64,000 nt of DNA from Opitutia bacterium. Lineage in GTDB: Bacteria; Verrucomicrobiota; Verrucomicrobiia; Opitutales; Opitutaceae. The position numbers and the translations under genes were made by a program. The notes below the pieces were generated by a model. The model was not told the origin of the DNA, did not search any database, and was given only the letters and a program-made list of their open reading frames with translations. The stretch covers positions 620,001 through 684,000 of the forward strand of contig JACRHT010000016.1 in the NCBI GenBank assembly GCA_016217545.1, in the 5' to 3' direction. Of the stretch, positions 1 through 64,000 are shown piece by piece (positions within the stretch are counted from its first letter, which is position 1; the number at the start of each line of letters is the position of its first letter).

Positions 1-141
1 GATCCGCTCGGCGCCGGCCTCCATCAGCGCGTGATTCTCTCCACCGACGGCTCGGCCACGCGCCAGCTCGTCAAAGATCCGAAGACGCCGTTGCGAAACC
101 TGATCATCGGCATCGTCGACACTCAGGACACACACGCCTGA
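1..141 (+). CDS. BMC vertex protein, EutN/CcmL family (3' end only)
   Basis: This is the last 46 codons of a gene that begins before the window; frame 1 is open from base 1 to the TGA at 139-141. The visible peptide (…GAGLHQRVILSTDGSATRQL…) ends in LIIGIVDTQD, which is the typical closing strand of EutN/CcmL pentamers that cap the vertices of bacterial microcompartments. It is followed after 59 bases by a complete member of the same family. Tandem vertex genes are usual in the planctomycete/verrucomicrobial BMC type. The family call rests on a short tail but is strengthened by the neighbouring gene. Confidence 0.75.
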   Translation, partial: DPLGAGLHQRVILSTDGSATRQLVKDPKTPLRNLIIGIVDTQDTHA

Positions 142-156
142 TACCGCTCTGCTTTT

Positions 157-191
157 CTACTCACTACTCGCTACCCGCTACTCGCTACTCC
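157..191 (+). repeat. Five tandem heptamers CTACTCR in BMC intergenic leader
   Basis: Bases 157-191 read as five head-to-tail 7-mers: CTACTCA, CTACTCG, CTACCCG, CTACTCG, CTACTCC. The array fills most of the gap between the two vertex protein genes and stops 9 bases before the next ATG. It is pyrimidine-rich and takes the place where a Shine-Dalgarno sequence would be expected. A different heptamer occupies the next intergenic gap. Confidence 0.8.
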
Positions 192-200
192 GCCAAACCC

Positions 201-521
201 ATGCGCCTCGGCACTGTCATCGGCCGCGTCACGCTCACACTCAAGGAGCCCGTCTACTCGGCCGGCAGCCTCTTGATCGTGCAGCCGTTCACCCGCGAGC
301 AATTCGCCGCCGCCGCGCGCGCGATGCCAAAGGACACCCCGAAAGCCCCGCTCGCCCCCGGCTCCTCGCTCGTGGTGTTCGATGAACTCGGCGCGAACGT
401 CGGCAGCATCATCGGCTTCACCGAAGGCGCCGAAGCCTCGCAGCCGTTCGAAGGCGACGCCCCCGTCGACGCCTACAGTGCCTGCCTCGTCGACCAAATC
501 GACTACCAGCCCCTGCGCTAA
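201..521 (+). CDS. BMC vertex protein, EutN/CcmL family
   Basis: A 106-residue protein beginning MRLGTVIGRVTLT, the characteristic start of EutN/CcmL (BMC-P) proteins. These form pentamers that close the vertices of microcompartment shells. The family fold is visible: an N-terminal strand with G-x-V-x-G-x-V, a central segment LVVFDELGANVGSIIGFTEG matching the usual A-x-D-x-x-G-A-G/N-x-G-x-x-V-x-x-x-x-G core, and a C-terminal CLVDQIDY strand. It carries an internal insertion (about residues 35-55) compared with the 85-95-residue minimal family members. It lies in tandem after another vertex gene and before the aldolase, so it belongs to a BMC operon whose shell hexamer and core enzyme genes are probably upstream of the window. 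No Shine-Dalgarno is evident. Confidence 0.88.
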   Translation: MRLGTVIGRVTLTLKEPVYSAGSLLIVQPFTREQFAAAARAMPKDTPKAPLAPGSSLVVFDELGANVGSIIGFTEGAEASQPFEGDAPVDAYSACLVDQIDYQPLR

Positions 522-530
522 TTTCCCCCT

Positions 531-558
531 CTCTCAGCTCTAGACTCTCAGCTCTCAG
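531..558 (+). repeat. Four tandem heptamers CTCTCAG in BMC intergenic leader
   Basis: Bases 531-558 read CTCTCAG, CTCTAGA, CTCTCAG, CTCTCAG, followed by a run of T and then CCACCTC directly before the aldolase ATG at 573. This is a second heptameric pyrimidine-rich array, differing in unit sequence from that at 157-191 but identical in period and position relative to a BMC gene. Confidence 0.8.
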
Positions 559-572
559 TTTTTTTCCACCTC

Positions 573-1661
573 ATGCCTCAAGTCCTCACTCTCAGCGAAG
601 TCGAAGCGCTCACCAAGTCCGGCCAGGCCATCCCGGCCGACGCCATGCTGACGCCCTCCGCCCGCGACTTCGTCAACGAACGCACCCGCTACGCCGGCCG
701 CGCCCACTCGAACGGCACCGCCAGTCACGCGGCGCCCGCTCGCAACGGCAGCGCGCCCAAAGCCCCGTCGATCCCCGACTACGAATTCAAGTGGACGCCC
801 GGCACCGATCCGAAGACGCCGGCCGAGATCGAAAAGTTCTTCAACTCGCCCGCGATCCAAGTCCTCAAGCAGCGCATGTGCGACATGGGCTCGCGCCTCT
901 GGACGCGCGACTACACCGACGGCAACGGCGGCAACATCACGATCCGCGTCGGCGACAACCTCGCGCTCTGCACGCCCACGCTCATCTGCAAGGGCTTCAT
1001 GAAGCCCGACGATATGTGCCTCGTCGACCTCGACGGCAACCAGCTCGCCGGCACGCGCGTGCGCACGAGCGAAGCGAAGACGCATTTCGGCATCATGAAG
1101 CGCCAGCCGGCCGCCAAGGCCTGCGTGCACGCGCACCCGCCGCACGCCACCGCCTTCGCCATCGCCAACGCGCAGATTCCCTCGTGCCTCATCCCCGAGG
1201 CCGAAGTGTTCCTCGGCAAGATCGGCGTCGCGAAATACCAGACGCCCGGCACCGCCGCCAACGCCGATGAAGTCGGCGAAGTCGGCCGCGACCACCAAGC
1301 CGTGCTCATGCAGAACCACGGCGTGATCGTGTGGGGTAAGGACGTCGAGGACGCTTACTGGAAGATGGAGAACATCGACTCCTATTGCCGCACCGTCTGG
1401 ATCGCCGCCGGTCTCGGCACGGGACTGCACCGCTTCAGCACCGAGCACCTGAAGGATTTGATCAACCTGCGCCAAAAACTCGGCATGCCCGACCCGCGCG
1501 CCTCGCTGAAGGAATGCGAACTGTGCGACACGACCGATTTCCGCCCCGGCGCCGTCTGCGAATCGCCCACGTCGGCGCGCGAAGCTGCCCCGAATCCCGA
1601 AGTCGAAGCGCTCGTCCAGAAGCTCACGGACGAAATCACCCGCAAACTGGCCGGCGCCTGA
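573..1661 (+). CDS. BMC-associated class II aldolase (fuculose/rhamnulose phosphate type)
   Basis: A 362-residue class II (zinc) aldolase/adducin-family protein. The aldolase core spans about residues 88-285. Visible elements are GNGGNITIR, the HAHPPHA zinc-ligand motif, an acidic residue in the PEAEVFLG segment and a third histidine in MQNHGV. The family cleaves L-fuculose- or L-rhamnulose-1-phosphate into dihydroxyacetone phosphate and lactaldehyde; in planctomycete/verrucomicrobial BMCs this is the entry reaction, with lactaldehyde kept inside the shell. The core is flanked by extensions absent from FucA. Residues 3-16 form a short amphipathic helix followed by LTPSARDFV at 26-34, and the C-terminus (about 343-360) is another amphipathic helix. 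Both ends look like encapsulation peptides. A low-complexity linker (about 45-70) joins the first to the core. Substrate choice between fuculose and rhamnulose phosphate cannot be decided from sequence. Confidence 0.87.
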   Translation: MPQVLTLSEVEALTKSGQAIPADAMLTPSARDFVNERTRYAGRAHSNGTASHAAPARNGSAPKAPSIPDYEFKWTPGTDPKTPAEIEKFFNSPAIQVLKQRMCDMGSRLWTRDYTDGNGGNITIRVGDNLALCTPTLICKGFMKPDDMCLVDLDGNQLAGTRVRTSEAKTHFGIMKRQPAAKACVHAHPPHATAFAIANAQIPSCLIPEAEVFLGKIGVAKYQTPGTAANADEVGEVGRDHQAVLMQNHGVIVWGKDVEDAYWKMENIDSYCRTVWIAAGLGTGLHRFSTEHLKDLINLRQKLGMPDPRASLKECELCDTTDFRPGAVCESPTSAREAAPNPEVEALVQKLTDEITRKLAGA

Positions 1662-1718
1662 GCCCAAGGCGCGCCCCGCGCGCAACCTTGACGGGCCGCC
1701 GCGGTCAGCAGAAGAGCG

Positions 1719-2570
1719 ATGAACTCCTCCCCCGGTGACTCTCCCCGCGCCCGCGAGCCCCTGCGCTCGCCGTGGTTCCGCCGTGCACTCTGGCTCGGCA
1801 TCCTCGCGACGTTCCTCGGCGTGGCGTGGTCGTGGCAAGCCACCCACTTTGCCCGCCGCGAACGCGCCTCCGCCACCACCCGGCAGGCGCACGCCCATGC
1901 GCTCGATCTCGCCCTTGTGGAACTCTCCGCCGCCGCGACGCAGGCGGACGCCGCGGCCGAAATCTTCCTCGCCACGTGGCGCTCCTCGTATCTCGACGAC
2001 GCACTCGCCACCGAAGACGCGCTGCGCCGTCGCCTCGCCGGCCTGCGCGCCGAGCTCGCGACGGACACAGCACTCGCGCCGTCGCTCGAGACGCTGGATT
2101 CGCTCCTGGAACAGCGCCGCACCAACATCGCGCAATTGATCGCGTGGGCCCGCGCCGGCCAGTTCAACCGGGTGCGCGAATGGAGCGAAGCACACCGCGA
2201 CGCGGTGCGCGCCGGAGCCGTGCAAGCCGCCATCGATTCGCTCATCGCCAGCCAGCGTCTTGCCCGTGAACAGGACGCGGCCGTCCTGGCCGCAGCAGCG
2301 CGGCGCAGCGATCAAGTGATGTATCTCAGCTGGATCGTGGAGGCATCGCTCTGCGCCCTCGTTGCGTGGCTCCTCTGGCGCTACGAACGCTCCCGCCAGC
2401 TCGTAATCATGTGCGCGTGGTCGCGCACGATCCAGTTCGAGGGCGAGTGGCTGACGTTCGAACAATACCTCGAGCGCCGTTTCGGCCTCCAAACCTCCCA
2501 CGGCGTGCGCCCCGAAGTCGCCGCGCAAATCGACGCGGAGGATCGCGAAAACCACACCGGCACCCCGTAG
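1719..2570 (+). CDS. Membrane CHASE3-like sensor with a short cytoplasmic HG tail
   Basis: A 283-residue protein with one membrane helix at about 24-42, a helical extracytoplasmic region of about 160 residues and a second helix at about 204-224. The extracytoplasmic part has the layout of a CHASE3 sensor: an N-terminal helix pair, then a segment resembling LETLDSLLEQRRTNI, then a final helix running into the second membrane segment. The cytoplasmic tail is only about 60 residues and contains no kinase, PAS, cyclase or HTH domain. It has the pattern C-x-W-…-G-x-W-x-x-F-x-x-Y-L-…-HG, resembling the small 'ICSYC…W…Y…SHGIC' module found at the ends of PAS/response-regulator proteins, without its cysteine pairs. 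It follows the aldolase by 57 bases with an AGAAGAG-like ribosome site. Signalling output is unknown. Confidence 0.6.
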   Translation: MNSSPGDSPRAREPLRSPWFRRALWLGILATFLGVAWSWQATHFARRERASATTRQAHAHALDLALVELSAAATQADAAAEIFLATWRSSYLDDALATEDALRRRLAGLRAELATDTALAPSLETLDSLLEQRRTNIAQLIAWARAGQFNRVREWSEAHRDAVRAGAVQAAIDSLIASQRLAREQDAAVLAAAARRSDQVMYLSWIVEASLCALVAWLLWRYERSRQLVIMCAWSRTIQFEGEWLTFEQYLERRFGLQTSHGVRPEVAAQIDAEDRENHTGTP

Positions 2571-2582
2571 TGCCCCGCGTCC

Positions 2583-4748
2583 TCAGGCGGGGTCAGCGCC
2601 GAGCAGCATCACGCCCCCCACCCACTCGGCGCTCGGCTGCCAGACCACCGTCGCTGTCTCCACCCGCGCGGGGGCCGCATCGCCCAAGGTTCGCTCGAGG
2701 CGCCACTTTCGACCGGCCGGCAGCGCAAGCTGCAACGGAACAGCCGCGCCCGCGAATACATGCCAGACGACGAGCACGCGCCGCGCATCGGGGGACACGA
2801 AAGTCGCGATCTGGCTTCCCATCGGATGCGCCAGCGACTCGCCTCCCGTTCGCCGGTAGCGCGCGATTCCGTCGCGAATCAACGGCGCCACTTCGCGGTA
2901 GAGCGCTATCGCCTCCGTCACCCTCCGCCACGCCGTATCGTCCAAGGCACTCACGTCGCCCGAGAGGAACATTCGACCGAGGAACGTGGCCGCGAGCGAA
3001 TAGCTGAGCCGCGCCGGACTGTCGCTCGCGCGCAACACCGCCCAGATCTGCTTCTGCGCGGACCAAACCAGCGGATTCAGATTCGCCGCGATCAGCGGGA
3101 TGTCCGGCGTCTCGTGCGCGTCGGAAAACGAACTCATCGCCGTCAGCGCCATCATCGACGGTTCGAGACGATGTCCACCCGATGAGCAGTTCTCGATCAC
3201 GAGATCCGGCAACTCGCGCCGCAGACGCGCGAAGAACCGCTGCACGCCGGCCAGATGCTCGCGGAGATTTTCGCCCGGCGATAGCGGTCCGTCGACGCCC
3301 GGGCCGATCGAGTCGTTGCAGTCGACCTTGAGATAACCGAAGCCGTCGTCGCGCAGCCGCGCGATCACGCGCTCAGCGAGGAATTCGTGCACCCAAGGGT
3401 CGCGAAAATCCCAGAAACGCCGCGCACCAACCTGCAACGGCGCGCCGTCGCGGTGGATTTGATGAGCCGTCTCGTTCCACGCGTTCGAGCCGGGATTGAT
3501 CGCCTCGAACTCGAACCAAAGCCCCGGCACCAGCCCTCGCGCGCGGATTGCGTCCGACGTCGCGCGCAAGCCGCCGGGAAACGCGCGGCGGTTCACGCGC
3601 CAGTCGCCGTTCTGCTGAAACTGGTCGCCCGGGCGCTCAGCCCATCCGTCGTCGATGACGAGGTAGCGCACGCCACTGCCGGCCAGCCGGTCCGCGAGCG
3701 CGACGAGCGAGTCATGCGTCGGGTGTCCCCACGACGTGCACCATTCGTTGAACACCACCGGCAGCTCCGCCTCTCCGGCGGGCAGCGGCTGTGCGCGGAA
3801 TCGCGCAGCGTCCAGCAGCCGGTCGCACGCCTCGACCACACCACCGACGGCGGCGGTCAGAATCGCCGCGGGCGCCTCGACGCGGCCGCCCGGGGCGAGC
3901 GTGTGTCGCCATTCACCGTGCAACCGATCGGGGCCGCCGCCCGAGAGCGCGACTTGATCGGCGCGCCGATAGACTTCGAGGTGCCACGTGCCGGGCGTGG
4001 CGAGTTGCGCTGCCCAAGTCACACCCGCAACGCGATCTTCGAGCGCAAGAAACGGGAACCAGCCGTTCACCGGCAGCGAGCCCGCTTGGCCGAAACGTTC
4101 GCTGCGCACGCCGTGGCCAGTCCACGAACGCTCCAAGTGCAGCGCTTCCACCGAGCGCTCCTCGTGTCGCCCTTCCGCGCTCCACGCGCTGCGGAAGCGA
4201 TGCACGTGCAACCGTCCCGGTGCATCGTCGGCGGCGAATGGCGTCAGGCCGCCGAGGGAAAAGGCGCTGAGGAAATCGAGCGTGAGCGGCCGTGGCGTTG
4301 GGTTTTCGGCCGAGACCCGCACCGTCGCGACTCCGGTGCGAGGATCAACCGTCAACTCGTGGCGGCACACGAGGTCGCAATCGGCTGCGAGCACCGTCGT
4401 GAGCACGACTTTGCCGTCCGCGTCCTCGCGACGGTGATCGCGCACGACAAAGCTCGCGGTGGTCGCGCTGTTCCGAAGCGTGCGGCCGTTCGCGAAGCCT
4501 CCGGGCAACACGTCGCCGCTGACGTGGGCGTGCACGAGCGGGTCGACTTCCCACGCACGCGTGCGATTCCACGGTGCCGGCAGTTGCGTGATCGCGGGCG
4601 AATCGAGCCACTCGCGCGGTGCGACTGCGTCGCTCGCTTTCGCGAGCGGCAGCAGCATCAGGCCCCACGCATCGGGACGATCCTCGGGCGCGACGTAGCG
4701 CACGAGCAGGTCACCGATTGAGTATTCGGCGCGAACGAGAATCGGCAT
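2583..4748 (-). CDS. GH36 alpha-galactosidase
   Basis: A 721-residue protein with the three-part layout of GH36: an N-terminal beta-sandwich (about 1-310), a TIM barrel (about 325-620) and a C-terminal beta domain. The nucleophile motif YLKVDCNDS places the catalytic Asp at 476, and SFSDAHE places the acid/base Asp at 543. WGHPTHDS, IDDGW and WFEFEAINPGS are further GH36 active-site signatures. It removes terminal alpha-galactose, for example from galactomannan side chains or raffinose-type sugars. There is no signal peptide, so it is probably cytoplasmic and acts on imported oligosaccharides. The start is the ATG at 4748; an upstream in-frame TTG lies close to the hairpin at 4768-4795. It is downstream of, and co-oriented with, a TonB receptor. 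Confidence 0.92.
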   Translation of the reverse strand: MPILVRAEYSIGDLLVRYVAPEDRPDAWGLMLLPLAKASDAVAPREWLDSPAITQLPAPWNRTRAWEVDPLVHAHVSGDVLPGGFANGRTLRNSATTASFVVRDHRREDADGKVVLTTVLAADCDLVCRHELTVDPRTGVATVRVSAENPTPRPLTLDFLSAFSLGGLTPFAADDAPGRLHVHRFRSAWSAEGRHEERSVEALHLERSWTGHGVRSERFGQAGSLPVNGWFPFLALEDRVAGVTWAAQLATPGTWHLEVYRRADQVALSGGGPDRLHGEWRHTLAPGGRVEAPAAILTAAVGGVVEACDRLLDAARFRAQPLPAGEAELPVVFNEWCTSWGHPTHDSLVALADRLAGSGVRYLVIDDGWAERPGDQFQQNGDWRVNRRAFPGGLRATSDAIRARGLVPGLWFEFEAINPGSNAWNETAHQIHRDGAPLQVGARRFWDFRDPWVHEFLAERVIARLRDDGFGYLKVDCNDSIGPGVDGPLSPGENLREHLAGVQRFFARLRRELPDLVIENCSSGGHRLEPSMMALTAMSSFSDAHETPDIPLIAANLNPLVWSAQKQIWAVLRASDSPARLSYSLAATFLGRMFLSGDVSALDDTAWRRVTEAIALYREVAPLIRDGIARYRRTGGESLAHPMGSQIATFVSPDARRVLVVWHVFAGAAVPLQLALPAGRKWRLERTLGDAAPARVETATVVWQPSAEWVGGVMLLGADPA

Positions 4749-4767
4749 GCGGGTTCTTAAATGCAAA

Positions 4768-4795
4768 GCGGCGAAAGTCGCGAGACTTTCGCCGC
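4768..4795 (-). terminator. Perfect 12-bp hairpin after TonB receptor gene
   Basis: GCGGCGAAAGTC (4768-4779) and GACTTTCGCCGC (4784-4795) are exact inverted repeats around a 4-base loop. The hairpin lies 25 bases after the TonB receptor stop and 19 bases before the GH36 ATG. On the minus strand only a weak T-rich stretch (TTTGCATTT) follows, so it may be a partial terminator or a 3'-end stabiliser inside an operon rather than a full stop. Confidence 0.7.
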
Positions 4796-4819
4796 GAGAG
4801 ATTTCTCAAAGCTCGGCGC

Positions 4820-7483
4820 TCAGAACCGCGTGGTCGCGGAGAAGGTGAACGTGCGCGGGTTCGACCAGGTGCGGCCGCCGGCGGAGTAGAGCTTGTCGGT
4901 CACGTTCTCGACGTTGAGCTGGAAATCGACGGGACGGCTGGCGACCGTCACGCGGTGGCCGATCGCGGCGTCGAACACCGTCCAGCCGGGCAGCACGGTG
5001 CCCCACGAGGAGTTGCTGGCGGCCGGCATGACGGAGGTCTGATAGCGCACGCCGAGACCGAGCCAGAGGTTCTTCAACTTGCCCTCGGTGAAGTTGTATT
5101 TCTGCCAGACGCGGACCGTGTCGTCCGGAGTATTGTCCAGCGGGCGGCCGTTGAGGATCGAGTAGTCGATCATCGACTGCGCCGTGGCGGCCGTGCCGGC
5201 GAGCGGCTTGGAGAGCGTGAGCTTGTTCGTCCAGAGGTGGCTGGCCTCGAAGCTCATCGTGTAGTTGCGATTCGGCATCCACGTGAAACCGACTTCGATG
5301 CCGGCGGAGGTGTTGCCGTCGATGGTGCGGTTCCACTGAACCTTGGCGGTCTGCGCGAGGTTCTGCGTGGCCGGATTCGGATCGACCGCGGTGCCGACGT
5401 TGCGCGGATCGTTGGCCGTGCGCTCGTTGTCGATGATGACGGTGTTGTGGCGGGTGAGTTCGAAAACGCCGACGCGGCCGATGAGGCGGCGGTCGAAGAA
5501 CTCGACCTTCAGACCGGCCTCGCGACCGAGGCCCTCGAGATCGGGCACGGGATTGGCGGCGCGCTCCTCCGGGGTGACGAGCGCGGTGAAGCCGGAAGCG
5601 GCGTTGATGAGCGATCCGGCGGGCACGGCTTCCGTGCCGACGTTCTGGCTCACATAGAGGTTGATGCCGGGGAGCGGTTCATAGACGAGGCCGACGGTGT
5701 AGGAATCCGTGGTCGTCTGGTCTGTGTGGAGGAAGCGCTGGAGGCGCACGCGATCGCGGTCGAGGTTCCAGGAATCCTGCTGGATGCGCGTGTTGCGATA
5801 GCCGCCGAAGGCCGTGATGCGGTCCTTCCAGAAGCTGCCGCTGTAGGCGGCGTAACCGGCCTCGGGGTAGGTGCGCGAGTAGCTCTGGGCGGTGACGCCG
5901 GGAGCGAGGGTATCGTCGGCCCAGGTGAGGATCGACTCGTAGTTCGGCACGGTGTGAACGCGCGGGTCAAAGTAGTTGAGGATGTTCGAACCGGTGAGGC
6001 TGGCCGGCGAACCCGTGACGTTGGGCGAGGCCGTGACGGCGGCGAGGTTCGCGAAGTTGAAGGTCGGATTGACCGAGCGAGCCTGATTGTAGGCCGCCTC
6101 GTAGCCCGCGAGGAACTTGTGCTTCGCCTTCAGGAATTCTCCCGTGAACACAGCCTCGAGCTTGCCGGTGAGCGGGATCTCCTCGCGCTTGGTGGCCGTG
6201 GTGGTGGCGGAAAGGAGCGGCGTGCTGCCGTCCGGGTAGCGGCGGAGCGCGTTGCTGAAGAAGGTCGTGTAGCTGTGCTGGTCGGCCCAGCGGCCGACGG
6301 CGCGGACTTCGAGCCAATCGGTGACCATCAAGTTGGCCTCGCCTTCGACGAGATCGTATTTCGTGGAGAAGAAGTCGTGCTCGCCGAAATGGTTGGCGTC
6401 GTAGCCGCTCGCCCAGTCGCCCGCGGTGAAGCTCTCGCCCTCGCCGAGGGAGCGCCAGCGGCCATCGAGCGTGAACTTGTCGAGGCGCCAGTTGGCGAAG
6501 GTGCGGGCGATACGCGTGCGATATTCCGCCACGGTGTAGGGAATGCCGGCCAAGGCGCCGGCGCGGCTCTTGCCGAGGTCGAGCAGCGCCTGCGAGGGAT
6601 TGTCGTAGTCGGCCTGGTAGGCCGCGGTGGACTGCATGGAATTGCTCACCATGTTGCCGCGCAGGTCGCGGTGGGCGTATTCGAGCCGTGTGGTGAGCTT
6701 GTCGAACGGACGCCATGTCACCTGCGGATTGAGGTAGAACGTGGTCGAGTTGCTGAAGTCGCGCCACGTGTTGTCGTCGCTGTATTGCGCGATCAGGCGG
6801 TAGGCGACCTTGTCCTTGTAGATCGGACCCGTGAGGTCGGCGCGGAATTGGTAGCTCTCGTTGGAATCGACGCGCACGCCGAACTTGTAGGCTGGCGTGA
6901 ACTGCGGCTTGGCGGTGACGAGATTCATGACACCACCGAGGGTCGAGCCGCCGATGAACACCGACATGGGACCGCGGGCGACTTCGACGCGGTCGACGTT
7001 TTCGGTGCCGAAGCCGAACTTCATCGGCAGGCCGTTGCGCTGGCTGATGTTGATCGGCTGGCCGCGGATGCGGGTGCGCAGCGGTTCGCCACCGGTGACG
7101 GAGCCCGCGGTCGGATCGATGCCCGCCGAATTGCGCGTGCCGCCGTCCATGCCGCCTTGGTCCGTGGTGAAGCCGGCCTGGTAGTTCGCGACGCCGTTGA
7201 AGCCGATGCCGCCCGTGTCCTCGAGGAACTGCGCGGTGACGACATTGATCGCGAGCGGGATCTTGGAAAGTTCGGTGGCGAAGCCCGTCGTGGCGACGGA
7301 TTTGTCGGCCACGTAGGCCGAGTCGCGACGGCTGCGCACCTCGAAGACGGAAAGTTGCACAACCGGGTCGCCCTCCTTCGGCGCCGTCGTGTTTGACGGC
7401 ACCGCTTGCGCAGCGAGCCAGGGAGCGCTGGCGAGAATGCCGGCGGCGGCGAGAACCCGGGAGCCAAAGCGGGAGATGTTCAT
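4820..7483 (-). CDS. TonB-dependent outer membrane receptor
   Basis: An 887-residue receptor: signal peptide (about 1-26, ending AAQA), a TonB-box-like segment VVQLSVFEVRS, a plug domain (about 50-230, with VDRVEVARGPMSVFIGGSTLGGVMN) and a 22-strand-type barrel ending in phenylalanine (FTFSATTRF). It imports a large ligand across the outer membrane using TonB energy. No SusD gene accompanies it. The start was set at the ATG at 7483 because the signal peptide begins there. It lies next to GH36 and divergent from the esterase/GH2 cluster, with candidate LacI operators in the shared promoter region. An oligosaccharide ligand is therefore more likely than a siderophore, but the barrel alone does not show this. 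Confidence 0.92.
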   Translation of the reverse strand: MNISRFGSRVLAAAGILASAPWLAAQAVPSNTTAPKEGDPVVQLSVFEVRSRRDSAYVADKSVATTGFATELSKIPLAINVVTAQFLEDTGGIGFNGVANYQAGFTTDQGGMDGGTRNSAGIDPTAGSVTGGEPLRTRIRGQPINISQRNGLPMKFGFGTENVDRVEVARGPMSVFIGGSTLGGVMNLVTAKPQFTPAYKFGVRVDSNESYQFRADLTGPIYKDKVAYRLIAQYSDDNTWRDFSNSTTFYLNPQVTWRPFDKLTTRLEYAHRDLRGNMVSNSMQSTAAYQADYDNPSQALLDLGKSRAGALAGIPYTVAEYRTRIARTFANWRLDKFTLDGRWRSLGEGESFTAGDWASGYDANHFGEHDFFSTKYDLVEGEANLMVTDWLEVRAVGRWADQHSYTTFFSNALRRYPDGSTPLLSATTTATKREEIPLTGKLEAVFTGEFLKAKHKFLAGYEAAYNQARSVNPTFNFANLAAVTASPNVTGSPASLTGSNILNYFDPRVHTVPNYESILTWADDTLAPGVTAQSYSRTYPEAGYAAYSGSFWKDRITAFGGYRNTRIQQDSWNLDRDRVRLQRFLHTDQTTTDSYTVGLVYEPLPGINLYVSQNVGTEAVPAGSLINAASGFTALVTPEERAANPVPDLEGLGREAGLKVEFFDRRLIGRVGVFELTRHNTVIIDNERTANDPRNVGTAVDPNPATQNLAQTAKVQWNRTIDGNTSAGIEVGFTWMPNRNYTMSFEASHLWTNKLTLSKPLAGTAATAQSMIDYSILNGRPLDNTPDDTVRVWQKYNFTEGKLKNLWLGLGVRYQTSVMPAASNSSWGTVLPGWTVFDAAIGHRVTVASRPVDFQLNVENVTDKLYSAGGRTWSNPRTFTFSATTRF

Positions 7484-7664
7484 TGTCGGGGGATGAGGTG
7501 GATGGAGGTTAGGTGACTTCCGCAAGCGCGCAGCGCCCCGCGACGACAATCCGGTCGGCAAGAGCCGACGACGGACGAAGAACGGACGGGGCAAAACAGC
7601 ACACGGGGTTTACGGGGTTGCCTGCGTATGGCTCCGGTCCGCGCGCGCGAAAACCGCTGCGTTA

Positions 7665-7678
7665 CTGAAATCGCTCAG
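7665..7678. promoter_or_regulatory. Candidate LacI-A operator, copy 1 (divergent promoter region)
   Basis: CTGAAATCGCTCAG, the reverse complement of CTGAGCGATTTCAG at 9241-9254. It lies between the divergent TonB receptor (start 7483) and esterase (start 7757) genes. It is one of five related palindromes in locus A with half-sites CTGA…TCAG, spaced as in LacI/GalR-family operators (TGAA-N4-TTCA). Confidence 0.65.
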
Positions 7679-7697
7679 CCGCCAGCGCGCTCGCGTC

Positions 7698-7711
7698 CTG
7701 AGCGATTTCGG
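7698..7711. promoter_or_regulatory. Candidate LacI-A operator, copy 2
   Basis: CTGAGCGATTTCGG, one base different from the palindrome at 9241. Its centre is 33 bp (about three helical turns) from copy 1, which would let two repressor dimers sit on the same face of the DNA. Copies 1 and 2 are in opposite orientation and could also pair as a 14-bp hairpin in RNA. Confidence 0.6.
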
Positions 7712-7756
7712 CGTCGCCTCGCTGGTGCGCCGGGCGCTTGCTCGGACGCTGCCCCC

Positions 7757-9244
7757 ATGTCTCGCTCCCCGCGTTTCCCCTTCCGCCGTTGGCTCGCGCC
7801 GGCGCTCGCGCTATTGATCGCGGTCGCATCGCGCGCCGAGGCCGTTCGCCTCATGGCCGTGGGCGACTCGATCACCGCCGGCGCCGACTTTTTTTCCTGC
7901 TACCGTTTTCCGCTCTGGGAGAAACTGTTCGCGGCAGGCTACGTCGTGGAATTCGTGGGCACGCAAACCAGCGAAACCCGCGTCGGCCCTCTCGCCCACG
8001 AAGGCTACGGCGGCAAGAACACGGAATTCCTCGCCGCGACCATTCCCGAGCATTTTCGCGCCCACCCGGCCGACATCGTCCTGCTCCACAGCGGACACAA
8101 CCACACGGTCGAGGAGCAGCCGGTGCCGGGAATCGTCGACGCGACAGAAAAACTCATCGCCGCATTTCGCGCCGCGAACCCACGCGTCACCGTGCTGCTC
8201 GCGCAGGTGATTCCCGCCGGCAAATTGCCGAAATACTCCTACCTCCCCGAGCTGAACGCCGCGCTCGCCACTCTCGCGCAACGTTTGGATCGTCCGGAGC
8301 AACGCGTCATCCTCGTCGATCAGGCAACTGGTTTCGATTGGGCGACCGACACCGTCGCCGACAAGGTCCACCCGAACGCACTCGGCGCGGAGAAGATGGC
8401 GCAGCGGTGGTTCGACGCGCTGCGCGAGGTGTTGCCAAAACCGGCGCGCGAGTTCGCGCCTCGCCGCGTGCTCTATAAGCAGGCCGGCGATACGGCGCTG
8501 CAGCTTCACGTTTTCTCTCCCTCCGACCAACGCACGGCGGCTCCCACCCGCGGCCGGCCCGCGATCGTGTTCTTCTACGGCGGCGGCTGGACGCACGGCA
8601 CGCCCGTGCAGCTCTATCCGGAATGCGCCTTCTTCGCTGACCGCGGCCTCGTCGCGATCAGCGCCGACTACCGCATCGCTTCCGCGCACGGCGCCACGCC
8701 GTTCGACGGCGCAGCCGACGCCCGCTCGGCGCTCCGCTGGGTGCGGGCGCACGCGCACGAACTCGGCATCGACCCCGCGCGCATCGCCGCCGCGGGTGCC
8801 TCGGCCGGCGGCCAACTCGCTGCCATCACCGCGCTGGCATCGGGACCCGACGACCCGGCCGACGACCGTAGCGTCTCTCCTCGCCCCGATGCCTTGCTGC
8901 TCTGGTATCCAGTGCTCGACACGGGGCCGGCCGGTTTCGGCCACGCGCTTTTCGGCGACCGTTTCGCGGAACTCTCCCCGCTCGCCCTCGTTCGCGCCGC
9001 GCCGGAACGTCTGCCTCCCACGCTCATTTTGATGGGTGACACAGACAGCGCGACGCCGCTGGCGACGTTGCGCGCCTTCGAAAGCGCCGCCCGCACGGCG
9101 CGCCGCACCTGCGACGTCGTCGTGTTCCCCGGCGGCAAACACCCGCTCTACGCCTACCGCGAAGGCGGAGAGCCCATCCGCGGCCGCACGCTCGCCGCGG
9201 CGGTCAAGTTTCTCGAGGCACTCGGCTGGCTTCCCGTTCACTGA
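7757..9244 (+). CDS. Secreted two-module esterase: SGNH hydrolase + alpha/beta hydrolase
   Basis: A 495-residue protein with a signal peptide (about 1-26) and two different esterase folds. Module 1 (about 28-230) is SGNH/GDSL: VGDSITAG gives the nucleophile Ser38, GHNH is block III and DKVHPN supplies Asp202 and His205. Module 2 (about 237-495) is an alpha/beta hydrolase of the BD-FAE/acetyl-xylan type: FYGGGW oxyanion loop, GASAGG nucleophile Ser349, GDTD Asp428 and GGKH His462. Both triads look complete, so the protein probably removes two kinds of ester (for example acetyl and feruloyl or methyl) from a plant polysaccharide. The start at 7757 is the ATG in front of the signal peptide. Candidate LacI-A operators lie upstream and at its stop codon. 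Confidence 0.85.
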   Translation: MSRSPRFPFRRWLAPALALLIAVASRAEAVRLMAVGDSITAGADFFSCYRFPLWEKLFAAGYVVEFVGTQTSETRVGPLAHEGYGGKNTEFLAATIPEHFRAHPADIVLLHSGHNHTVEEQPVPGIVDATEKLIAAFRAANPRVTVLLAQVIPAGKLPKYSYLPELNAALATLAQRLDRPEQRVILVDQATGFDWATDTVADKVHPNALGAEKMAQRWFDALREVLPKPAREFAPRRVLYKQAGDTALQLHVFSPSDQRTAAPTRGRPAIVFFYGGGWTHGTPVQLYPECAFFADRGLVAISADYRIASAHGATPFDGAADARSALRWVRAHAHELGIDPARIAAAGASAGGQLAAITALASGPDDPADDRSVSPRPDALLLWYPVLDTGPAGFGHALFGDRFAELSPLALVRAAPERLPPTLILMGDTDSATPLATLRAFESAARTARRTCDVVVFPGGKHPLYAYREGGEPIRGRTLAAAVKFLEALGWLPVH

Positions 9245-9254
9245 GCGATTTCAG
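9241..9254. promoter_or_regulatory. Candidate LacI-A operator, copy 3
   Basis: CTGAGCGATTTCAG, 47 bases before the GH2 ATG. Its TGA is also the stop codon of the esterase gene. It is the reverse complement of the copy at 7665-7678, base for base. Confidence 0.65.
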
Positions 9255-9300
9255 TGTGGCGCGATTCGCGCCACCTTCGGCGGCTCGCGACAGTGCGGAC

Positions 9301-11892
9301 ATGCCACCCCGCCCGCGGCCGCTCCTCCGCGCTCTCGTTTTCGTCGCTTCGCTCGGCGTCGCCGCGACGGGCTGGGCGGATCGCGAACGCCTCCTGCTCG
9401 ATTTCGGCTGGAAATTCCACCTCGGCGATCCGGTGGGACTCAACCCGGCCATCTTCACCTATCCCGAAGTCGACGCGCTGGAGCGCACCGGCCGCGCCCA
9501 TCTGGACGACGAGCCGAAGCTCGTCCCGCTGCGCCGCACGGCCGCCGACATCAACGTCGCGCCGGCCGTCGCCTTTGCCCAACCCGACTTCGATGATCGC
9601 GCATGGCGCCAACTCGACTTGCCGCACGACTGGGCGGTCGAGCTGCCGTTCAACCCCAAGGCGCTGCGCAATCACGGCTACAAGAACATGGGGGCTGGCG
9701 TCGGCGCGCAAAACTCCTGGGAGGCGCTCGAAATGGGCCAGAGCGCGCAGGCCCTCGGCGGCGTGTCGGGCAACACGATCGGCTGGTATCGCCGCAGCTT
9801 CGACCTCGTCGCGAGCGACCGCGGCGGCGCGCTCTGGGTCGAGTTCGACGGCGTCTACCGCAACTGCCTCGTCTGGTTCAATGGCCGCTGCCTCGGCCGA
9901 AACGTCAGCGGCTACAGCAGCTTCAAGTTCGACCTCGCGCCCTTCGCCCACTTCGGCGGCCGCAACACACTCGTCGTTCGCGTCGACGCCTCGCGCACCG
10001 AGGGCTGGTTCTACGAGGGCGCCGGCATCTACCGCCACACGTGGCTGGTGAAAACGCCGCCGCTCCACGTCGCGCATTGGGGCACCTTTGTTTCAACGAC
10101 GCTCGCGCCCGACGGCACCGCCACCGTGCAGGCGCAAACCACCGTGCGCAACTCCGGCGCGCAATCCGCCCGCGGGATGCTCGTTTCGCGCGTGCTCGAT
10201 CCCGACGGACGCAGCATCGCAGAGGCGACGACATCCGAGTTCGAAATCGCCGCCGGGGCCGAGACGACGCTGACGCCACAGCTCACGGTGCCCGCGCCAC
10301 AACTCTGGTCACCCGAGACGCCGATGCTCTACCGGCTCGTTTCCGAAGTGCGCCCTATCGTCGCGGCCCCGATCGAGCCGACCGTGCCCGATCGCTACGA
10401 GACGACCTTCGGCATCCGCACCATCCGTTTCGATTCCACCCAGGGCTTTTTGCTCAACGGAAAGAAATACGTCATTCGCGGCCTCGGCGTGCACCAGGAC
10501 CATGCGGGCGTCGGCTCCGCCGTGCCCGACGCCGTGCAGGAATTTCGCATCCGCCGCTTGAAGGAAATGGGCGCGAACACCTATCGCACCGCGCACCACC
10601 CGCACTCGCCGGCGATCCTCGAAGCTTGCGATCGGCTTGGTCTGCTGGTCGTCGATGAGAACCGCCGCTTCGACGACACGCCCGAAACCCTGAGCCAGAT
10701 CGAGCGACTCATCCGCCGCGACCGCAATCACCCGAGCGTCGTCCTGTGGTCGCTCGGCAACGAGGAATTCCGCGACCGCATGCAGGGCGAGCCGTGGGGC
10801 GAACCGATCGCGCGCACCATCCAAGCCCTCGTGAAACGACTCGACCCCACACGCCAGACCATGATGCCGATGAACGCCGATTGGGGGAAAGGGTTCTCGC
10901 ACATCGTCGACGTGATGGGGTTCAATTACCTGAAACTCGGCGACGTCGACAAATTCCACGCCGATCACCCGCACATCCCCGCGATCAGCAGCGAGGAATC
11001 CTCCGCGGTCTCGACGCGCGGCATCTACATTGAAGACCGCGTCCGCGCCTACGTCACCGCCTACGGGGACAAAGTCCCGCCGTGGGGTTCGCGCAACGAG
11101 CAATGGCTGCCCTATTTCGAGGCGCGCCCGTGGGTCGCCGGCGTGCTGATGTGGGCCGCCTTCGACTGGCGCGGCGAGCAGTGGCCCTACGACTGGCCCG
11201 CGATCAACTGCCAGTTCGGCGTCCTGGATACGTGCGGCTTCGCCAAGGACAGTTTCCATTTCCTCCAAGCCTGGTGGTCCGACCGCGAGGTGTTGCACCT
11301 CCTGCCGCACTGGAACTGGGCCGTGCGCGACAAAGAGCCGATCGCCGTCCGCGCCTACACCAACGCCGACGAAGTCGAACTCTTCCTCAACGACCAGAGC
11401 CTCGGCCGCAAAGCCGTCCCGCGCGGCGGCTACGTCGAGTGGCCCGTCGTCTACCAAGCCGGCACGCTCCGCGCCGAAGGCTATCGCGCCGGTCAGCGCG
11501 TGAGCTCCGCGAAAAGCGAAACCGCCGGCCCGGCCGCCGAAATCACGCTCACGCCCGACCGCGCGACACTCCGCGGCGACGGCGAGGACTGCGCTCTCGT
11601 CACCGTTTCCGCGCGCGACAGCGAAGGCCGTTTCGTGCCGACCGCGAGCGACGCCGTGGAATTCGAACTCTCCGGCCCCGGTCGCATCATCGGCGTCGGC
11701 AACGGCGACCCGTCGTGCCACGAACCCGACAAGGGCACCCGCCGCAGCCTCTTCAACGGTCTCGCGCAGGTGATCGTCCAAACGACGAAAACCGCGGGCC
11801 CGATCGTCCTCACCGCGCGCGCTCCGGGACTGCCACCCGCGAAACTCACGCTCACCGCCGCTCCTGCCACGCCGCGCCCGGCCGTGCCCTGA
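9301..11892 (+). CDS. Secreted GH2 beta-galactosidase-type glycosidase
   Basis: An 863-residue GH2 enzyme. It has a signal peptide (about 1-26), a jelly-roll sugar-binding domain (about 30-250), an Ig-like domain (about 255-375), a TIM barrel (about 380-660), and C-terminal domains including a DUF4982-like segment and an invasin/Big-like domain (about 750-855). Catalytic residues are visible: acid/base Glu488 in WSLGNE and nucleophile Glu565 in ISSEES. GH2 members of this layout act on beta-galactosides, and less often on beta-glucuronides or other beta-glycosides. The acidic VDENRRF replaces the usual loop after strand 3, so the exact sugar is uncertain. The ATG at 9301 was chosen over a GTG at 9256 because the signal peptide begins there. 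Candidate operators precede it. Confidence 0.88.
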   Translation: MPPRPRPLLRALVFVASLGVAATGWADRERLLLDFGWKFHLGDPVGLNPAIFTYPEVDALERTGRAHLDDEPKLVPLRRTAADINVAPAVAFAQPDFDDRAWRQLDLPHDWAVELPFNPKALRNHGYKNMGAGVGAQNSWEALEMGQSAQALGGVSGNTIGWYRRSFDLVASDRGGALWVEFDGVYRNCLVWFNGRCLGRNVSGYSSFKFDLAPFAHFGGRNTLVVRVDASRTEGWFYEGAGIYRHTWLVKTPPLHVAHWGTFVSTTLAPDGTATVQAQTTVRNSGAQSARGMLVSRVLDPDGRSIAEATTSEFEIAAGAETTLTPQLTVPAPQLWSPETPMLYRLVSEVRPIVAAPIEPTVPDRYETTFGIRTIRFDSTQGFLLNGKKYVIRGLGVHQDHAGVGSAVPDAVQEFRIRRLKEMGANTYRTAHHPHSPAILEACDRLGLLVVDENRRFDDTPETLSQIERLIRRDRNHPSVVLWSLGNEEFRDRMQGEPWGEPIARTIQALVKRLDPTRQTMMPMNADWGKGFSHIVDVMGFNYLKLGDVDKFHADHPHIPAISSEESSAVSTRGIYIEDRVRAYVTAYGDKVPPWGSRNEQWLPYFEARPWVAGVLMWAAFDWRGEQWPYDWPAINCQFGVLDTCGFAKDSFHFLQAWWSDREVLHLLPHWNWAVRDKEPIAVRAYTNADEVELFLNDQSLGRKAVPRGGYVEWPVVYQAGTLRAEGYRAGQRVSSAKSETAGPAAEITLTPDRATLRGDGEDCALVTVSARDSEGRFVPTASDAVEFELSGPGRIIGVGNGDPSCHEPDKGTRRSLFNGLAQVIVQTTKTAGPIVLTARAPGLPPAKLTLTAAPATPRPAVP

Positions 11893-11905
11893 TTTCCCTT
11901 TCCTG

Positions 11906-13711
11906 ATGACCCGTCACGAACTTCACACCGACTTCGTCGTCGTAGGCGGCGGCTTGGCCGGCGTCTGCGCCGCGATCGCCGCCGCCCGCAACGGCGCCAA
12001 AGTCGTCCTCGTCCAGGACCGCTCCGTCCTCGGCGGCAACGCCTCCAGCGAAGTCCGCATGCACGTCGTCGGCGCCGACGTCCACGGCCGACGTCCCGGC
12101 GCGCGCGAATCCGGCCTGATCGAGGAACTCCGCCTCGAAGACGCCTGCCGCAACCCGCACCGCTCCTACTCGCAGTGGGACTTGCTGCTCTACGAAAAGG
12201 TCACCGCCGAGCCGAACATCACGCTGCTCCTCGACACGGTCTGCACCGGGTGCGCGACCGAGGACAGCGGCAACGGCACGCGCCGCATCGTCTCGCTTGA
12301 TGCCGTGCGCCACTCGACCGAGGACGAGTTCCGCATCCACGCCCCCGTCTTCGCCGACTGTTCCGGCGACGGCCGGCTCGGCAGCGAGGCGGGCGCGCTG
12401 TTCACCGTTGGCCGCGAGGCGAAGAGCGATTTCGGCGAACCGCTCGCCCTCGACGCCGCTGACCGCCAGACGCTCGGCAGCTCCATCATGTTCACCGCGC
12501 GCCGTCACGAACAGCCGCAGCCGTTCCGCGCTCCGGCCTGGGCGCGCAAATTCCAAAAACACGAGTTCCGCCTGCGTCCGTTCGACGGCTACGAATACGG
12601 CTACTGGTGGGCCGAATGGGGCGGCCAGCTGGATACGTTGAAAGACAACGCCACGATCCGCCACGAGTTGCTCCGGATCGCGCTCGGCATCTGGGATTAC
12701 GTGAAAAACTCCGGCGACCATCCCGGCTCGGCGAACTGGGCGCTCGACTGGGTCGGCGCCGTGCCCGGCAAGCGCGAATCGCGTCGCTTCGTCGGCCACC
12801 ACGTGCTCACGCAGCAGGACCTCGAGTCCGCGCCGGCGTTTCCCGACGCCGTCGCCTTCGGCGGCTGGCCGCTCGACCTGCACCCGCCGAGCGGCATCGA
12901 CGCCATCGACGAGGCCCCGTGCCGTCACATCCACCTCAAGCACGTTTATCCGATTCCGCTGCGGGCGCTCTGCTCGCGCAACATCGGCAACCTGCTCTTC
13001 GCCGGCCGCAACATCAGCGCCACGCACGTCGCCTTCGCCAGCACGCGCGTGATGGCCACCTGCGCCGTCATGGGACAGGCCGTCGGCACCGCCGCCGCGC
13101 TCTACGCTCCCGCCGCACCGCGCTCCCTCACGGAACACTTCTCCGGCACCGCCCTCGTGGCTCTGCAGCAACGCCTGCTCCGCGACGACGCCTTCCTGCC
13201 GGGCGTTCGGGCCGCCGATCCCGCCAATCTCGCGTCCCGCGCGCAGGCGAGTGCCTCCAGCGCCGCCGCCAACGCCGCCGCCACCCTCGTGCTCGACGGC
13301 GCCACGCGCGAATACCTTCCGACGCTCGGCGCCTGGGCCGACGGGCAGACCCACCGCTGGGAATCCGCCTCCCTCCCCGCTTGGCTCGAGCTCTCCTGGG
13401 ACACGCCCCAAGAAATCGCCGAGGTCCACCTCACGTTCGATTCCGGCTTCCAGCGCGAGCTGACGCTCAGCGCGAGCGATGCCACCACCCGCAAAATCAT
13501 CCGCGGTCCACAGCCGGAACTCGTGCGCGATTACGATGTCCTGCTCGACGGCGCCACCGCGCTCCGCGTGACCGGCAACTATCTCCGCAAACGCGTTCAC
13601 CGTCTCGATCGCCCACTCGTGGCGAGCCGCCTGCGCATCGCCGTTCACGCGACCAACGGCATCGACCACGCGCGCATCTTCGAAGTCCGCGCCTACGGAC
13701 CGGCCCAATAA
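11906..13711 (+). CDS. FAD-dependent oxidoreductase (PF12831 type) with C-terminal discoidin-like domain
   Basis: A 601-residue flavoprotein. The N-terminus has an ADP-binding Rossmann motif, VVGGGLAGVCAA, followed by LGGNASSEVRMHVVGAD, a signature of the FAD_oxidored (PF12831) family often annotated 'xanthan lyase-like' in polysaccharide loci. GNLLFAGRNISATHVAFASTR is the second FAD contact region. The last 170 residues (about 435-600) form a beta-rich domain resembling F5/8 type C (PAWLELSWD … IAEVHLTFDS). No signal peptide is present, so it probably works in the cytoplasm. The natural substrate of this family is unknown; its place between GH2 and an esterase suggests oxidation of a sugar or sugar derivative released from the polymer. 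It starts 13 bases after the GH2 stop. Confidence 0.82.
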   Translation: MTRHELHTDFVVVGGGLAGVCAAIAAARNGAKVVLVQDRSVLGGNASSEVRMHVVGADVHGRRPGARESGLIEELRLEDACRNPHRSYSQWDLLLYEKVTAEPNITLLLDTVCTGCATEDSGNGTRRIVSLDAVRHSTEDEFRIHAPVFADCSGDGRLGSEAGALFTVGREAKSDFGEPLALDAADRQTLGSSIMFTARRHEQPQPFRAPAWARKFQKHEFRLRPFDGYEYGYWWAEWGGQLDTLKDNATIRHELLRIALGIWDYVKNSGDHPGSANWALDWVGAVPGKRESRRFVGHHVLTQQDLESAPAFPDAVAFGGWPLDLHPPSGIDAIDEAPCRHIHLKHVYPIPLRALCSRNIGNLLFAGRNISATHVAFASTRVMATCAVMGQAVGTAAALYAPAAPRSLTEHFSGTALVALQQRLLRDDAFLPGVRAADPANLASRAQASASSAAANAAATLVLDGATREYLPTLGAWADGQTHRWESASLPAWLELSWDTPQEIAEVHLTFDSGFQRELTLSASDATTRKIIRGPQPELVRDYDVLLDGATALRVTGNYLRKRVHRLDRPLVASRLRIAVHATNGIDHARIFEVRAYGPAQ

Positions 13712-13713
13712 CC

Positions 13714-14970
13714 GTGAGCCTCCGCGCCCGCAGTCTCGTCCACCGCATCCTCGCGCTCAGCGCACTGGCCGTGGCAACGACCGCCGGCGCGCTTGACGCC
13801 TTGCACATCCGCGACGGCTGGCCACACGCGGCAGACCGCGCCGCGAGCGCGCACGAACTGCGCGTGGCCTTCCTCGGCGGCAGCATCACGGCCGCCGCCG
13901 ACGGCTGGCGCACACTCACGGTCGATCGGTTGCGCACGCTGCTGCCCGGCGCGAACATCGTGGAACTCGCCGCCGGCGTGCCCGGCACCGGCTCCGACCT
14001 CGGCGCCTGCCGTGTGGGCCGCGATGTGATCGCGCACCGTCCCGACGTCATCTTCGTCGAGTTCGCCGTCAACGACGCCGCCACACCGCCCGCGCGCATC
14101 GAGCGGACGATCGAGGGCATCGTGCGCCAGGTGAAACGCGCCAACCCCGACGCAGATCTGTGCTTCGTCTACACCCTCTCGACCCCCGGCCTCGCGGAGC
14201 TCCAAGCCGGACGCATGCCCCCGGCCGCAGCCGCGATGGAAACCGTCGCCGCGCACTACGGCATCCCCTCGCTGCATTTCGGCGTGGAAGTCGCCCGCCG
14301 CGTCGCCGCAGGCGAACTCGTCTTCAAAGGCACCGCAACGGACGTCGACCGCGCCTTCTCGCTCGACGGCGTGCATCCCACCGCCGCCGGCCATCGCGTC
14401 TACTTCGAACAGCTCGCCGCAGCGCTCCCGCAGTTCCTCGCGACCCGCCATGCCGGACCCGGCCTCCCGCCCCCGCTGCATCCCGACAACTGGGAGCGCG
14501 CGACGCTGCGCGAGATCGAGCCGGCCTTGTTCCGCGGCGAGTGGGCATCCGTGCCGCTTGATGACCCAAACCTCCGCGGCGCAACGAAGGCCCTCCTGCC
14601 GCCAACTTGGCGCACAGCGACGCCTGGCGCCGCGCTCGAATGGGAGTTCACCGGCACGCGCTTCGGCCTGCTCGGCATCGCCGCTCCCGACAGCGGCGAG
14701 TTCGTCGTGACCATCGACAACCAACCGCCCGAGCGCGCCACGTTCTTCGACGCCTACGTCACGCCCACATTCTGCCGCCAGACGATGTGGTTCTTCCCCC
14801 ACGAACTCACGGCCGGCCGCCACCACGTGCGCATCGAGCTGAGCGCGCGTCCCGTCGACAAAGCAGCAATAAAAGCCCGCGCCGGCAAGGCCCTCGAGCC
14901 CACGGCCGCTTTTGCGCCGCAGCGCCTCACGCTCAGCGGCCTCCTGACCGTCGACACCGCCGCGAAATGA
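13714..14970 (+). CDS. Secreted SGNH/GDSL-type esterase with C-terminal beta domain
   Basis: A 418-residue protein starting at a GTG two bases after the FAD gene stop (13711). It has a signal peptide (about 1-26). The SGNH domain (about 48-245) has FLGGSITA with nucleophile Ser57 (GGS replaces the usual GDS), FAVND as block III and LDGVHPT as the Asp/His block. A C-terminal beta-sandwich (about 290-415) containing GAALEWEFTGTRFGLLG resembles the accessory domain of bacterial acetyl-esterases. The likely role is deacetylation of polysaccharide fragments, extending the work of the two-module esterase. The next gene can start by an ATGA overlap at 14967, which indicates translational coupling. 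Confidence 0.78.
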   Translation: MSLRARSLVHRILALSALAVATTAGALDALHIRDGWPHAADRAASAHELRVAFLGGSITAAADGWRTLTVDRLRTLLPGANIVELAAGVPGTGSDLGACRVGRDVIAHRPDVIFVEFAVNDAATPPARIERTIEGIVRQVKRANPDADLCFVYTLSTPGLAELQAGRMPPAAAAMETVAAHYGIPSLHFGVEVARRVAAGELVFKGTATDVDRAFSLDGVHPTAAGHRVYFEQLAAALPQFLATRHAGPGLPPPLHPDNWERATLREIEPALFRGEWASVPLDDPNLRGATKALLPPTWRTATPGAALEWEFTGTRFGLLGIAAPDSGEFVVTIDNQPPERATFFDAYVTPTFCRQTMWFFPHELTAGRHHVRIELSARPVDKAAIKARAGKALEPTAAFAPQRLTLSGLLTVDTAAK

Positions 14971-15012
14971 GCCCGCCCCGCACTGCACCATTGCCCCGCG
15001 ACGCGGCTGCCA

Positions 15013-15026
15013 CTGAATTCGTTCAG
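15013..15026. promoter_or_regulatory. Candidate LacI-A operator, copy 4 (autoregulatory position)
   Basis: CTGAATTCGTTCAG, the best palindrome of the set (CTGAA-TTCG-TTCAG), ending 3 bases before the ATG at 15030 of the LacI-family gene. If translation starts instead at 14967, the same bases encode TEFVQ inside the reading frame. Confidence 0.65.
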
Positions 15027-15029
15027 CCC

Positions 15030-16067
15030 ATGACGTCCCCACGCCGCTGCACGATCAAGGACATCGCCGCCCAGGCGGGCGTCGCCGTCTCCACCGTCTC
15101 CTACGCCCTGCGCAATCACCCGAGCATCCCCGCCGCCACCTGCCGGCGCATTCAGGCGGTCGGGGAAAAACTCGGCTACCGTCCCGACCCGCAGATCTCG
15201 GCGCTGATGGCGCACATCGGGCGCGGCCGGGCCGTGCCCTCCTCCGGCCGCATCGCGCTCGTCTGGATGCAAGGGCGGCGCGCGGCCACCCGCTCCGAGG
15301 GTTTCTTCGTGCAAGTGCGCGACGGTGCAGCGGCGCGCGCGCAACTGCGCGGCTACCACATCGAGGAATTCTGGCCCGACGAGGATCGCCTGAGCGGCGC
15401 GCGACTCTCGGGCATCCTTCGCGCTCGCGGCATCCAGAGCGTCATCTTCACACCGAGCATCGAGGGAGTCGCCGCCGACTACGCACTGGCGTGGGAACAC
15501 TTCGCGTGCGTCGTATTGGGCCACGCGCGCTGGCCGGTGGAGCTGCACCGCGTCGCGCATGACCACTACCACGCCGTCTGCGATTGCCTGCAGCGCATGA
15601 CCGCTGCGGGCGTGAAGTCGCCGGCGATCGTCCTGACCGAGGAGATCAACCAGCGCACGGACAGCGCGGTGAAGGCGGCGTTCATGACGCATCACCCGAT
15701 CGAGGCCCGCGCGCGCGGGCTCATCTACGCGCTCGACCAGCGCGGCGCGCGATCGTTCTCGAGCTGGCTGCGCACACACGCGCCTGACGGCGTGCTCCTG
15801 CTCCGCCGCGAGATGTGGGACGAGATCGAGTCACCGCGCCTGCGCGAGTTGCGTGCCGCCGGCCGCGTCTGGTGCGCGAACTGGCAGGCGGACGACCCGC
15901 TGGCGCTGCCGGGCATCCAGCAGCGCTACGATCTCGCCGCGCGCGCCGCGGTCGACCTCGTCACCGGTCTGGAGCAAAGCCGCAGCCTCGGCCTGCCCGA
16001 TCACCCGCAAAGCGTCCAGATTCGTGGCGACTGGCGCGACCATCCCGTGCCCGCCGTCCTGCGCTGA
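15030..16067 (+). CDS. LacI-family transcriptional regulator of locus A
   Basis: A 345-residue LacI-family protein. The N-terminal HTH (about 8-55: TIKDIAAQAGVAVSTVSYAL…) is followed by a hinge and a diverged periplasmic-binding-protein-like sensor (about 65-340) that lacks several canonical residues. It probably represses locus A and is released by a sugar from the target polymer. The palindrome CTGARCRAWTTCAR occurs before the TonB receptor/esterase pair, before GH2, directly before this gene and before the MFS gene, which fits a local autoregulated repressor. Two starts are possible: 14967 (ATGA overlap with the GDSL gene, 21 residues longer) and 15030. The latter is preferred because the conserved HTH starts there and the operator would otherwise be coding. 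Confidence 0.9.
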   Translation: MTSPRRCTIKDIAAQAGVAVSTVSYALRNHPSIPAATCRRIQAVGEKLGYRPDPQISALMAHIGRGRAVPSSGRIALVWMQGRRAATRSEGFFVQVRDGAAARAQLRGYHIEEFWPDEDRLSGARLSGILRARGIQSVIFTPSIEGVAADYALAWEHFACVVLGHARWPVELHRVAHDHYHAVCDCLQRMTAAGVKSPAIVLTEEINQRTDSAVKAAFMTHHPIEARARGLIYALDQRGARSFSSWLRTHAPDGVLLLRREMWDEIESPRLRELRAAGRVWCANWQADDPLALPGIQQRYDLAARAAVDLVTGLEQSRSLGLPDHPQSVQIRGDWRDHPVPAVLR

Positions 16068-16077
16068 ACAATTTCAA
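16064..16077. promoter_or_regulatory. Candidate LacI-A operator, copy 5
   Basis: CTGAACAATTTCAA, overlapping the LacI gene stop codon (TGA 16065-16067) and 66 bases before the MFS transporter ATG. It matches CTGARCRAWTTCAR in the same orientation as the 9241 copy. Confidence 0.55.
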
Positions 16078-16143
16078 CGTCGCCGGCCTTCGCGCGCGCC
16101 GCGGCCCCGCCTTGGCTCCGTTCCTCCCCGCGCCCCACCCCGC

Positions 16144-17364
16144 ATGACCCTCCCCCGCCCCAGTCGCCGCGCCTGGTTGTTGCTCGCCCTGCTTTTCGGC
16201 ATCGGCCTGCTCAACTACCTCGACCGCCAGACGCTCTCGATCCTCAAGGCGACGCTGAAGGCTGAACTCGCGCTGACCGACATCCACTACTCGTGGCTCG
16301 TTACCGCGTTCATGGGGCCCTACATTGTTTTCTACGTCGTGAGCGGGCGGCTCGTGGACCGCTTCGGCACCCGGGCCAGTCTCGCGGCCTTCACCGGCCT
16401 CTGGTCGCTCGCCAACATTCTCAGCGGCCTCGCCAGCGGCTTCGGGCAACTGGCCGGCGCGCGCGCACTGCTCGGCGCGGCCGAGCCGGGTGCGTTCCCC
16501 GCCATCCAGCGCGTGATGATGACGTGGTTCCCCAAGGAGCGTCGCGCCTTCGCGTGGAGCCTGCTGAGTCCGTGCACGACGGTCGGCGCCATCCTCGCGC
16601 CGCCGCTCGTCGCCGCGCTCACCGGCTGGTGGAGCTGGCACCTCGCGTTCATCGTCCCGGGCATCGCGGGCATTGCGCTCGCCTTCGCGTGGTGGGCGGC
16701 GGACCGCAACCCGCCGCGCTTCGATGGCGAAGCGGAGTCCGCCCCAAATCCGCCGCCGCTGCGCGTGATTCTCGCCGACCGCCGCGTGTGGCTCCTGCTC
16801 GCCGCCCGCGCGCTCACCGACCCCGTGTGGTATTTCCATCTCTTCTGGCTGCCCGGCTACCTGCAGGAACGCCTCGGCGTATCGCTCCCGCAACTCGGCT
16901 GGATCGGTTGGATTCCGTCGTTCGTGGCATCGGCCGCGGTGATGGCGACGGGACGCACGACGGACTTCTTCGTCGCCCGCGGCTATTCGGCCGTGCGCGT
17001 GCGGGTGACGATGTTCGCGCTTGCCGCGGCGTTCGCCCCGGTGGGGGCGTTCACGACCTTCGCGCCGTCGATCGCATGGGCGCTCGTGCTGATCTCGCTC
17101 GTCGCGATCGTCTGCCAGATCTGGTTCTTCGGCCAGGGTCTGCTCGTGGCCGACGTTTTCCCGAAAACCTCGGCGGCCACGATCGCCGGCCTCCTCGGCG
17201 CCGTCGGCGCCAGTGGCGGCCTGCTCCTCAATCTCGCCGCCGGCCCGCTGATCGAACGCGCCGGCTACGTGCCGGTCTTTGTCGGCTTGGCGTGCCTGCA
17301 TCCCCTCGCCGCGCTGATGCTTTGGCGCGCGCAGCCACGCCTCGCGGGAACCGCCGCCGCATGA
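16144..17364 (+). CDS. MFS transporter, anion:cation symporter (hexuronate) type
   Basis: A 406-residue, 12-helix major facilitator protein. NYLDRQTLS in the first helix, the SGRLVDRFGTR loop and GAAEPGAFPAIQRVMMTWFPKERRAFA around helices 4-5 are signatures of the ACS family (ExuT, GudP, DgoT, TauMFS-like), which carries hexuronates, aldonates and related organic anions. It should bring a uronic or aldonic acid released from the locus A polymer across the inner membrane. It is separated from the LacI gene by 76 bases containing a candidate operator, and overlaps the next gene by ATGA (17361-17364), so the two are translationally coupled. Confidence 0.88.
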   Translation: MTLPRPSRRAWLLLALLFGIGLLNYLDRQTLSILKATLKAELALTDIHYSWLVTAFMGPYIVFYVVSGRLVDRFGTRASLAAFTGLWSLANILSGLASGFGQLAGARALLGAAEPGAFPAIQRVMMTWFPKERRAFAWSLLSPCTTVGAILAPPLVAALTGWWSWHLAFIVPGIAGIALAFAWWAADRNPPRFDGEAESAPNPPPLRVILADRRVWLLLAARALTDPVWYFHLFWLPGYLQERLGVSLPQLGWIGWIPSFVASAAVMATGRTTDFFVARGYSAVRVRVTMFALAAAFAPVGAFTTFAPSIAWALVLISLVAIVCQIWFFGQGLLVADVFPKTSAATIAGLLGAVGASGGLLLNLAAGPLIERAGYVPVFVGLACLHPLAALMLWRAQPRLAGTAAA

Positions 17365-19607
17365 AATTTCGCGTCCTCATCGTGACGCTCGCGCTGTTCG
17401 CGACAGCCCGCCTCGGCGCCGATACCGCGCGCGTCTACCACGTCGCTCCCGCGCCGCGCGGCGACGATTCACACGACGGCAGCGCCGCTGCGCCATTTGC
17501 GACGATCGACCGGGCGCGCCGAGCCGTGCACGCCGACCTCGACACGCGCGAACAAACCGGCGACATCGTCGTGGAAATCGCCGCTGGCATCTATGAGCTG
17601 CCCGCGGCGATTCGTTTCTCTCCCGAGGACTCCGGGCGAAATGGTCACGACGTCGTCTATCGCGCCGCACCGGGCGCGGAAGTCATCCTCAGCGGCGGCC
17701 GTCGCGTGACCGGCTGGCAACGCGAGGGCGCGAGCGGCTTCAGCACCGAGGTCAGTCGCGAAACCGATTTCCGCCAACTCTGGATCGACGGACGCCGGGC
17801 GATCCGCGCCCGCACGCCCAATGAGGGCCAGATGCTGAAACTCGCCGGGGAGAAACAGGTCGACGGCTTCGATCTGCCGCGGGGTGTTTTTTCCGGCGTC
17901 ACTGTTCGCCCCAACGAGGTCGAGGTATCCGTTCTGGTCGCCTGGATGCACAAGCACCTGCGCATCGCACGCGTCGCCGATGACTCACGCCCGGATTTCG
18001 TCCGCGCCGTGATTGCGGAGCCCGAATGGGACGCCGTGACCAAACAGCCGCAAGGCGACCGCGTCTATCTCGGCCGCAGCTACTGGCTCGAAAACGCGCC
18101 CGAGTTCCTCGACGCGCCCGGCGAATTCTACCTCGACCGCGTGCGCGGCGTAGTGCGCTACCTGCCGCGCGCCGGCGAGGACGTCGCGCATGCCGAAATC
18201 GTCCGCCCCGAGCTCGAGAGCCTGGTCGTGCTCGACGGCCGGCTCGACGCGCCCGTGCAGCACCTGCGGTTCGAAGGCCTCACGTTCGCCTACACCGGCT
18301 GGACGCGGCCCAACCGCGCCGGCTTCGTCGACGTGCAGGCCAACTCGCTCGTGCCGGCCGATCCCGCCGCAGCGGCCGACGGGCAATACCGGCACAACCA
18401 GCGCAAGGACCGCGTGCCGGCGGCGTTTCAGGCCTTCACGGCCGACCGCATCGTCATTCGTGGCTGCCGCTTCGCCCGCCTCGGCGGCACCGGCGTGATG
18501 TTCACTCACGGCGGCGACGACAACGTGATCGAGGGCAATTCGTTCTTCGACCTCGCAGCCGGCGGCATCGAGATCGGCGAGGATGCCGCGCGCCCGACCT
18601 CGCCCCGCCTTTTCCCGCGCCGCAACCGCATCGCGAACAATTTCCTCGCGCACCTCGGCGAGGACTACTTCGGATCGGTCGCGATTCTCAACTACTACAC
18701 CGACGCGTCAGTCATCGCGCACAACGAGATCGTCAACGTGCCCTACACGGGCATCAGCCACGGCTGGGGCTGGGGCGCTCCGCCCGCTCCGGGCGATTCG
18801 CGCGGCAACGTCATCACGCACAATCTCGTGAGCAACTACATGCGCCGCCTCGACGACGGCGGCGGCATCTACACGACCGACGCGCTGCCCGGCTCGGAGA
18901 TCGCGGGCAACGTCGTCGAGCACATGCGGCCTCCGGACCGGCAGACGAAGGCCGGCGGAGCAATCTACCTCGACCAGTTCACCAGCGGCGTCCACGTGCA
19001 CGACAACGTCATCTCCGACGCGATCCGCTGGCTGTTCATCTGGAACCCGAACATCCAGCACAACCGCGTCGAACGGAACTTCGCCGACACCGACGCGTGG
19101 CGCAACGACGGCAAGGACAACGTCGTCGAGCCTGCGCAGCCGCTCTCCGCCCCGAGCGTCGCGGCCGCTGCGACGGCAATCCGCACGGGCGCCGGCATCG
19201 AGCCCGCCTTCGCGAGTGCCCGGAATTATTTCGCGCCGAAGATTCTCGTGTTCGATGCAACCAGCACCGCTTTTGCCCGGGCAGCAACCGCTCCGTCCAC
19301 TGCGGACGACCACGCCGCAACGTGGCTCCCCGTTCTCCCGCGCGACGGCGACTACGAAGTCAGCGTTCGGTGCAGCGCTCCCGGCGGTGCGATGACGTGC
19401 GTCGTCGGACATGCCGCCGGCCGAGCGAGCGTCGATCTTTCCGCCGCCATCCATTCCGAGTGGATCACGGTTGGAAGATTCCCGTTCAAGGCCGGTGCCG
19501 GCGCGGAAATCCGCATCGCCACGCGAGGAGAAACCTCAGCGGCCATCGCCGTGGAGAGCGTGCGCTTCGCATTCGTTGAGACGAAGGAAAATTCGTCCGC
19601 CCGCTGA
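17361..19607 (+). CDS. Secreted right-handed beta-helix enzyme, GH141-like
   Basis: A 748-residue protein with a signal peptide (about 1-20). YHVAPAPRGDDSHDGSAAAPF at about 27-47 is a typical start for parallel beta-helix glycosidases and lyases. The body (about 30-610) contains repeated N-x-I/V beta-helix rungs (DNVIEGNSF, NRIANNFL, NVITHNLVSNY, AGNVVEHM, VHVHDNVIS). GHDVVYRAAPGAEVILSGGR and ISHGWGW resemble GH141, a family with alpha-L-fucosidase and xylanase members acting on pectin and xylan. A C-terminal beta-sandwich (about 630-745) may bind carbohydrate. Overlap with the MFS gene places it in the same transcript. The enzyme class (fucosidase, xylanase, lyase) is not settled by sequence alone. 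Confidence 0.75.
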   Translation: MKFRVLIVTLALFATARLGADTARVYHVAPAPRGDDSHDGSAAAPFATIDRARRAVHADLDTREQTGDIVVEIAAGIYELPAAIRFSPEDSGRNGHDVVYRAAPGAEVILSGGRRVTGWQREGASGFSTEVSRETDFRQLWIDGRRAIRARTPNEGQMLKLAGEKQVDGFDLPRGVFSGVTVRPNEVEVSVLVAWMHKHLRIARVADDSRPDFVRAVIAEPEWDAVTKQPQGDRVYLGRSYWLENAPEFLDAPGEFYLDRVRGVVRYLPRAGEDVAHAEIVRPELESLVVLDGRLDAPVQHLRFEGLTFAYTGWTRPNRAGFVDVQANSLVPADPAAAADGQYRHNQRKDRVPAAFQAFTADRIVIRGCRFARLGGTGVMFTHGGDDNVIEGNSFFDLAAGGIEIGEDAARPTSPRLFPRRNRIANNFLAHLGEDYFGSVAILNYYTDASVIAHNEIVNVPYTGISHGWGWGAPPAPGDSRGNVITHNLVSNYMRRLDDGGGIYTTDALPGSEIAGNVVEHMRPPDRQTKAGGAIYLDQFTSGVHVHDNVISDAIRWLFIWNPNIQHNRVERNFADTDAWRNDGKDNVVEPAQPLSAPSVAAAATAIRTGAGIEPAFASARNYFAPKILVFDATSTAFARAATAPSTADDHAATWLPVLPRDGDYEVSVRCSAPGGAMTCVVGHAAGRASVDLSAAIHSEWITVGRFPFKAGAGAEIRIATRGETSAAIAVESVRFAFVETKENSSAR

Positions 19608-19631
19608 CCAGCGTTGCCCGAGAAGGCGAAA

Positions 19632-19657
19632 GGCACGGCTCCAACGGAAGCCGTGCC
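19632..19657. terminator. Hairpin between convergent genes
   Basis: GGCACGGCT (19632-19640) and AGCCGTGCC (19649-19657) form a 9-bp stem with an 8-base loop between the convergent beta-helix (+) and glycine-zipper lipoprotein (-) genes. There is no strong T-run on either side. It may serve both strands. Confidence 0.6.
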
Positions 19658-19683
19658 GTGAGAATCAGCCCAACGCGACGCGG

Positions 19684-20211
19684 TCAGCGCCAGTAGCTCT
19701 CGACCCAGTAAGTGCGGTGGCCGCGGCGCTCCCAGTGGGCGACGACGTAGGTGCGGTGATGGGGCGGCGGCATTTCCCAGTGTCCCGACACCCACACGTA
19801 GCCGCGCGGCCGATAGCTCCAGTAGCCGGGCACCCAAATTGCCTCGGGCGTCGGCGCGGCGACGACGACCTCTTGCACCGCCGGAGCGACCGGCACCGGC
19901 GGCGGAGTCGGAGCCGCCGTCTCGACTCGCGACGCGTAGGCTTGGTCGTAGTTGCCGTAGAGCGTGCCGCGCTGATGGTCGGCGGCGTTGCCCAGCGTGC
20001 CACCGGCGATGGCACCGGCCGCGGCGCCGATGAGCGCACCGCTGGCGGCATTATGGCTGCCGGAGTTGTTGCCGATGATCGCGCCGGCCAGTGCGCCAAT
20101 CGCACCGCCAGCGACGGCGCCCTGCTGCGTGTTGGGACCGGTGCCAACACAGCCAGAGAGGAGAAGCGCGCTCGCGCCGAGCGCGGCGAAGGAGAGACGA
20201 ATGTTGTTCAT
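19684..20211 (-). CDS. Glycine-zipper lipoprotein with YXWGXW-like repeats
   Basis: A 175-residue protein with a lipoprotein signal (lipobox LSGC, Cys21). A glycine-zipper 2TM domain (about 30-80: AVAGGAIGALAGAIIG…GALIGAAAGAIAGG) resembles the 17-kDa surface antigen/OmpA-associated family. The C-terminal half holds WVPGYWSYRPRGYVWVSGHWE-like repeats of the YXWGXW family, with paired tryptophans in EAIWVPGYW, YVWVSGHWE, YVVAHWE and YWVESYW. Such proteins sit in the outer membrane or periplasm and are often stress-induced; molecular function is poorly known. It is followed upstream by another small envelope protein in the same direction. Confidence 0.8.
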   Translation of the reverse strand: MNNIRLSFAALGASALLLSGCVGTGPNTQQGAVAGGAIGALAGAIIGNNSGSHNAASGALIGAAAGAIAGGTLGNAADHQRGTLYGNYDQAYASRVETAAPTPPPVPVAPAVQEVVVAAPTPEAIWVPGYWSYRPRGYVWVSGHWEMPPPHHRTYVVAHWERRGHRTYWVESYWR

Positions 20212-20249
20212 GGTGAATCCTCGACGTGGAAAATTGGTTTCAGGTTACC

Positions 20250-20780
20250 TCAGTGCCGGCCGTGGTGGTGCCCGCCGTGGCCGCCGCGAAACGTCCAGCC
20301 GAAGCCCAAATTCACGGACACCGGCCCGCGCGGCCAGTAGAACGGGTCGTAGTAATAGGGATCGTAGTAGCGATACACGACCGTCGGGGGCGGCGCGTAT
20401 TCGACGACTTGCACGGTCTGCGGCGCGGTCTCCACCACCGGCGCAGGCGCGGCCGGCACGGCGGCGGCCGACTCTGAATCGGGCAGCAGTTGATACGAGA
20501 TCGTGCGCGTGGAGTTGTTGGCGAGGCGATAGGTCACCGTGACGTCGCGCGCGGTCTGCGAAATGGTGGCGATCGTCAGACCCTGTGCCTGGGCGGTTTG
20601 CGTCAGTTGCGCGACGCTCGGCAACTGACCCGAGTAGATGATGCGGTCCGGCTGCACGGCCGGGGCGACGATTTCAGGTTCGGTCACGGCGGCGGACGGA
20701 GCATCAGCCGCGATCACGCTGGCGGCGCCGAACAAAGCGACCGCGCCCAGCGCAAAAAGGGAAACGGATTTGGCGTTCAT
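20250..20780 (-). CDS. Secreted hypothetical protein with Tyr/Pro- and Gly/His-rich tail
   Basis: A 176-residue protein with a clear signal peptide (about 1-25, ending AADA). The middle (about 45-95) is a small alpha/beta-like segment, IYSGQLPSVAQLTQTAQA … DVTVTYRLANNSTRTISYQLLP. It is followed by a proline/alanine linker, a tyrosine-rich stretch (VVYRYYDPYYYDPFYWP) and a Gly/His-rich end (GGHGGHHHGRH) that could bind metal. The start at 20780 was chosen because the signal peptide begins there. It shares orientation and style (low-complexity aromatic tail) with the adjacent glycine-zipper lipoprotein. I do not recognise a named family. Confidence 0.7.
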   Translation of the reverse strand: MNAKSVSLFALGAVALFGAASVIAADAPSAAVTEPEIVAPAVQPDRIIYSGQLPSVAQLTQTAQAQGLTIATISQTARDVTVTYRLANNSTRTISYQLLPDSESAAAVPAAPAPVVETAPQTVQVVEYAPPPTVVYRYYDPYYYDPFYWPRGPVSVNLGFGWTFRGGHGGHHHGRH

Positions 20781-20916
20781 CGTAGGAGGTTTGACCGGTG
20801 TTACGACGCGCGGTTCATCCGAAAAATTCAATCTAGCCGTCCGGCCCGTGAACCCGGCGCCTCGTTTACCTCCCTTCGCCCCCACGAAGCGAAAGTTCAA
20901 TCCCGTCCTGCGGGGA

Positions 20917-22398
20917 TCAGTGCGACTCGCTGAAGCTCGTGATGGAGTGCCACTCCAGCACTTCCTGGAGCAACGCGCGTTCCGTCCGCGAAACGACCCG
21001 CTCCAAGGTGTTCCACGTCGGCGAATGCGCGAGCTGCGTGCGACCTTCCTCGAGGATCGCGCACATCTCGCGGTAGCGCGCGACCCGCCGTTGCAGATCG
21101 TTGATCGAGACGAAGGAGATCAACGCAGCCGCGACCACGGGCAACGTGATCGGGAGAAACGCAAAGACCAATTGCTCCATGCCCTCGGAAAGCAGGTGGA
21201 GGTGCAACGTGTGGTCGAGCGCGTAGAGCGCCGTGCAGCCGATCGCGAGCATCGTCGCGACCGCGAATCCGAGACGCAGGCGCTTCAGTTGCGGCAGCGC
21301 CTTGCGCTCCTGCTTGCGATAATACGCGAGCTGATCGTCGATGCGGCACTTCAGGTAGGTGGAGCGAAACTCGTCGAGTCCGACCTGCCGCGCGAAGGTC
21401 GAGCGGGAGTGCAGGATGTGGAGCGTGCGGGTCAGTTCCCGCATGCCGGTGAGATCGATATCGTTGAACAGCGGGGTCGCCCGTGGCAGGCCCCAGGTGC
21501 ACAGGGCCGACCGGCAGAACTCCGCCGCGAGACGACAGCGCACCCAGTTGTGGTGCGTGTGATGATGACGGAGGACGGCGGCGACAAAGAGCGCGCCCAG
21601 CAAACACATCAGCTTGATCCAAGGCAGGCCTATCCAGTGGAGACCGAAAGCGAGGCCGCTGGCCGCCACCAAGGTGGCCACGACGTGGAGCAGGACCGTG
21701 CCGACCGTGAGGAGGCGAAACTGCGGCGAGCCCAGCATCGCCGCGCGGTCGCACTTGAATTGAAACGCGAGCACCTCAGCGGGCGCGCCGAACGGATTGG
21801 TGGCCCAGCCCTCGGCGACCGGCGGCAGATTGTTCAACGCCGCGAAGTGCGCGTCCTCGGTCTTGAGCCGGGCGAAATTCTCGCGGCGAACTTCCAGCGT
21901 GTTCGCATCGATCAGCACCAACGGCCGGCCGAGATCGCGCGCGTAGGCCACCACTTCCGCCGTGCCGCCCTTGCCGCGCGCCCGCTGGCCGTCCCACACG
22001 GCGAGGAGCACGTCCGCACCGTTCACGGTCTCAATGCCGCAATCGAGGTAGGCGTCCTCGCGGGTGCCGTTCTCGGTGATGACCCGCACATGCTCCGCCG
22101 CGGAGAGCAGCTCCTCCACCTTTGCCCACTCCAGCGAAGAAAAATCCTTCGCGAACTCCGCGCGCGGCAACGGCAGGATCGCATGCCACGAGCAACCGAT
22201 CTCGCGCGCCTGTTCCACGAAGAGTTGGTCGCAACCCGCCGCCACCGACGACAGCACGATCCACTCTCCCGCCCCCTCGCTCCGCAACGACCGCAGCACT
22301 TCACCGATCACGCGGGCAACACCCTCCGGATTCGGCACCTGCCGATGCCCGGAAAATCCGAGCACGTGAAACAGCGGCAGTTGGGACGGGACGCTCAT
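20917..22398 (-). CDS. SLOG-domain nucleotide sensor fused to four membrane helices
   Basis: A 493-residue protein. The N-terminal 200 residues are a Rossmann-like SLOG domain. Visible elements are GFSGHR (14-19), SSVAAGCDQL (50-59), ADVLLAVWDG (128-137) and GKGGTAEVVAYA (142-153), the last matching the phosphate-contact loop of SLOG/DprA/TIR-like nucleotide binders. Membrane helices follow at about 229-247 and 256-276, then a soluble region (about 280-370), then helices at about 375-394 and 408-430 and a C-terminal cytoplasmic helix. SLOG domains joined to 2TM (SLATT-like) modules were described by Burroughs, Aravind and colleagues as candidate ligand-gated membrane effectors in nucleotide-driven immune systems. 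No cyclase or nuclease partner is adjacent. ATG 22398 was chosen over an upstream non-ATG extension. Confidence 0.72.
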   Translation of the reverse strand: MSVPSQLPLFHVLGFSGHRQVPNPEGVARVIGEVLRSLRSEGAGEWIVLSSVAAGCDQLFVEQAREIGCSWHAILPLPRAEFAKDFSSLEWAKVEELLSAAEHVRVITENGTREDAYLDCGIETVNGADVLLAVWDGQRARGKGGTAEVVAYARDLGRPLVLIDANTLEVRRENFARLKTEDAHFAALNNLPPVAEGWATNPFGAPAEVLAFQFKCDRAAMLGSPQFRLLTVGTVLLHVVATLVAASGLAFGLHWIGLPWIKLMCLLGALFVAAVLRHHHTHHNWVRCRLAAEFCRSALCTWGLPRATPLFNDIDLTGMRELTRTLHILHSRSTFARQVGLDEFRSTYLKCRIDDQLAYYRKQERKALPQLKRLRLGFAVATMLAIGCTALYALDHTLHLHLLSEGMEQLVFAFLPITLPVVAAALISFVSINDLQRRVARYREMCAILEEGRTQLAHSPTWNTLERVVSRTERALLQEVLEWHSITSFSESH

Positions 22399-22554
22399 GG
22401 GCGAGGAAGCGCGATAGCACGGCGGCGGCACGGCCGCTGTCAACGGCTAAGCCGCTGCCAGACACGCGCTTTCCTCGAAATCCCGCCGGGGCGCGCCGCA
22501 CCTACCGCGGCGGCCCCGTGCGCGCGACCGCCGTGGCGGCGCGCGCTCGCAAGA

Positions 22555-25164
22555 TCACTTCGCTTCCAACCGAACTGCCCCGCCTGCCAGACCGGCTGAG
22601 GCCACTTGCACGGTGATCCCGCCGCCCGCACCAGCGCGCGCGCGCACGATCGCGAGAGCGAGGCCGTTGAAGGCGTTGCGCTCGGCGCTCGCGAAGACGC
22701 GCTGGTCGGTCGGATCGCCGTTGTCGGTCGCGACGAGATCGGCCGCACCGACGACCGAGAATGTCAGCAGCGGCTTCGCGCGCGGCACGACGAGGCCATT
22801 CGCGTCGACCACTTCGACCTTCACGAAAGCCAGATCGGTGCCGTCCGCGCGCAACTCGGCACGGTCAACCGTCACGCGCAGCGCCGCGGGAGCGCCGGTC
22901 GTGCGTTGCACGGCTTCGGCCCAGAGCTTGCCTCCTTTGTAGGCCACCACCTTCAGCTCGCCGGGCTGATATTTCACGTCGTCCCAACGAAAGCGGTATT
23001 CGAGCGCGCCGCGCTGCTTGCGGCCGAGCGACTGGCCATTGAGGAACAGCTCCGCTTCGTCGCCGGATGAGTAGACATGCACCGGCGTCACTTCGCCAAC
23101 GCGCTCCGGCCAGTTCCAGTGCGGGAGGATGTGCGCCATCGGCAGCTCCGGTCGCCAGCGGGCCTGATAGAGGTAATAGCGGTCCTTCGGAAAACCCGCG
23201 AGGTCGACGATGCCGAAATAGCTGCTGCGCGACGGCACACGGATCTTGCCGAGCGCGGCGAGTTCCTTGGCCGCCTTCTCGCGCGCGACCGGATCGGCGA
23301 AGTTCAACAGGTTCGTCGCGTCGCTGTCGAAGGGCGTCGGCTCGCCGAGGTAGTCGAAGCCGGTCCACACGAACTCGCCGAGCACGTAGGGATTTTCGTC
23401 GAGGGCCTTCCACTCGACGTCCGGCGGCCACGCCCACCACGGCGCATAGAGGTCGTAGCTGCTGACGTGGAAATTCGAGGCGCCGTCGCTCTTCTTGTCC
23501 GAGACCGGGAAGAAATACTCGCCGCGCGAACTGATCGTCGAGGCCGTCTCGGATCCCATCATCACGACGTGCGGGTGACGCGCGTGGAGTTTCGCGTATT
23601 CGGCGGGTTTGTAGTTGAAGCCCAGCACGTCGACGACGGTCTCGAAGCCGTTGTAGGCGGACGGCGGCTTGTCGCTGCCGACGACGACGGCGCGCGTGCG
23701 ATCCTCCTCGCGCACGATGGCGGCGAGATGCGCGGCGAGCTTCCAGCCCTCGGCGTCGCCGAGTTCGGGCAGCTCGTTGCCGATGCTCCACTGGATCACG
23801 CTCGGGTGATTGCGGTCGCGGCGCACCAGCGCGCGCAGATCGCGCTCGTGCCAATCGTCGAAGAGCCGGCTGTAATCGTCGGCTTTCTTGCCGGCGCGCC
23901 ACGCATCGGACAGCTCGACCATCACGAGCATGCCCATGCGGTCGGCCAGCTCGAGCAACTCGGGCGCGGGCGGATTGTGGCTCGTGCGAATCGCGTTCGC
24001 CCCGAACGACTGGAGAATCTCGATCTGCCGCTCGATCGCCCGCGTGTTCACCGCGGTCCCGAGGGCGCCGAGATCATGATGGAGGCACACTCCGCGAATC
24101 GGAATCCGTTCCCCGTTGAGTTTGAACCCGTCCGTCGCGCTGACCGAAAGCGACCTGATGCCAAACGGCGTGCGCACGATGTCCACCACCCGCCCGTCGC
24201 GCTCGAGCCGAGTCTCGGCGACATAGCGATTGCGCTCGCGCAAGCTCCAGAGCTTTGGCGCCGCGACGCGCAGCGTGTGCGCGGCGTGCGCTTGGCGGCC
24301 GGGTGCGACTGTCGCCGCCTGCGCCTCGGAAACCGCGACCGGGTCGCCGAACGGCTGGCCGTTGGCGTCCGCAGCGAAGAGCCGCACGCTCGCCTGCACG
24401 GCGGCGGCCGCGGCGCCCTTGTTATCGAGTGTGATGCCGACGTTCACGAGAGCGTGATCGGGGACGATTTCGGGAGTGGTGACCGTCACGCCCCACTGCG
24501 CCACCGCCACCTCCGCCGTCTTCGTCAGCCAGACGTTGCGGTAGATGCCTGCGCCCGGATACCAGCGCGAGGACTCGCGCGGCGGGCTCAGACGGACGGC
24601 GACGACGTTCTCCGCGCCGGGTTTCACGAACGGCGTGAGATCCACGCGCCACGACGAGTAACCGTAGGCCCAGCCGCCCGCGATCTGGCCGTTGCACCAA
24701 ACGAGCGCGTAGGACATCGCGCCGTCGAACTCGAGGTAGACGCGGCGTCCGGCGTCTTCGGCGGGCAGCGCGAATTTCTTCCGATACCAACCGGTGCCCG
24801 CCCACGGCAGCTTGCCGGTCGAGCCCGGCAGCTCCTGCACGAATGCGCTTTCGATGCCCCAATCGTGCGGCACATCGATCGCGCGCCAGCCGGAGTCGTC
24901 GAACTCGGGCTTGGGAAAATTCAGCCACCAGCCGGAACGCGTCGCGGGCAGCGCGACGCGCGGCGGCGCGTAATTCAGGAGGTGCTCACCGGTCGGCAGC
25001 ATCCACGCCTTCACCCGCTCGTAGGAGAGCGACTCGCCGGCATCCGGGTCGTCGCCCTTGAAGAATTTCCAACCAGCGTTGAACGAGACGCGCTCGCGTC
25101 CCTCCTCCGCCCCGAACATTGCGCCGGCCGCGACCAACGCCACCAACAGGAACACGCGATTCAT
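22555..25164 (-). CDS. Secreted GH2 beta-galactosidase-type glycosidase
   Basis: An 869-residue GH2 enzyme with a signal peptide (about 1-19). Domain order is a jelly-roll sugar-binding domain (about 25-220), an Ig-like domain (about 225-335), a TIM barrel (about 340-660), a DUF4982-like domain (about 685-750) and an invasin-like C-terminal domain (about 755-868). Acid/base Glu464 lies in WSIGNE and nucleophile Glu539 in MMGSET. The Ala-Gln-Trp-Gly and GAGIYRNVWL elements are typical of large periplasmic beta-galactosidases in Bacteroidota and Verrucomicrobia. It stands alone beside the GNAT gene, without TonB receptor or regulator, and shares layout but not operon with the locus A GH2. Confidence 0.9.
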   Translation of the reverse strand: MNRVFLLVALVAAGAMFGAEEGRERVSFNAGWKFFKGDDPDAGESLSYERVKAWMLPTGEHLLNYAPPRVALPATRSGWWLNFPKPEFDDSGWRAIDVPHDWGIESAFVQELPGSTGKLPWAGTGWYRKKFALPAEDAGRRVYLEFDGAMSYALVWCNGQIAGGWAYGYSSWRVDLTPFVKPGAENVVAVRLSPPRESSRWYPGAGIYRNVWLTKTAEVAVAQWGVTVTTPEIVPDHALVNVGITLDNKGAAAAAVQASVRLFAADANGQPFGDPVAVSEAQAATVAPGRQAHAAHTLRVAAPKLWSLRERNRYVAETRLERDGRVVDIVRTPFGIRSLSVSATDGFKLNGERIPIRGVCLHHDLGALGTAVNTRAIERQIEILQSFGANAIRTSHNPPAPELLELADRMGMLVMVELSDAWRAGKKADDYSRLFDDWHERDLRALVRRDRNHPSVIQWSIGNELPELGDAEGWKLAAHLAAIVREEDRTRAVVVGSDKPPSAYNGFETVVDVLGFNYKPAEYAKLHARHPHVVMMGSETASTISSRGEYFFPVSDKKSDGASNFHVSSYDLYAPWWAWPPDVEWKALDENPYVLGEFVWTGFDYLGEPTPFDSDATNLLNFADPVAREKAAKELAALGKIRVPSRSSYFGIVDLAGFPKDRYYLYQARWRPELPMAHILPHWNWPERVGEVTPVHVYSSGDEAELFLNGQSLGRKQRGALEYRFRWDDVKYQPGELKVVAYKGGKLWAEAVQRTTGAPAALRVTVDRAELRADGTDLAFVKVEVVDANGLVVPRAKPLLTFSVVGAADLVATDNGDPTDQRVFASAERNAFNGLALAIVRARAGAGGGITVQVASAGLAGGAVRLEAK

Positions 25165-25225
25165 GCAGGCGCGACACTACGAGCCGCGCCTCGGAGCGCC
25201 ATCCCGCAATTGCGAGTCGCTTCGG

Positions 25226-25882
25226 CTAAGCCGCCGGCTGGAGCGCGCGCGGATTCCAGCTGGCGCGGAAGATGGGATGCCCCTCGCACTCGCCGACCCG
25301 CACCGGATCGTAACGCTTGATCAACCCGGCGCCGCACGCGCTCCACGCGGTTTGCAGCAGGGATTTCGGGTGAAACACGTCCATCTCCGCCACTGCGCGC
25401 TGTAGGAGACGGGTCCCGAGTCCCTGCCCGCGGAACTGCGCGCGCACGGCCACGCTGGTCATGTAGACCGCCGAGCAATCCGCCGAAGACGCCGCGAGGT
25501 GCGCGAGCGTCATGCCACCGTCGCGTTCGCCCCGCAACAGGCGCGCCTCGCCCTCGAGATTGAGGGGCACGAGCCAGCAAAAGCCGGCGAGCGAACCTGA
25601 CTGCTCCATCGCGAGCGACAATCCGCGGGGCGCGACACCGAGCAGCGTCAGGTCGGACTCGAGGGTGCCGAAATCCGCATCGTCGTGAGACGGAAAGTGC
25701 TCCGTTTCAATAGAGCGCACCTCGCGGACGGTGGAGAAGGCATCGCGTCCCGATTCGCCGAAAGACAGGATCGAGATTGGCGGGAGAGTGAGAGAAGGAA
25801 ATGGGATCACGCCGGGGATTTTGGCCGCCACCGCACGGCTCCCCATTGGATAAATGCCGCGAGCCCGCGCTATCACCGGCAT
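25226..25882 (-). CDS. GNAT-family N-acetyltransferase
   Basis: Up to 218 residues from the ATG at 25882. The C-terminal two thirds is a GNAT fold: SAVYMTSVAVRAQFRGQGLGTRLL contains motif A with the acetyl-CoA pyrophosphate loop Q-F-R-G-Q-G-L-G. A second half, LLQTAWSACGAGLIKRYD, matches motif B. The substrate cannot be told. An ATG at 25846 would also precede the domain, so the true start is uncertain by 12 residues. The gene reads toward GH2 with a 61-base gap, but no functional link is apparent. Confidence 0.72.
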   Translation of the reverse strand: MPVIARARGIYPMGSRAVAAKIPGVIPFPSLTLPPISILSFGESGRDAFSTVREVRSIETEHFPSHDDADFGTLESDLTLLGVAPRGLSLAMEQSGSLAGFCWLVPLNLEGEARLLRGERDGGMTLAHLAASSADCSAVYMTSVAVRAQFRGQGLGTRLLQRAVAEMDVFHPKSLLQTAWSACGAGLIKRYDPVRVGECEGHPIFRASWNPRALQPAA

Positions 25883-26237
25883 TTCGACACACCCCAGAAA
25901 CACTGCTGAGTGCGCCACTTCCGTGACAGCAGGCACTTGCAAAATGTCATAGCGCGGAACCGGCGACCGCCGCGCCGTTTTGCCTCAATTCCGATGCGCG
26001 CTTCCGTCCTCCACGCGTGGTTCGCGAGCACCTTCAAAATGGACGCCGCTCTCGTCCTCCTAGCCGCCCGGAGCAGTGATGCACTGCACCCCGAAGACCG
26101 CCGCTAGACCGAGCCAAATCAAGGGGATGACCACCCACGTCGAGAGGACCCACGGAAACGAGTCGCCCGCGGGATGCTTGTGAAGGCTGCGGCGCGATAA
26201 AATTTCTCGCAGCCCCCGGAGCGCAACCCTCCGTGCG
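25883..26237. other. Intergenic stretch with no supported gene
   Basis: This is the longest gap in the window (355 bases) and is less GC-rich than its neighbours, with several short A/T runs (for example 26199-26206). On the minus strand it encodes a hydrophobic stretch WVLSTWVVIPLIWLGLAAVFGV ending at 26060, like a single-pass small membrane protein. No ATG opens that frame; only a GTG late in the stretch is available. It may be a degraded gene or an unannotated small protein with an unusual start. Confidence 0.4.
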
Positions 26238-26948
26238 CTAAGCTCCCGCCTGCGTCTCGACCCAACGCACGGCGTGGCGAACGAGAGCGGTGCCGTCGGA
26301 GATGCCGAGCTTGCCCTTGATGTTCGCGCGGTGGACGTCGACGGTCTTGGTGCTGAGGTGCAACTGCGCCGCGATCTCGTGCGTGCCCTTGCCTTGGCCA
26401 ATCAATTGGAAAACCTCGAACTCGCGGTCGGTGAGCTTCGCGATCGGGGAGCTGGACTGGCGGGGCTGTCCGCCGTGGAGGTTTTCCAGCAAGCGCGCCG
26501 AGAGCCGCTGGCTGACATAGATCTCGCCCCGCAACACCTGACGGAGCGCCGCCAGCAGCGCCTCGCCGCCGGCCTCCTTCATGATGTAGCCGCGTGCGCC
26601 CGCGCGGAGCATGCGCTCGGCGTAGACAAGTTCGTCGTGCATCGAGATCACGAGGACGGGCAGGCCCGGATGTAGCGCGTGGAGGTCCTTGATGAACTCC
26701 GCGCCGCTGCGTCCGGGCATCGTGATGTCGCTTAAGACCAGATCGGGCCGCACGCGCGGCATCGCTTGCAATGCTTCCGCGGGATTGCCCGCCTCGCCCG
26801 CGACCACCATGTCGGGCTGCCGGTCGATCAACGCACCCAAACCGGCGCGCATGAACGGATGGTCGTCGACGACGAGGATGCGTTTGCGTTCGCTCGCGGG
26901 AGCAGTCGCCGCGGGAGGCGGAGGAGAGTTCTTGCGCGGCGCTTTCAT
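26238..26948 (-). CDS. NarL/FixJ-type response regulator
   Basis: A 236-residue two-domain response regulator. The receiver domain (about 22-140) has the acidic pair DD28-29, the phospho-acceptor Asp74 (VLSDIT) and Lys124. The C-terminal LuxR/GerE HTH (about 168-228: LTDREFEVFQLIGQGKGTHEIAAQLHLSTKTVDVHRANIKGKLG) binds DNA after phosphorylation. It overlaps the upstream sensor kinase by ATGA (26945-26948), so the HisKA_3 kinase of the same operon is its natural partner. It is the output end of the four-gene phosphorelay. A proline-rich N-terminal extension (1-20) is unusual. Confidence 0.92.
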   Translation of the reverse strand: MKAPRKNSPPPPAATAPASERKRILVVDDHPFMRAGLGALIDRQPDMVVAGEAGNPAEALQAMPRVRPDLVLSDITMPGRSGAEFIKDLHALHPGLPVLVISMHDELVYAERMLRAGARGYIMKEAGGEALLAALRQVLRGEIYVSQRLSARLLENLHGGQPRQSSSPIAKLTDREFEVFQLIGQGKGTHEIAAQLHLSTKTVDVHRANIKGKLGISDGTALVRHAVRWVETQAGA

Positions 26949-28009
26949 CGCTGGGTCGGCCAGAGACAGGAAATCGCCGTGCCGCCGGCCCGGGAGCGCT
27001 TCACTATGAGTTCCGCGCCGATCAAACTCGCGCGGTGGCGCATGAGACCCAAACCGGTCCCGTGCTTTTCGGCGCCTTCGCGTAGACCGACGCCGTCGTC
27101 GGCGATCTCCAACGCGATCCGCTCCGTGCGCCGCACGAGGCTCACGCGGATCGTCTTGGCCTGCGCGTGGCGCACCGCGTTGTTCACGGCTTCCTGCGCG
27201 ATGCGGTAGAGGTGGCCGGCCACGCGCACATCCTCCACCTCGACCGGCTTCTCCGTCAGGAACGCACAGTAGACCCGACCAAGCGCGTTCGTGCGTTCCG
27301 CCAACGCCACCAATCCGTGGTGCAACGCTTCGGGCCCCTGCCCGATCGGCACGAGACCGCGCGCGAGAAAGCGGGTCTGCGCAATTGCCTCGCGCAGCAT
27401 GCCGCTCATTTGGTCGAGGCGCGTCGAAACCATCGGATGAGTGAAGGCCGTGTCCTCCTTCAAAGCGGTGCACATCAGCTCCAGGGCGGTGAGGAGTTGC
27501 CCGAGGCCATCGTGAAGGTCGGCCCCGATCGACAACCGCTCGCGTTCGCTGGCGGCCAGCACTTCCGCCTCGAGGCGCACATGCTCGGCGCGGGCGGCGG
27601 CGAGGGCGCGATCGCGCGCCACAGAATCGAGCGCACGCTGCGCCACGGCTGGCAGCAGGTCGAGCAGCGCCATGTCCTTCATCACGTAATCGAGCGCGCC
27701 GTGTTTCATCACCTCCACGGCGGATTTTTCATCGCCCTGGCCGGTCACGACCACGAAAGGCACACCAAGCCCCGTGGCGCTGTATTTGTTCAGCAGTCCG
27801 ACGCCCTCGGCGTCACTCAACTTCAGGTCGAGCAACAGCAGATCGTGCGGCTCAGCTTGGAGAATCTCGAACGCCTGGCGGCAACTGGTGGCGGTGCCGA
27901 CATCGTGACCTTCGGCACGCAACGCCTCGGCCATGAGAATCAGCAGTCCTTCGTCGTCGTCGACGACGAGGATGCGCGCGGGTCCAGAGCCGTGGGAACT
28001 GGGACTCAC
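26945..28009 (-). CDS. Receiver-HisKA_3 hybrid histidine kinase
   Basis: A 354-residue soluble protein in reverse hybrid order. A receiver domain (about 12-128; acidic D17-19, phospho-Asp61, Lys111) comes first, then a NarX/DegS-type HisKA_3 dimerisation domain with LHDGLGQLL (His166) and an HATPase domain (N-box QEAVNNAVRHA near 272-282, G1 DDGVGL near 304, G2 HGTGLGL near 316). An N-terminal receiver before a kinase lets phosphate input from another kinase tune autokinase activity. The GTG start at 28009 overlaps the preceding regulator stop (GTGA). The kinase should phosphorylate the NarL-type regulator downstream, while its receiver could accept phosphate from the PAS kinase upstream. Confidence 0.9.
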   Translation of the reverse strand: MSPSSHGSGPARILVVDDDEGLLILMAEALRAEGHDVGTATSCRQAFEILQAEPHDLLLLDLKLSDAEGVGLLNKYSATGLGVPFVVVTGQGDEKSAVEVMKHGALDYVMKDMALLDLLPAVAQRALDSVARDRALAAARAEHVRLEAEVLAASERERLSIGADLHDGLGQLLTALELMCTALKEDTAFTHPMVSTRLDQMSGMLREAIAQTRFLARGLVPIGQGPEALHHGLVALAERTNALGRVYCAFLTEKPVEVEDVRVAGHLYRIAQEAVNNAVRHAQAKTIRVSLVRRTERIALEIADDGVGLREGAEKHGTGLGLMRHRASLIGAELIVKRSRAGGTAISCLWPTQR

Positions 28010-28449
28010 TTGCTCGCAACCGGCGGCACGAGCAGGAGCATCACAAACATGCCCAGCCGACGGATCGCCTCGGTGAACTTGTCGTAATCGACGGGTTTCT
28101 GGATGTAGACGCTGCAACCGAGCTGGTGGCAGCGCTCCACTTCGCGGGAATCGTCGGTGGTCGTCAGCATGATCACCGGCAGCTTGCGGAGTTCCGCGTC
28201 GGCCTTCAGGCGACGCAGCACCTCGATGCCGTCGACCTTGGGCATGCGAATGTCGAGCAGCACGAGGTAAGTGCCATCGTGACCGCGCACGACATTGCCG
28301 TCCCGATCGAAGAAATAATCGAGGATCGCCTGTCCGTCGCGGAAGTGCTGGATGCGATTTTTCAGCCCCGCCATCTCGAGATTTTCGCGGATGAGGATGG
28401 CGTGACCTTCGTCGTCTTCGACGATGAGAATAGTAGGAGACTGGTTCAT
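28006..28449 (-). CDS. Single-domain response regulator, Rcp1-like
   Basis: A 147-residue stand-alone receiver. It has the acidic residues E11-D13, phospho-acceptor Asp66 in LLDIRMP, conserved Thr97 and Lys118 (QKPVD). The insertion FFDRDGNVVRGHDGTYL between strands 2 and 3 is typical of Rcp1-type regulators that serve phytochrome-like or PAS-HisKA kinases. It has no output domain, so it acts as a phosphate carrier or sink between the PAS kinase just upstream (23-base gap) and the hybrid kinase overlapping its 3' end. The C-terminus (VMLLLVPPVASK) extends a few residues past the fold. Confidence 0.92.
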   Translation of the reverse strand: MNQSPTILIVEDDEGHAILIRENLEMAGLKNRIQHFRDGQAILDYFFDRDGNVVRGHDGTYLVLLDIRMPKVDGIEVLRRLKADAELRKLPVIMLTTTDDSREVERCHQLGCSVYIQKPVDYDKFTEAIRRLGMFVMLLLVPPVASK

Positions 28450-28472
28450 GGCGTGGTCCGGCGGAGCGTGGG

Positions 28473-29702
28473 TTAGGCCGCCGGCAATGAAACGTGGAAG
28501 ATGGAACCCTTGTTCACCTCGCTCTCAACCCAAATTCTGCCGGACTGCCGTTCGAGCACGCGCTGCGCGATCGAGAGGCCGAGCCCCTCGCCCGCCGAGT
28601 CCGCCGGATTCAAGCGGTGGAAAATCTCGAAAATCTTCGCCTGATGCTCCCGCGCGATGCCGAGACCGTTGTCGGAAACCGTGTAGGTCGCGACGCCATC
28701 GGCCACGCGGCCGGAAACCTCGATCAGCAGCGGGCGCTCGGGCGCGCGGTATTTGAGCGCGTTGTCGAGCAGGTTCGCGAAGACTTGGTTGGTCTGCACG
28801 CTGTCGCCGAGGCAGCGCGGCAGGATGCCGATGCGAACCTGCGCCTTTGCCTCGTCCAACTGGAACTTCATCGCCGCCGTGATCTCCGAAAGCATCGCGT
28901 TCATGTCGAGCGGCCGGACATTTAGCACCACGCGGCCGAGCCGCGAATAGTGGAGCAGACCCGCGAGCAGCGCCTCCATCTTGGCGACGCCGGCGCTGAT
29001 GAATTTCAGCGCCTGGGGGATCGAGACATCGAGGGGTTTCCGCACCTGCTCGAGCGTGATCTTTCCATCGGTCGATTCCGCCGCGGCGGCGCGGATCTGG
29101 TCGCAGGCGCGCGTGAGCTGGCGGCTGAACCCCTGCACGTTCACGAGCGGCGAACGCAGGTCGTGCGAGACCGTATAGACGATCGCCTCCAGCTCCTTGT
29201 TCTTCTGCGCCAGGTCGGTGGCGATGCGCTGCAATTCGAGCTCGTCCGCCTTGCGCTGCGTGATGTCGGTGCGGATCGCGATGTATTGGTAGGGCTTCCC
29301 GTTGGCGTTGAGGAACGGAAAGATCGTCGTATCGACCCAGTAGAGCGAGCCGTCCTTCGCGCGATTGCGCAACTCCCCGTGCCAGACGTTGCCGTGGGCG
29401 ATCGTCGACCAGAGGTTTTTGAAAAATTCCTTCGAGTGGTAGCCCGAGTTGATGAGGCGATGGTCCTGCCCGATCAGCTCCTCCCGCGCATATTTCGAAA
29501 TCGCGCAGAATTTGTCGTTCACGTAGGTGATGCGGCCGGACGGGTCGGTGATCGCGACGATCGAGTGCTCGTCGAGCGCCGCCCGCACATCGCGCAGCTC
29601 GCGCGCGGCGTTCACGAGTTCCTCCGGGGACGAAGCCTGATCAGCGGCGAGACGCGCGATCAATTCCTCCCGACTAAGCGTGGAAAAGTCAGGTGTGGAC
29701 AC
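28473..29702 (-). CDS. Soluble PAS-domain sensor histidine kinase
   Basis: A 409-residue cytoplasmic kinase. A short N-terminal helix is followed by a PAS domain (about 40-150; Aer-like GYHSKEFFKNLW … WHGELRNRAKDGSLYWVDTTIFP), then a HisKA domain with VSHDLRSPL (His180) and an HATPase (about 270-407; N-box ANLLDNALKY, G1 DNGLGI, G2 GEGLGLSIA). There are no membrane segments. The PAS type resembles those that bind FAD or haem to sense redox or oxygen, but no ligand residue can be assigned. The start is a GTG at 29702, as no ATG precedes the PAS domain. It heads the four-gene phosphorelay operon and is divergent from the PocR-AraC regulator. Confidence 0.9.
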   Translation of the reverse strand: MSTPDFSTLSREELIARLAADQASSPEELVNAARELRDVRAALDEHSIVAITDPSGRITYVNDKFCAISKYAREELIGQDHRLINSGYHSKEFFKNLWSTIAHGNVWHGELRNRAKDGSLYWVDTTIFPFLNANGKPYQYIAIRTDITQRKADELELQRIATDLAQKNKELEAIVYTVSHDLRSPLVNVQGFSRQLTRACDQIRAAAAESTDGKITLEQVRKPLDVSIPQALKFISAGVAKMEALLAGLLHYSRLGRVVLNVRPLDMNAMLSEITAAMKFQLDEAKAQVRIGILPRCLGDSVQTNQVFANLLDNALKYRAPERPLLIEVSGRVADGVATYTVSDNGLGIAREHQAKIFEIFHRLNPADSAGEGLGLSIAQRVLERQSGRIWVESEVNKGSIFHVSLPAA

Positions 29703-29829
29703 GCCGCCAAGTTGGGTCGCTCCACGGGCGCTGGCAAGCGGAACGCCGCCGCGATCTAGGGAAATTCTTTAGTGAGTCTTGGCCTAGGTGCCAATTACGC
29801 GTCTGCGCACCTTGTGCTATTTTCAACGC

Positions 29830-30801
29830 ATGCAAGCGATCCACGCCGCTCCCGCACTGCCCTTCGTGCCCGCCACGTCCGCCCGCGACTCCGGTCGCAG
29901 CGTTGTCCAGCACCTCGAACGCGCCGCCATTTTCCAGGAATACAAGGAGGCGTTCGAAGCCACCACCGGCCTGCCGCTCGCGCTCCGCGCCACAGGCACG
30001 TTCAACTCACCGCTGCACGACTCGAAGCGCGTGAACCCGTTCTGCCAGCTCATGGCGGGCCGCAACAAGACCTGCGCGAATTGCCTCGTCGTTCAGCAAA
30101 AAGCCGAGGAAGAGGCCCGTAGCGAAGCGAAGACCTTCCAGTGCTTCGCCGGCCTCAGCGAGGCCGCCGTGCCGGTCCGCGTCGGCGAGCAGGTCCTCGG
30201 TCACCTTCAGACCGGCCAGGTCCTCCTCCACGCGCCGAGCGCCGCCGGCTTCAAAGCCCTGTCGCGCCAATTCGGCGGCGAGACCTCGCCCAAGAACGTC
30301 GAGGCGATCAAGGACGCCTACTTCGGCACCCGCGTGCTCTCGAAGTCGCAATTCGACTCCATCGTGCGCCTGCTGACCGTCTTCTCCCAGCACCTCTCCT
30401 CGATCAGCAATCAGGTCATGGTGCAGGAATCCACCGCCGAGTCGCCCGTGGTCGCGAAGGCCCGCGCCTACATCGCCGAGCATTTCAGCGGCGAGATCTC
30501 CGTCGGCGAAGTCGCCCGCGCGGTGAACATGAGCACGTTCTACTTCTGCAAGGTCTTCAAGTCGGGCACCGGCCTCACCTTCACCGACTACCTCGCGCGC
30601 CTGCGCGTCGAGTCCGTGAAGCAACAGATGCTCAACCCGCACATCCGCGTCAGCGAAGCGGCCTTCGCCGCCGGTTTCCAATCGCTCTCCCAGTTCAACC
30701 GCGTCTTCCGCCGCATCGCCGGCGAAAGCCCGAGCGACTACCGCGACCGCGTCGTCGGCAGCACGCCGCATCAAGACGAGCACGGCTCCCGCGCCGCCTG
30801 A
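29830..30801 (+). CDS. PocR-domain AraC-family regulator
   Basis: A 323-residue regulator. The N-terminal PocR ligand-binding domain (about 30-195) has a PAS-related fold with the family's cysteine set (C72, C82-x-x-C85, C105). PocR itself senses 1,2-propanediol in the pdu/cob regulon; related domains sense small hydrocarbon derivatives or redox state. The C-terminal AraC HTH pair spans about 205-310 (ISVGEVARAVNMSTFYFCKVFK … RVSEAAFAAGFQSLSQFNRVFRR). The target is unknown. Because 1,2-propanediol-type metabolites arise from fucose and rhamnose, control of the BMC genes at the window start is possible, but many Opitutaceae carry several such genes. ATG 29830 was chosen over an upstream GTG. 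Confidence 0.88.
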   Translation: MQAIHAAPALPFVPATSARDSGRSVVQHLERAAIFQEYKEAFEATTGLPLALRATGTFNSPLHDSKRVNPFCQLMAGRNKTCANCLVVQQKAEEEARSEAKTFQCFAGLSEAAVPVRVGEQVLGHLQTGQVLLHAPSAAGFKALSRQFGGETSPKNVEAIKDAYFGTRVLSKSQFDSIVRLLTVFSQHLSSISNQVMVQESTAESPVVAKARAYIAEHFSGEISVGEVARAVNMSTFYFCKVFKSGTGLTFTDYLARLRVESVKQQMLNPHIRVSEAAFAAGFQSLSQFNRVFRRIAGESPSDYRDRVVGSTPHQDEHGSRAA

Positions 30802-30837
30802 TCGCCCCCGCCGCCGCACGGCGGAGCGAAACTTGCC

Positions 30838-30877
30838 GGGCAATCGCCGCACGACGCGCGATTGCCCTTTTTCTTTT
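30838..30877 (+). terminator. Intrinsic terminator of the PocR-AraC gene
   Basis: GGGCAATCGC (30838-30847) pairs with GCGATTGCCC (30858-30867) around a 10-base loop and is followed at once by TTTTTCTTTT. It is the clearest rho-independent terminator in the window, 37 bases after the regulator's stop. It also separates the gene from the convergent ABC exporter. Confidence 0.88.
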
Positions 30878-30892
30878 CCTCGCGCCCGTCGC

Positions 30893-32686
30893 TCAGGCGC
30901 GCAACGCCTGCCCGCGCACCAAGTCCTGAAACAGGCCCGGGCGCGCCACAAGTTCGTCGAACGTCCCATCCTGCGCCACGCGCCCGTCGTCGATCACGAG
31001 GATCCGGTCGCAGTTCTTCACCGTCGCCAGCCGGTGGGCGATGAAGATCACCGTCCGCCCGCGGAGGCTCTTCTCGATCACCTCCTGCACCAGCGCCTCG
31101 CTGAGCGTGTCGAGCGCGCTCGTCGCCTCGTCGAGCACGAAGCACTGCGGATCCGCCAGCAACGCCCGCGCGATCGCCAGCCGCTGCCGCTGGCCGCCCG
31201 ACAGAGTCGAGCCGCCCTCGCCGATCTTCGCGTCGAGCCCCCCGGGCATCGCCGCGATGAACTCCCACGCATTGGCGCGCTCGCACGCGCGCCGGATCGC
31301 CGCGTCGTCGGCGTTCGGCCGCGCCACGCGGACGTTGTCGCGCACCGTCGTGCGGAAAATGAACGGGTCCTGCGGGACGACGCCGAACTGCCGGCGCAGC
31401 TCCGCCGCCTCAAAGCGCCGCAAGTCCACGCCTCCGAGCTTCACTGCGCCCGCCGTCGGGTCGTAGAGCCGCAACAGCAGCTGCGCGATCGTGGTCTTGC
31501 CCGCCCCGGATGGTCCCACCAACGCCACGCGCTGCCCGGGAGCGATGCGCAGCGAGAGATCGCGCACGACGGGGCTGTCGCTCTCGTAGCCGAAGCTCAC
31601 GCGCTCGAACTCGATCTCCGCCTGCGGCGGAATGCCGCGCGTCGGCTCCACCGGATCGGGCGTCGTGCTGGGCGTTTCCAACACCACACCGATGCGCGCC
31701 AACGACGCCGCGGCGCCGCCCCAGAACGTGAACGCCTGAAAGATCGCCTGCAGCGGCCACTGGAGCGACACGAACGACGTGAAACACGCCGCCACCACGC
31801 CGAGCGAAATGTGCCCGTCGAGATAGCGCCACGTGCACACGCCCATCAGCGCCGCGTAACACACGTAGCCGAAGGTCTCCTGCTTCATCCACTCGACGTG
31901 GCTGTTCACATCGCGTTCGTAGGACTTGCGACTGATCATCGCCGCTTGCGCCGCGAAATCCTCCTCCACGCGGTCCTCCATCGCGTAGAGTTTAACCGCC
32001 TTGTTGCCGCGCAACAAATCCGCCACGCGCCCGCTCACGTCGCCCTCCGCGCTCTGAAAGTCCGCGCTGATCCGCTGCATTTTCGTCCGCGCATGCAGCA
32101 TGAACCACACGCTCAGCAACGCCGCCGCCAGCACGACGAGCGCGACCACCCAGTCCCATTGCCAGAACAACAGGAGCAGCGAAATCAGGTTCACGATCGA
32201 ACCCGGCACCGCCATCGACGTGTGTTGGAAGAACTGCATCACCGACGCCAGCGGCGAGCCGAAGAGGTAGCTGAACAATTCGCCCGAGGAATGCTGGCCG
32301 TGGAACCGCAGGCACAGCTGGTTCACGTGCCGGAAAAACTGGCTGCGCAGCGAGAAAACGATCCGCTCGCGCACCCGCGTGATCAGCCGATACCCGATGT
32401 GCCAGCACGCCATGCGCAGCAGCACCGTCGCGATCAGGTAGCCGACCGCGAGCCACATCACCCGCCGCCACAGCTCGCCCGGCGCCCCGCGCTGCTCGAG
32501 CGCGTCCATGAACCACTTCAAGTAGACGTTCTGCAGCGTCAGGCCGTAGCCATGGATGCCGAGCAACACGATCGAGCCGATCGTCGCCCACTTGTGCTCG
32601 AGCAGAACCGGCCAGACATGCTGGCGGAACGCCCGGTTCGCCCGGTCGGGTGCCGCCGCGTCGCTCGTCCGCTCCGTCTCGCTCAT
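30893..32686 (-). CDS. ABC exporter, fused TMD-NBD half-transporter
   Basis: A 597-residue type IV (MsbA/ABCB-like) half-transporter. It has six membrane helices (about 25-320) followed by an ATPase domain: Walker A GPSGAGKTT, Q-loop PQDPF, signature LSGGQRQRLA, Walker B CFVLDEATSALD and H-loop IAHRLAT. It works as a homodimer unless a partner exists elsewhere; none is adjacent. Substrates of this family include lipids, peptides, drugs and, in NdvA/ChvA, cyclic beta-1,2-glucan. The gene follows the GH3 stop by 27 bases in the same direction, so it may be the last gene of the locus B operon. The ATG at 32686 was preferred to an upstream TTG. Confidence 0.88.
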   Translation of the reverse strand: MSETERTSDAAAPDRANRAFRQHVWPVLLEHKWATIGSIVLLGIHGYGLTLQNVYLKWFMDALEQRGAPGELWRRVMWLAVGYLIATVLLRMACWHIGYRLITRVRERIVFSLRSQFFRHVNQLCLRFHGQHSSGELFSYLFGSPLASVMQFFQHTSMAVPGSIVNLISLLLLFWQWDWVVALVVLAAALLSVWFMLHARTKMQRISADFQSAEGDVSGRVADLLRGNKAVKLYAMEDRVEEDFAAQAAMISRKSYERDVNSHVEWMKQETFGYVCYAALMGVCTWRYLDGHISLGVVAACFTSFVSLQWPLQAIFQAFTFWGGAAASLARIGVVLETPSTTPDPVEPTRGIPPQAEIEFERVSFGYESDSPVVRDLSLRIAPGQRVALVGPSGAGKTTIAQLLLRLYDPTAGAVKLGGVDLRRFEAAELRRQFGVVPQDPFIFRTTVRDNVRVARPNADDAAIRRACERANAWEFIAAMPGGLDAKIGEGGSTLSGGQRQRLAIARALLADPQCFVLDEATSALDTLSEALVQEVIEKSLRGRTVIFIAHRLATVKNCDRILVIDDGRVAQDGTFDELVARPGLFQDLVRGQALRA

Positions 32687-32713
32687 GCCGGCACTCAAGA
32701 CCCAACGCGCCGC

Positions 32714-34849
32714 TTACGCGAGCACGGTCAGCGCCGCAGCGCGATCGCCGACGAAAACCTGGATTTCCCCCGGTTCGAGCACGCTGCGCCCTGCTGCATC
32801 TGGAAACGCAAAATCGCGCCGCGGCTCGATTTCCCAGCGAAAGACCCGCGATTCGCCCGGCGCCAGTTCCGCGGACTCGAAGTGCTTCAGGTCGCGCAAA
32901 GGCCGCGTGACGCTCGCCGCCGGATCACGGATGAACCACAGCACATGCTCCCGGCCCGCGCGCGAGCCGGTGTTGGTGACGGTGACTTCCGCCACAACCG
33001 TCTCGCCTTCACGCACGCTCGCACGCGACAGCCGAATCTCGCCGTAGCCAAACGTCGTGTAGCTCAGCCCGTGGCCGAACGCGTAGTGCGGCGTCGTTGG
33101 CACATCCTGATAAAAGCCCTCCGGGTCGCGCCGCGCACGCGGCCGCATATTGTGATAAAGCGGGATTTGCCCCGTCGTCCGCGGCCAGGTGATCGCGAGC
33201 CGACCCGAGGGGTTTGCCTCGCCGAGTAACACGCGCGCGATCGCCGCGCCCGCACGCGAGCCCGGCTGCCAAGCGGCGAGAATCGCGCCGACGCACGGCT
33301 CGAGACGGTGCAATTCCACCGGACGGCCCGTCACGAGGACGAGCGCCGTGGGCTTGCCCAGCGCGGCTAACTCAAGGCCAAGCTCCTCCTGCCATCCCGG
33401 CAAGCGGATCGAGGAGCGCGACGCGTTCTCGCCGCTCATGGACCACTGCTCGCCCAGACACAGCACGACGAAATCCGCCGCACGCGCCGCCGCCAACGCC
33501 GCCGCGAAACCTTCGCGTCCCCCGCCCTCGATGGCGCAACCCGCCACGACAGTGAGCTCCACGCCCGCCGGAAGCCGCGCGCGCAACTCCTCGGCGATGC
33601 TCGGCGTCTCATCGCCGCGGCCCTGCTGCGCCCACGATCCGAGCAACGCGCCGCGATCGAGCGCGAGTGGCCCGATCAACGCCACGCGTCGCACGGTCGC
33701 CGGCAGCGGCAGGGTGTCACCGTCGTTCTTCAGCAAGACGAGCGAGCGCAAGGCGACTTCCTCGCACAGCGAGAGCTGCGGTGTCGTCGGTGCCGCACCG
33801 GTGAGCGCAGTCGGCTCGACGAGGGGCCGCTCGAAAAGACCGATCGCGAACTTCACCCGCAGCACGCGCCGGACCGCCTCGTCCACCACGGCCAGCGGCA
33901 CGCTCCCGCTGCGCACGAGCGCCGCGAGGTGTCGCCGGTAGAATCCGTCGGCCATGTTCAGGTCCACGCCGGCGGTGAGCGCGAGCGCAGCGGCTTCTTG
34001 CTCGGTCGCGGCGTAGCCTTGATTCATCAACTGCAACACGGCGTTCCAGTCCGAGACGACGAGGCCCTCGAAGTTCCAGCGTTCGCGGAGTATCTCCGTC
34101 AGCGTTTGCCGATGCGCCGAAGTCGGCACGCCGTTCAGATCGTTGAACGCGCTCATCACCGACAGCGCGCCCGCCCGCACACCCGCTTCGAACGGCGGCA
34201 GGTGGCGCTCCCACAGCGCCTGCGGCGAGATTTCCGTCGCGCTGTAGTCGCGCCCGCCCTCGGAGGCGCCGTAGCCGACGTAGTGCTTCAAACACGCGGC
34301 GATCGGCACCGGAGCTTCCTGGTAGCCGCGCACAGAGGCCTCGGCGAAACGGCTCGAGGCGAACGGCGACTCGCCGAACGTTTCCGCGACGCGGCCCCAG
34401 CGCGGGTCCGTGCAGTGATCGACCATCGGCGCGAACGTCCAATCCACGCCGTGCGCGCGCGCCATCTCCGCGGTCGCCTCGCACGCGCGCCGAACCAGCT
34501 CCGGATCCCACGTGCACGCCTGTGCCAGCGGGATCGGCGCGATCGCGCGGTAGCCGTGGATGACGTCGCAACCGAAGATCGCCGGGATGCCGAGCCGGGA
34601 TTGCTCGACGCACATCCTCTGGAGCGCGTTGCGCGTGGTCAGATCGGCGGTGAGCCCGTTCAGGATGAACGAGCCATAGGTCGGACGAAACTCGTCGGGC
34701 CGCTCCGCGATGTTGTTCGGATTGGCGTCGCCGATGCCACACTGGTGCAGCTGGTCGATCTTTTCCTCGAGCGTCATGCGCGCGAGAAGATCCTCGACGC
34801 GCGCGGCGACCGGGACCGACGGATCACGGAAAAGAGGAACTTCGCTCAT
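32714..34849 (-). CDS. GH3 beta-glucosidase, cytoplasmic
   Basis: A 711-residue BglX-type GH3 enzyme: (beta/alpha)8 domain (about 10-330), alpha/beta sandwich (about 370-580) and fibronectin-III-like C-terminal domain (about 625-710). The nucleophile is Asp267 (GLVVSDWNAV), and the substrate-site KHY element is at 189-191. It hydrolyses terminal beta-glucosides from the non-reducing end. There is no signal peptide, in contrast to the other GH3 of this operon (37466-39685), so the pair would split the work between periplasm and cytoplasm. Its ATG overlaps the GDSL esterase stop (ATGA). With GH94 and GH144-type genes nearby, sophorose or short beta-1,2-gluco-oligosaccharides are the likeliest substrates. 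Confidence 0.9.
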   Translation of the reverse strand: MSEVPLFRDPSVPVAARVEDLLARMTLEEKIDQLHQCGIGDANPNNIAERPDEFRPTYGSFILNGLTADLTTRNALQRMCVEQSRLGIPAIFGCDVIHGYRAIAPIPLAQACTWDPELVRRACEATAEMARAHGVDWTFAPMVDHCTDPRWGRVAETFGESPFASSRFAEASVRGYQEAPVPIAACLKHYVGYGASEGGRDYSATEISPQALWERHLPPFEAGVRAGALSVMSAFNDLNGVPTSAHRQTLTEILRERWNFEGLVVSDWNAVLQLMNQGYAATEQEAAALALTAGVDLNMADGFYRRHLAALVRSGSVPLAVVDEAVRRVLRVKFAIGLFERPLVEPTALTGAAPTTPQLSLCEEVALRSLVLLKNDGDTLPLPATVRRVALIGPLALDRGALLGSWAQQGRGDETPSIAEELRARLPAGVELTVVAGCAIEGGGREGFAAALAAARAADFVVLCLGEQWSMSGENASRSSIRLPGWQEELGLELAALGKPTALVLVTGRPVELHRLEPCVGAILAAWQPGSRAGAAIARVLLGEANPSGRLAITWPRTTGQIPLYHNMRPRARRDPEGFYQDVPTTPHYAFGHGLSYTTFGYGEIRLSRASVREGETVVAEVTVTNTGSRAGREHVLWFIRDPAASVTRPLRDLKHFESAELAPGESRVFRWEIEPRRDFAFPDAAGRSVLEPGEIQVFVGDRAAALTVLA

Positions 34850-35532
34850 CACTTCACGAACGGCGTGAGCAACTTCGTCCACACGGCGTAGCCGCCCGCG
34901 GCCATGTGCAGCCGATCGCTCGTGTAGAGCGATTCGTCGGGGCGGCCGTTCGCGGCCAGCATCGCGGGGTTGGTTTCCACGTAGGCGCGGCGCGGATCGG
35001 CGGCGCAAAATTTCGCGAGTGCCGCGTTGGCCGCGACCATCTTGTCCCGAAGCTGCCAGCGCGAGGGCGCGAACTGCAGCGAGACGAACAGGATCTTCGT
35101 CGCGGGACGCGCGGCATGGACCTTCGCGCAGAACGCCTCGAAATCTTGCGCGACCTGCTCCGGGGTCTTGCCCGACGCGATATCATTCGTCCCCGCGTAG
35201 AACACGATCAGCCGCGGATGATGCGGCAGGATCACTCGGTCGAAGTGCACGATCGAGTCTACGATCTGCGAGCCACCGAAGCCGCGATTGACGACAGGAA
35301 CCCCGGGAAAGTCCTCCTTGAGCGTCTTCCACAGTCGAATCGACGAACTGCCGGCGAACAACACGCAATCCGGTGCGCTCGGCGCCGCCGCGTCCTGCGC
35401 GGCAAAAGCGGCCATGTCTTTCGACCAATCGGCAGACGAGACCGGATCGGCCGCGAGCGCCACGAACGGTGAGACTAGAACCAGAGCCGCGGCAATGGCC
35501 GCAAAGCGACGGAGGGCTTTGAACGATTTCAT
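34849..35532 (-). CDS. Secreted SGNH/GDSL hydrolase
   Basis: A 227-residue protein with a signal peptide (about 1-28, ending ALAAD). The SGNH blocks are FAGSSSIRLW (nucleophile serine within 61-66), NRGFGGS (block II Gly), FYAGTND (block III Asn) and SDRLHM (Asp/His). This form resembles lysophospholipase/acetylhydrolase (PAF-AH-like) SGNH proteins found beside glycosidases in Planctomycetes and Verrucomicrobia. It probably removes acyl groups from the saccharide handled by the locus B operon. Both ends overlap neighbours by 4 bases (ATGA at 35529-35532 and 34846-34849), showing translational coupling. Confidence 0.85.
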   Translation of the reverse strand: MKSFKALRRFAAIAAALVLVSPFVALAADPVSSADWSKDMAAFAAQDAAAPSAPDCVLFAGSSSIRLWKTLKEDFPGVPVVNRGFGGSQIVDSIVHFDRVILPHHPRLIVFYAGTNDIASGKTPEQVAQDFEAFCAKVHAARPATKILFVSLQFAPSRWQLRDKMVAANAALAKFCAADPRRAYVETNPAMLAANGRPDESLYTSDRLHMAAGGYAVWTKLLTPFVK

Positions 35533-37469
35533 GGATTGGGAGATTTCTGGTGCGCCGGCGCGACGAACTCCTGCCAGAGCGCATCGGCCACGTAACCCGC
35601 GGCGGTCGCAAACGCGCGACCGGCCTTGTCCATCCGGCCGGTTCGCGGATCCACGCCTTCAGTGATGATGCCCCCGTCCCACGCGCTCGCGCGCAGGATC
35701 TTCAGGGCGTGCTCGCGGCCGCGTTTCAACTGCAGGTGATCCGCCACGCTCCACGACGTCGTGAACGGCACACGATAACTGCCAGGCAGGCCGAACGGCT
35801 CGGTCGAATAGGAAAATGGATACGCCGCAGAGTGAAGCCAGTCGTAGGTGCGCGCAAACGTCGGATCGTCCTCGGCCACGAGGCCGACGAGCGGCATCTT
35901 CATCTGCGAGCCCGGCGGCACTTCGGTGAAGACGTGCGTGCGGCCATCGGTCGCGCTGGCGAAGATGGGCTCGCGCCCGCCCGGCGGCACCGCCACGCAA
36001 TGACGCAGGATGGCGGCCTTCAGGGCATCGGCCCGTTGCGCGGCGTCGGTCGATGCGCCGGCATCGCCCAGCGCCGCGTAGAGCGCGCTGAGTTCACGCA
36101 GCGCCTGCCACGCGAGCGCGTTGGCATAGGTGATGAAGGGGAGTTTCTGAAATTCATCCTGCGAGTCCTGCAGCGACGAGTAGAGTCCCGTCGTCGCATC
36201 GAAACGGCCGAGCAAGCGCTCGCACAGCGCCTTGATCGCCACGCGATGTCCGGTGACGAACGCGAGGTCGCGAGTTTGCCGCCAATAGCGGCCGAGCGCG
36301 ACCAGCGGCGCCACGGCCTCGTCGAGTTGGAAACCGTCCTCGAGCACCGAGCCATCGATGTAGCGGCTGTGCGTGCCGGTGTTCCGCAGTTGCGTCGTGA
36401 GCGCGTAGTCGAGCGCGTCGCGCGCGAGCGCCGGATCGATGTCGAGCAGGCCGGGGAACGACCACAGCATCGCGTCGCGGTCCCAATACGCCGCCGAAAC
36501 GTAGTAGCGCGGGCTCCGCGAGGTGATCCCGACGAGTTGCTCCGTATCGAGCGTCCGTCCCCACGCGTAGAGGGCGGTGAACAGCAGATTGCGGTTCATC
36601 AGCAGATCGAGGTCCGCCTGGCCGGTCGTGCCGGTGCGCGCGCGGCACCAGGCGGCCGCGCGACCCATCACGCCGTCAACGCCGTCGCGTTCGGTGTTTT
36701 CGCGCAGCACGCGCGCGGCGTGCACGGCGCTGTTCTCCTCGAGTCCCACGCTGAGAAAGAAGATCGCCTCCACCGTCGCGCCGGGTGGGACCGTGAATTC
36801 TCGCATCGCGTCGATGCCGGGCGCGCCTTTCCCGGCACCCGGGTTCGGCTGCACGCGCGCTCTCGGGGCGTTCAAGGCCCAGGCGAAAAGCGTGTCGTGC
36901 GTGATGAAACTGAACATCGACGTATCGCCCGTGGAAAATTCCCGCGAGCCGCGCAGCGCCACGGGGGCGTAGGTGACGCGATTCAACGCGCCCCAGGAGG
37001 TGCGCACGCCGAGGTGAGCGGCGACCGGCTGAGTCCGCCGGTTCGTGAGCGTCAATCGGATCATCGCCGCGCGCGCACCGGGCGGCACGCAGTAAGTGAG
37101 CGTGCGTTCGAGTCCGTCGGCGGCGAGTCGCGCCGTCGGAATCCAATACTCGATCAGCTCCCACTGCGGCGCGCGAAACGGCAGCGGTTGTCCGTCGACT
37201 TCGAAATACGGCTGGAGCGCCGGCGCGCCGCCCTCGCCCACCACTTCCAAGAGACCGCGATCGCGCATCGAGAGCACATTGAAGCTGTCGAGCGCTCCGT
37301 CGGCCGCGCGAATCGTCGGGAGCGAGATCAGTTCGTTGCCGGTTGGCAGGACGTCGTCCGGCCCCAGCGCGATCGCGAAGCGCCGTGGCTCGTCCGCGCC
37401 TGCGCAACCGAGCGCGAGGGCCAGTCCGACCCACGCGACGGCGATGGCGCGGCGGAGCGGCATCGTCAT
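35529..37469 (-). CDS. Six-hairpin ((alpha/alpha)6) glycosidase-like protein
   Basis: A 646-residue exported protein. The signal peptide ends LALGCAG, with Cys20 a possible lipid anchor. An N-terminal beta-sandwich (about 30-260) precedes an (alpha/alpha)6 barrel (about 275-640). SAAYWDRDAMLWSFPGLLDID and GSVLEDGFQLDEAVAPLVALGRYW are typical barrel helices of glucoamylase/GH125/GH94-related enzymes, with acidic clusters in the expected cleft. No single GH family can be assigned by eye. It lies in the middle of the GH3-esterase-GH3 operon, overlapping both neighbours by ATGA. A role in trimming the same oligosaccharides is inferred. An in-frame ATG at 37463 is an alternative start two codons on. 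Confidence 0.72.
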   Translation of the reverse strand: MTMPLRRAIAVAWVGLALALGCAGADEPRRFAIALGPDDVLPTGNELISLPTIRAADGALDSFNVLSMRDRGLLEVVGEGGAPALQPYFEVDGQPLPFRAPQWELIEYWIPTARLAADGLERTLTYCVPPGARAAMIRLTLTNRRTQPVAAHLGVRTSWGALNRVTYAPVALRGSREFSTGDTSMFSFITHDTLFAWALNAPRARVQPNPGAGKGAPGIDAMREFTVPPGATVEAIFFLSVGLEENSAVHAARVLRENTERDGVDGVMGRAAAWCRARTGTTGQADLDLLMNRNLLFTALYAWGRTLDTEQLVGITSRSPRYYVSAAYWDRDAMLWSFPGLLDIDPALARDALDYALTTQLRNTGTHSRYIDGSVLEDGFQLDEAVAPLVALGRYWRQTRDLAFVTGHRVAIKALCERLLGRFDATTGLYSSLQDSQDEFQKLPFITYANALAWQALRELSALYAALGDAGASTDAAQRADALKAAILRHCVAVPPGGREPIFASATDGRTHVFTEVPPGSQMKMPLVGLVAEDDPTFARTYDWLHSAAYPFSYSTEPFGLPGSYRVPFTTSWSVADHLQLKRGREHALKILRASAWDGGIITEGVDPRTGRMDKAGRAFATAAGYVADALWQEFVAPAHQKSPNP

Positions 37470-39685
37470 TCGAGCTTGAAGCTCGCCGTGAGCGTCGCCG
37501 TCGAATCCGTGCCGACGAAAACGTCGAAGTCGCCCGGCTCGGCGCCGAAGGTCATGTCGCCGCGCCAGAACGAGAGGTCGGCCGGCGTCAGTTGGAACGA
37601 CACGTCGCGCGCCTCGCCGGCGGCGAGTTCGATTTTCTGAAAGCCCTTCAGCTCGCGCACGGGCCGCGTCAAGGAGCCGACGCGGTCGCGCACGTAGAGT
37701 TGCACGACTTCCTCGCCGGTGCGTTGGCCGGCATTGCGCACGCGCGCCGTGACGGTGATCGCACCGTCCGCGGTGAGCGCCGGAGCGCTGAGGCGGAGCT
37801 GGTCGTAGGCGAACGTCGTGTAGCTCAGGCCGTAGCCGAACGGATACTGCGGCGTGTTGGGCGAGTCGATGTAGTGCGAGAAATACGGGTCCTTCGGATC
37901 CTTGGGCTCGGGACGGCCAGAATTCTTGTGCGCGTAGAACAGCGGGATCTGTCCCACTGAGCGCGGCCAGCTGAGCGGCAGCTTGCCGGACGGATTGTAG
38001 GCGCCCGTGAGCACATCGGCGATCGCCGGTCCGCCCATCGTGCCGGGGTGCCAGGGGACGAGGATGGCGTCGACGAGAGCGTCGACTTTGTCCACCAACT
38101 GGGGCCGGCCCGCCATCACGAGCAGCACGACCGGCTTGCCGGCCTTGTGCAGCTCCTCGAGGAGGGCGACCTGCTGGCCGGAAAAATCGAGCGACGTGCG
38201 GCTGGTGCACTCGCCCGATTGGAAAACATCCTCACCCAACGCCATGATGACGACGTCGGACGCATCGGCGGCGGCGCGCGCGGCCGCGAAGCCGCTGCGA
38301 TCGTCGCTGCGCGTGTCGCATCCCGGCGCGTAGCGCAGGTTGTCCCCGTAGAGAGCTTGGAGCGCGGCGCGCACCGTGACCGTGTCCTTGCGGTCGACTT
38401 GGGCGTGCCAGGTGCCGACTTGATCGAGCGGCGCGTCGGCGAGAGGGCCGACGAGCGCAACCTTGAGCGCGGTGGTCTTCAGCGGGAGCACGTCACCCTT
38501 GTTCTTGAGCAGGACGCACGAACGACGCGCGAGATCGCGCGCGGCTCGGAGGTGATCCGGATGCAGCAACAACTTCTCCTGCCGGGCCGGATCGCAAAAA
38601 CGATACGGATCATCGAACAGGCCGAGCTGGAACTTCACCGCGAGGATCGCGCCGACCGCTTGGTCGAGGCGAGCCATGGAAACTTTTCCCTCACGCACGA
38701 GGCCGGCGAGATACGGGCCGAAGGCGCCGTTCTCCATATCCATGTCGAGGCCGGCGTTGAAAGACTTCAACGCCGCATCGCGAACGTCGGTGACGTTGCC
38801 GTGCGCGCGCATCTCGGTGACGCTCGCCCAGTCGGAGACGACGAAGCCCTTGAAACCCCACTCGCGGCGCAGAACCTGATCGAGCAGGAACGGGTTCGCG
38901 GAGCACGGCGTGCCATCGAGGTCATTGAAGGCGGCCATGAAGGTGGCGACGCCGGCCTCTTTCGCGGCGCGGAACGGCGGCAGGTAGACGTCGCGCAACT
39001 GGCGCTCGGTCACGTCGGTCGTGAAGTAATCGCGGCCCGCCTGCGCGGCGCCGTAAGCGGCGAAGTGCTTCGCGCAGGCCAGCACGCGATCGGTGCCGGC
39101 GAAAGTGCCATCGCCTTGGAAACCGCGCACCCGCGCGCGCGCCACGGCGGAGCCGAGGAACGGATCCTCGCCCGCGCTCTCGGCGATGCGGCCCCAGCGC
39201 GGGTCGCGCGCGATGTCGACCATCGGGGCGAACGTCCAGTGAAGACCGGCGGCCGAGGCCTCGATGGCGGCGATGTGCTCGGCTTGCTCGATGCGGGCCA
39301 TGTCCCACGAGGAGGCCGAAGCGAGCGGGATCGGGAAAAGCGTCCGGTAGCCGTGGATGACGTCGAGGCCGAAGAGCAACGGAATGCGCAGGCGCGAATG
39401 CTCGACAGCGATCTGCTGCCATTTGCGCGTCTGCTCGGCGCCGACGACATTCAGCATGCTGCCGACCTCGCCTTTCTCGAGCTGCGGCGTGATCGAGGAG
39501 TCGGAGGCGGGGCCCGTCATATCCTCGCGCGAGGAATACTGGACGAGCTGGCCGACCTTTTCCTCGAGTGTCATGCGCGACAACAGATCGCGCACGCGGT
39601 CATCGACCGACGGCGTCGGGGCCGCGCGCAACACGAGGCCGGTGGTGACGAACAGGAGAAGCAGAGCGTGACGCAGGAGGGACAT
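37466..39685 (-). CDS. GH3 beta-glucosidase, secreted (BglX-like)
   Basis: A 739-residue periplasmic GH3 enzyme with a signal peptide (about 1-21). The first domain (about 25-360) holds KHF at 206-208 and the nucleophile Asp285 (GFVVSDWASV). The second, alpha/beta domain (about 390-590) and the fibronectin-III-like domain (about 650-735) complete the BglX layout. HPGTMGGPAIADVLTGAYNPSGKLPLSWPRSVGQIP is the usual family signature. It hydrolyses beta-linked gluco-oligosaccharides; BglX-type enzymes include several with a preference for sophorose (beta-1,2). It is the first gene of the overlapping four-gene block. The ATG at 39685 was chosen as the signal peptide start. Confidence 0.91.
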   Translation of the reverse strand: MSLLRHALLLLFVTTGLVLRAAPTPSVDDRVRDLLSRMTLEEKVGQLVQYSSREDMTGPASDSSITPQLEKGEVGSMLNVVGAEQTRKWQQIAVEHSRLRIPLLFGLDVIHGYRTLFPIPLASASSWDMARIEQAEHIAAIEASAAGLHWTFAPMVDIARDPRWGRIAESAGEDPFLGSAVARARVRGFQGDGTFAGTDRVLACAKHFAAYGAAQAGRDYFTTDVTERQLRDVYLPPFRAAKEAGVATFMAAFNDLDGTPCSANPFLLDQVLRREWGFKGFVVSDWASVTEMRAHGNVTDVRDAALKSFNAGLDMDMENGAFGPYLAGLVREGKVSMARLDQAVGAILAVKFQLGLFDDPYRFCDPARQEKLLLHPDHLRAARDLARRSCVLLKNKGDVLPLKTTALKVALVGPLADAPLDQVGTWHAQVDRKDTVTVRAALQALYGDNLRYAPGCDTRSDDRSGFAAARAAADASDVVIMALGEDVFQSGECTSRTSLDFSGQQVALLEELHKAGKPVVLLVMAGRPQLVDKVDALVDAILVPWHPGTMGGPAIADVLTGAYNPSGKLPLSWPRSVGQIPLFYAHKNSGRPEPKDPKDPYFSHYIDSPNTPQYPFGYGLSYTTFAYDQLRLSAPALTADGAITVTARVRNAGQRTGEEVVQLYVRDRVGSLTRPVRELKGFQKIELAAGEARDVSFQLTPADLSFWRGDMTFGAEPGDFDVFVGTDSTATLTASFKLE

Positions 39686-39750
39686 GATGGGGGAGACGAC
39701 GTTGGGCCGCACACGTGCGGGCGGCACGCGCGCGGCAGCGACCGGGAAGT

Positions 39751-42700
39751 TCAGTAAGCAATCGACAGTTTCGCCGGGAGGCTGTCGATGCGGATTTCGT
39801 TTTGGTGCATCAGTTTTCCGTCACCGTGCACGGAACGGATCGGACGCGAAAGCGGCGAGCGCACGACGATGCCGCCGGCGGGCACTTTCACGCCGTCGGC
39901 GATGGAGACTTCCACCGCATTCACGGAGCCGTCGGCCGCGCGCTGGCTCTTCACGGTGTAACTGATTTTGCCGAAGTAGGTGGGCATCGAGACGACCTCG
40001 ATGCCGGCGGGATCGGTCACCCACGCATCGGACACGCCGGCGGCGAGGACGAGCGCGTCGTCCTGTTCGCGCTCGTAGACGAACATGCCGCGCACGGACC
40101 GGATGAAGTCGGAGCCGCACCACGTGTGCGGCATGTCGCCGATCGTGCGCGGGGTCTTCGGATCGCGGAAGACGACTTCGGCCCAATGGTTCCAGCCGGC
40201 CGGGCGGCGCAGCGACATGAAGTAGTCGAGGCAGGCCTGCGCGCGGTCCTTTTGCCCGAGGTAGACGAAGGAACCGATCACGCGGTTCTCGTAGGGCGTG
40301 AGGTCGAGCCACTCCATCTTGCCGTCGCGGCGGGCGACGAAACGCTCGAAGTATTTCTCGAACGTGCGGCTGAGCGCCGGTTCGGGCAGGAGGCCGACTT
40401 CGTTGCCGGGTTGCACGAGCACGGTCGTGGAGGTCGCATCGAAGTCGCCGAGTTCCGCGCAACCCGGGATGTAGTCCACCTTCGTGTTCTGCATCGCGAG
40501 GCGGATGGAGTTGTAGAAGTCCTTGCGGAAGTCGTCGCGCTCCGCGGCAAACTCCTTCGCAGCGGCCGTCTCGCCAAGGATCTCGGCGATGGTGGCGGCG
40601 TCCTTCAGGCCGCGCAGCGTGAAGGCGTCGTCCCAGTAGGAATGCATCGGCTTGGCGCTGTAGCCCTCGTGGCTGATCGACTCGGGCATGAGACCGTAGA
40701 ACGCGCGCTGCTCGGCCGTGCCGCTGATGAACGGCTCCACCTTGCGCGTCGCGCGGAGTTCCTGGATGTAGCGCACGGTGCGGACGACGTGCGGCCACTT
40801 CGTGCGGAGCCACTCCTTGTCGTGCGTGAAGTGGTAGACCTGCATGAACAGGTAGATGAGCTGGCCATGGCTGTCGTTCTCGGGCGTCGGATCGGCGCCG
40901 AGGCGGTCGACGACGCAGGGCACTTTGCCGCTCGGAAACTGGAACGGCGCATACCAATCGGCGAACGCCTTCACGGCGTCGTTGAGACCGAGTTCGAGCA
41001 GCGCGGTCGAGGTGAGCGAGCCGTCGCGAATCCACGAGCGCTGGTAGTTGCGCGAGCCCGGCTGGAAGCGCACGCCGTCCTGATTGATGAAAATGTAGGC
41101 GAGGTTCGACTTGATGGTGTCGATCACCGGCTGCGCCGACGCCGGCAAGCGCACCTGGAACAGGTCGAGGCGCGACTCCCACATCGCGCGCGTGGCCTTC
41201 TGCGCGGCGTCGACGTAGCGCGCGGCTTCGGCGGCGGAGACGTTGGCCGGGATCGGCTGTGTCGGCTGGTGGAACGGCGAAGCGAGGCGCACTTCGTGGC
41301 TCGCGCCGGTGCCGAGATCGAAATCGTAGGCGAGCGCGCCGGAGGCGAAACCGGCGGCGTCCTCGGCGGACGTGGCCGCGGGCAAGCGGCCGCGAGCGAG
41401 GTGCTCGACGATCTCGCCGGACTCGAACGGGGTCGCACCGAACGCGCTCGGGCGGTCGAGCGGGATGACGCGGCGCGCGCCGACTTGCACGACGCCGTCG
41501 ACGAGCGCGACGCGCTCCACGCGCGCCCAGCCGGCGGCGCGGAAGATGTTTTGCCACGGCGGGTCGACCATGAAGGGCCGCACCGCGAGGAAGAGTTTTC
41601 CCTTCACCGGCGCGCCGGCATTCGTGAGCTGGTAGCGCGTGAGCAGCACGCTGTCCGCGCCGGCGGCACCGGCGGCGAAGGTCGTGATGCGCAGCGTGAG
41701 GTCGCCGCGTTTCCATTCGACGGTGGGAATCGGGAGGTAGCCGGCTTCGAGCGATTGCGAGAGCTGGACGTCGCTCCAGGTCACGAGCTGGCCGTCGACA
41801 TAGAGGAAGGGCTCGACGGTGAAGGACCCGCGCGCGACCTCGATCTGGCCGGTCTCACCGATGAGCGCGTTGTCGCCGTCGGCCGGGCTGCCGGCGGTCG
41901 TCCAGTAGCACTGTTCGCCGATGTAGAATTTCGGGAAGAAGCCCCGCCGCTCGCGGCGCGCGATGGCTTCGAAGAAGGTGTTCTCGTTCTGGCCGAATTG
42001 CGGGGGCTGCACTTCGAGGCGCGCGAGTTCGGCGCCCTTGGCGACTTCCTCCGGCGGCAATTCGAGGCGGAGCAGGTTGCCTTGCTGCTCGGGCAGGTAG
42101 ACGTAGTCGCGTCCGCCGTTGCCGCGCGAGACGGAGGCGACGGTGCGCCACTCGCGTCCGTCGGCGGAGAGTTGCACCGCGTAGCTCGCCGCGGCCTTGC
42201 CGGGCGCCCAATCGAGGATGAGGCCGCCGATCTCACGCTCGTGCGCGAAATCGATCGTCAGGGCCGCCTCCCCTTCCCCGGGCGCAACGGACCAGTGCTC
42301 AACCACGGTGCCGTGCACATCGGCCGTCGGTGCGCCGACGCTGGCTTGGACCGTGGCGCGAGCGGCGGCGGCCGCCGCGTCGTCGATCGGCGCGAAGCGG
42401 AGATTGGAAATGTAGATGCGGCCCACGCCGCCGGTGGCGGTGGCGACCGTGAACTCGATCGCGCGAATGCGCTTCGGCTCTGGAATGCGATGCGGGCCCC
42501 AGCCGAACGAGATGTGGCGCTTACGCACGTGCTGCGTTTCGAACTGCGCCGGGAAGGTGAACGAGAGCCGCTTCGCCATCCAGACGTTGTCGTGCTCGTC
42601 GATCAGCTTCACTTCGAAGTTGTTCACCTGGCACTCGCCGCGCAGCTCAAAGGTCAACTGGTAGTTCGCGGGCAACTCGAGATCGACCGCCTTGCGCGCC

Positions 42701-42939
42701 GTGGCGTAGCCGTAGGCATGGCTGAGATCGAAATCGAGGACGACCGCGCCGCCGGTCTTGCCGGTGGCATGGCCGATCTTGGCCTGCGCACCCTCAGAGG
42801 TGACAGCAGTCCAACCGGCGACGCTGGCAAAGTCGTCGAGCTGGCGCGGCTGCGCGCAACCCAAGGCGGCAGCGGCGAGCGCGACCGCAGCGGCGGCGAG
42901 GCGAACGAGCGGACGGAGTGAAACGGAGTTCGTATTCAT
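39751..42939 (-). CDS. Large exported glycosidase: two beta-sandwich binding domains + six-hairpin barrel
   Basis: A 1062-residue exported protein with a signal peptide (about 1-29; LGC suggests possible lipidation). An N-terminal CIA30/CBM-like beta-sandwich (about 33-185) is followed by an F5/8 type C (discoidin) domain (about 195-325). The C-terminal two thirds has a beta-sandwich (about 335-560) and an (alpha/alpha)6 barrel (about 580-960) with NYQRSWIRDGSLTSTALLELG, YWDDAFTLRGLKDA and YENRVIGSFVYLG. Barrels of this type occur in GH15, GH94, GH144 and the newer endo-beta-1,2-glucanase families. The reaction is unassigned, but its position directly before the GH3 operon and after the GPH transporter makes it part of the same pathway. 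It is the second largest gene in the window. Confidence 0.72.
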   Translation of the reverse strand: MNTNSVSLRPLVRLAAAAVALAAAALGCAQPRQLDDFASVAGWTAVTSEGAQAKIGHATGKTGGAVVLDFDLSHAYGYATARKAVDLELPANYQLTFELRGECQVNNFEVKLIDEHDNVWMAKRLSFTFPAQFETQHVRKRHISFGWGPHRIPEPKRIRAIEFTVATATGGVGRIYISNLRFAPIDDAAAAAARATVQASVGAPTADVHGTVVEHWSVAPGEGEAALTIDFAHEREIGGLILDWAPGKAAASYAVQLSADGREWRTVASVSRGNGGRDYVYLPEQQGNLLRLELPPEEVAKGAELARLEVQPPQFGQNENTFFEAIARRERRGFFPKFYIGEQCYWTTAGSPADGDNALIGETGQIEVARGSFTVEPFLYVDGQLVTWSDVQLSQSLEAGYLPIPTVEWKRGDLTLRITTFAAGAAGADSVLLTRYQLTNAGAPVKGKLFLAVRPFMVDPPWQNIFRAAGWARVERVALVDGVVQVGARRVIPLDRPSAFGATPFESGEIVEHLARGRLPAATSAEDAAGFASGALAYDFDLGTGASHEVRLASPFHQPTQPIPANVSAAEAARYVDAAQKATRAMWESRLDLFQVRLPASAQPVIDTIKSNLAYIFINQDGVRFQPGSRNYQRSWIRDGSLTSTALLELGLNDAVKAFADWYAPFQFPSGKVPCVVDRLGADPTPENDSHGQLIYLFMQVYHFTHDKEWLRTKWPHVVRTVRYIQELRATRKVEPFISGTAEQRAFYGLMPESISHEGYSAKPMHSYWDDAFTLRGLKDAATIAEILGETAAAKEFAAERDDFRKDFYNSIRLAMQNTKVDYIPGCAELGDFDATSTTVLVQPGNEVGLLPEPALSRTFEKYFERFVARRDGKMEWLDLTPYENRVIGSFVYLGQKDRAQACLDYFMSLRRPAGWNHWAEVVFRDPKTPRTIGDMPHTWCGSDFIRSVRGMFVYEREQDDALVLAAGVSDAWVTDPAGIEVVSMPTYFGKISYTVKSQRAADGSVNAVEVSIADGVKVPAGGIVVRSPLSRPIRSVHGDGKLMHQNEIRIDSLPAKLSIAY

Positions 42940-42989
42940 CGCTTGAAAAGAGATTGGGCCAAGTGCGCCGGCCCTGACGGCGGGCGAAC

Positions 42990-44408
42990 CTAGGCGGCGC
43001 CAGCGGGCGTCGCGGAGGCTTTGCGTTGCTTGAGCAGCGCCTTGATTTCATAGGCGCGCGCCTCGGTGAGCGGGTAGCTGGCGAGCAGCCAAACGCTCAG
43101 CAGGCAGATCGCGGCCGGCAGGCAAATCTCCCACGCACGCAGCTGGAACAGCGTGGAATCGCTCTGCATCTTCGCGCCCTCCACGAAGCCGGTGAAGCGC
43201 TGCAGGTAGCCGCTGATGATGGTCGCGATCGAGACCGCGACTTTCCACCACCAGTTGTAGACGGCGAAGTAGATGCCCTCGCGGCGGATGCCGGTGGCGA
43301 GTTCCTCTTCGTCGCAGATGTCGGCGATCATTGCGTTCACGAGCGAGAACGCGAAGACCATGCCCAGCGACAGGCACACCGTCGGGAACGTCGTCCAATA
43401 CGGGTGGGCCGGGTTGTAGCAGATGATCTTGGAAAGGTTGCCGCCGATGATGAGCGCGAAGGCCAGCAAGACGGTGAAGCGCTTACCGTAGCGCCGGGAG
43501 CACCACGCCATCGGGAACGCACCGGCAAGCCCGACCGTGGCCCAGAGCGTGCCGTTCAGCGCCATGACCTCGGAGGCCGAGTCGGTGTTTCCGCCGAAGA
43601 GGTAGAAAATCTGGATGTAGTTGTTGAAACCCATCACCAGCTGAAACGCGACGATCAGGAGCACGAACGCGCCCACGAGGCGAAGGAACGTAGGATTGCG
43701 GTAGGTCGCCTTGAAGCTTTGCCAGATCGGAATGCGCTCCTGCTGGCTCGCCTGCTGGACCTTGCCCTCCTTGCACACGAACGCGCACCACATCGCCGCG
43801 CCGGTGAGCATGACGCTCAGACCGAGGCAGACCCATTTCACGCCGTTGACGGTGTCGCCGCCGAACATCGGGCGGTTGGCGAGATAGTAGACCCACGGCA
43901 GCGTGAGCGCGCCGATGTTGCCGATGAAACTCGAGTAAGCGAACAGGCTCGTCTTCTCGTGATAGTCGTCGGTCATCTCGAGCCCGAGCGCGCCGTGCGG
44001 AATCGCGTAGATCGGCACCACGGTGTAGAAGAACAAAGACGTCACGAGGAAGTAGCCGAACATCCACTCCTTGCTCCAATCGCGCGGCACCGTCCAAAGC
44101 GCCCAGAACGCGATGCCGATGAGCACGCCGCCCACGATGAGGAATGGGATGCGCCGGCCCCAGCGGGAGCGGCAATTGTCCGACATGTTGCCGAGGAAGG
44201 GATCGATGATCGCGTCCCACAGCCGCGGAAATGCCTGCGCGTAGCCGATCCAGATCGCGCTGACGCCGAGACCGACGACATAGACGAGGTTCGTCAGCTG
44301 GACGACGGAGTTGACGGCGACGATCGTGACCACCGCCCCCATGCCGTAGGCGACCTTTTGCGAAACAGGAATGCGGTCGGCCGCGGCGGTGGTGTGGTGG
44401 GAGTTCAT
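42990..44408 (-). CDS. GPH-family (MelB-like) sugar transporter
   Basis: A 472-residue, 12-helix transporter of the glycoside-pentoside-hexuronide:cation symporter family. Signatures include the Asp-rich helix 2 region FPRLWDAIIDPFLGNMSDNCRSRWGRRIPFL (cation-site Asp and the conserved SDxxRxxxGRRRP loop) and a central cytoplasmic loop before helix 7. It imports mono- or disaccharides with Na+ or H+. Its position between GDPD and the discoidin glycosidase in locus B suggests uptake of glucose, sophorose or a short oligosaccharide made in the periplasm. It is 21 bases downstream of the GDPD stop in reading order, so probably in the same transcript. Confidence 0.92.
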   Translation of the reverse strand: MNSHHTTAAADRIPVSQKVAYGMGAVVTIVAVNSVVQLTNLVYVVGLGVSAIWIGYAQAFPRLWDAIIDPFLGNMSDNCRSRWGRRIPFLIVGGVLIGIAFWALWTVPRDWSKEWMFGYFLVTSLFFYTVVPIYAIPHGALGLEMTDDYHEKTSLFAYSSFIGNIGALTLPWVYYLANRPMFGGDTVNGVKWVCLGLSVMLTGAAMWCAFVCKEGKVQQASQQERIPIWQSFKATYRNPTFLRLVGAFVLLIVAFQLVMGFNNYIQIFYLFGGNTDSASEVMALNGTLWATVGLAGAFPMAWCSRRYGKRFTVLLAFALIIGGNLSKIICYNPAHPYWTTFPTVCLSLGMVFAFSLVNAMIADICDEEELATGIRREGIYFAVYNWWWKVAVSIATIISGYLQRFTGFVEGAKMQSDSTLFQLRAWEICLPAAICLLSVWLLASYPLTEARAYEIKALLKQRKASATPAGAA

Positions 44409-44429
44409 GAAAGTGCGGGGTCGCGGAAC

Positions 44430-45320
44430 TCAGCGGGATTCGCCGAGCGTTTTCCAGAGAATGGCGGCGTTGTTCGTGATGAAACCATCGGCACCGCGTG
44501 TGCGCAACTCGCGGACCAGCGCCGGATCGTCGATGGTGTAGATCCAGACCTTCAGGCCCCGCTCGTGTGCGGCGGCGATGTTGGCGGCCGTGAGCCCGCG
44601 GTCCCAGACGATGACGCGAACGCCGCAGGCAGCGAGTTCGTCCCACACCGAGGCGTCGGGCTGGCCGTCGCGCAAAGGAGCCGCGCCGTGATGGCGTTCG
44701 TGCGGCGCGCCGAGGGCGGCGAGCACTTGTTCCGGGAGCTGCTCGTGCAGCTCGCGGAGGAAATTCCAGTCGTAACTCTGCACGACGACGCGGTTGACCA
44801 GGCCGCGTCCGCGCAAGAGGCGCGCGAGGGTGGCGGCGTCGCCGGCTTTGCGTTCGATCAGCGGCATGGAGCCGCCGGAGCAGATGAGATCGAGAGTTTC
44901 AGCGAGCAGCGGCAGACGGACGCCACTGCGACCGTCGAACCAGCGGCCCGCATCAAGTTCGCCCAGTTCAGCGGCGGAGCGATCGGCCACGCGGAGGGCC
45001 TTGCCGCCCCAACGCGCCACTGCGTCGGTGGTGCGATCGAGTGTCGCGTCGTGAATGACAACCGGCACGCCGTCGCGGGAATGGTGGTAGTCGAACTCCA
45101 CGAGATCCGCGCCAGACGCGAGGGCGAGGCGGAAGGACGCGAGCGTATTCTCGGGAGCGGCCGAGCTGTAGCCGCGATGCGCGATGACGAGCGGTCGCGA
45201 ACTGGCCAGCAGGGCTTGGGCGTTGTTTTCACCGGCGGCGGCCTGGACCGCGTAACAAGCCAGCGCGAGAGCGATGACCAGAAGCGGACGGGGCAGCGAG
45301 AGCGGGTGAAGGAAAACCAT
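44430..45320 (-). CDS. Exported glycerophosphodiester phosphodiesterase
   Basis: A 296-residue GDPD-family protein with an N-terminal signal/anchor (about 10-28). The catalytic core is clear: AHRGYSSAAPENT (His48, Arg49), EFD (Glu75, Asp77) and the second catalytic His90 in VVIHD. VWTIDDP-like VWIYTIDD near the C-terminus is also conserved. The family cleaves glycerophosphodiesters to sn-glycerol-3-phosphate and an alcohol. Beta-1,2-glucans of Proteobacteria are often decorated with sn-1-phosphoglycerol, so a secreted GDPD in a beta-1,2-glucan locus could remove such substituents. That role is inferred; general lipid headgroup scavenging is the alternative. The start is the ATG at 45320, only 10 bases past the hairpin at 45331-45359. 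Confidence 0.88.
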   Translation of the reverse strand: MVFLHPLSLPRPLLVIALALACYAVQAAAGENNAQALLASSRPLVIAHRGYSSAAPENTLASFRLALASGADLVEFDYHHSRDGVPVVIHDATLDRTTDAVARWGGKALRVADRSAAELGELDAGRWFDGRSGVRLPLLAETLDLICSGGSMPLIERKAGDAATLARLLRGRGLVNRVVVQSYDWNFLRELHEQLPEQVLAALGAPHERHHGAAPLRDGQPDASVWDELAACGVRVIVWDRGLTAANIAAAHERGLKVWIYTIDDPALVRELRTRGADGFITNNAAILWKTLGESR

Positions 45321-45330
45321 CAGGAGAAGG

Positions 45331-45359
45331 GGGCGGCGCTCCGCGAGGGAGCGCCGCCC
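45331..45359 (-). terminator. 12-bp hairpin between TonB receptor and GDPD genes
   Basis: GGGCGGCGCTCC (45331-45342) and GGAGCGCCGCCC (45348-45359) form a perfect stem with a 5-base loop. It lies 23 bases after the TonB receptor stop and 10 bases before the GDPD ATG, with no T-run. The closeness to the start codon suggests an intra-operon element (partial terminator or mRNA stabiliser). Confidence 0.7.
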
Positions 45360-45382
45360 GTGACATCGAACTGGAGTGGCGG

Positions 45383-48184
45383 TTAGAGTTGGAAGCTGGC
45401 GGTGAGCTTGAAGGTGCGGGGCGATGGCAGGAAGTAGCCGTTGGGAATGGCACGGCCGGCGCTGTCGCGCCAGGAGCCGTCGTAGCTGGTGATGACCGGA
45501 TCCTTGTCGTCGAGAACGTTGAGCACGTTCAGGGCGATGCGCGTCGGGATGCCACCGAACTTCGTCGAGTAGGCGATCACCATGTTGGTGGTGTTGCGCT
45601 CGGCGCGGTAGTAGGTCTCGTTGCGGATGACGGTCGAGTATTGCTTGCCGGTGCGGGAGACGCCGCCGCCGATCGAGAGGCCCTTGAGCTTGTCGTTCAT
45701 GAACGTGTAGTTCGCGAAGATGTTCGCGACGTATTTGGTCGTGCCGACGACCGTCTTGCCGGCGACGTTGTTGTCGAGCGTCGTCTGCGCGTTCACGAGT
45801 GCGGTGCGGAGGTTGGTGGCGGCGGTGTTGCCGAGGTTGGCGGCCGCATCCCACTTCGAGAAGTTGGCGGCGTAGTAGGCGCGCTGGCCAGCGAGGGCGT
45901 CGACGATCTCGGACTCCGGCAGCGCGTAGCTGGCCTGCAGGCGCAGGTTCTTCAGCGGGTTCGCGGTGACTTCGAACTCGTAGCCGCTGACGTGCAGCGA
46001 CTGCGTGTCGTCGTAGGCGAGCGCACCGAGCGCGGGATCGCGGGCTTCGCTGCGGGCGTCGTAGTAGAGGTTCCAGATGTTGCCGAAGCCGATCTTCGTG
46101 CCGGTGATGCGGTCGTAGGACTTCGCATCGTAGTAGACGGCGGTCGCGTAGTATTTGCCGTCGTTGGTGGAGAAGCGGAGGCCGGCGTCGACGCCCTCGC
46201 CGCGGGTGGCCTCGAAGGGCTTGCCGGTGAGGCTCGGATTGCGGCCGGGGCCGATGGGCTCGAAGTTCTTGCCGTAGTTCGCGAAGATGCCGACCGGTCC
46301 GATGTAGTAAACCGCGCCGCCCGAGTAGGTGTTGCCCGTCGCGGCGGAGGCCGTCGTCGTCGGGATAATGGCGTTGAGGCGATACTGGTCGTAGCTGTCG
46401 TGACGCGCACCGAGGAGGACGCTGAGTTTGTCGTCGAGCGCACGGATGTGCGTGAAGGCAGCGACGTGCTTCAGGGTGTAGTCTTCGTCGAAGTCGAACC
46501 AGTTGCCGTCGTGCGAGGTGTAGGCGACTTGATAGGAACCGATGGTCGCGGGCAGCGCGATGGTCGGATGCGTGTCGTCCTCGTAGATGCGGGCGCGAAT
46601 GATGCGGTTGCTGGCGCCAACGATGCCGGCGTTGAGGATCTGGGCGTTGAGCTGACGCGCGTGCCAAGTGATGTCCTGCTGGCCGGCCGAGACGCTGAAG
46701 GTCTGGCGGTAGGCCTGGTTGAAGAGCTTCGTGTCGAGCTTGTAGGTCAGCTGGGCGCGGACTTCCTTCACGCCGCGGTTCTGATTCTGGCCGCTGATCA
46801 TGAAGTCGCCGTAGCGTTTGCCGAAATTGGGGTTCGGGTTGCCGTTCGGGAGCTGCTTGTTGATGTCGACGGCGAGGAAGCCGATGCCCTCGTAGTTCTT
46901 CGAATCGCGGGAGTCCTTGTAGTAGTAGCCGGTGACGGCGAGCTCGAGGGAGTTGGTGAAGCTGTGAGTCAGCCAGAGCGTCGCGACGTCGTATTCGGGC
47001 TTCGAGATCGCGTCCTTAGCGGCGACAGTGAACTCGCGTTTCGGGAACACCGCGATGGTGCTGCCGTCGATCGTGAGCGTGCCGTTGGTCATCGAAGTCG
47101 GATACCAACCGGCTTGCGGGGCGATCGGGAGGAAGATGCCGTTGGAGCGCTGGCCGATATTCCAATTCTGGATGCCGATGCCCGGCAGGCTGGGAATGTA
47201 GACGTTCCAGTAGTTGCTGCCGTCGATGCGCGCCGTGGAGCCCGAAGGCGCGGCGGTCCCGGCCGGCGTGAGCGGCGCGGCGCCCCAGGTGTTCGAAACG
47301 GAAACGCCATCCCAACGGCTCGTGCCTTCCGGCGCCGAGGCGCGGTAGAACGAGCGCTCCGAGCGGCTCGCTTCGGCGTCGAGGCGGACGGCGGTGCGCG
47401 GCGTCACTTGGTAAGCGAACGCGACGTCGACGGCGCGTTGGCGGTCGATGTCCTGATCCTGCCAGCCTTTCTGTTCCTCGATCAGCGCGTTGACGCGCAC
47501 GGCCATCTTCTTGTTCAGGAAGCGGCTGTTGCTATCGACGGTGAAGCGCTTGCTGCCGTTGCTGTCGAAGACGAAGGCGGGATTGAGAAACTCCTTATCG
47601 AAGCGCGCCTGCTTCGTGTAAGTGCTGAGCACGCCACCGACGGTGCCGATGCCGAACAGGATGGAATTGGGACCGCGGTCGAACTCGATGCGCTCGACGT
47701 TGTAGGTGTCGGCACTCTGGTAATAGGTGAAGTAGTTGCGCGTCGGGCCTGCGCCACCTTGCAGCGACTGGCCGGCGCCGCGGAAGTTGAAGTCGAAATC
47801 GCCGAACGGTGAAGAGGTCTTGCCCGCGCCGTAGTCGGACGGGATGACGTTGAGCGCCCATTGCAGCGACTCGCGGATGTCCTGGATCGCGACGTCGTCG
47901 AGGAAGGTGCGCGTCAGCGAGGACATCGCGGCCGGCGTCAGCTTGATCGGAGTGTTGGTGCGCCCGCCGGCGAGCGAGTCGACGGCAACGTAGCCGATGT
48001 CGCGATCCGTGTTAACCGTGAAGGTCTCCAATTGGACCACATCGTCGTCGGGTTTCGGCGCCGTAGCCGGTGGCGCCGACTGGGCCGAGAGCAGCGGGGT
48101 AAAGGCGAGCATCGCGGCGAGGGACAACGCGAATTTCGCAAGGGGCAGAGCAGGCTTAGCTGGGGCTAGCAGTTGCGATTTCAT
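45383..48184 (-). CDS. TonB-dependent receptor (paralogue 1 of pair)
   Basis: A 933-residue outer membrane receptor. It has a signal peptide (about 1-38, ending LLSAQ), a TonB-box-like VVQLETFTVNT, a plug domain (about 55-210) with SLAGGRTNTPIKLTPAAMSSLTRTFLDD and VERIEFDRGPNSILFGIGTVGG, and a barrel ending in PRTFKLTASFQL. It is clearly paralogous to the receptor at 51815-54655; the two share the long SLAGGRTNTPIK segment, the DINKQLP(N/D)G loop and similar barrel ends. The two receptors flank the GH94 phosphorylase gene. There is no SusD partner. The ligand is most likely an oligo- or polysaccharide of locus B. The start was set at the ATG at 48184. Confidence 0.93.
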   Translation of the reverse strand: MKSQLLAPAKPALPLAKFALSLAAMLAFTPLLSAQSAPPATAPKPDDDVVQLETFTVNTDRDIGYVAVDSLAGGRTNTPIKLTPAAMSSLTRTFLDDVAIQDIRESLQWALNVIPSDYGAGKTSSPFGDFDFNFRGAGQSLQGGAGPTRNYFTYYQSADTYNVERIEFDRGPNSILFGIGTVGGVLSTYTKQARFDKEFLNPAFVFDSNGSKRFTVDSNSRFLNKKMAVRVNALIEEQKGWQDQDIDRQRAVDVAFAYQVTPRTAVRLDAEASRSERSFYRASAPEGTSRWDGVSVSNTWGAAPLTPAGTAAPSGSTARIDGSNYWNVYIPSLPGIGIQNWNIGQRSNGIFLPIAPQAGWYPTSMTNGTLTIDGSTIAVFPKREFTVAAKDAISKPEYDVATLWLTHSFTNSLELAVTGYYYKDSRDSKNYEGIGFLAVDINKQLPNGNPNPNFGKRYGDFMISGQNQNRGVKEVRAQLTYKLDTKLFNQAYRQTFSVSAGQQDITWHARQLNAQILNAGIVGASNRIIRARIYEDDTHPTIALPATIGSYQVAYTSHDGNWFDFDEDYTLKHVAAFTHIRALDDKLSVLLGARHDSYDQYRLNAIIPTTTASAATGNTYSGGAVYYIGPVGIFANYGKNFEPIGPGRNPSLTGKPFEATRGEGVDAGLRFSTNDGKYYATAVYYDAKSYDRITGTKIGFGNIWNLYYDARSEARDPALGALAYDDTQSLHVSGYEFEVTANPLKNLRLQASYALPESEIVDALAGQRAYYAANFSKWDAAANLGNTAATNLRTALVNAQTTLDNNVAGKTVVGTTKYVANIFANYTFMNDKLKGLSIGGGVSRTGKQYSTVIRNETYYRAERNTTNMVIAYSTKFGGIPTRIALNVLNVLDDKDPVITSYDGSWRDSAGRAIPNGYFLPSPRTFKLTASFQL

Positions 48185-48232
48185 TTTAGGTGACAAAAAC
48201 CGACAACACGGTCCGTGGGGCCGCGGCGCAGA

Positions 48233-51200
48233 CTACAGGATGATCTCGATCAGGTTCGATTGGGGGTTGAGATGCGTGGATACGTCAGCAGAGGCGACAC
48301 GGAGACCGCCCGCGCGATAGGGGTTCGGCTCGGGATTGCCGGCCAAAGCATGCCCGTTCACGCGCACGCTCCGCGGCGAATGCGTGGCGGACTTCACGGC
48401 GTAGACGAGGCGCACGGGCCGGCCGCAGAGATGCGTCTCGGCGGTCAAACCATCGAGGCTGCGCGGGAGCACCGGATCGAACACGACATCGCCGAACGAC
48501 TCGCGGATGCCGAGCAGGCACGCGCGGATCTTGTGCAGGTAAAGCCCGGGGCCGCTCGAGTAGAGTCGCCAGCCGCCGCGGACCGACACGCGCCCCGCGC
48601 GCAGTTCCGGCCAGCGCGCGGCCGCTTCCACGCGGTCGGCGAAATCGGCGTCGGAGCTCGAGAAATAGACGTTGCTCTGGCGCGGGGCGGCGCGCGGCAC
48701 GACCTGTTCGAGGCCCACCGGATTCACGACTTGGAGCGCTTCCCACAACCGGTCCGCATCGCCGATCTTGGCCATCGCCTCGGCGTAGCGGATGTGCGCG
48801 TGCACGTATTGCAGGCCGATTTCGCGGCCGACGTTCGCAGCGGTCTCGCCGCGCTTGAAGAGTTTTTCCAGTCCGCCGTGGTAGGTCGCGGGCTCGCTCA
48901 TGAGCCGCACGCCGTCGGAGAACTTCAGGTCGCGCTCGACAATGGCGAGGTGATGCTTCGCCTCCTCCGGAGTAAACAACTCCGCGATCACGGAGCGCGT
49001 CATCGGCAGCAAACGATAGCGAATGCCGGTGATCTTGTCGCTCGGGTGCAGCAGCGGACGTTTCGTGCCGTCGGCCTCGTTGACAAGGAATCCGGCCACG
49101 GTGCCGCCGGGCATCAACTGGGCGCTGAAATCCCGGCGCATGCGCGCGAGCAGCGACTCGAGAACTTCGGCCCGCGCCGTTTCGCCCGCCCGCTGGCTGA
49201 CGGCCGCGAGCTGACGGAAAGTCTGGAAAGCCAGCGCCACCGTCCACGCGCTGACCATGCGGGTCCGCAACGTGGGATCGGCGGGCTGCAACGTGTCGTC
49301 CCAGTCGCCGTCACCGTAATTTACCAGCGCCGTGCCGGGCACGAGGCGGCTTTCGACGTGAGCGACGACGCGGTCGCAGTGCACCCAAAGCGATTCGCGC
49401 GTGCCGGTCGGCCGGAAAGACTTCGCGTCGGTGTAGTCGATGTTCTGGCTGAGGAAGCTGAGGTCGTTGGTGGCTTCGACGTAGTCGCACAGCGCCTTCA
49501 CCGGCCAGAAGCACACGTCGCCATGGCTGTGCGCCTGCTGGATGAAGTGGAACGGCGGGAACATGAACCATTGCGGCCATGCGCCTTCGACGCCTTCGGC
49601 CTGCGCGGCGGCACCGAGGTATTGTTGCGCAAAAACAGTCTCGAGCACGCGACGCGCGACATCGAACTCGCCGGCGGAGAGCAGCCACTCGATCGAGCCT
49701 TGCGTGACGTCGCGCACGCCCCAGGCGGCGCCGCCGTATTGCTCGAGGCCGTGCGGCGTCGAGAAGTGAATCGAGGCGTTGTGAGTGAACCACGGCAGCA
49801 CGTCATCGACGCGCGCCACACCGGCATCGCGCGCACGACCGAGACGCACGGGAGCCGCGGGCGGGCACGCGAGCGGGCGTTCGGCGGCGAACTCGCCGCG
49901 CGCCGCAGCCACGGCGGTTTCGAGCGCGGAGAGGCCGGCGTGCGTGCCGACGAGCGCGAGAGAAAACTGGCTGGTCGCCACGGAACGGACTACGGCGTAG
50001 GGGCCGCCGCGCGCTTGATTGTCGGCGTAGAGGAGTTCGTCGCCGCCCAGCTCGGCCGCCTGCGCAGGATCGATCGCCGCGAGGGCAAAGCAGGTTTGCG
50101 GCAGATGTTGTGCGAGGAATCCGGCCGGAGACGGCACGGCGGCCATCCAGCCTTGCGCGGCGTTGACCTCCAGCGTGCCGCGCGCATCGAATTCGTTGGC
50201 CCCGAGCGCGAGAGAATGCGTGACGAGGAACTCGCACGGTGTCCCGCTCGTCACCTGCAAGACGAGAAAGCTCGCCGCCGATTCGCGGGAGCACGTGAGC
50301 GTGGCCTCGATGGTCGCGTCGGTCAGACGGTAGTGCCACCGGACGCGACCCGGCTCCATGACGAAGGCCGAGGGCACGCCGAGCTGGCGCCACTCCCCTG
50401 CCCGCCGCACGAACACGCGCTGGCCGCTGGCCCGCGCGAGATTGAGCGGATGGCGCACGACGGAGAGGAGGCGCGCGATGCTCGGGTTGCCGAGATAGAC
50501 CTGCGCGCCGAAAATACCCGCGGCGTAGGCGGTGATGCCGAACTGGGCGTCGTCGATCCAAAGCGAGGTGCCGTTGCGGACGATGTGGCCGTGCGGGCGG
50601 GCGACGATCGCCTCCTTGGCGCGGAGGACGACGTGCGTATCCGTGCCGCAGAAAAACGAGAGCAGGTGGCGCTGGGCGTCGAATTCCTCGTGGCGGCGCG
50701 CGTCCGGGAACCAGGCGGCGAGCTCCGCCGCGGTCGCATTCTCGCCATGCAACCACAGCGCGGTGAACACCGAGCGCGGCGCATGACTGAAACGCGCGAT
50801 TGTCGGGGCACTCGCCCAAACCGCGGGCAACACCTCGGCGAGGCACGCCAGATCGGCGGCGGAGGAGGCGGTCGGGTGGTCCTCGATGAAGCGCGCAACG
50901 AAGGTCGTCGTGGCGTTGCCGTCCGGCGCGAGGACGATCGGCCGCGTTTGCAGGCCGGCGAGCGCGCATTCGTATTGGAGGCGGCGCGACGGCAGCGCCG
51001 GCTCACGCATCGCGAGCGGTTCGCCGGTCAGACGGAAATCGGCGCCGAGAAACTGGTAGGCGTCGGTGCAGAAGGCGGCCGCACCCTCGGCGCATGCGAA
51101 CGCGGCCCACGGGTGGCGTCCGCCGGCGGCGGGTTGGTTCTGCCGGGCGAGGATGACGTGCCCGAGAGCCGAGTCGGAAAGCGGAAGGAGATCGAGGTAT

Positions 51201-51712
51201 TGCGAGGTGTAGGCCTCGTTGTTGCGCACGGCGCCCTCGTCGGCGAGGCCGAGGTCCTGCGCATGGAAAATCTCGCACGTGAGCGGGGCGCCCGACGTGT
51301 TGCGGAGTTGCACGCGCCAAGCCCAGGCGGCGTGTTGCGGGTGCAGCGTCAGGGTGGTGACGCATTCGAGGCCGGCGCACGGCGTCGTGCGCCAAGCCGG
51401 GTCGGCGGCGGCGGAGAAATCGACCTCACGTCCGACCAGTGGCGCCCATCCGGCGACTTTGCCCGTGGCGTCTTTCCAGCGCACGAGAAGGCGGAAAAGA
51501 CCTTCCTCGGCGGGGCCGGGCAACACTTGGTTGAGCAGGGTCTCGCGATGGCGCAAGGCGAACAGCGTGCCGCTAGGCAGCAGTTGCGCGCGGAGACCGC
51601 TGGCGGAGTTGAGCTCGATGAGCCCGAAATCGGCGGCGGCGGAGAGCGAGAGTGCGTGAGGAGAGACGGAACCCATGACGGGTGACGGATTGCGAGCGCG
51701 TTGGCGCGACAT
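48233..51712 (-). CDS. GH94 phosphorylase, 1,2-beta-oligoglucan phosphorylase-like
   Basis: An 1159-residue cytoplasmic protein without signal peptide. The N-terminal beta-sandwich domains (about 20-570) are followed by an (alpha/alpha)6 barrel (about 640-1030) and a C-terminal beta domain. The barrel motif YGDGDWDDTLQP (799-810) carries the general-acid Asp of GH94 phosphorylases in the form seen in 1,2-beta-oligoglucan phosphorylases (Lin1839 type), which are also about 1100 residues long, rather than the DWNDG form of cellobiose phosphorylase. WFMFPPFHFIQQAHSHGDVCFWP and GREIGLQYVHAHIRYAEA are further barrel segments. The reaction would be beta-1,2-glucan(n) + Pi to glucan(n-1) + glucose-1-phosphate. 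It lies between two paralogous TonB receptors. An ATG at 51676 is an alternative start 12 codons on. Confidence 0.8.
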   Translation of the reverse strand: MSRQRARNPSPVMGSVSPHALSLSAAADFGLIELNSASGLRAQLLPSGTLFALRHRETLLNQVLPGPAEEGLFRLLVRWKDATGKVAGWAPLVGREVDFSAAADPAWRTTPCAGLECVTTLTLHPQHAAWAWRVQLRNTSGAPLTCEIFHAQDLGLADEGAVRNNEAYTSQYLDLLPLSDSALGHVILARQNQPAAGGRHPWAAFACAEGAAAFCTDAYQFLGADFRLTGEPLAMREPALPSRRLQYECALAGLQTRPIVLAPDGNATTTFVARFIEDHPTASSAADLACLAEVLPAVWASAPTIARFSHAPRSVFTALWLHGENATAAELAAWFPDARRHEEFDAQRHLLSFFCGTDTHVVLRAKEAIVARPHGHIVRNGTSLWIDDAQFGITAYAAGIFGAQVYLGNPSIARLLSVVRHPLNLARASGQRVFVRRAGEWRQLGVPSAFVMEPGRVRWHYRLTDATIEATLTCSRESAASFLVLQVTSGTPCEFLVTHSLALGANEFDARGTLEVNAAQGWMAAVPSPAGFLAQHLPQTCFALAAIDPAQAAELGGDELLYADNQARGGPYAVVRSVATSQFSLALVGTHAGLSALETAVAAARGEFAAERPLACPPAAPVRLGRARDAGVARVDDVLPWFTHNASIHFSTPHGLEQYGGAAWGVRDVTQGSIEWLLSAGEFDVARRVLETVFAQQYLGAAAQAEGVEGAWPQWFMFPPFHFIQQAHSHGDVCFWPVKALCDYVEATNDLSFLSQNIDYTDAKSFRPTGTRESLWVHCDRVVAHVESRLVPGTALVNYGDGDWDDTLQPADPTLRTRMVSAWTVALAFQTFRQLAAVSQRAGETARAEVLESLLARMRRDFSAQLMPGGTVAGFLVNEADGTKRPLLHPSDKITGIRYRLLPMTRSVIAELFTPEEAKHHLAIVERDLKFSDGVRLMSEPATYHGGLEKLFKRGETAANVGREIGLQYVHAHIRYAEAMAKIGDADRLWEALQVVNPVGLEQVVPRAAPRQSNVYFSSSDADFADRVEAAARWPELRAGRVSVRGGWRLYSSGPGLYLHKIRACLLGIRESFGDVVFDPVLPRSLDGLTAETHLCGRPVRLVYAVKSATHSPRSVRVNGHALAGNPEPNPYRAGGLRVASADVSTHLNPQSNLIEIIL

Positions 51713-51732
51713 TGACGAGACAGAATTCCGGG

Positions 51733-51760
51733 GGTCGCCCCGCGATGAGTCGGGGCGACC
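51733..51760 (-). terminator. Hairpin before the GH94 gene
   Basis: GGTCGCCCCG (51733-51742) and CGGGGCGACC (51751-51760) form a 10-bp stem with an 8-base loop, 20 bases before the GH94 ATG at 51712. It is the second of two tandem hairpins after the TonB receptor. Confidence 0.65.
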
Positions 51761-51769
51761 GAACGGAAA

Positions 51770-51800
51770 CCGGAGGCGCCAGCAGGAGCCGCGCCTCCGG
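51770..51800 (-). terminator. Hairpin after the TonB receptor gene
   Basis: CCGGAGGCGC (51770-51779) and GCGCCTCCGG (51791-51800) form a 10-bp stem with an 11-base loop, starting 14 bases after the TonB receptor stop. Together with the 51733 hairpin it fills the receptor-GH94 gap. No T-run follows on the minus strand. Confidence 0.65.
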
Positions 51801-51814
51801 GGACAACTTACGAC

Positions 51815-54655
51815 TTAGAACTCGAAGCGCGCGGCGAGGCGGAAGGTGCGCGGCGCCCGGAGGACGTAGCCGTCCTTGATGTGGCGGCCGGAGGAGTCGG
51901 TGTAGCCCCAGTGGTAGCTGGTGACCCACGGATCCTGATCGTCGAGGACGTTGTCAATGTAGAGCGCGAGGTGCAGCGGCACCGAGGCGATCTTGGTGTG
52001 ATACTGCAGCGTCATCGTCGTCGAGAGACGGGAGTCGCCGTAGTATTCGATGCCGTCGAAGACGCCGGCGTAGGGCTTGGCGGCATAGCTGGCGCCGCCG
52101 CCGAGCTCGAAGCCCTTCAGCATCTCGTCGGTGAACGTGTAGTTCGCGAAGAACGCGACGGTATACTTCAGCTGGCCGTCCTGCTTGGCGCCGGGCTTGG
52201 CCTGATCGAGGGCGTTCTGCACGCTGGCGATCTCGGAGCGCAGGTTGTTGCGCGCCGTGGCGTCGAGCGCGGCGTTGTTCACGACCGCGTTCCAAGCCGC
52301 CGAGTTGGAGGAGAAGTAGGCGCGGCTGTCCGGGTAATAATCAACCTTGGACGTGTCCTGCGTGCCCCAGCTCGCGACGAGGCGGAGGTTCTTGGTCGGG
52401 TTGGCCGTGATTTCGAACTCGTAGCCCTGCACATCGAGCGACGTGGTGTCGGAGAAGGCGAGACCGCCCTTGCCCGACTCGGAGGGGAGACCCTGCGCGA
52501 TGTTGTATTTCTGCCAGACGCCGCGGAAGCCGATCGGGTTCTCGACCAGATGGCCCTTGGACTGGGTGTCGTAGCGGATGAGGGTCGCGTAGTATTTGTT
52601 GTCGCTGGTCGACCAACGCAGACCGTATTCGAGGCCTTTGCCTTCTTCGGGCTTCGGGCGGGAACCGCTGAGGAGCGGCTGCGAACCGGCGTGCGGCGGC
52701 TGGATGTTCTTGGACCAGTTGGCGACGAGACCGAAGCCGCTCTTCAGGAAGTAAACGGCGCCGGCGGAGTAGGTGTTGCCGCTCTGGGATTCGCTGACGA
52801 GGTTGTCGGTCAGGTTCGGGCCGCGGCGAAGTTCGCGGAGATTCTCGTCGTAGGAATCGCGGCGGGCACCGAGGGTGACAGTGAGCGCGTCGTCCAGGAG
52901 ACGGGTCTGCGACATGACGGCGACATCGGTGAGCTTGAACGTATCGTCGAAGTCGAACCAGTAACCGTCGGCCTTGGGCATGTAGGCGACCGCGCGGCCG
53001 TTGACGACTTCCGGAATGGCCATGACTTGGTTCGGCGTATCGAGGTAGATGCGGCCCCAGATCATGTTCTGCACCCAGTCAGCCGGGTTGGTGATGGAGG
53101 TGCCGTTGCCGACCTGGCCGAGATATTGGCGGGCGGATTGCTTGAGGTCCTTCTTCGAAGCGGCGACAGAGAACAGCTGCTTCCACGACTGACCGAAGAG
53201 CGACGAGTCGAAGTGGTAGTTCAACTGCGCGCGGCCTTCCGTGACGTTGCGGGTCTGCGTCTGCTTGCTGAGGAAGAAATCGGCGAACGCCTTGCCGTAG
53301 TTCGGATTCGCGGTGCCATCGGGGAGCTGCTTGTTGATGTCGATCGCGGCGCCGCCCGTGCCTTCATAATCCTTCGCGGTCTGCGTGTCGTAGTAGCGAT
53401 AGAAGGCCGCGGTGAAGTCGAAGTTCTGGTTGATCTTCTGGTCGTAGGTGACGGTGATGTCGCGATACTTGATGTCGCTCACGCCGTTGCCGTAAGTCCA
53501 CTCGTAGCTCGGGCGCAGCGGAATCTTGGCGGTGCTGGAATAGGTGGCTTCCCACGGGAGCTTGATCTGCGCGGGATACCAGCCGGCTTTGGGCTGATAG
53601 TTGAGCGCCTGACCGACGTCGGCGAGGCTGCCAGAGGAGGCGTAGCCGCCGGCCCAGCCCATGAGCTGCTTGCCGACCGGCAGATTCGGGATGTAAACCC
53701 AGAACGGATTCAGCCAATCGCCCCACGCGCCGGCGTTCTGCATCGGGATGGTGCGAGCGGAGCCAACCGGAGCGGCTTTCCACGTGTTGGACGCGGTGGT
53801 GCCATCCCAACCGGAGATCTTGTCGCCGATGCCGGAGGAGATGAGCGAGCGACGGACGTTGGCGTATTCGCCTTCGACGCGGATTTGGGCGTCGTCGGTG
53901 ATCTTCCAGAGGGCCGCGAGGTCGACCGCCTTGGTGCGGTTGACGTCGGCTTCGCGCCAGCCCTGATTGTTGTCCTTAACAGCGTTCAAGCGCACCGCGA
54001 CGGTGTCGCTCACCTTGCGGTTGATATCGACCTCGTAGCGATTCGAGCCGTTGTTGTCGACGGTGACGGTCGCCTTGGAGAGGTTCTTGTCGAGACGCGG
54101 AACCTTCGTGTAGGTGCTCAGCTGGCCACCGACGGTGCCGAGGCCGAAGATGATCGAGTTCGGGCCGCGGAGGAATTCGATGCGCTCGACGTTGTAGGCG
54201 TCCTGGTTCTGGTAGAACGAGAAGTAGTTCCTCGTCGGTCCGGGGCCACCTTGCTCGCCGGCGCCGGCGCCACGGTAATTGAACGCCCAGTCATGGAACG
54301 CGGAACCGCCGAAGCCTTTGCCGGCGTTGATGTCTTCCGGCACGACGTTCGGCGTCCACTTGAGCGCCTCACGGATGTTCTGGATGCCGATATCGTCGAT
54401 GGCCGTCCGGGTGAGGGACGACATCGAGGACGGGGTGAACTTGATCGGCGTGTTGGTGCGGCCACCGGCCAACGAATCGACGGCCACATAGCCGACGTCC
54501 TTGTCGGTGTTCACGACGAACGGCGTCAAGGTATAGACGTCATCTTTCGCCGGCGGGGTGTTCTCAGGCGCAGCAGTCTGCGCCTGGAGGGCGGGCTGGG
54601 CGCCCAACGTCAGCGCGACGGCCAACGGGATCAGGCGGGGGATCGGGGTTTTCAT
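51815..54655 (-). CDS. TonB-dependent receptor (paralogue 2 of pair)
   Basis: A 946-residue outer membrane receptor with a signal peptide (about 1-25, ALQAQ) and a TonB-box-like segment VYTLTPFVVNT. Its plug domain (about 45-210) contains SLAGGRTNTPIKFTPSSMSSLTRTAIDD and VERIEFLRGPNSIIFGLGTVGG. The barrel ends in PRTFRLAARFEF with C-terminal Phe. It is a close paralogue of the 45383-48184 receptor, differing mainly in barrel loops, as expected if the two take up different chain lengths or substituted forms of one glycan. It is immediately upstream (in reading order) of two hairpins and the GH94 gene, and downstream of the first GH144-type gene. Confidence 0.93.
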   Translation of the reverse strand: MKTPIPRLIPLAVALTLGAQPALQAQTAAPENTPPAKDDVYTLTPFVVNTDKDVGYVAVDSLAGGRTNTPIKFTPSSMSSLTRTAIDDIGIQNIREALKWTPNVVPEDINAGKGFGGSAFHDWAFNYRGAGAGEQGGPGPTRNYFSFYQNQDAYNVERIEFLRGPNSIIFGLGTVGGQLSTYTKVPRLDKNLSKATVTVDNNGSNRYEVDINRKVSDTVAVRLNAVKDNNQGWREADVNRTKAVDLAALWKITDDAQIRVEGEYANVRRSLISSGIGDKISGWDGTTASNTWKAAPVGSARTIPMQNAGAWGDWLNPFWVYIPNLPVGKQLMGWAGGYASSGSLADVGQALNYQPKAGWYPAQIKLPWEATYSSTAKIPLRPSYEWTYGNGVSDIKYRDITVTYDQKINQNFDFTAAFYRYYDTQTAKDYEGTGGAAIDINKQLPDGTANPNYGKAFADFFLSKQTQTRNVTEGRAQLNYHFDSSLFGQSWKQLFSVAASKKDLKQSARQYLGQVGNGTSITNPADWVQNMIWGRIYLDTPNQVMAIPEVVNGRAVAYMPKADGYWFDFDDTFKLTDVAVMSQTRLLDDALTVTLGARRDSYDENLRELRRGPNLTDNLVSESQSGNTYSAGAVYFLKSGFGLVANWSKNIQPPHAGSQPLLSGSRPKPEEGKGLEYGLRWSTSDNKYYATLIRYDTQSKGHLVENPIGFRGVWQKYNIAQGLPSESGKGGLAFSDTTSLDVQGYEFEITANPTKNLRLVASWGTQDTSKVDYYPDSRAYFSSNSAAWNAVVNNAALDATARNNLRSEIASVQNALDQAKPGAKQDGQLKYTVAFFANYTFTDEMLKGFELGGGASYAAKPYAGVFDGIEYYGDSRLSTTMTLQYHTKIASVPLHLALYIDNVLDDQDPWVTSYHWGYTDSSGRHIKDGYVLRAPRTFRLAARFEF

Positions 54656-54681
54656 TTCGGGTGTGGTTGCACGGGTTGGGA

Positions 54682-54706
54682 TTTTGATCTGAGGTTCAGA
54701 ACAAAA
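54682..54706. promoter_or_regulatory. 25-bp dyad in front of TonB receptor 2
   Basis: The 52-base gap between the GH144-type gene and TonB receptor 2 contains a stepped palindrome: TTTTG (54682-54686), CTGA (54689-54692), TCAG (54696-54699) and CAAAA (54702-54706). The arms match exactly around AT/AA spacers and a 3-base centre. It could be an operator for the receptor, or a weak A/T-ended terminator for the GH144-type gene. It differs from both LacI palindromes of this window. Confidence 0.5.
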
Positions 54707-54707
54707 A

Positions 54708-57446
54708 TTACTGGAGGGTCAGAATGCCGAGACGCACATGGCTCTCATCCTCGCGCACGTAGGACCAGATGAGCTTGAGGGTGGCCTCCCACTCTTTGGT
54801 GCCTTCGGCGACGACGGCGGGCGACACGCCCATCTGCAGGCCGGGCTTCGGCGTCACGCCGAGCGCGCTCCACGGAATCGAGCCGTCGACGGTGTAGCCG
54901 TCGGCCGTCGGCGTGATTTTGCCGCGGCTCGCCGCATGGTGGAAGAACTCGACCGCGTCAGAGGTGTTTTTCAGCTCCCAATGGTGGGCGCGAATGAAGC
55001 CGAATTGGTAATCGCCCGCGCCCAGCCAAAGCAGGCCATCGCGGGCGGGATCGACGAAGAGTTCGACGAGGCGGTTGCGCTCGACGGGCAACTTGTAGCC
55101 GGCCGGCGAGTCGACGACCACCGCATGGAAATGCAGCGCCTCGGCATCCCACGTGAAGGCGAACTTGAGCGAAAGCGGCGGATCACCGGCGCGCACGTCG
55201 GCGAGCGAGTCTTTGTATTCCATGCCCGCGACCGTGTGCCACTGCCACTGCTCGCGCGGAGCATCGGCGGGAACGGCGATCGCGCGGCGCGGCTCCGGCA
55301 ACACGCGCGGACCGAGCAACTCGCGCTGGGCGACGACGGAGGTCTTCGCGCCAAACGCGCCATCGACGAACTCCGGGATTCCCGCCCGCGCCTTTTGCAC
55401 GACCTCGTCACGAGCGAACCACGTGCGCACGCAGTCGTTGGAAAGCAGATTGGCCGCCGCGATCACGATGGCAGCCTGCGCATTCGCCGGGTCGTCCGAA
55501 GCGCGGCCGAGCGCACCGGAGAACCGGTGCAGAACCTCGCCGGGAAACTGATCGATCAACAACGCGAGCGTCATCGCATCCGGCACCTGCTTGGGATGCG
55601 CATCAAGCGTCGCGTAGGCCAGCTGCGAGGCCGATGCGCCGCTGAGCACCGCGCGTTCGTCAAGCCACAGGCCCGGCAACACGGCTCCGGTGACATCGGC
55701 CGGCGCGAGCACGTGCACGGCACCGAGAGGTTGCGTCGTGCGATCGAGTCCGCTCCAGCTGGCGCCGCTCTCGCGCCCCTGCCCCACGCCGATGAACGTG
55801 CCGAGGCGTGACACCGCAGCGAGTTTCTCTCCCGCTGTTTTCGCCGGCCAGGACAACGCGATAAGTTTCTGCGTCGCTTCGGCCGCGACGACGGGAAGCG
55901 CTTGCCGGGCCGTGATCAATGCGGCCGCGAGCAGGCTGGTCCCGGCGTAATCGGCCGATGCCGTGCTGGCGGCAACCAGCCGGCGCACGCGTTCGACCGC
56001 TTCAGCTCCATCGAGCAGTCCCAGACGGTGGGCCGCCAGCGTGGCGGTCAGCTGCAAGCCGGCGTCCGCCCCGCCCGCTTGGATTTTCTGCCAGGCGGCC
56101 AAGGCATGCGTCCGAACAAGGTGCTGTTCGCCCTGAGTGAGTTCGCGACGGGTCGAATAGAGTCCCGCTTTCGCGATGCCCAGCTGCACCTCGGGTGCGC
56201 GCATGAAAAGGCGATGGATGAGCCCGGTGCGAAGGTTCTCCGCCTGGATCATCGAAATGCCCTGATCGATGCCGATGACGTCCGGGTTGACCCAACCGGT
56301 CTCGGGATTGAAGGCGTCGACGAACCCGTAGCGCTTCCAGATGCGGTCGCCATAGGCGAGACGGAGGTGGCGAAGCACCGCGAGCGTCTCACGCGGCGCG
56401 AAAATCAGGGAGCCCGCCGCGGCGCAAGGCACGATCGTGCCGTCGAGCGAATTGAACCGCAACGTCCGCGGCGGACCACCCCAAGCCTTGTAGCCGGTGG
56501 CCGAATCCGAGGCGGTCAAGCCCCAGAGATTCGCGCCCCAGCTCGGAAATTCCTGCTTCAAGTCGATGCTGAACTGCCGCTGCGCCAGCGTGGCGAGCTG
56601 GGAGTTCTTGAAATAATCCATCGCCGCGTCGCGCCGCTCGCGCAGGTCGAGATACCCCTGCGGGAACTGGTGCACGAACAACGGCGGCTCCTGCACGTAG
56701 ACGAAATCACCGTAGCGCCCGAGCGGCTTGCGCTCCCACGCGCGCCAATAGGCGGCCGGCAGCGGCTTGGGCGAGACACCCAGCGCGAGAAAACTCATCA
56801 ACACGTGCTCCGAGTAGCGATCCCAGCGGTAGCGCGAGAAACCGGTTTCGTCGTGCCAGCTGAGCGCGACCTGGCTGCCCTCGTTCAGGAACCAATTCCA
56901 GTCGACGTCGCCCAGCAGGCGGTTGACGAGCGCCGTGATCTCCGGGTCGGCGAAATACTCCCGCGCAACGATCGCGCCCGCATAAATCAGCGCGGAATCG
57001 ATGGACGACAGCTCGCACTTCCACGCGCGTTCGCCGGTGTCCATCTCCATGAAATGATAGAAGAACCCTTTTTGCCGCGGCGCCTCATTGGCGAGGAAGC
57101 GCAGCTTGGCGCGGACTCGCTCGGCGGCGGCCGTGCGCTGAACCCACCCGCGCTCCGTGGCGATCACCCAAGCGGTGAAGGAGAATCCCGAGGAGGCGAT
57201 GCTCGCCTTGCCGATACTCTCCGAACCATCCGCCCGTGCGCGATCGCGCACGAGACCGGTGCGCGGATGCGCCTGCTCCTGGAAAAAACGAAACGCCGTG
57301 CGCTCGATGTCGTCGAGCAACGCGTCGTCCTCCAACGAGAGATTCGCCGCCCGAACGGGTGCGATGAAGAGCGACAACGCAGGCAGCACGAAGCAGAGCG
57401 CGATGCGCAGCGCCGGCCAAACGGCGAAACGAGGACGGAACAGCAT
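54708..57446 (-). CDS. PF10091/GH144-type glucanase with C-terminal CBM9-like domain
   Basis: A 912-residue exported protein. After the signal peptide (about 1-33) comes a PF10091 'glycoamylase' barrel (about 38-450): HPRTGLVRDRA, KASIASSGFSFTAWVIATERGW, GFFYHFMEMDTGERAW, ELSSIDSALIYAGAI, WGANLWGLTASDSATGYKAWGGPP, DGTIVPCAAAGSLIFAP and DVIGIDQGISMIQAENLRTGL. This architecture defines GH144, whose founding member is an endo-beta-1,2-glucanase; older annotation calls it glucoamylase. A middle helical region (about 460-700) is unassigned. The C-terminus (about 725-910) is CBM9/DOMON-like (LKFAFTWDAEALHFHAVVVDSP). A TGACAACGTTTGCA operator lies 57 bases upstream. The ATG at 57446 starts the signal peptide. 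Confidence 0.82.
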   Translation of the reverse strand: MLFRPRFAVWPALRIALCFVLPALSLFIAPVRAANLSLEDDALLDDIERTAFRFFQEQAHPRTGLVRDRARADGSESIGKASIASSGFSFTAWVIATERGWVQRTAAAERVRAKLRFLANEAPRQKGFFYHFMEMDTGERAWKCELSSIDSALIYAGAIVAREYFADPEITALVNRLLGDVDWNWFLNEGSQVALSWHDETGFSRYRWDRYSEHVLMSFLALGVSPKPLPAAYWRAWERKPLGRYGDFVYVQEPPLFVHQFPQGYLDLRERRDAAMDYFKNSQLATLAQRQFSIDLKQEFPSWGANLWGLTASDSATGYKAWGGPPRTLRFNSLDGTIVPCAAAGSLIFAPRETLAVLRHLRLAYGDRIWKRYGFVDAFNPETGWVNPDVIGIDQGISMIQAENLRTGLIHRLFMRAPEVQLGIAKAGLYSTRRELTQGEQHLVRTHALAAWQKIQAGGADAGLQLTATLAAHRLGLLDGAEAVERVRRLVAASTASADYAGTSLLAAALITARQALPVVAAEATQKLIALSWPAKTAGEKLAAVSRLGTFIGVGQGRESGASWSGLDRTTQPLGAVHVLAPADVTGAVLPGLWLDERAVLSGASASQLAYATLDAHPKQVPDAMTLALLIDQFPGEVLHRFSGALGRASDDPANAQAAIVIAAANLLSNDCVRTWFARDEVVQKARAGIPEFVDGAFGAKTSVVAQRELLGPRVLPEPRRAIAVPADAPREQWQWHTVAGMEYKDSLADVRAGDPPLSLKFAFTWDAEALHFHAVVVDSPAGYKLPVERNRLVELFVDPARDGLLWLGAGDYQFGFIRAHHWELKNTSDAVEFFHHAASRGKITPTADGYTVDGSIPWSALGVTPKPGLQMGVSPAVVAEGTKEWEATLKLIWSYVREDESHVRLGILTLQ

Positions 57447-57502
57447 GGTGTGGGTGCGATAACAGGGCGCCACAAGCGCGCCGGGGATTCCGCACGATTA
57501 AA

Positions 57503-57516
57503 TGACAACGTTTGCA
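57503..57516. promoter_or_regulatory. Candidate LacI-B operator before GH144-type gene 1
   Basis: TGACAACGTTTGCA; its reverse complement TGCAAACGTTGTCA differs by one base from the site at 62708-62721. It has the central CG typical of LacI-family operators. It lies between the LacI-B gene and the GH144-type gene, both read leftward. Confidence 0.68.
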
Positions 57517-57598
57517 GTGCAAGGCCAAAAGCGCCGCAATTCTTGTCATTCCTCCTGGCGAGCCGCGAACGAAGGCCCGCTCGCCTGCTCCTTCCGTT

Positions 57599-58684
57599 CT
57601 ATTTCCGCTCCGTCCGCAGCGGCCGCGTCGACTCGCGGATCATCATCGGCGCCGGCATCTCATCGAGGACGACGCGTGTGCTGTGACCCGGTGCGTTCGC
57701 AGCTTCCACAATCAATCCCACGGCTCGCTCCGCCATGTCGGCCAGCGGCTGGCGCACGGTGGTGAGCGCCGGCTGGCAGGCGGTCGCCCAGATGCCGTCG
57801 TCGAATCCGACCACGGAGAGATCGTCCGGGCACTTCAGTCCCGCGACATGCGCAGCGTTGATCGCGCCGAACGCGATCTCGTCGTTGGCGCAGCACACGG
57901 CGGTCGGGCGCTCGGCGCATTGCAGGAATTTCGCCACGCCAGCGCGACCGGTTTCGGCGCTGAAATTGCCCTCGAAAAGCCACTCGGCGCGCGGCTTCGC
58001 GCCGGCCTTCTCGAGCATCTCCATGTAGCCCCGGCGACGCTCGTCGGCGTCGCGGGACCCCGGGGGCCCCAGCAGCAAGCCGATCTTCCGGTGTCCCAGC
58101 TGCAACAGGAGACTCGCGACCGAGCGAGCCCCGGCGAGATTGTCCACGCCAACCACCGGCACGCCCAAGTCGGCGGCGCGCACTCCCGGAGGCAGGGCGG
58201 ATTTCGTCAACACGAACGGTCGCCGATAGCCCTTCAGCTCCTGCACGTCACCCTGCGAAAGCGGCTCGGCCAGGTAAATGAGGCCGGAGGAATTCAGCGC
58301 GACGTGCTGCATCGCCTCGCGGAAGCTGCCGCCTTCCTTCCGCCGCAGCGTGCAGATGTGCACGCCCCAGCCGCGCGCCGCCGCCGCGTGCAGCGTTCCC
58401 GCGAGGAAGCGGCCGTAATATTCCGAGAAGAAAATGTTTTCATCGAGCGGCACGACGACCGTCAGCGTCATGTTCACGCCCTTGCGGAGCATGCGCGCGC
58501 CGAGGTTCGGCAGGAAATGCTGCTTCTCCGCGAGATCGAGGATCTCTTTGCGCCGGTCCTCGCGCACGAGGTGCGCCGTCTCAGGGCGAAGGGCGCGGGA
58601 GACCGTGGAAGGCGAGACGCCGAGCTTGGCGGCGATCTGGACGATACCGGTCTTGTCGAGCCGTTGGGAACGCCGGGCGGGCAT
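57599..58684 (-). CDS. LacI-family transcriptional regulator of locus B
   Basis: A 361-residue LacI-family repressor. The N-terminal HTH (about 11-60: TGIVQIAAKLGVSPSTVSRALRPETAHLVRE…) precedes a complete periplasmic-binding-like sensor domain (about 72-340; VVVPLDENIFFSEYYGRFLAG, HRKIGLLLGPPGSRDADERRRGY, AVCCANDEIAFGAI, LSVVGFDDGIWATACQPALTTVRQP). The effector is probably a glucan breakdown product. A GCAAACGTGTGCAA palindrome lies 37 bases before its ATG in the divergent promoter shared with GH13, and near-identical sites precede the two GH144-type genes, so it likely controls itself and these enzymes. ATG 58684 was preferred to a longer non-ATG start. Confidence 0.92.
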   Translation of the reverse strand: MPARRSQRLDKTGIVQIAAKLGVSPSTVSRALRPETAHLVREDRRKEILDLAEKQHFLPNLGARMLRKGVNMTLTVVVPLDENIFFSEYYGRFLAGTLHAAAARGWGVHICTLRRKEGGSFREAMQHVALNSSGLIYLAEPLSQGDVQELKGYRRPFVLTKSALPPGVRAADLGVPVVGVDNLAGARSVASLLLQLGHRKIGLLLGPPGSRDADERRRGYMEMLEKAGAKPRAEWLFEGNFSAETGRAGVAKFLQCAERPTAVCCANDEIAFGAINAAHVAGLKCPDDLSVVGFDDGIWATACQPALTTVRQPLADMAERAVGLIVEAANAPGHSTRVVLDEMPAPMMIRESTRPLRTERK

Positions 58685-58720
58685 GCGTGAGCTTCTTGCA
58701 GGTCGCCCGGCGGGCGGCAA

Positions 58721-58734
58721 GCAAACGTGTGCAA
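58721..58734. promoter_or_regulatory. Candidate LacI-B operator in LacI/GH13 divergent promoter
   Basis: GCAAACGTGTGCAA, sharing GCAAACGT with the sites at 62708 and (reverse strand) 57503. It is 37 bases upstream of the LacI-B ATG and 42 bases upstream of the GH13 ATG, so one bound repressor could act on both genes. Confidence 0.65.
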
Positions 58735-58775
58735 AGAGATTGCGCGCGGCTTCGCGACGGACCTAGCGTGCCACC

Positions 58776-60443
58776 ATGATCGCTGCCGTTGCCCGTTTCG
58801 CCCGCGCCGCGCTGCTGCCGGGCCTGCTCGGCGTCGCCGCGTCCGCGGCCGAGCTCCGTCCCCCACCCGCTTGGCTCGAACAAGCGGTGTTCTACCAGAT
58901 CTACCCGCAGACCTACGCCGATTCCGACGGCGACGGCATCGGCGACCTGCGCGGCATCATCCACAAGCTCCCCTATCTCCACGAGCTCGGCGTCACGGGC
59001 ATCTGGATGAATCCGTGTTTCGTTTCGCCGTTCCGCGACGCCGGCTACGACGTGGCGGACTTCTACCGCGTCGCCCCGCGCTACGGCACGAATGACGATT
59101 TGCGCGCGCTCTTCGCCGAGGCAAAGCGTCTCGGCATCCATGTGATGCTCGACCTCGTCGCGGCGCACACCTCGGACCAGCACCCGTGGTTTCGCGAGTC
59201 GCAACGCGCGGAGAAAAACAAATACACCGACTGGTATATCTGGACCGCCGGCGTCGGCCAGCTCTTCGCCCCGAATCAACAGGTCGTCGTCGGCACCGCC
59301 GAACGCAGCGCCAACTACATCGCGAGTTTCTATTCCTGCCAGCCCGCGCTGAACTACGGCTACGCAAAGCCCGACCCGACGCAGCCGTGGCAACAGCGCA
59401 TCGACGCGCCCGGCCCGCTGGCGGTGCGGGCCGAGTTGAAGAACATCATGCGCTTCTGGTTCGAGATGGGCGCGAGCGGCTTTCGCGTCGATATGGCCGG
59501 CTCGCTCGTGAAGAACGATCCGGACGGCTCCGCCACCGCGGCGCTCTGGCGGGAATTCCGCGAATGGATGGATCGGGAGTATCCCGACAAGGCGATGGTC
59601 TCCGAATGGTCCGAGCCGCACGTCGCGATCCCGCAGGGCTTCCACATGGATTTCCTCCTGCAGTGGACTAAGCCTGGCTACGCGTCGGTGTTCCGCGAAA
59701 ACGGCGGACAACCCGCCATCTTCGATCGCCGCGGCACGACGCCTTTCCGGAAATTCCTCACGGAATTCGAGCCGCTCCTCGCCGCCACGCGCGGCAAGGG
59801 CTACATGGCGCTGCACACCGGCAATCACGACACCACTCCGCGCTTCGGTAACGGCCGCGAGGCGCGCGACCTCGTCGTCGCCCACGCGTTCCTGCTCACG
59901 ATGCCGGGTGTGCCGTTCATCTACTATGGCGACGAGATCGGCATGCGCTCCCCACCGTTCACGGTGAACAAGGAGGGCGGCTACGAGCGCACCCCGGCGC
60001 GCATGCCGATGCACTGGGACGCCTCGCCGGGCGCGGGCTTTTCGACGGCGCCCCTTGAAAAATTCTACCTCGCCGTCGATCCGGCGCGCGAGCGACCCAA
60101 CGTCGCCGCGCAACTCGCCGACACGACCTCGCCACTGCGGGCCGTGCAGCGTTTCATCGCGCTGCGCCGCGCCCACCCGGCGCTGGCCGCGAGCGGCGAT
60201 TTCCGCGCGCTGCTCGCAGACGCCGGACAACCGATCGTCTACCTCCGCGCCAACGCGAGCGAGCGCGTGCTCGTCGCGCTGAATCCCACGGCGCAGGCCG
60301 TGACCGGCGAACTTCCGCCCGAGATCGACGGCCGCAGCGCGACCGTGCTCGATGGCGAAACGCACGCCCTCGCCCCAACGGGCCCGCGCTGGCGCGTCGA
60401 GCTGCCGCCGGTGAGCTACGCGATCATCCGCCTCGCCCCGTAG
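58776..60443 (+). CDS. Secreted GH13 alpha-glucosidase/amylase-type enzyme
   Basis: A 555-residue GH13 enzyme with a signal peptide (about 1-25). The (beta/alpha)8 barrel (about 33-460) starts with AVFYQIYPQTYADSDGDGIGDLRGI. Catalytic residues are intact: nucleophile Asp239 (GFRVDMAG), acid/base Glu277 (MVSEWSEP) and Asp352 (HTGNHDT). The DLVAAHTSDQHPWF region and RMPMHWD resemble oligo-1,6-glucosidase, trehalose-synthase and sucrose-hydrolase relatives that act on short alpha-glucosides. A C-terminal beta domain (about 470-555) is present. It is divergent from the LacI-B repressor and shares its operator. An alpha-specific enzyme in an otherwise beta-1,2-glucan-like regulon is unexpected. 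Confidence 0.9.
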   Translation: MIAAVARFARAALLPGLLGVAASAAELRPPPAWLEQAVFYQIYPQTYADSDGDGIGDLRGIIHKLPYLHELGVTGIWMNPCFVSPFRDAGYDVADFYRVAPRYGTNDDLRALFAEAKRLGIHVMLDLVAAHTSDQHPWFRESQRAEKNKYTDWYIWTAGVGQLFAPNQQVVVGTAERSANYIASFYSCQPALNYGYAKPDPTQPWQQRIDAPGPLAVRAELKNIMRFWFEMGASGFRVDMAGSLVKNDPDGSATAALWREFREWMDREYPDKAMVSEWSEPHVAIPQGFHMDFLLQWTKPGYASVFRENGGQPAIFDRRGTTPFRKFLTEFEPLLAATRGKGYMALHTGNHDTTPRFGNGREARDLVVAHAFLLTMPGVPFIYYGDEIGMRSPPFTVNKEGGYERTPARMPMHWDASPGAGFSTAPLEKFYLAVDPARERPNVAAQLADTTSPLRAVQRFIALRRAHPALAASGDFRALLADAGQPIVYLRANASERVLVALNPTAQAVTGELPPEIDGRSATVLDGETHALAPTGPRWRVELPPVSYAIIRLAP

Positions 60444-60451
60444 GCATCCGC

Positions 60452-60482
60452 GGGACTTGTCACCCAACAGGTGACAAGTCCC
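60452..60482. terminator. Bidirectional 13-bp hairpin between convergent GH13 and GH144-type genes
   Basis: GGGACTTGTCACC (60452-60464) and GGTGACAAGTCCC (60470-60482) form a perfect stem with loop CAACA. It starts 9 bases after the GH13 stop and lies 25 bases from the end of the convergent GH144-type gene. No U-run is present on either strand. Confidence 0.75.
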
Positions 60483-60506
60483 CACTCCGCGCGTCCGACG
60501 CGCCGC

Positions 60507-62726
60507 TCACTTCACCGGCTCGGGATCGGGCTTGAAACCGATTCGGTCGAGCGCGGGCGCGATCTCCGGGTTCGTCATGAATTTGTTCCAGATAAGGCCA
60601 GTGCGGTGGTTTTCGATCATTACCACGATCGGCGCTTGGTTCAGAGCCATGTAGTCCTCGTCGAACCAGTTCCAGGTTTCGTTGAAGCCGTCGTGGAAAC
60701 CGAACGTGCCCCACACGCGGTCGCCCAGATCGCGATAGAAATGCTTCAGCGCGGCCATCGATTCCTCGGGCGTATAGGGCATCGACGAGAGCGATGCCAT
60801 GACGTTGATGGTGCCGTTATCGTCGCGGGGCTCGGGACGCCCACCGCCGTTGTTCACGCCGGCGGAGCGACCCCAGCAATCGGGACCGTAGCCCGCGAAG
60901 CCGCGCGGATTCGCCATGCAGTAGGCGCGCGCGATGAGTGAGATGGCGCGGTTGTTCTTGAAGTAGTTCGTGTAGGCGTCGCGTTTGCCCCTCGGGTCAA
61001 ACGCCATGTAGGAGAAATGCGTGAAGAACAATTCGGCCCCCGGTCCTTCGCCCACCTCGAGCTTGATGCCGTAGTAGGAGTTGCCGTTCACGAAATGATC
61101 ACCCTGCGTCGTGCGGCTCCAACCGCGACGGTAGCGCACCGCGAGGTCGGATTGGCCGGCCCACCCGGTATGATACAAACTCGCCGGCACGGCGTGCGTC
61201 GGCGATGCGATCGCGAGCAGGTAGATGATCATCGACTCGTTCCAGCCGATGAGCGGGTGGTTGATGTGGAAGCCGTGGTCCGGCGACCAGTGCCACCAGA
61301 GGAAATCGCTGTTCGGTTCTTTGCGGAACCAAGTCCACTCCACCTCGCGCCAGAAGCGAGTCACGGTCTCGCGGATCTCTCGCTCCGCCGGTGTATCGCG
61401 ATCGAAATACTGCCGCGCGGTGAGCAAACCTTGGATCATGAACGCCGTCTCGACGAGATCCGCGCCGTTGTCGTAAACGCCGAAATACGGGATCACCTTG
61501 CCGTCGCGCGCATCGAGGAAATGCGCCCACGCGCCGTGAAAACGCGGCGAGCGGTCGAGAAAACGCAGGATCTTCTGCAGGCGCTCCGTCGCTTGGTCGC
61601 GAGTGATCCATTGGCGTTCGGTCGCGACGACCAGCGCCATCACGCCGAAGCCGTTTCCGCCCAGCGCCATCAGCTCGGGGTTTCCGGGAAGGATCTCGGC
61701 CGCGAGCCCGGAATTGGCGTGTCCGCCTTCCCAGTAATAGCGGAAGCACGCGAGCTGCACCATCTCCAGCAACTCGTCGTCGGTCATCGGTCGCGTGGCC
61801 GCGACCGCCGAAGCCTCGCTCAACGGCGACTCGCGTCCCTCGAGGTCGAGCGCCGTGACCTTGTAGCACGCCTGTTTGCCGGGCGCGCCAACCCAGTCCA
61901 TGAAACGCGTCCATGCGTTCCGCTGCGTGCCGACCGCGGTGAACGTCTTGCCGCCGTCCTCCGAGCGGTGGATGCGATACGCGATGACGTTCTCCGCGCG
62001 GCTCGGCTGCCACGTGACGTCGAAATGCCGCTCGTAGCCCGTGACCTGCACCGCGCGCGGAGCATCGGGTGCGGGTGCGGCGGCGACCTTGCTGTCCATG
62101 ATCACTAAATCGTCAAGGTAGAGCGTGTGCTCGGCGCCGTCGTCGAGACCCTGCGTGAAGATCACCGCAACCGCGTCCTCCATCTTGAACCCGCGATCCG
62201 AAGTATCGCGGAAAATCGCCTGGCTGCCGTTCAACTTCATCCGCACCCGCACCCACTGTTTCGCGGGCAGTCGCTCACCGCCGGCCACCAGCGTCTCCGG
62301 CGACGCGCCGTAGTTGTTCGCGTCCTGCATCGTGACCCGCGGCGAGTTTTCCGCCGTGAGCTCCGTGTCCGACCAACACCAGAACGCCAGCGTGTCGCCC
62401 TGCATCTTCAGCTTCCGCCAATCGCGACCCGGGTCCTTGATCACCGCGTGCCAGGAACCGCCGCTCGCGGATTTCCAGTGCAGCTTCAACGCGTTGGGCG
62501 GGCTCACGAACCGCTCCGTCGTCGTCGGCAAGCGCTCGCCGACGCGCTCGATGAAACTCGGCGCCACGACGCCCGCCTCGGAATTGTAGTAGCCGCCGCT
62601 CGCGGGGCTGTTGTCATAGATCACATGGAGGTCGTAGTCCGGCAGCGCCGCCGCCACGTTCCCGACCGCTCCGCACACCGCCAGCCACCCTGCGAACATC
62701 GCTCTCTGCAAACGTTGGCATTTCAT
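60507..62726 (-). CDS. PF10091/GH144-type glucanase with N-terminal CBM and FN3 domains
   Basis: Up to 739 residues. After a signal peptide (about 1-27) come a beta-sandwich carbohydrate-binding-like domain (about 30-215), an FN3 domain (about 225-315: AVQVTGYERHFDVTWQPSRAENVIAYRIHRS) and a PF10091 barrel (about 320-735). The barrel has GGNGFGVMALVVATERQWI, YNDNGADLVETAFMIQGLL-like YDNGADLVETAFMIQG, WGRSAGVNNGG, GTINVMASLSSMPYTPEES and GFHDGFNETWNW. The layout resembles extracellular endo-beta-1,2-glucanase relatives and differs from gene 54708-57446, whose binding domain is C-terminal. Two starts compete: 62726 places a LacI-B operator inside codons 2-7, while ATG 62699 puts it just upstream. 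Confidence 0.82.
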   Translation of the reverse strand: MKCQRLQRAMFAGWLAVCGAVGNVAAALPDYDLHVIYDNSPASGGYYNSEAGVVAPSFIERVGERLPTTTERFVSPPNALKLHWKSASGGSWHAVIKDPGRDWRKLKMQGDTLAFWCWSDTELTAENSPRVTMQDANNYGASPETLVAGGERLPAKQWVRVRMKLNGSQAIFRDTSDRGFKMEDAVAVIFTQGLDDGAEHTLYLDDLVIMDSKVAAAPAPDAPRAVQVTGYERHFDVTWQPSRAENVIAYRIHRSEDGGKTFTAVGTQRNAWTRFMDWVGAPGKQACYKVTALDLEGRESPLSEASAVAATRPMTDDELLEMVQLACFRYYWEGGHANSGLAAEILPGNPELMALGGNGFGVMALVVATERQWITRDQATERLQKILRFLDRSPRFHGAWAHFLDARDGKVIPYFGVYDNGADLVETAFMIQGLLTARQYFDRDTPAEREIRETVTRFWREVEWTWFRKEPNSDFLWWHWSPDHGFHINHPLIGWNESMIIYLLAIASPTHAVPASLYHTGWAGQSDLAVRYRRGWSRTTQGDHFVNGNSYYGIKLEVGEGPGAELFFTHFSYMAFDPRGKRDAYTNYFKNNRAISLIARAYCMANPRGFAGYGPDCWGRSAGVNNGGGRPEPRDDNGTINVMASLSSMPYTPEESMAALKHFYRDLGDRVWGTFGFHDGFNETWNWFDEDYMALNQAPIVVMIENHRTGLIWNKFMTNPEIAPALDRIGFKPDPEPVK
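62708..62721. promoter_or_regulatory. Candidate LacI-B operator at the start of GH144-type gene 2
   Basis: TGCAAACGTTGGCA, the copy nearest to the perfect palindrome TGCAAACGTTTGCA. It overlaps the first codons if translation starts at 62726, or lies 9 bases before the alternative ATG at 62699. A repressor bound here would block transcription start or early elongation. Confidence 0.68.
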
Positions 62727-62799
62727 GGCGCGAACAAAGCACCGCGAGCCGCGAGCGCGAGCCTGAATCCGTTTCCGCTCCGAAATTCCCGCGCGAAAC

Positions 62800-63912
62800 T
62801 CAGAGCGCCGCGCGAACGGCCGACGCCACTCGCGCCACATCCGCGAGCGACAGGCCCGGGTGCAACGGCAGCGAGAGCACCTCGGTGCATGCGCGCTCCG
62901 TTTCCGGCCGGGAAACATCCTGCGCGTAACCGGGCTGCCGGTGGATCGGCACCGGATAAAGCACGCCACAGAAAATCCCCCGCGCCTCGAGCGCACCGCG
63001 CAGCGCGTCGCGCAGCGGCGTGCGCACGACGAATTGATGCCACACGTGCTCCCGCCCCGGCGCGACGAACGGCAACCTAACCGCGGCGCCTGCGAGCGAA
63101 TCGACGTAAGCCGCCGCCAGCTGCGCGCGCTGGGCATTTTCCGCCGCGAGACGCGGCAGTCGCGCCCGCAGGATCGCCGCCTGCAACTCGTCGAGCCGGC
63201 TGTTCCGTCCGTGCTCGTCGCTCACGTAGCGCGTGCGCCAGCCGTATTGGCGGAGCAGACGCACGCGTTCGAGCGCGGCGGCGTCGCCGCCGACCACCGC
63301 GCCGCCATCGCCGAGCGCGCCGAGGTTTTTGGTCGGATAAAAACTGAACGCCGCGAGATCGCCCCACGTGCCCGCGTGGCGTCCGCCGACCACGGCACCG
63401 TGCGCCTGCGCGCAATCCTCCACGACCTTCGCGCCGTGCTCCCGCGCCAGCGCCAGAATCGCCGGCATGTCGCACGCCTGACCGTAGAGATGGACCGGCA
63501 CGACCGCCTTGATGGCGCGCGCCGTGTCCGCGCGCAGCGTCGCCGCGAGCGCCGCCGCGTCCATCAGCATCGTGTCCGCCGCGATTTCGACGAAGACCGG
63601 TTCGGCGCCGGTGGCGACGATCGCGGCGGCGGTCGCAGTGACGGTATTGGCCACCGTGGCAACGCGGTCGCCCGGACCGACGCCGAGGGCCCGCAGGGCG
63701 AGTTCGATGGCGTCGGTGCCATTCGCCACGCCCGCGCAACCACTCGCGCCGAGCCACGCGGCGAATTCCGTCTCGAACGCCGCAAGTTCGCGCCCGTGGA
63801 TGTAAGTGCCGCTGTCGAACACGCGCGCGACGGCAGCGTCAATTTCAACCTTGGCGGTGAGATAGCCGGCTTTCGGATCGGCGGAATAGAGGCGGCGCAG
63901 CGCGTCGGACAT
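62800..63912 (-). CDS. DegT/DnrJ/EryC1-family sugar aminotransferase
   Basis: A 370-residue PLP enzyme of the DegT/DnrJ/EryC1/StrS family. The N-terminal GTYIHGRELAAFETEFA and GVANGTDAIELALRALG contain the phosphate-binding GT loop. VVEDCAQAHGA has the PLP-contacting Asp166, and FSFYPTKNLGALGDGG has the Schiff-base Lys195. HGRNSRLDELQAAIL and the C-terminal YPVPIHRQPGY are conserved. It transfers an amino group onto a nucleotide-linked keto-deoxysugar, as in O-antigen or capsule precursors. It is preceded after 8 bases by an SDR-type dehydratase/epimerase, which fits a nucleotide-sugar pathway. It is unrelated to locus B, whose last gene lies 73 bases away. ATG 63912 was chosen. Confidence 0.9.
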   Translation of the reverse strand: MSDALRRLYSADPKAGYLTAKVEIDAAVARVFDSGTYIHGRELAAFETEFAAWLGASGCAGVANGTDAIELALRALGVGPGDRVATVANTVTATAAAIVATGAEPVFVEIAADTMLMDAAALAATLRADTARAIKAVVPVHLYGQACDMPAILALAREHGAKVVEDCAQAHGAVVGGRHAGTWGDLAAFSFYPTKNLGALGDGGAVVGGDAAALERVRLLRQYGWRTRYVSDEHGRNSRLDELQAAILRARLPRLAAENAQRAQLAAAYVDSLAGAAVRLPFVAPGREHVWHQFVVRTPLRDALRGALEARGIFCGVLYPVPIHRQPGYAQDVSRPETERACTEVLSLPLHPGLSLADVARVASAVRAAL

Positions 63913-63920
63913 GGTTGGGC

Positions 63921-64000
63921 TCAAAGCTGAATTTCCCGCAGCCAACCCGCCTGTTCGCGGTGCCACGCCACGGTGCGACGGAAACCCTCCTCGACCGAAA
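63921..64000 (-). CDS. SDR nucleotide-sugar dehydratase/epimerase (3' end only)
   Basis: Only the last 25 codons are inside the window: SVEEGFRRTVAWHREQAGWL… then a TGA at 63921-63923. An (I/S)-x-E-E-G-x-R-R-T-V/I-x-W-x-R-E ending is typical of extended SDR enzymes such as dTDP-glucose 4,6-dehydratase and GDP-mannose 4,6-dehydratase. It is 8 bases from the aminotransferase ATG, so the two are co-transcribed and probably act in sequence on a nucleotide sugar. Confidence 0.65.
   Translation of the reverse strand, partial: SVEEGFRRTVAWHREQAGWLREIQL

Follow-up and report, generated by a model that had tools for sequence, protein, structure and literature searches.

Comparison of sequences points to a five-gene regulatory unit that is conserved in the Opitutaceae and has kin in other Verrucomicrobiota. 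Its sensor, of the redox type, appears to govern a second kinase together with a DNA-binding regulator and, via a conserved DNA box, a fifth gene. We assign a probability of about 0.6 to the reading in which these genes form a redox-response cascade that runs from a first kinase (HK1) to two receivers (REC1 and REC2), and from a second kinase (HK2) through a NarL-type regulator to the box and a PocR-AraC gene. In the window, i.e. the whole 64,000-nucleotide stretch that was analysed, four of the genes lie on the reverse strand: HK1, a PAS-HisKA-HATPase_c sensor kinase (29702-28473, 409 aa, GTG start, His180); REC1, a stand-alone receiver (28449-28006, 147 aa, Asp66); HK2, a Response_reg + HisKA_3 + HATPase_c kinase whose receiver is REC2 (28009-26945, 354 aa, GTG start, Asp61 and His166); and the NarL-type response regulator (26948-26238, 236 aa, ATG start, Response_reg plus GerE helix-turn-helix, Asp74). 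A GTGA overlap joins REC1 to HK2 and an ATGA overlap joins HK2 to NarL. Open reading frames and Pfam confirm the four genes, their order, both overlaps and the residues Asp66, Asp61 and His166 as given in the initial annotation. What that reading overlooked as parts of the unit are the PocR-AraC regulator divergent from HK1 (29830-30801, forward strand; PF10114 87.8 bits, HTH_18 80.5 bits), in which a PocR sensory domain is followed by an AraC helix-turn-helix, and an operator-like conserved element between the two genes (29756-29796, reverse strand, consensus AATTGG...TCGCTAAGGGATTTCCCTAG) with a palindromic core (29756-29772, no strand assigned, pattern CTARRGRWWWYYYYTAG). For PocR-AraC the ATG at 29830 is preferred as the start over the GTG at 29788, which falls within the conserved element. 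A scan of the window for sigma-70 promoters and terminators gave no score beyond that of shuffled sequence.

Across 115 related genomes, one of them that of the window, 18 loci carry a near-full-length HK2 match and 17 of them hold all four genes in order, so that the arrangement exceeds chance; HK1 and REC1 are absent from the exception (L012). HK2 matches at E<=1e-60 occur in 57 of 252 family genomes, partly as short forms, and 19 duplicate HK2 cores were removed from the locus set. With the start codon taken as the one nearest the preceding stop, a four-base HK2/NarL overlap is possible at 48 of 55 family loci and a REC1/HK2 overlap at 7 of 50, the latter count being the reason why the GTGA overlap was rejected as a conserved coupling device. 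To our knowledge, few two-component systems of Verrucomicrobiota have been characterised. The open-access literature yielded no description of this five-gene unit or of the box, subscription journals lying mostly outside the search, and PocR as a fifth member, the box, the PAS-HisKA_3 forms, the kept flavin-pocket residues and the linkage to ccoN-ccoO all appear to be new.

The PAS and HATPase_c domains of HK1 exceed their Pfam cut-offs, while HisKA stays under its own (21.8 against 26.9 bits); despite that score the H box is evident (SHDLRSPL, with His180). In the PDB the PAS domain matches MmoS best (3ewk, E 4.5e-55), with 8dik also among the closest. The available excerpt of PMC9668731 lists the pocket residues of Aer and MmoS and places Aer H53, N85 and R115 in MmoS as well. 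In HK1 the equivalents of Aer H53, W70, N85 and R115 are H81, W98, N113 and R144, which are kept in 70 of 70 PAS domains; the position of Aer R57, by contrast, is Asn in 68 of the 70 and counts against the assignment. We infer that the HK1 PAS is of the Aer/MmoS flavin type and a putative redox sensor, and the match to 3ewk together with the kept pocket thereby upholds, as a probable reading, the redox-type input that had been proposed earlier. In two cassettes (L070 and L088) HK1 is without a PAS of this type.

HK2 joins its N-terminal receiver straight to a DHp-CA core, with no further input domain found by Pfam. Its Asp61 is invariant in the alignment of relatives, as is Asp74 among the aligned relatives of NarL, and the distance of 105 residues between Asp61 and His166 equals that between D56 and H161 of LvrB (excerpt of PMC13269768). 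The Lys-to-His distance of HK2 is 55 at 42 of 54 loci measured. The predicted structure of HK2 contains an unbroken helix (115-187) that leads from the receiver into the DHp domain, with block pLDDT values of 72-90 there and a pTM of 0.48. When this model was submitted to Foldseek, the top six rows were chains of LvrB (8vc9; E 4.2e-16, 379 columns), but with a TM of 0.36 and an rmsd of 18.9, so that a common overall fold is no more than possible; the 50 rows listed by VIA-align were mostly receiver domains without LvrB among them, a result which is not counted against the likeness. By its domains and predicted helix HK2 is classed as a putative Rec-controlled histidine kinase of the LvrB type. 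The initial annotation had suggested a series of two kinases in which a receiver precedes the core of the second, and domain content and conservation support this inference.

The fifth gene follows the cassette closely: of the 67 cassette loci whose sequence extends 3 kb or more ahead of the HK2 frame, 58 carry PocR, compared with 2 of 28 controls, and four Cys are kept in 67-68 of 68 PocR domains. A 41-bp element around CTAAGGGATTTCCCTAG lies upstream of PocR at 46 of the 47 family loci with this gene, and all 43 divergent regions contain the box, the lowest score being 37.4 and the control maximum 3.5. In five genomes (G072, G039, G505, G492 and G015) the box stands upstream of a PocR gene that is not adjacent to the cassette. 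It was found in none of 20 PocR regions tested from cassette-free genomes and in none of 18 other further PocR copies within cassette genomes; three short-form loci from outside the family (L054, L082, L083) have PocR and no box-like site. The cassette of G019 is kept with neither PocR nor box nearby, and in G493 the reading of both was stopped by the contig end. Within 1 mismatch, CTARRGRWWWYYYYTAG has a single site in the window's genome, a count that proves nothing alone since the backward control pattern also gives one per strand. The box was rejected as a genome-wide regulon signal on account of that one site. A box scan of the family (51 of 252 genomes) gave 30 sites (L259-L288), 27 of which adjoin a PocR gene. 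Sixteen further sites (L289-L304) comprise a PocR/short-form locus (L301), one site beside another NarL-type gene (L298), four beside weak receiver-like frames (L292, L295-L297) and the remainder beside no modelled gene; these were taken as noise because the backward control pattern hits the same 252 genomes 26 times forward and 30 times in reverse.

A possible link to physiology comes from the cbb3 oxidase genes ccoN-ccoO, which are found, whole or partial, near 23 of 74 cassette loci as opposed to 1 of 67 controls. In the window's own genome the cbb3 operon is not linked to the cassette, and the box is absent upstream of ccoN in all 23 regions (scores -17.8 to -42.5). A second motif, of the CAAGAAATGCGCA type, precedes ccoN in 8 of the 23 regions; 2 of the 43 divergent regions have it too, and it is a lead only.

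In the favoured cascade, the flavin-type PAS would sense the redox state and set the autophosphorylation of HK1, which would in turn phosphorylate two receivers whose surfaces are alike: REC1, acting as a sink or buffer, and REC2, the receiver domain of HK2. By analogy with LvrB and NmpS, phospho-REC2 would act through the continuous signalling helix and switch the HisKA_3 kinase activity up or down: LvrB is activated on receiver phosphorylation (excerpt of PMC13269768), while for NmpS and a Rhizobium homologue inhibition is assumed (excerpt of PMC6211767). HK2 would then autophosphorylate from fresh ATP and pass the phosphate to NarL, and NarL would bind the palindromic box and control PocR-AraC, plus HK1 where the two genes are divergent. 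The weakest step is the last, in which the module would serve respiratory adaptation and the cbb3 oxidase operon would probably be among the genes that respond.

The wiring of this cascade depends on how the receivers are read. Over the 16 residues of alpha1 that follow the acidic pair, REC1 and REC2 are 45.1% identical, against 2.6% for REC1/NarL and 5.4% for REC2/NarL, whereas the whole-domain identities are alike (30.8%, 30.3% and 26.9%, respectively); the comparison covered 52 of 55 cassettes, and the three missed by the pattern were read separately. In four of the six cassettes from outside the family (L070, L071, L081 and L088), Arg and Lys/Arg occupy two matching alpha1 positions of REC1 and REC2, and HK1 has Glu instead of Gln at H+15, a joint change that may be a single ancestral event. 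Another of the six (L079) retains the family type in all three proteins, and L241 is too divergent for reading. Within the family the recognition helices are nearly invariant. A test of HK1 against REC2 in independent pairs, from which L180 was excluded at a contig end and in which 6/6 starred pairs agree, was dropped as wiring evidence because the HK1 and REC2 genes are contiguous and a single deletion takes both. A single phosphate passing from first to last, as originally envisaged, would take the form of a linear phosphorelay (HK1-REC1-(His donor)-REC2-HK2 His-NarL). The gene order and the recognition helix largely common to REC1 and REC2 are consistent with such a route, and four HPt matches occur elsewhere in the genome, one within a 144-aa open frame; yet transfer from REC1 to REC2 needs a His donor between them, and Pfam finds no HPt domain in the four cassette proteins. 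Moreover, REC1 alone is gone from L211 and L068, which retain HK1 and REC2, the middle stage is missing from 14 short-form loci, and NmpS of the comparable Nmp system phosphorylated NmpR alone and not its own receiver (excerpt of PMC6211767). The relay was rejected as the leading reading on the grounds of the missing HPt and the two relatives devoid of REC1, which leaves it very improbable, and a cascade that restarts from ATP at HK2 fits better. HK1-REC1 could alternatively be a phytochrome/Rcp-like pair, separate from an HK2-NarL system with another input to REC2. The best PDB matches of REC1 are indeed CheY/Rcp-type receivers, and at L252, one of the fetched loci, the HK1 core and REC1 are present but a REC2-like receiver is not. 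In addition, the receiver-to-DHp stretch of HK2 is longer at 12 of the 54 loci measured, with a PAS domain there in L068, the one that was scanned with Pfam. Two separate systems are nevertheless improbable given the alpha1 residues common to REC1 and REC2 across cassettes, the persistence of HK1 where REC1 is lost, and the relatives that fuse the same PAS type to HK2. Of 13 loci fetched around matches to the HK1 core in the phylum, 10 have this core, REC1 and a receiver like REC2 in succession, and 9 of those 10 have outputs other than HisKA_3/NarL. It is more likely that HK1 phosphorylates both REC1 and REC2 and that HK2 phosphorylates NarL from fresh ATP.

At the output end the competing candidate is PocR-AraC itself, whose autoregulation would equally put the box upstream of PocR and leave NarL to regulate other targets. 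The box follows PocR and not HK1, given that it precedes HK1 at just one (L167, in G072) of six family loci without an adjacent PocR, and no box precedes ccoN. A palindrome with two equal halves nevertheless fits a LuxR/NarL-type dimer, as at the RcsB and BvgA sites, better than the direct repeats of the AraC type. Other PocR-AraC copies are without the box, and L200, the single PocR-holding family locus that lacks it, retains NarL but no longer HK1, REC1 or the beginning of REC2. Autoregulation is on balance rather unlikely, and NarL is the preferred candidate for binding the box.

The 14 short-form loci each encode one protein that combines the same type of PAS with an HK2-type HisKA_3 core and dispenses with the HK1 core, REC1 and an intact REC2. 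In the family tree, short or chimeric forms branch from among the long ones at three points, and L212, whose deletion comes from a single assembly, is identical to its long-form relatives at 94% in the PAS, 90% in the HK2 core and 97% in NarL. The PAS-to-His distance is 34 in all 54 HK1 measured (none was obtained for L121); of the 13 short proteins measured, 12 have a distance of 27, 34 or 41, each of them 6 mod 7. The joint loss of HK1, REC1 and REC2 can be the result of one deletion and on its own says little on wiring, because the three are contiguous. We see an even chance that this is a redox circuit of Verrucomicrobiota with a removable kinase stage, in which the sensor, output kinase, NarL, box and PocR-AraC stay together and the block from HK1 core through REC1 to REC2 is lost or acquired in one piece. 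If so, a long and a short version of the pathway would coexist in nature, the sensor linkers being held in heptad register each time. What purpose a second kinase in series serves in bacteria is an open question, and close relatives with and without the stage would make its effect on gain, speed, threshold and noise directly measurable; the box could be used directly as a reporter of the pathway, and an input and a physiology open to testing are suggested by the flavin-type PAS and the cbb3 genes nearby.

The cassette shares features with several known systems. RcaE-RcaF-RcaC likewise includes a sensor kinase and a small receiver, although RcaC carries an HPt domain, unlike this cassette. The MmoS/Aer flavin PAS is the closest by sequence and has the pocket residues in common, but Aer is an energy-taxis receptor (excerpt of PMC9668731), whereas here the PAS would drive a HisKA kinase and, in relatives, a HisKA_3 kinase. 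Ralstonia PhcS-PhcR-PhcQ is also an operon of sensor kinase, receiver-kinase protein and receiver protein, with a quorum signal as input and without a DNA-binding domain in PhcR or PhcQ (as far as the excerpt of PMC8578825 goes). Another is Leptospira LvrA-LvrB-LvrC, in which an upstream kinase drives the receiver-DHp-CA kinase LvrB by receiver phosphorylation; LvrB phosphorylates a receiver/anti-sigma-type protein instead of a NarL type, and the excerpt mentions no stand-alone receiver like REC1 (PMC13269768). HK2 matches HisKA_3 and its sequence similarity to LvrB is low (18-20%). The claim that the arrangement is unusual is weakened by the fact that Rec-controlled kinases, LvrB among them, are a described class (excerpt of PMC13269768) and that Myxococcus xanthus NmpU-NmpT-NmpS-NmpR, a cascade assayed by phosphotransfer, has the same four roles of sensor kinase, sink-like receiver protein, receiver-kinase hybrid and output regulator encoded together (excerpt of PMC6211767). 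According to the same excerpt, the Nmp input is of the oxygen type and NmpR also binds near its own operon, as proposed here for NarL, and the specificity residues in the first receiver of the sink are near-identical to those in the hybrid, where those of REC1 and REC2 are only alike. The differences lie in the sensor (protoglobin in NmpU, flavin-type PAS here), the sink (two receivers in NmpT, one in REC1), the hybrid (NmpS drawn with HisKA, HK2 with HisKA_3) and the output (NtrC-like NmpR, NarL-like with GerE here), and a PocR-AraC gene and short-circuit forms are absent from that description of Nmp (PMC6211767). By analogy the cassette would work like Nmp, but with protoglobin and an NtrC-like output absent it is not classed as Nmp.

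The gene and domain reading of the window bears out the positions of all four genes in the initial annotation, together with the phospho-acceptors it had named, Asp66, Asp61 and His166. Two of the genes encode kinases, HK1 with the domains PAS-HisKA-HATPase_c and HK2 with a receiver (termed REC2 here) followed by HisKA_3 and HATPase_c; between them lies the gene for the stand-alone receiver REC1, and the fourth gene encodes a NarL-type regulator (NarL); judging from the sequence, His180 would be the phospho-acceptor of HK1 and Asp74 that of NarL. The source genome comprises 5.09 Mb in 17 contigs. Across 115 related genomes, the window's included, 17 of the 18 loci with near-full-length HK2 matches hold all four genes in order. 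HK2 is matched in 57 of 252 Opitutaceae genomes (E<=1e-60) and, in an even draw across the phylum, in 86 of 387 (E<=1e-45), the majority of the listed places in that draw matching via the kinase core alone. Removal of 19 duplicates left 140 distinct HK2-core loci: 54 long forms with all four genes (55 counting the window), 2 more that lack REC1 but are otherwise long, 14 short forms, a single chimera, 2 in which a receiver but no HK1 is present, and 67 others. The 73 loci of the first five classes and the window make up the 74 cassette loci discussed below, and the 67 others serve as controls. Among named assemblies the closest HK2 kin (L031-L044, with 55-74% identity in the best-matching segment) carry the titles Opitutaceae, Opitutia, Opitutae, Didemnitutus or Verrucomicrobiota. 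The public titles of some of the loci L049, L050, L068 and L065 (Acidobacteria, Akkermansia muciniphila, Klebsiella pneumoniae) seem doubtful given their HK2-core kinship.

Over the whole domain REC1 and REC2 diverge about as far from each other as either does from the NarL receiver; over the first helix they share 45.1% identity, against 2.6% for REC1 and NarL and 5.4% for REC2 and NarL. Four of six cassettes from outside the family have Arg and Lys/Arg at equal first-helix positions in both REC1 and REC2, and in the same four HK1 has Glu instead of Gln at H+15, which we take to be a kinase specificity position; this joint change may reflect one ancestral event. From such patterns we infer that HK1 would act on both REC1 and REC2, and that REC1 would be a sink or buffer. 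REC1 alone is missing from L211 and L068, the latter with an apparent stump of its start. Thirteen loci around phylum-wide HK1-core matches were fetched and read (L240-L252), and L241 is the sole long form with NarL. In nine, HK1 core and REC1 are accompanied by a REC2-like receiver, which belongs to a hybrid kinase of HisKA type in six and to a short protein in three; one locus has HK1 core and REC1 only and two the HK1 core only. The nine loci with a REC2-like receiver (L240, L242, L248, L249, L250, L251; L243, L245, L246) carry other outputs, either hybrid kinases or a receiver protein of 215-241 aa, which has several Cys in its C-terminal part and, in L246, the only one scanned, no other Pfam match.

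The Lys-to-His distance of HK2 was measured in 54 loci, with a value of 55 in 42 and of 126-309 in the other 12; L068, the only long-spaced HK2 scanned by Pfam, contains a PAS. An AlphaFold2 model of HK2 (mean pLDDT 81.8, pTM 0.48) predicts that one helix runs on from the receiver across the DHp, and a Foldseek search with it returns LvrB chains in the top six rows, at low TM. Receiver phosphorylation is reported to turn the kinase on in LvrB (PMC13269768) and is proposed to turn it off in NmpS (PMC6211767), so that REC2 may switch HK2 either up or down.

In the 14 short forms, which have neither REC2 nor an HK1 of its own, a single protein combines a PAS of the HK1 type and a HisKA_3 core. 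The two are directly joined in 12, and separated by a second PAS-like stretch in L050 and by a longer stretch of no assigned type in L121; NarL comes next in 14/14 and PocR is present in 13/14. The best HK2-core tree, a quick, midpoint-rooted one with SH-aLRT support only and many open forks, needs eight changes between long and short, and nests short or chimeric forms among family long forms three times (L212; L093; L213/L215/L049). In L212 the PAS is fused in frame to the latter half of REC2. The PAS-to-His distance is 34 in all 54 HK1 measured; among the 13 short forms measured, 12 have 27, 34 or 41, values equal modulo 7, the exception being L050. As L082 and L083 nearly duplicate each other, independent cases number fewer than 12. 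Such spacing would be needed by a signalling helix.

A fifth gene, for a PocR-AraC regulator (29830-30801, + strand), is present in 58 of 67 cassette loci, usually divergently oriented, versus 2 of 28 control loci, the count covering loci in which 3 kb or more precedes the HK2 frame. Four Cys of its PocR domain are near-invariant, kept in 67 or 68 of 68. ATG 29830 is its likelier start; GTG 29788 falls within a conserved element with a palindromic core between this gene and HK1 (the box; 29756-29796). The spacing of this element is fixed, AATTG to CCTAG measuring 36 bases in 27 of 27 regions with both marks, and a matrix built from these regions matches all 43 divergent regions at a minimum score of 37.4, against a maximum of 3.5 in 172 shuffled or reversed controls. 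PocR-AraC genes are themselves widespread, occurring in at least 196 of 252 family genomes (E<=1e-50), many with two or more.

Of the 47 family loci with a PocR gene, 46 have the box core no more than 350 bases ahead of the PocR domain; from the exception, L200, HK1, REC1 and residues 1-25 of REC2 are missing as well. L200/L039/L012 has the appearance of a decayed cassette, with HK1 and REC1 lost, the REC2 start replaced, HK2 core and NarL retained, and PocR without a box in front. PocR is absent from seven family loci, and in five of these genomes (G072, G039, G505, G492, G015) the box precedes a PocR gene elsewhere, in G072 about 10 kb from the cassette on the same contig; the other two are G019 and G493 (L180), which runs to a contig end. 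Among the matches listed, 19 family genomes without an HK2 match at E<=1e-60 supplied 20 regions upstream of PocR, all of which score at most 2.6 (shuffle maximum 7.8; one region, at a contig end, is 294 bases long); a further 19 PocR regions from cassette genomes yielded the box once, in G015. Among the tested copies from the matches listed, then, the box is carried by the cassette-partner PocR-AraC only. Outside the family, the family matrix scores 15-22 before PocR in L053, L055, L064, L068, L070, L071 and L079 and 7.5-9.4 in L050, L051 and L056, and finds no box-like site before PocR in L054, L082 and L083; 38 shuffled regions reach at most 2.6, and whole control loci of several kb up to 17.9. 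Since the box tracks the cassette-partner PocR, it is probably read by a trans-acting cassette product, NarL or PocR itself. NarL is the favoured candidate, the site being cleanly palindromic, as would suit a regulator of the NarL/LuxR family. An exact box match adjoins another NarL-type regulator gene in L298 (G613:C113), likely by chance.

On the input side, the nearest match of the PAS is MmoS (3ewk), followed by Aer and NifL. The pocket residues that PMC9668731 names for Aer and MmoS are kept in 70 of 70 PAS domains; the Aer R57 position is not kept across these 70. As to output, 23 of 74 cassette loci have a complete or partial ccoN-ccoO in their neighbourhood, to either side and by short forms too, versus 1 of 67 control loci, the DNA compared being 818 kb without the window and 558 kb, respectively. 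In the window's genome a ccoN-ccoO-like frame is on a different contig from the cassette. In L206 (8889-11977), L207 (3-2979), L256 and other ccoN-ccoO loci, a single fusion gene comprises ccoN and ccoO; the frames scanned, of 773 and 809 aa, are followed by a ccoP-type gene in both loci (L206, L207). A short ORF precedes the fusion; its start could be made out in 22 of the 23 regions upstream of ccoN. A second motif, of the CAAGAAATGCGCA type, occurs in 8 of 23 ccoN upstream regions (L194, L201, L205, L206, L207, L215, L187, L256) and in 2 of 43 divergent regions (L185, L219).

The four-role design has a precedent in Myxococcus NmpUTSR, the receiver-kinase class in Leptospira LvrB, and Ralstonia PhcSRQ is a third published case (PMC6211767, PMC13269768 and PMC8578825, respectively). 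The window's unit has a different sensor, type of second kinase and output; it further includes PocR-AraC as well as a conserved operator-like element, and has relatives that naturally do without the middle stage.
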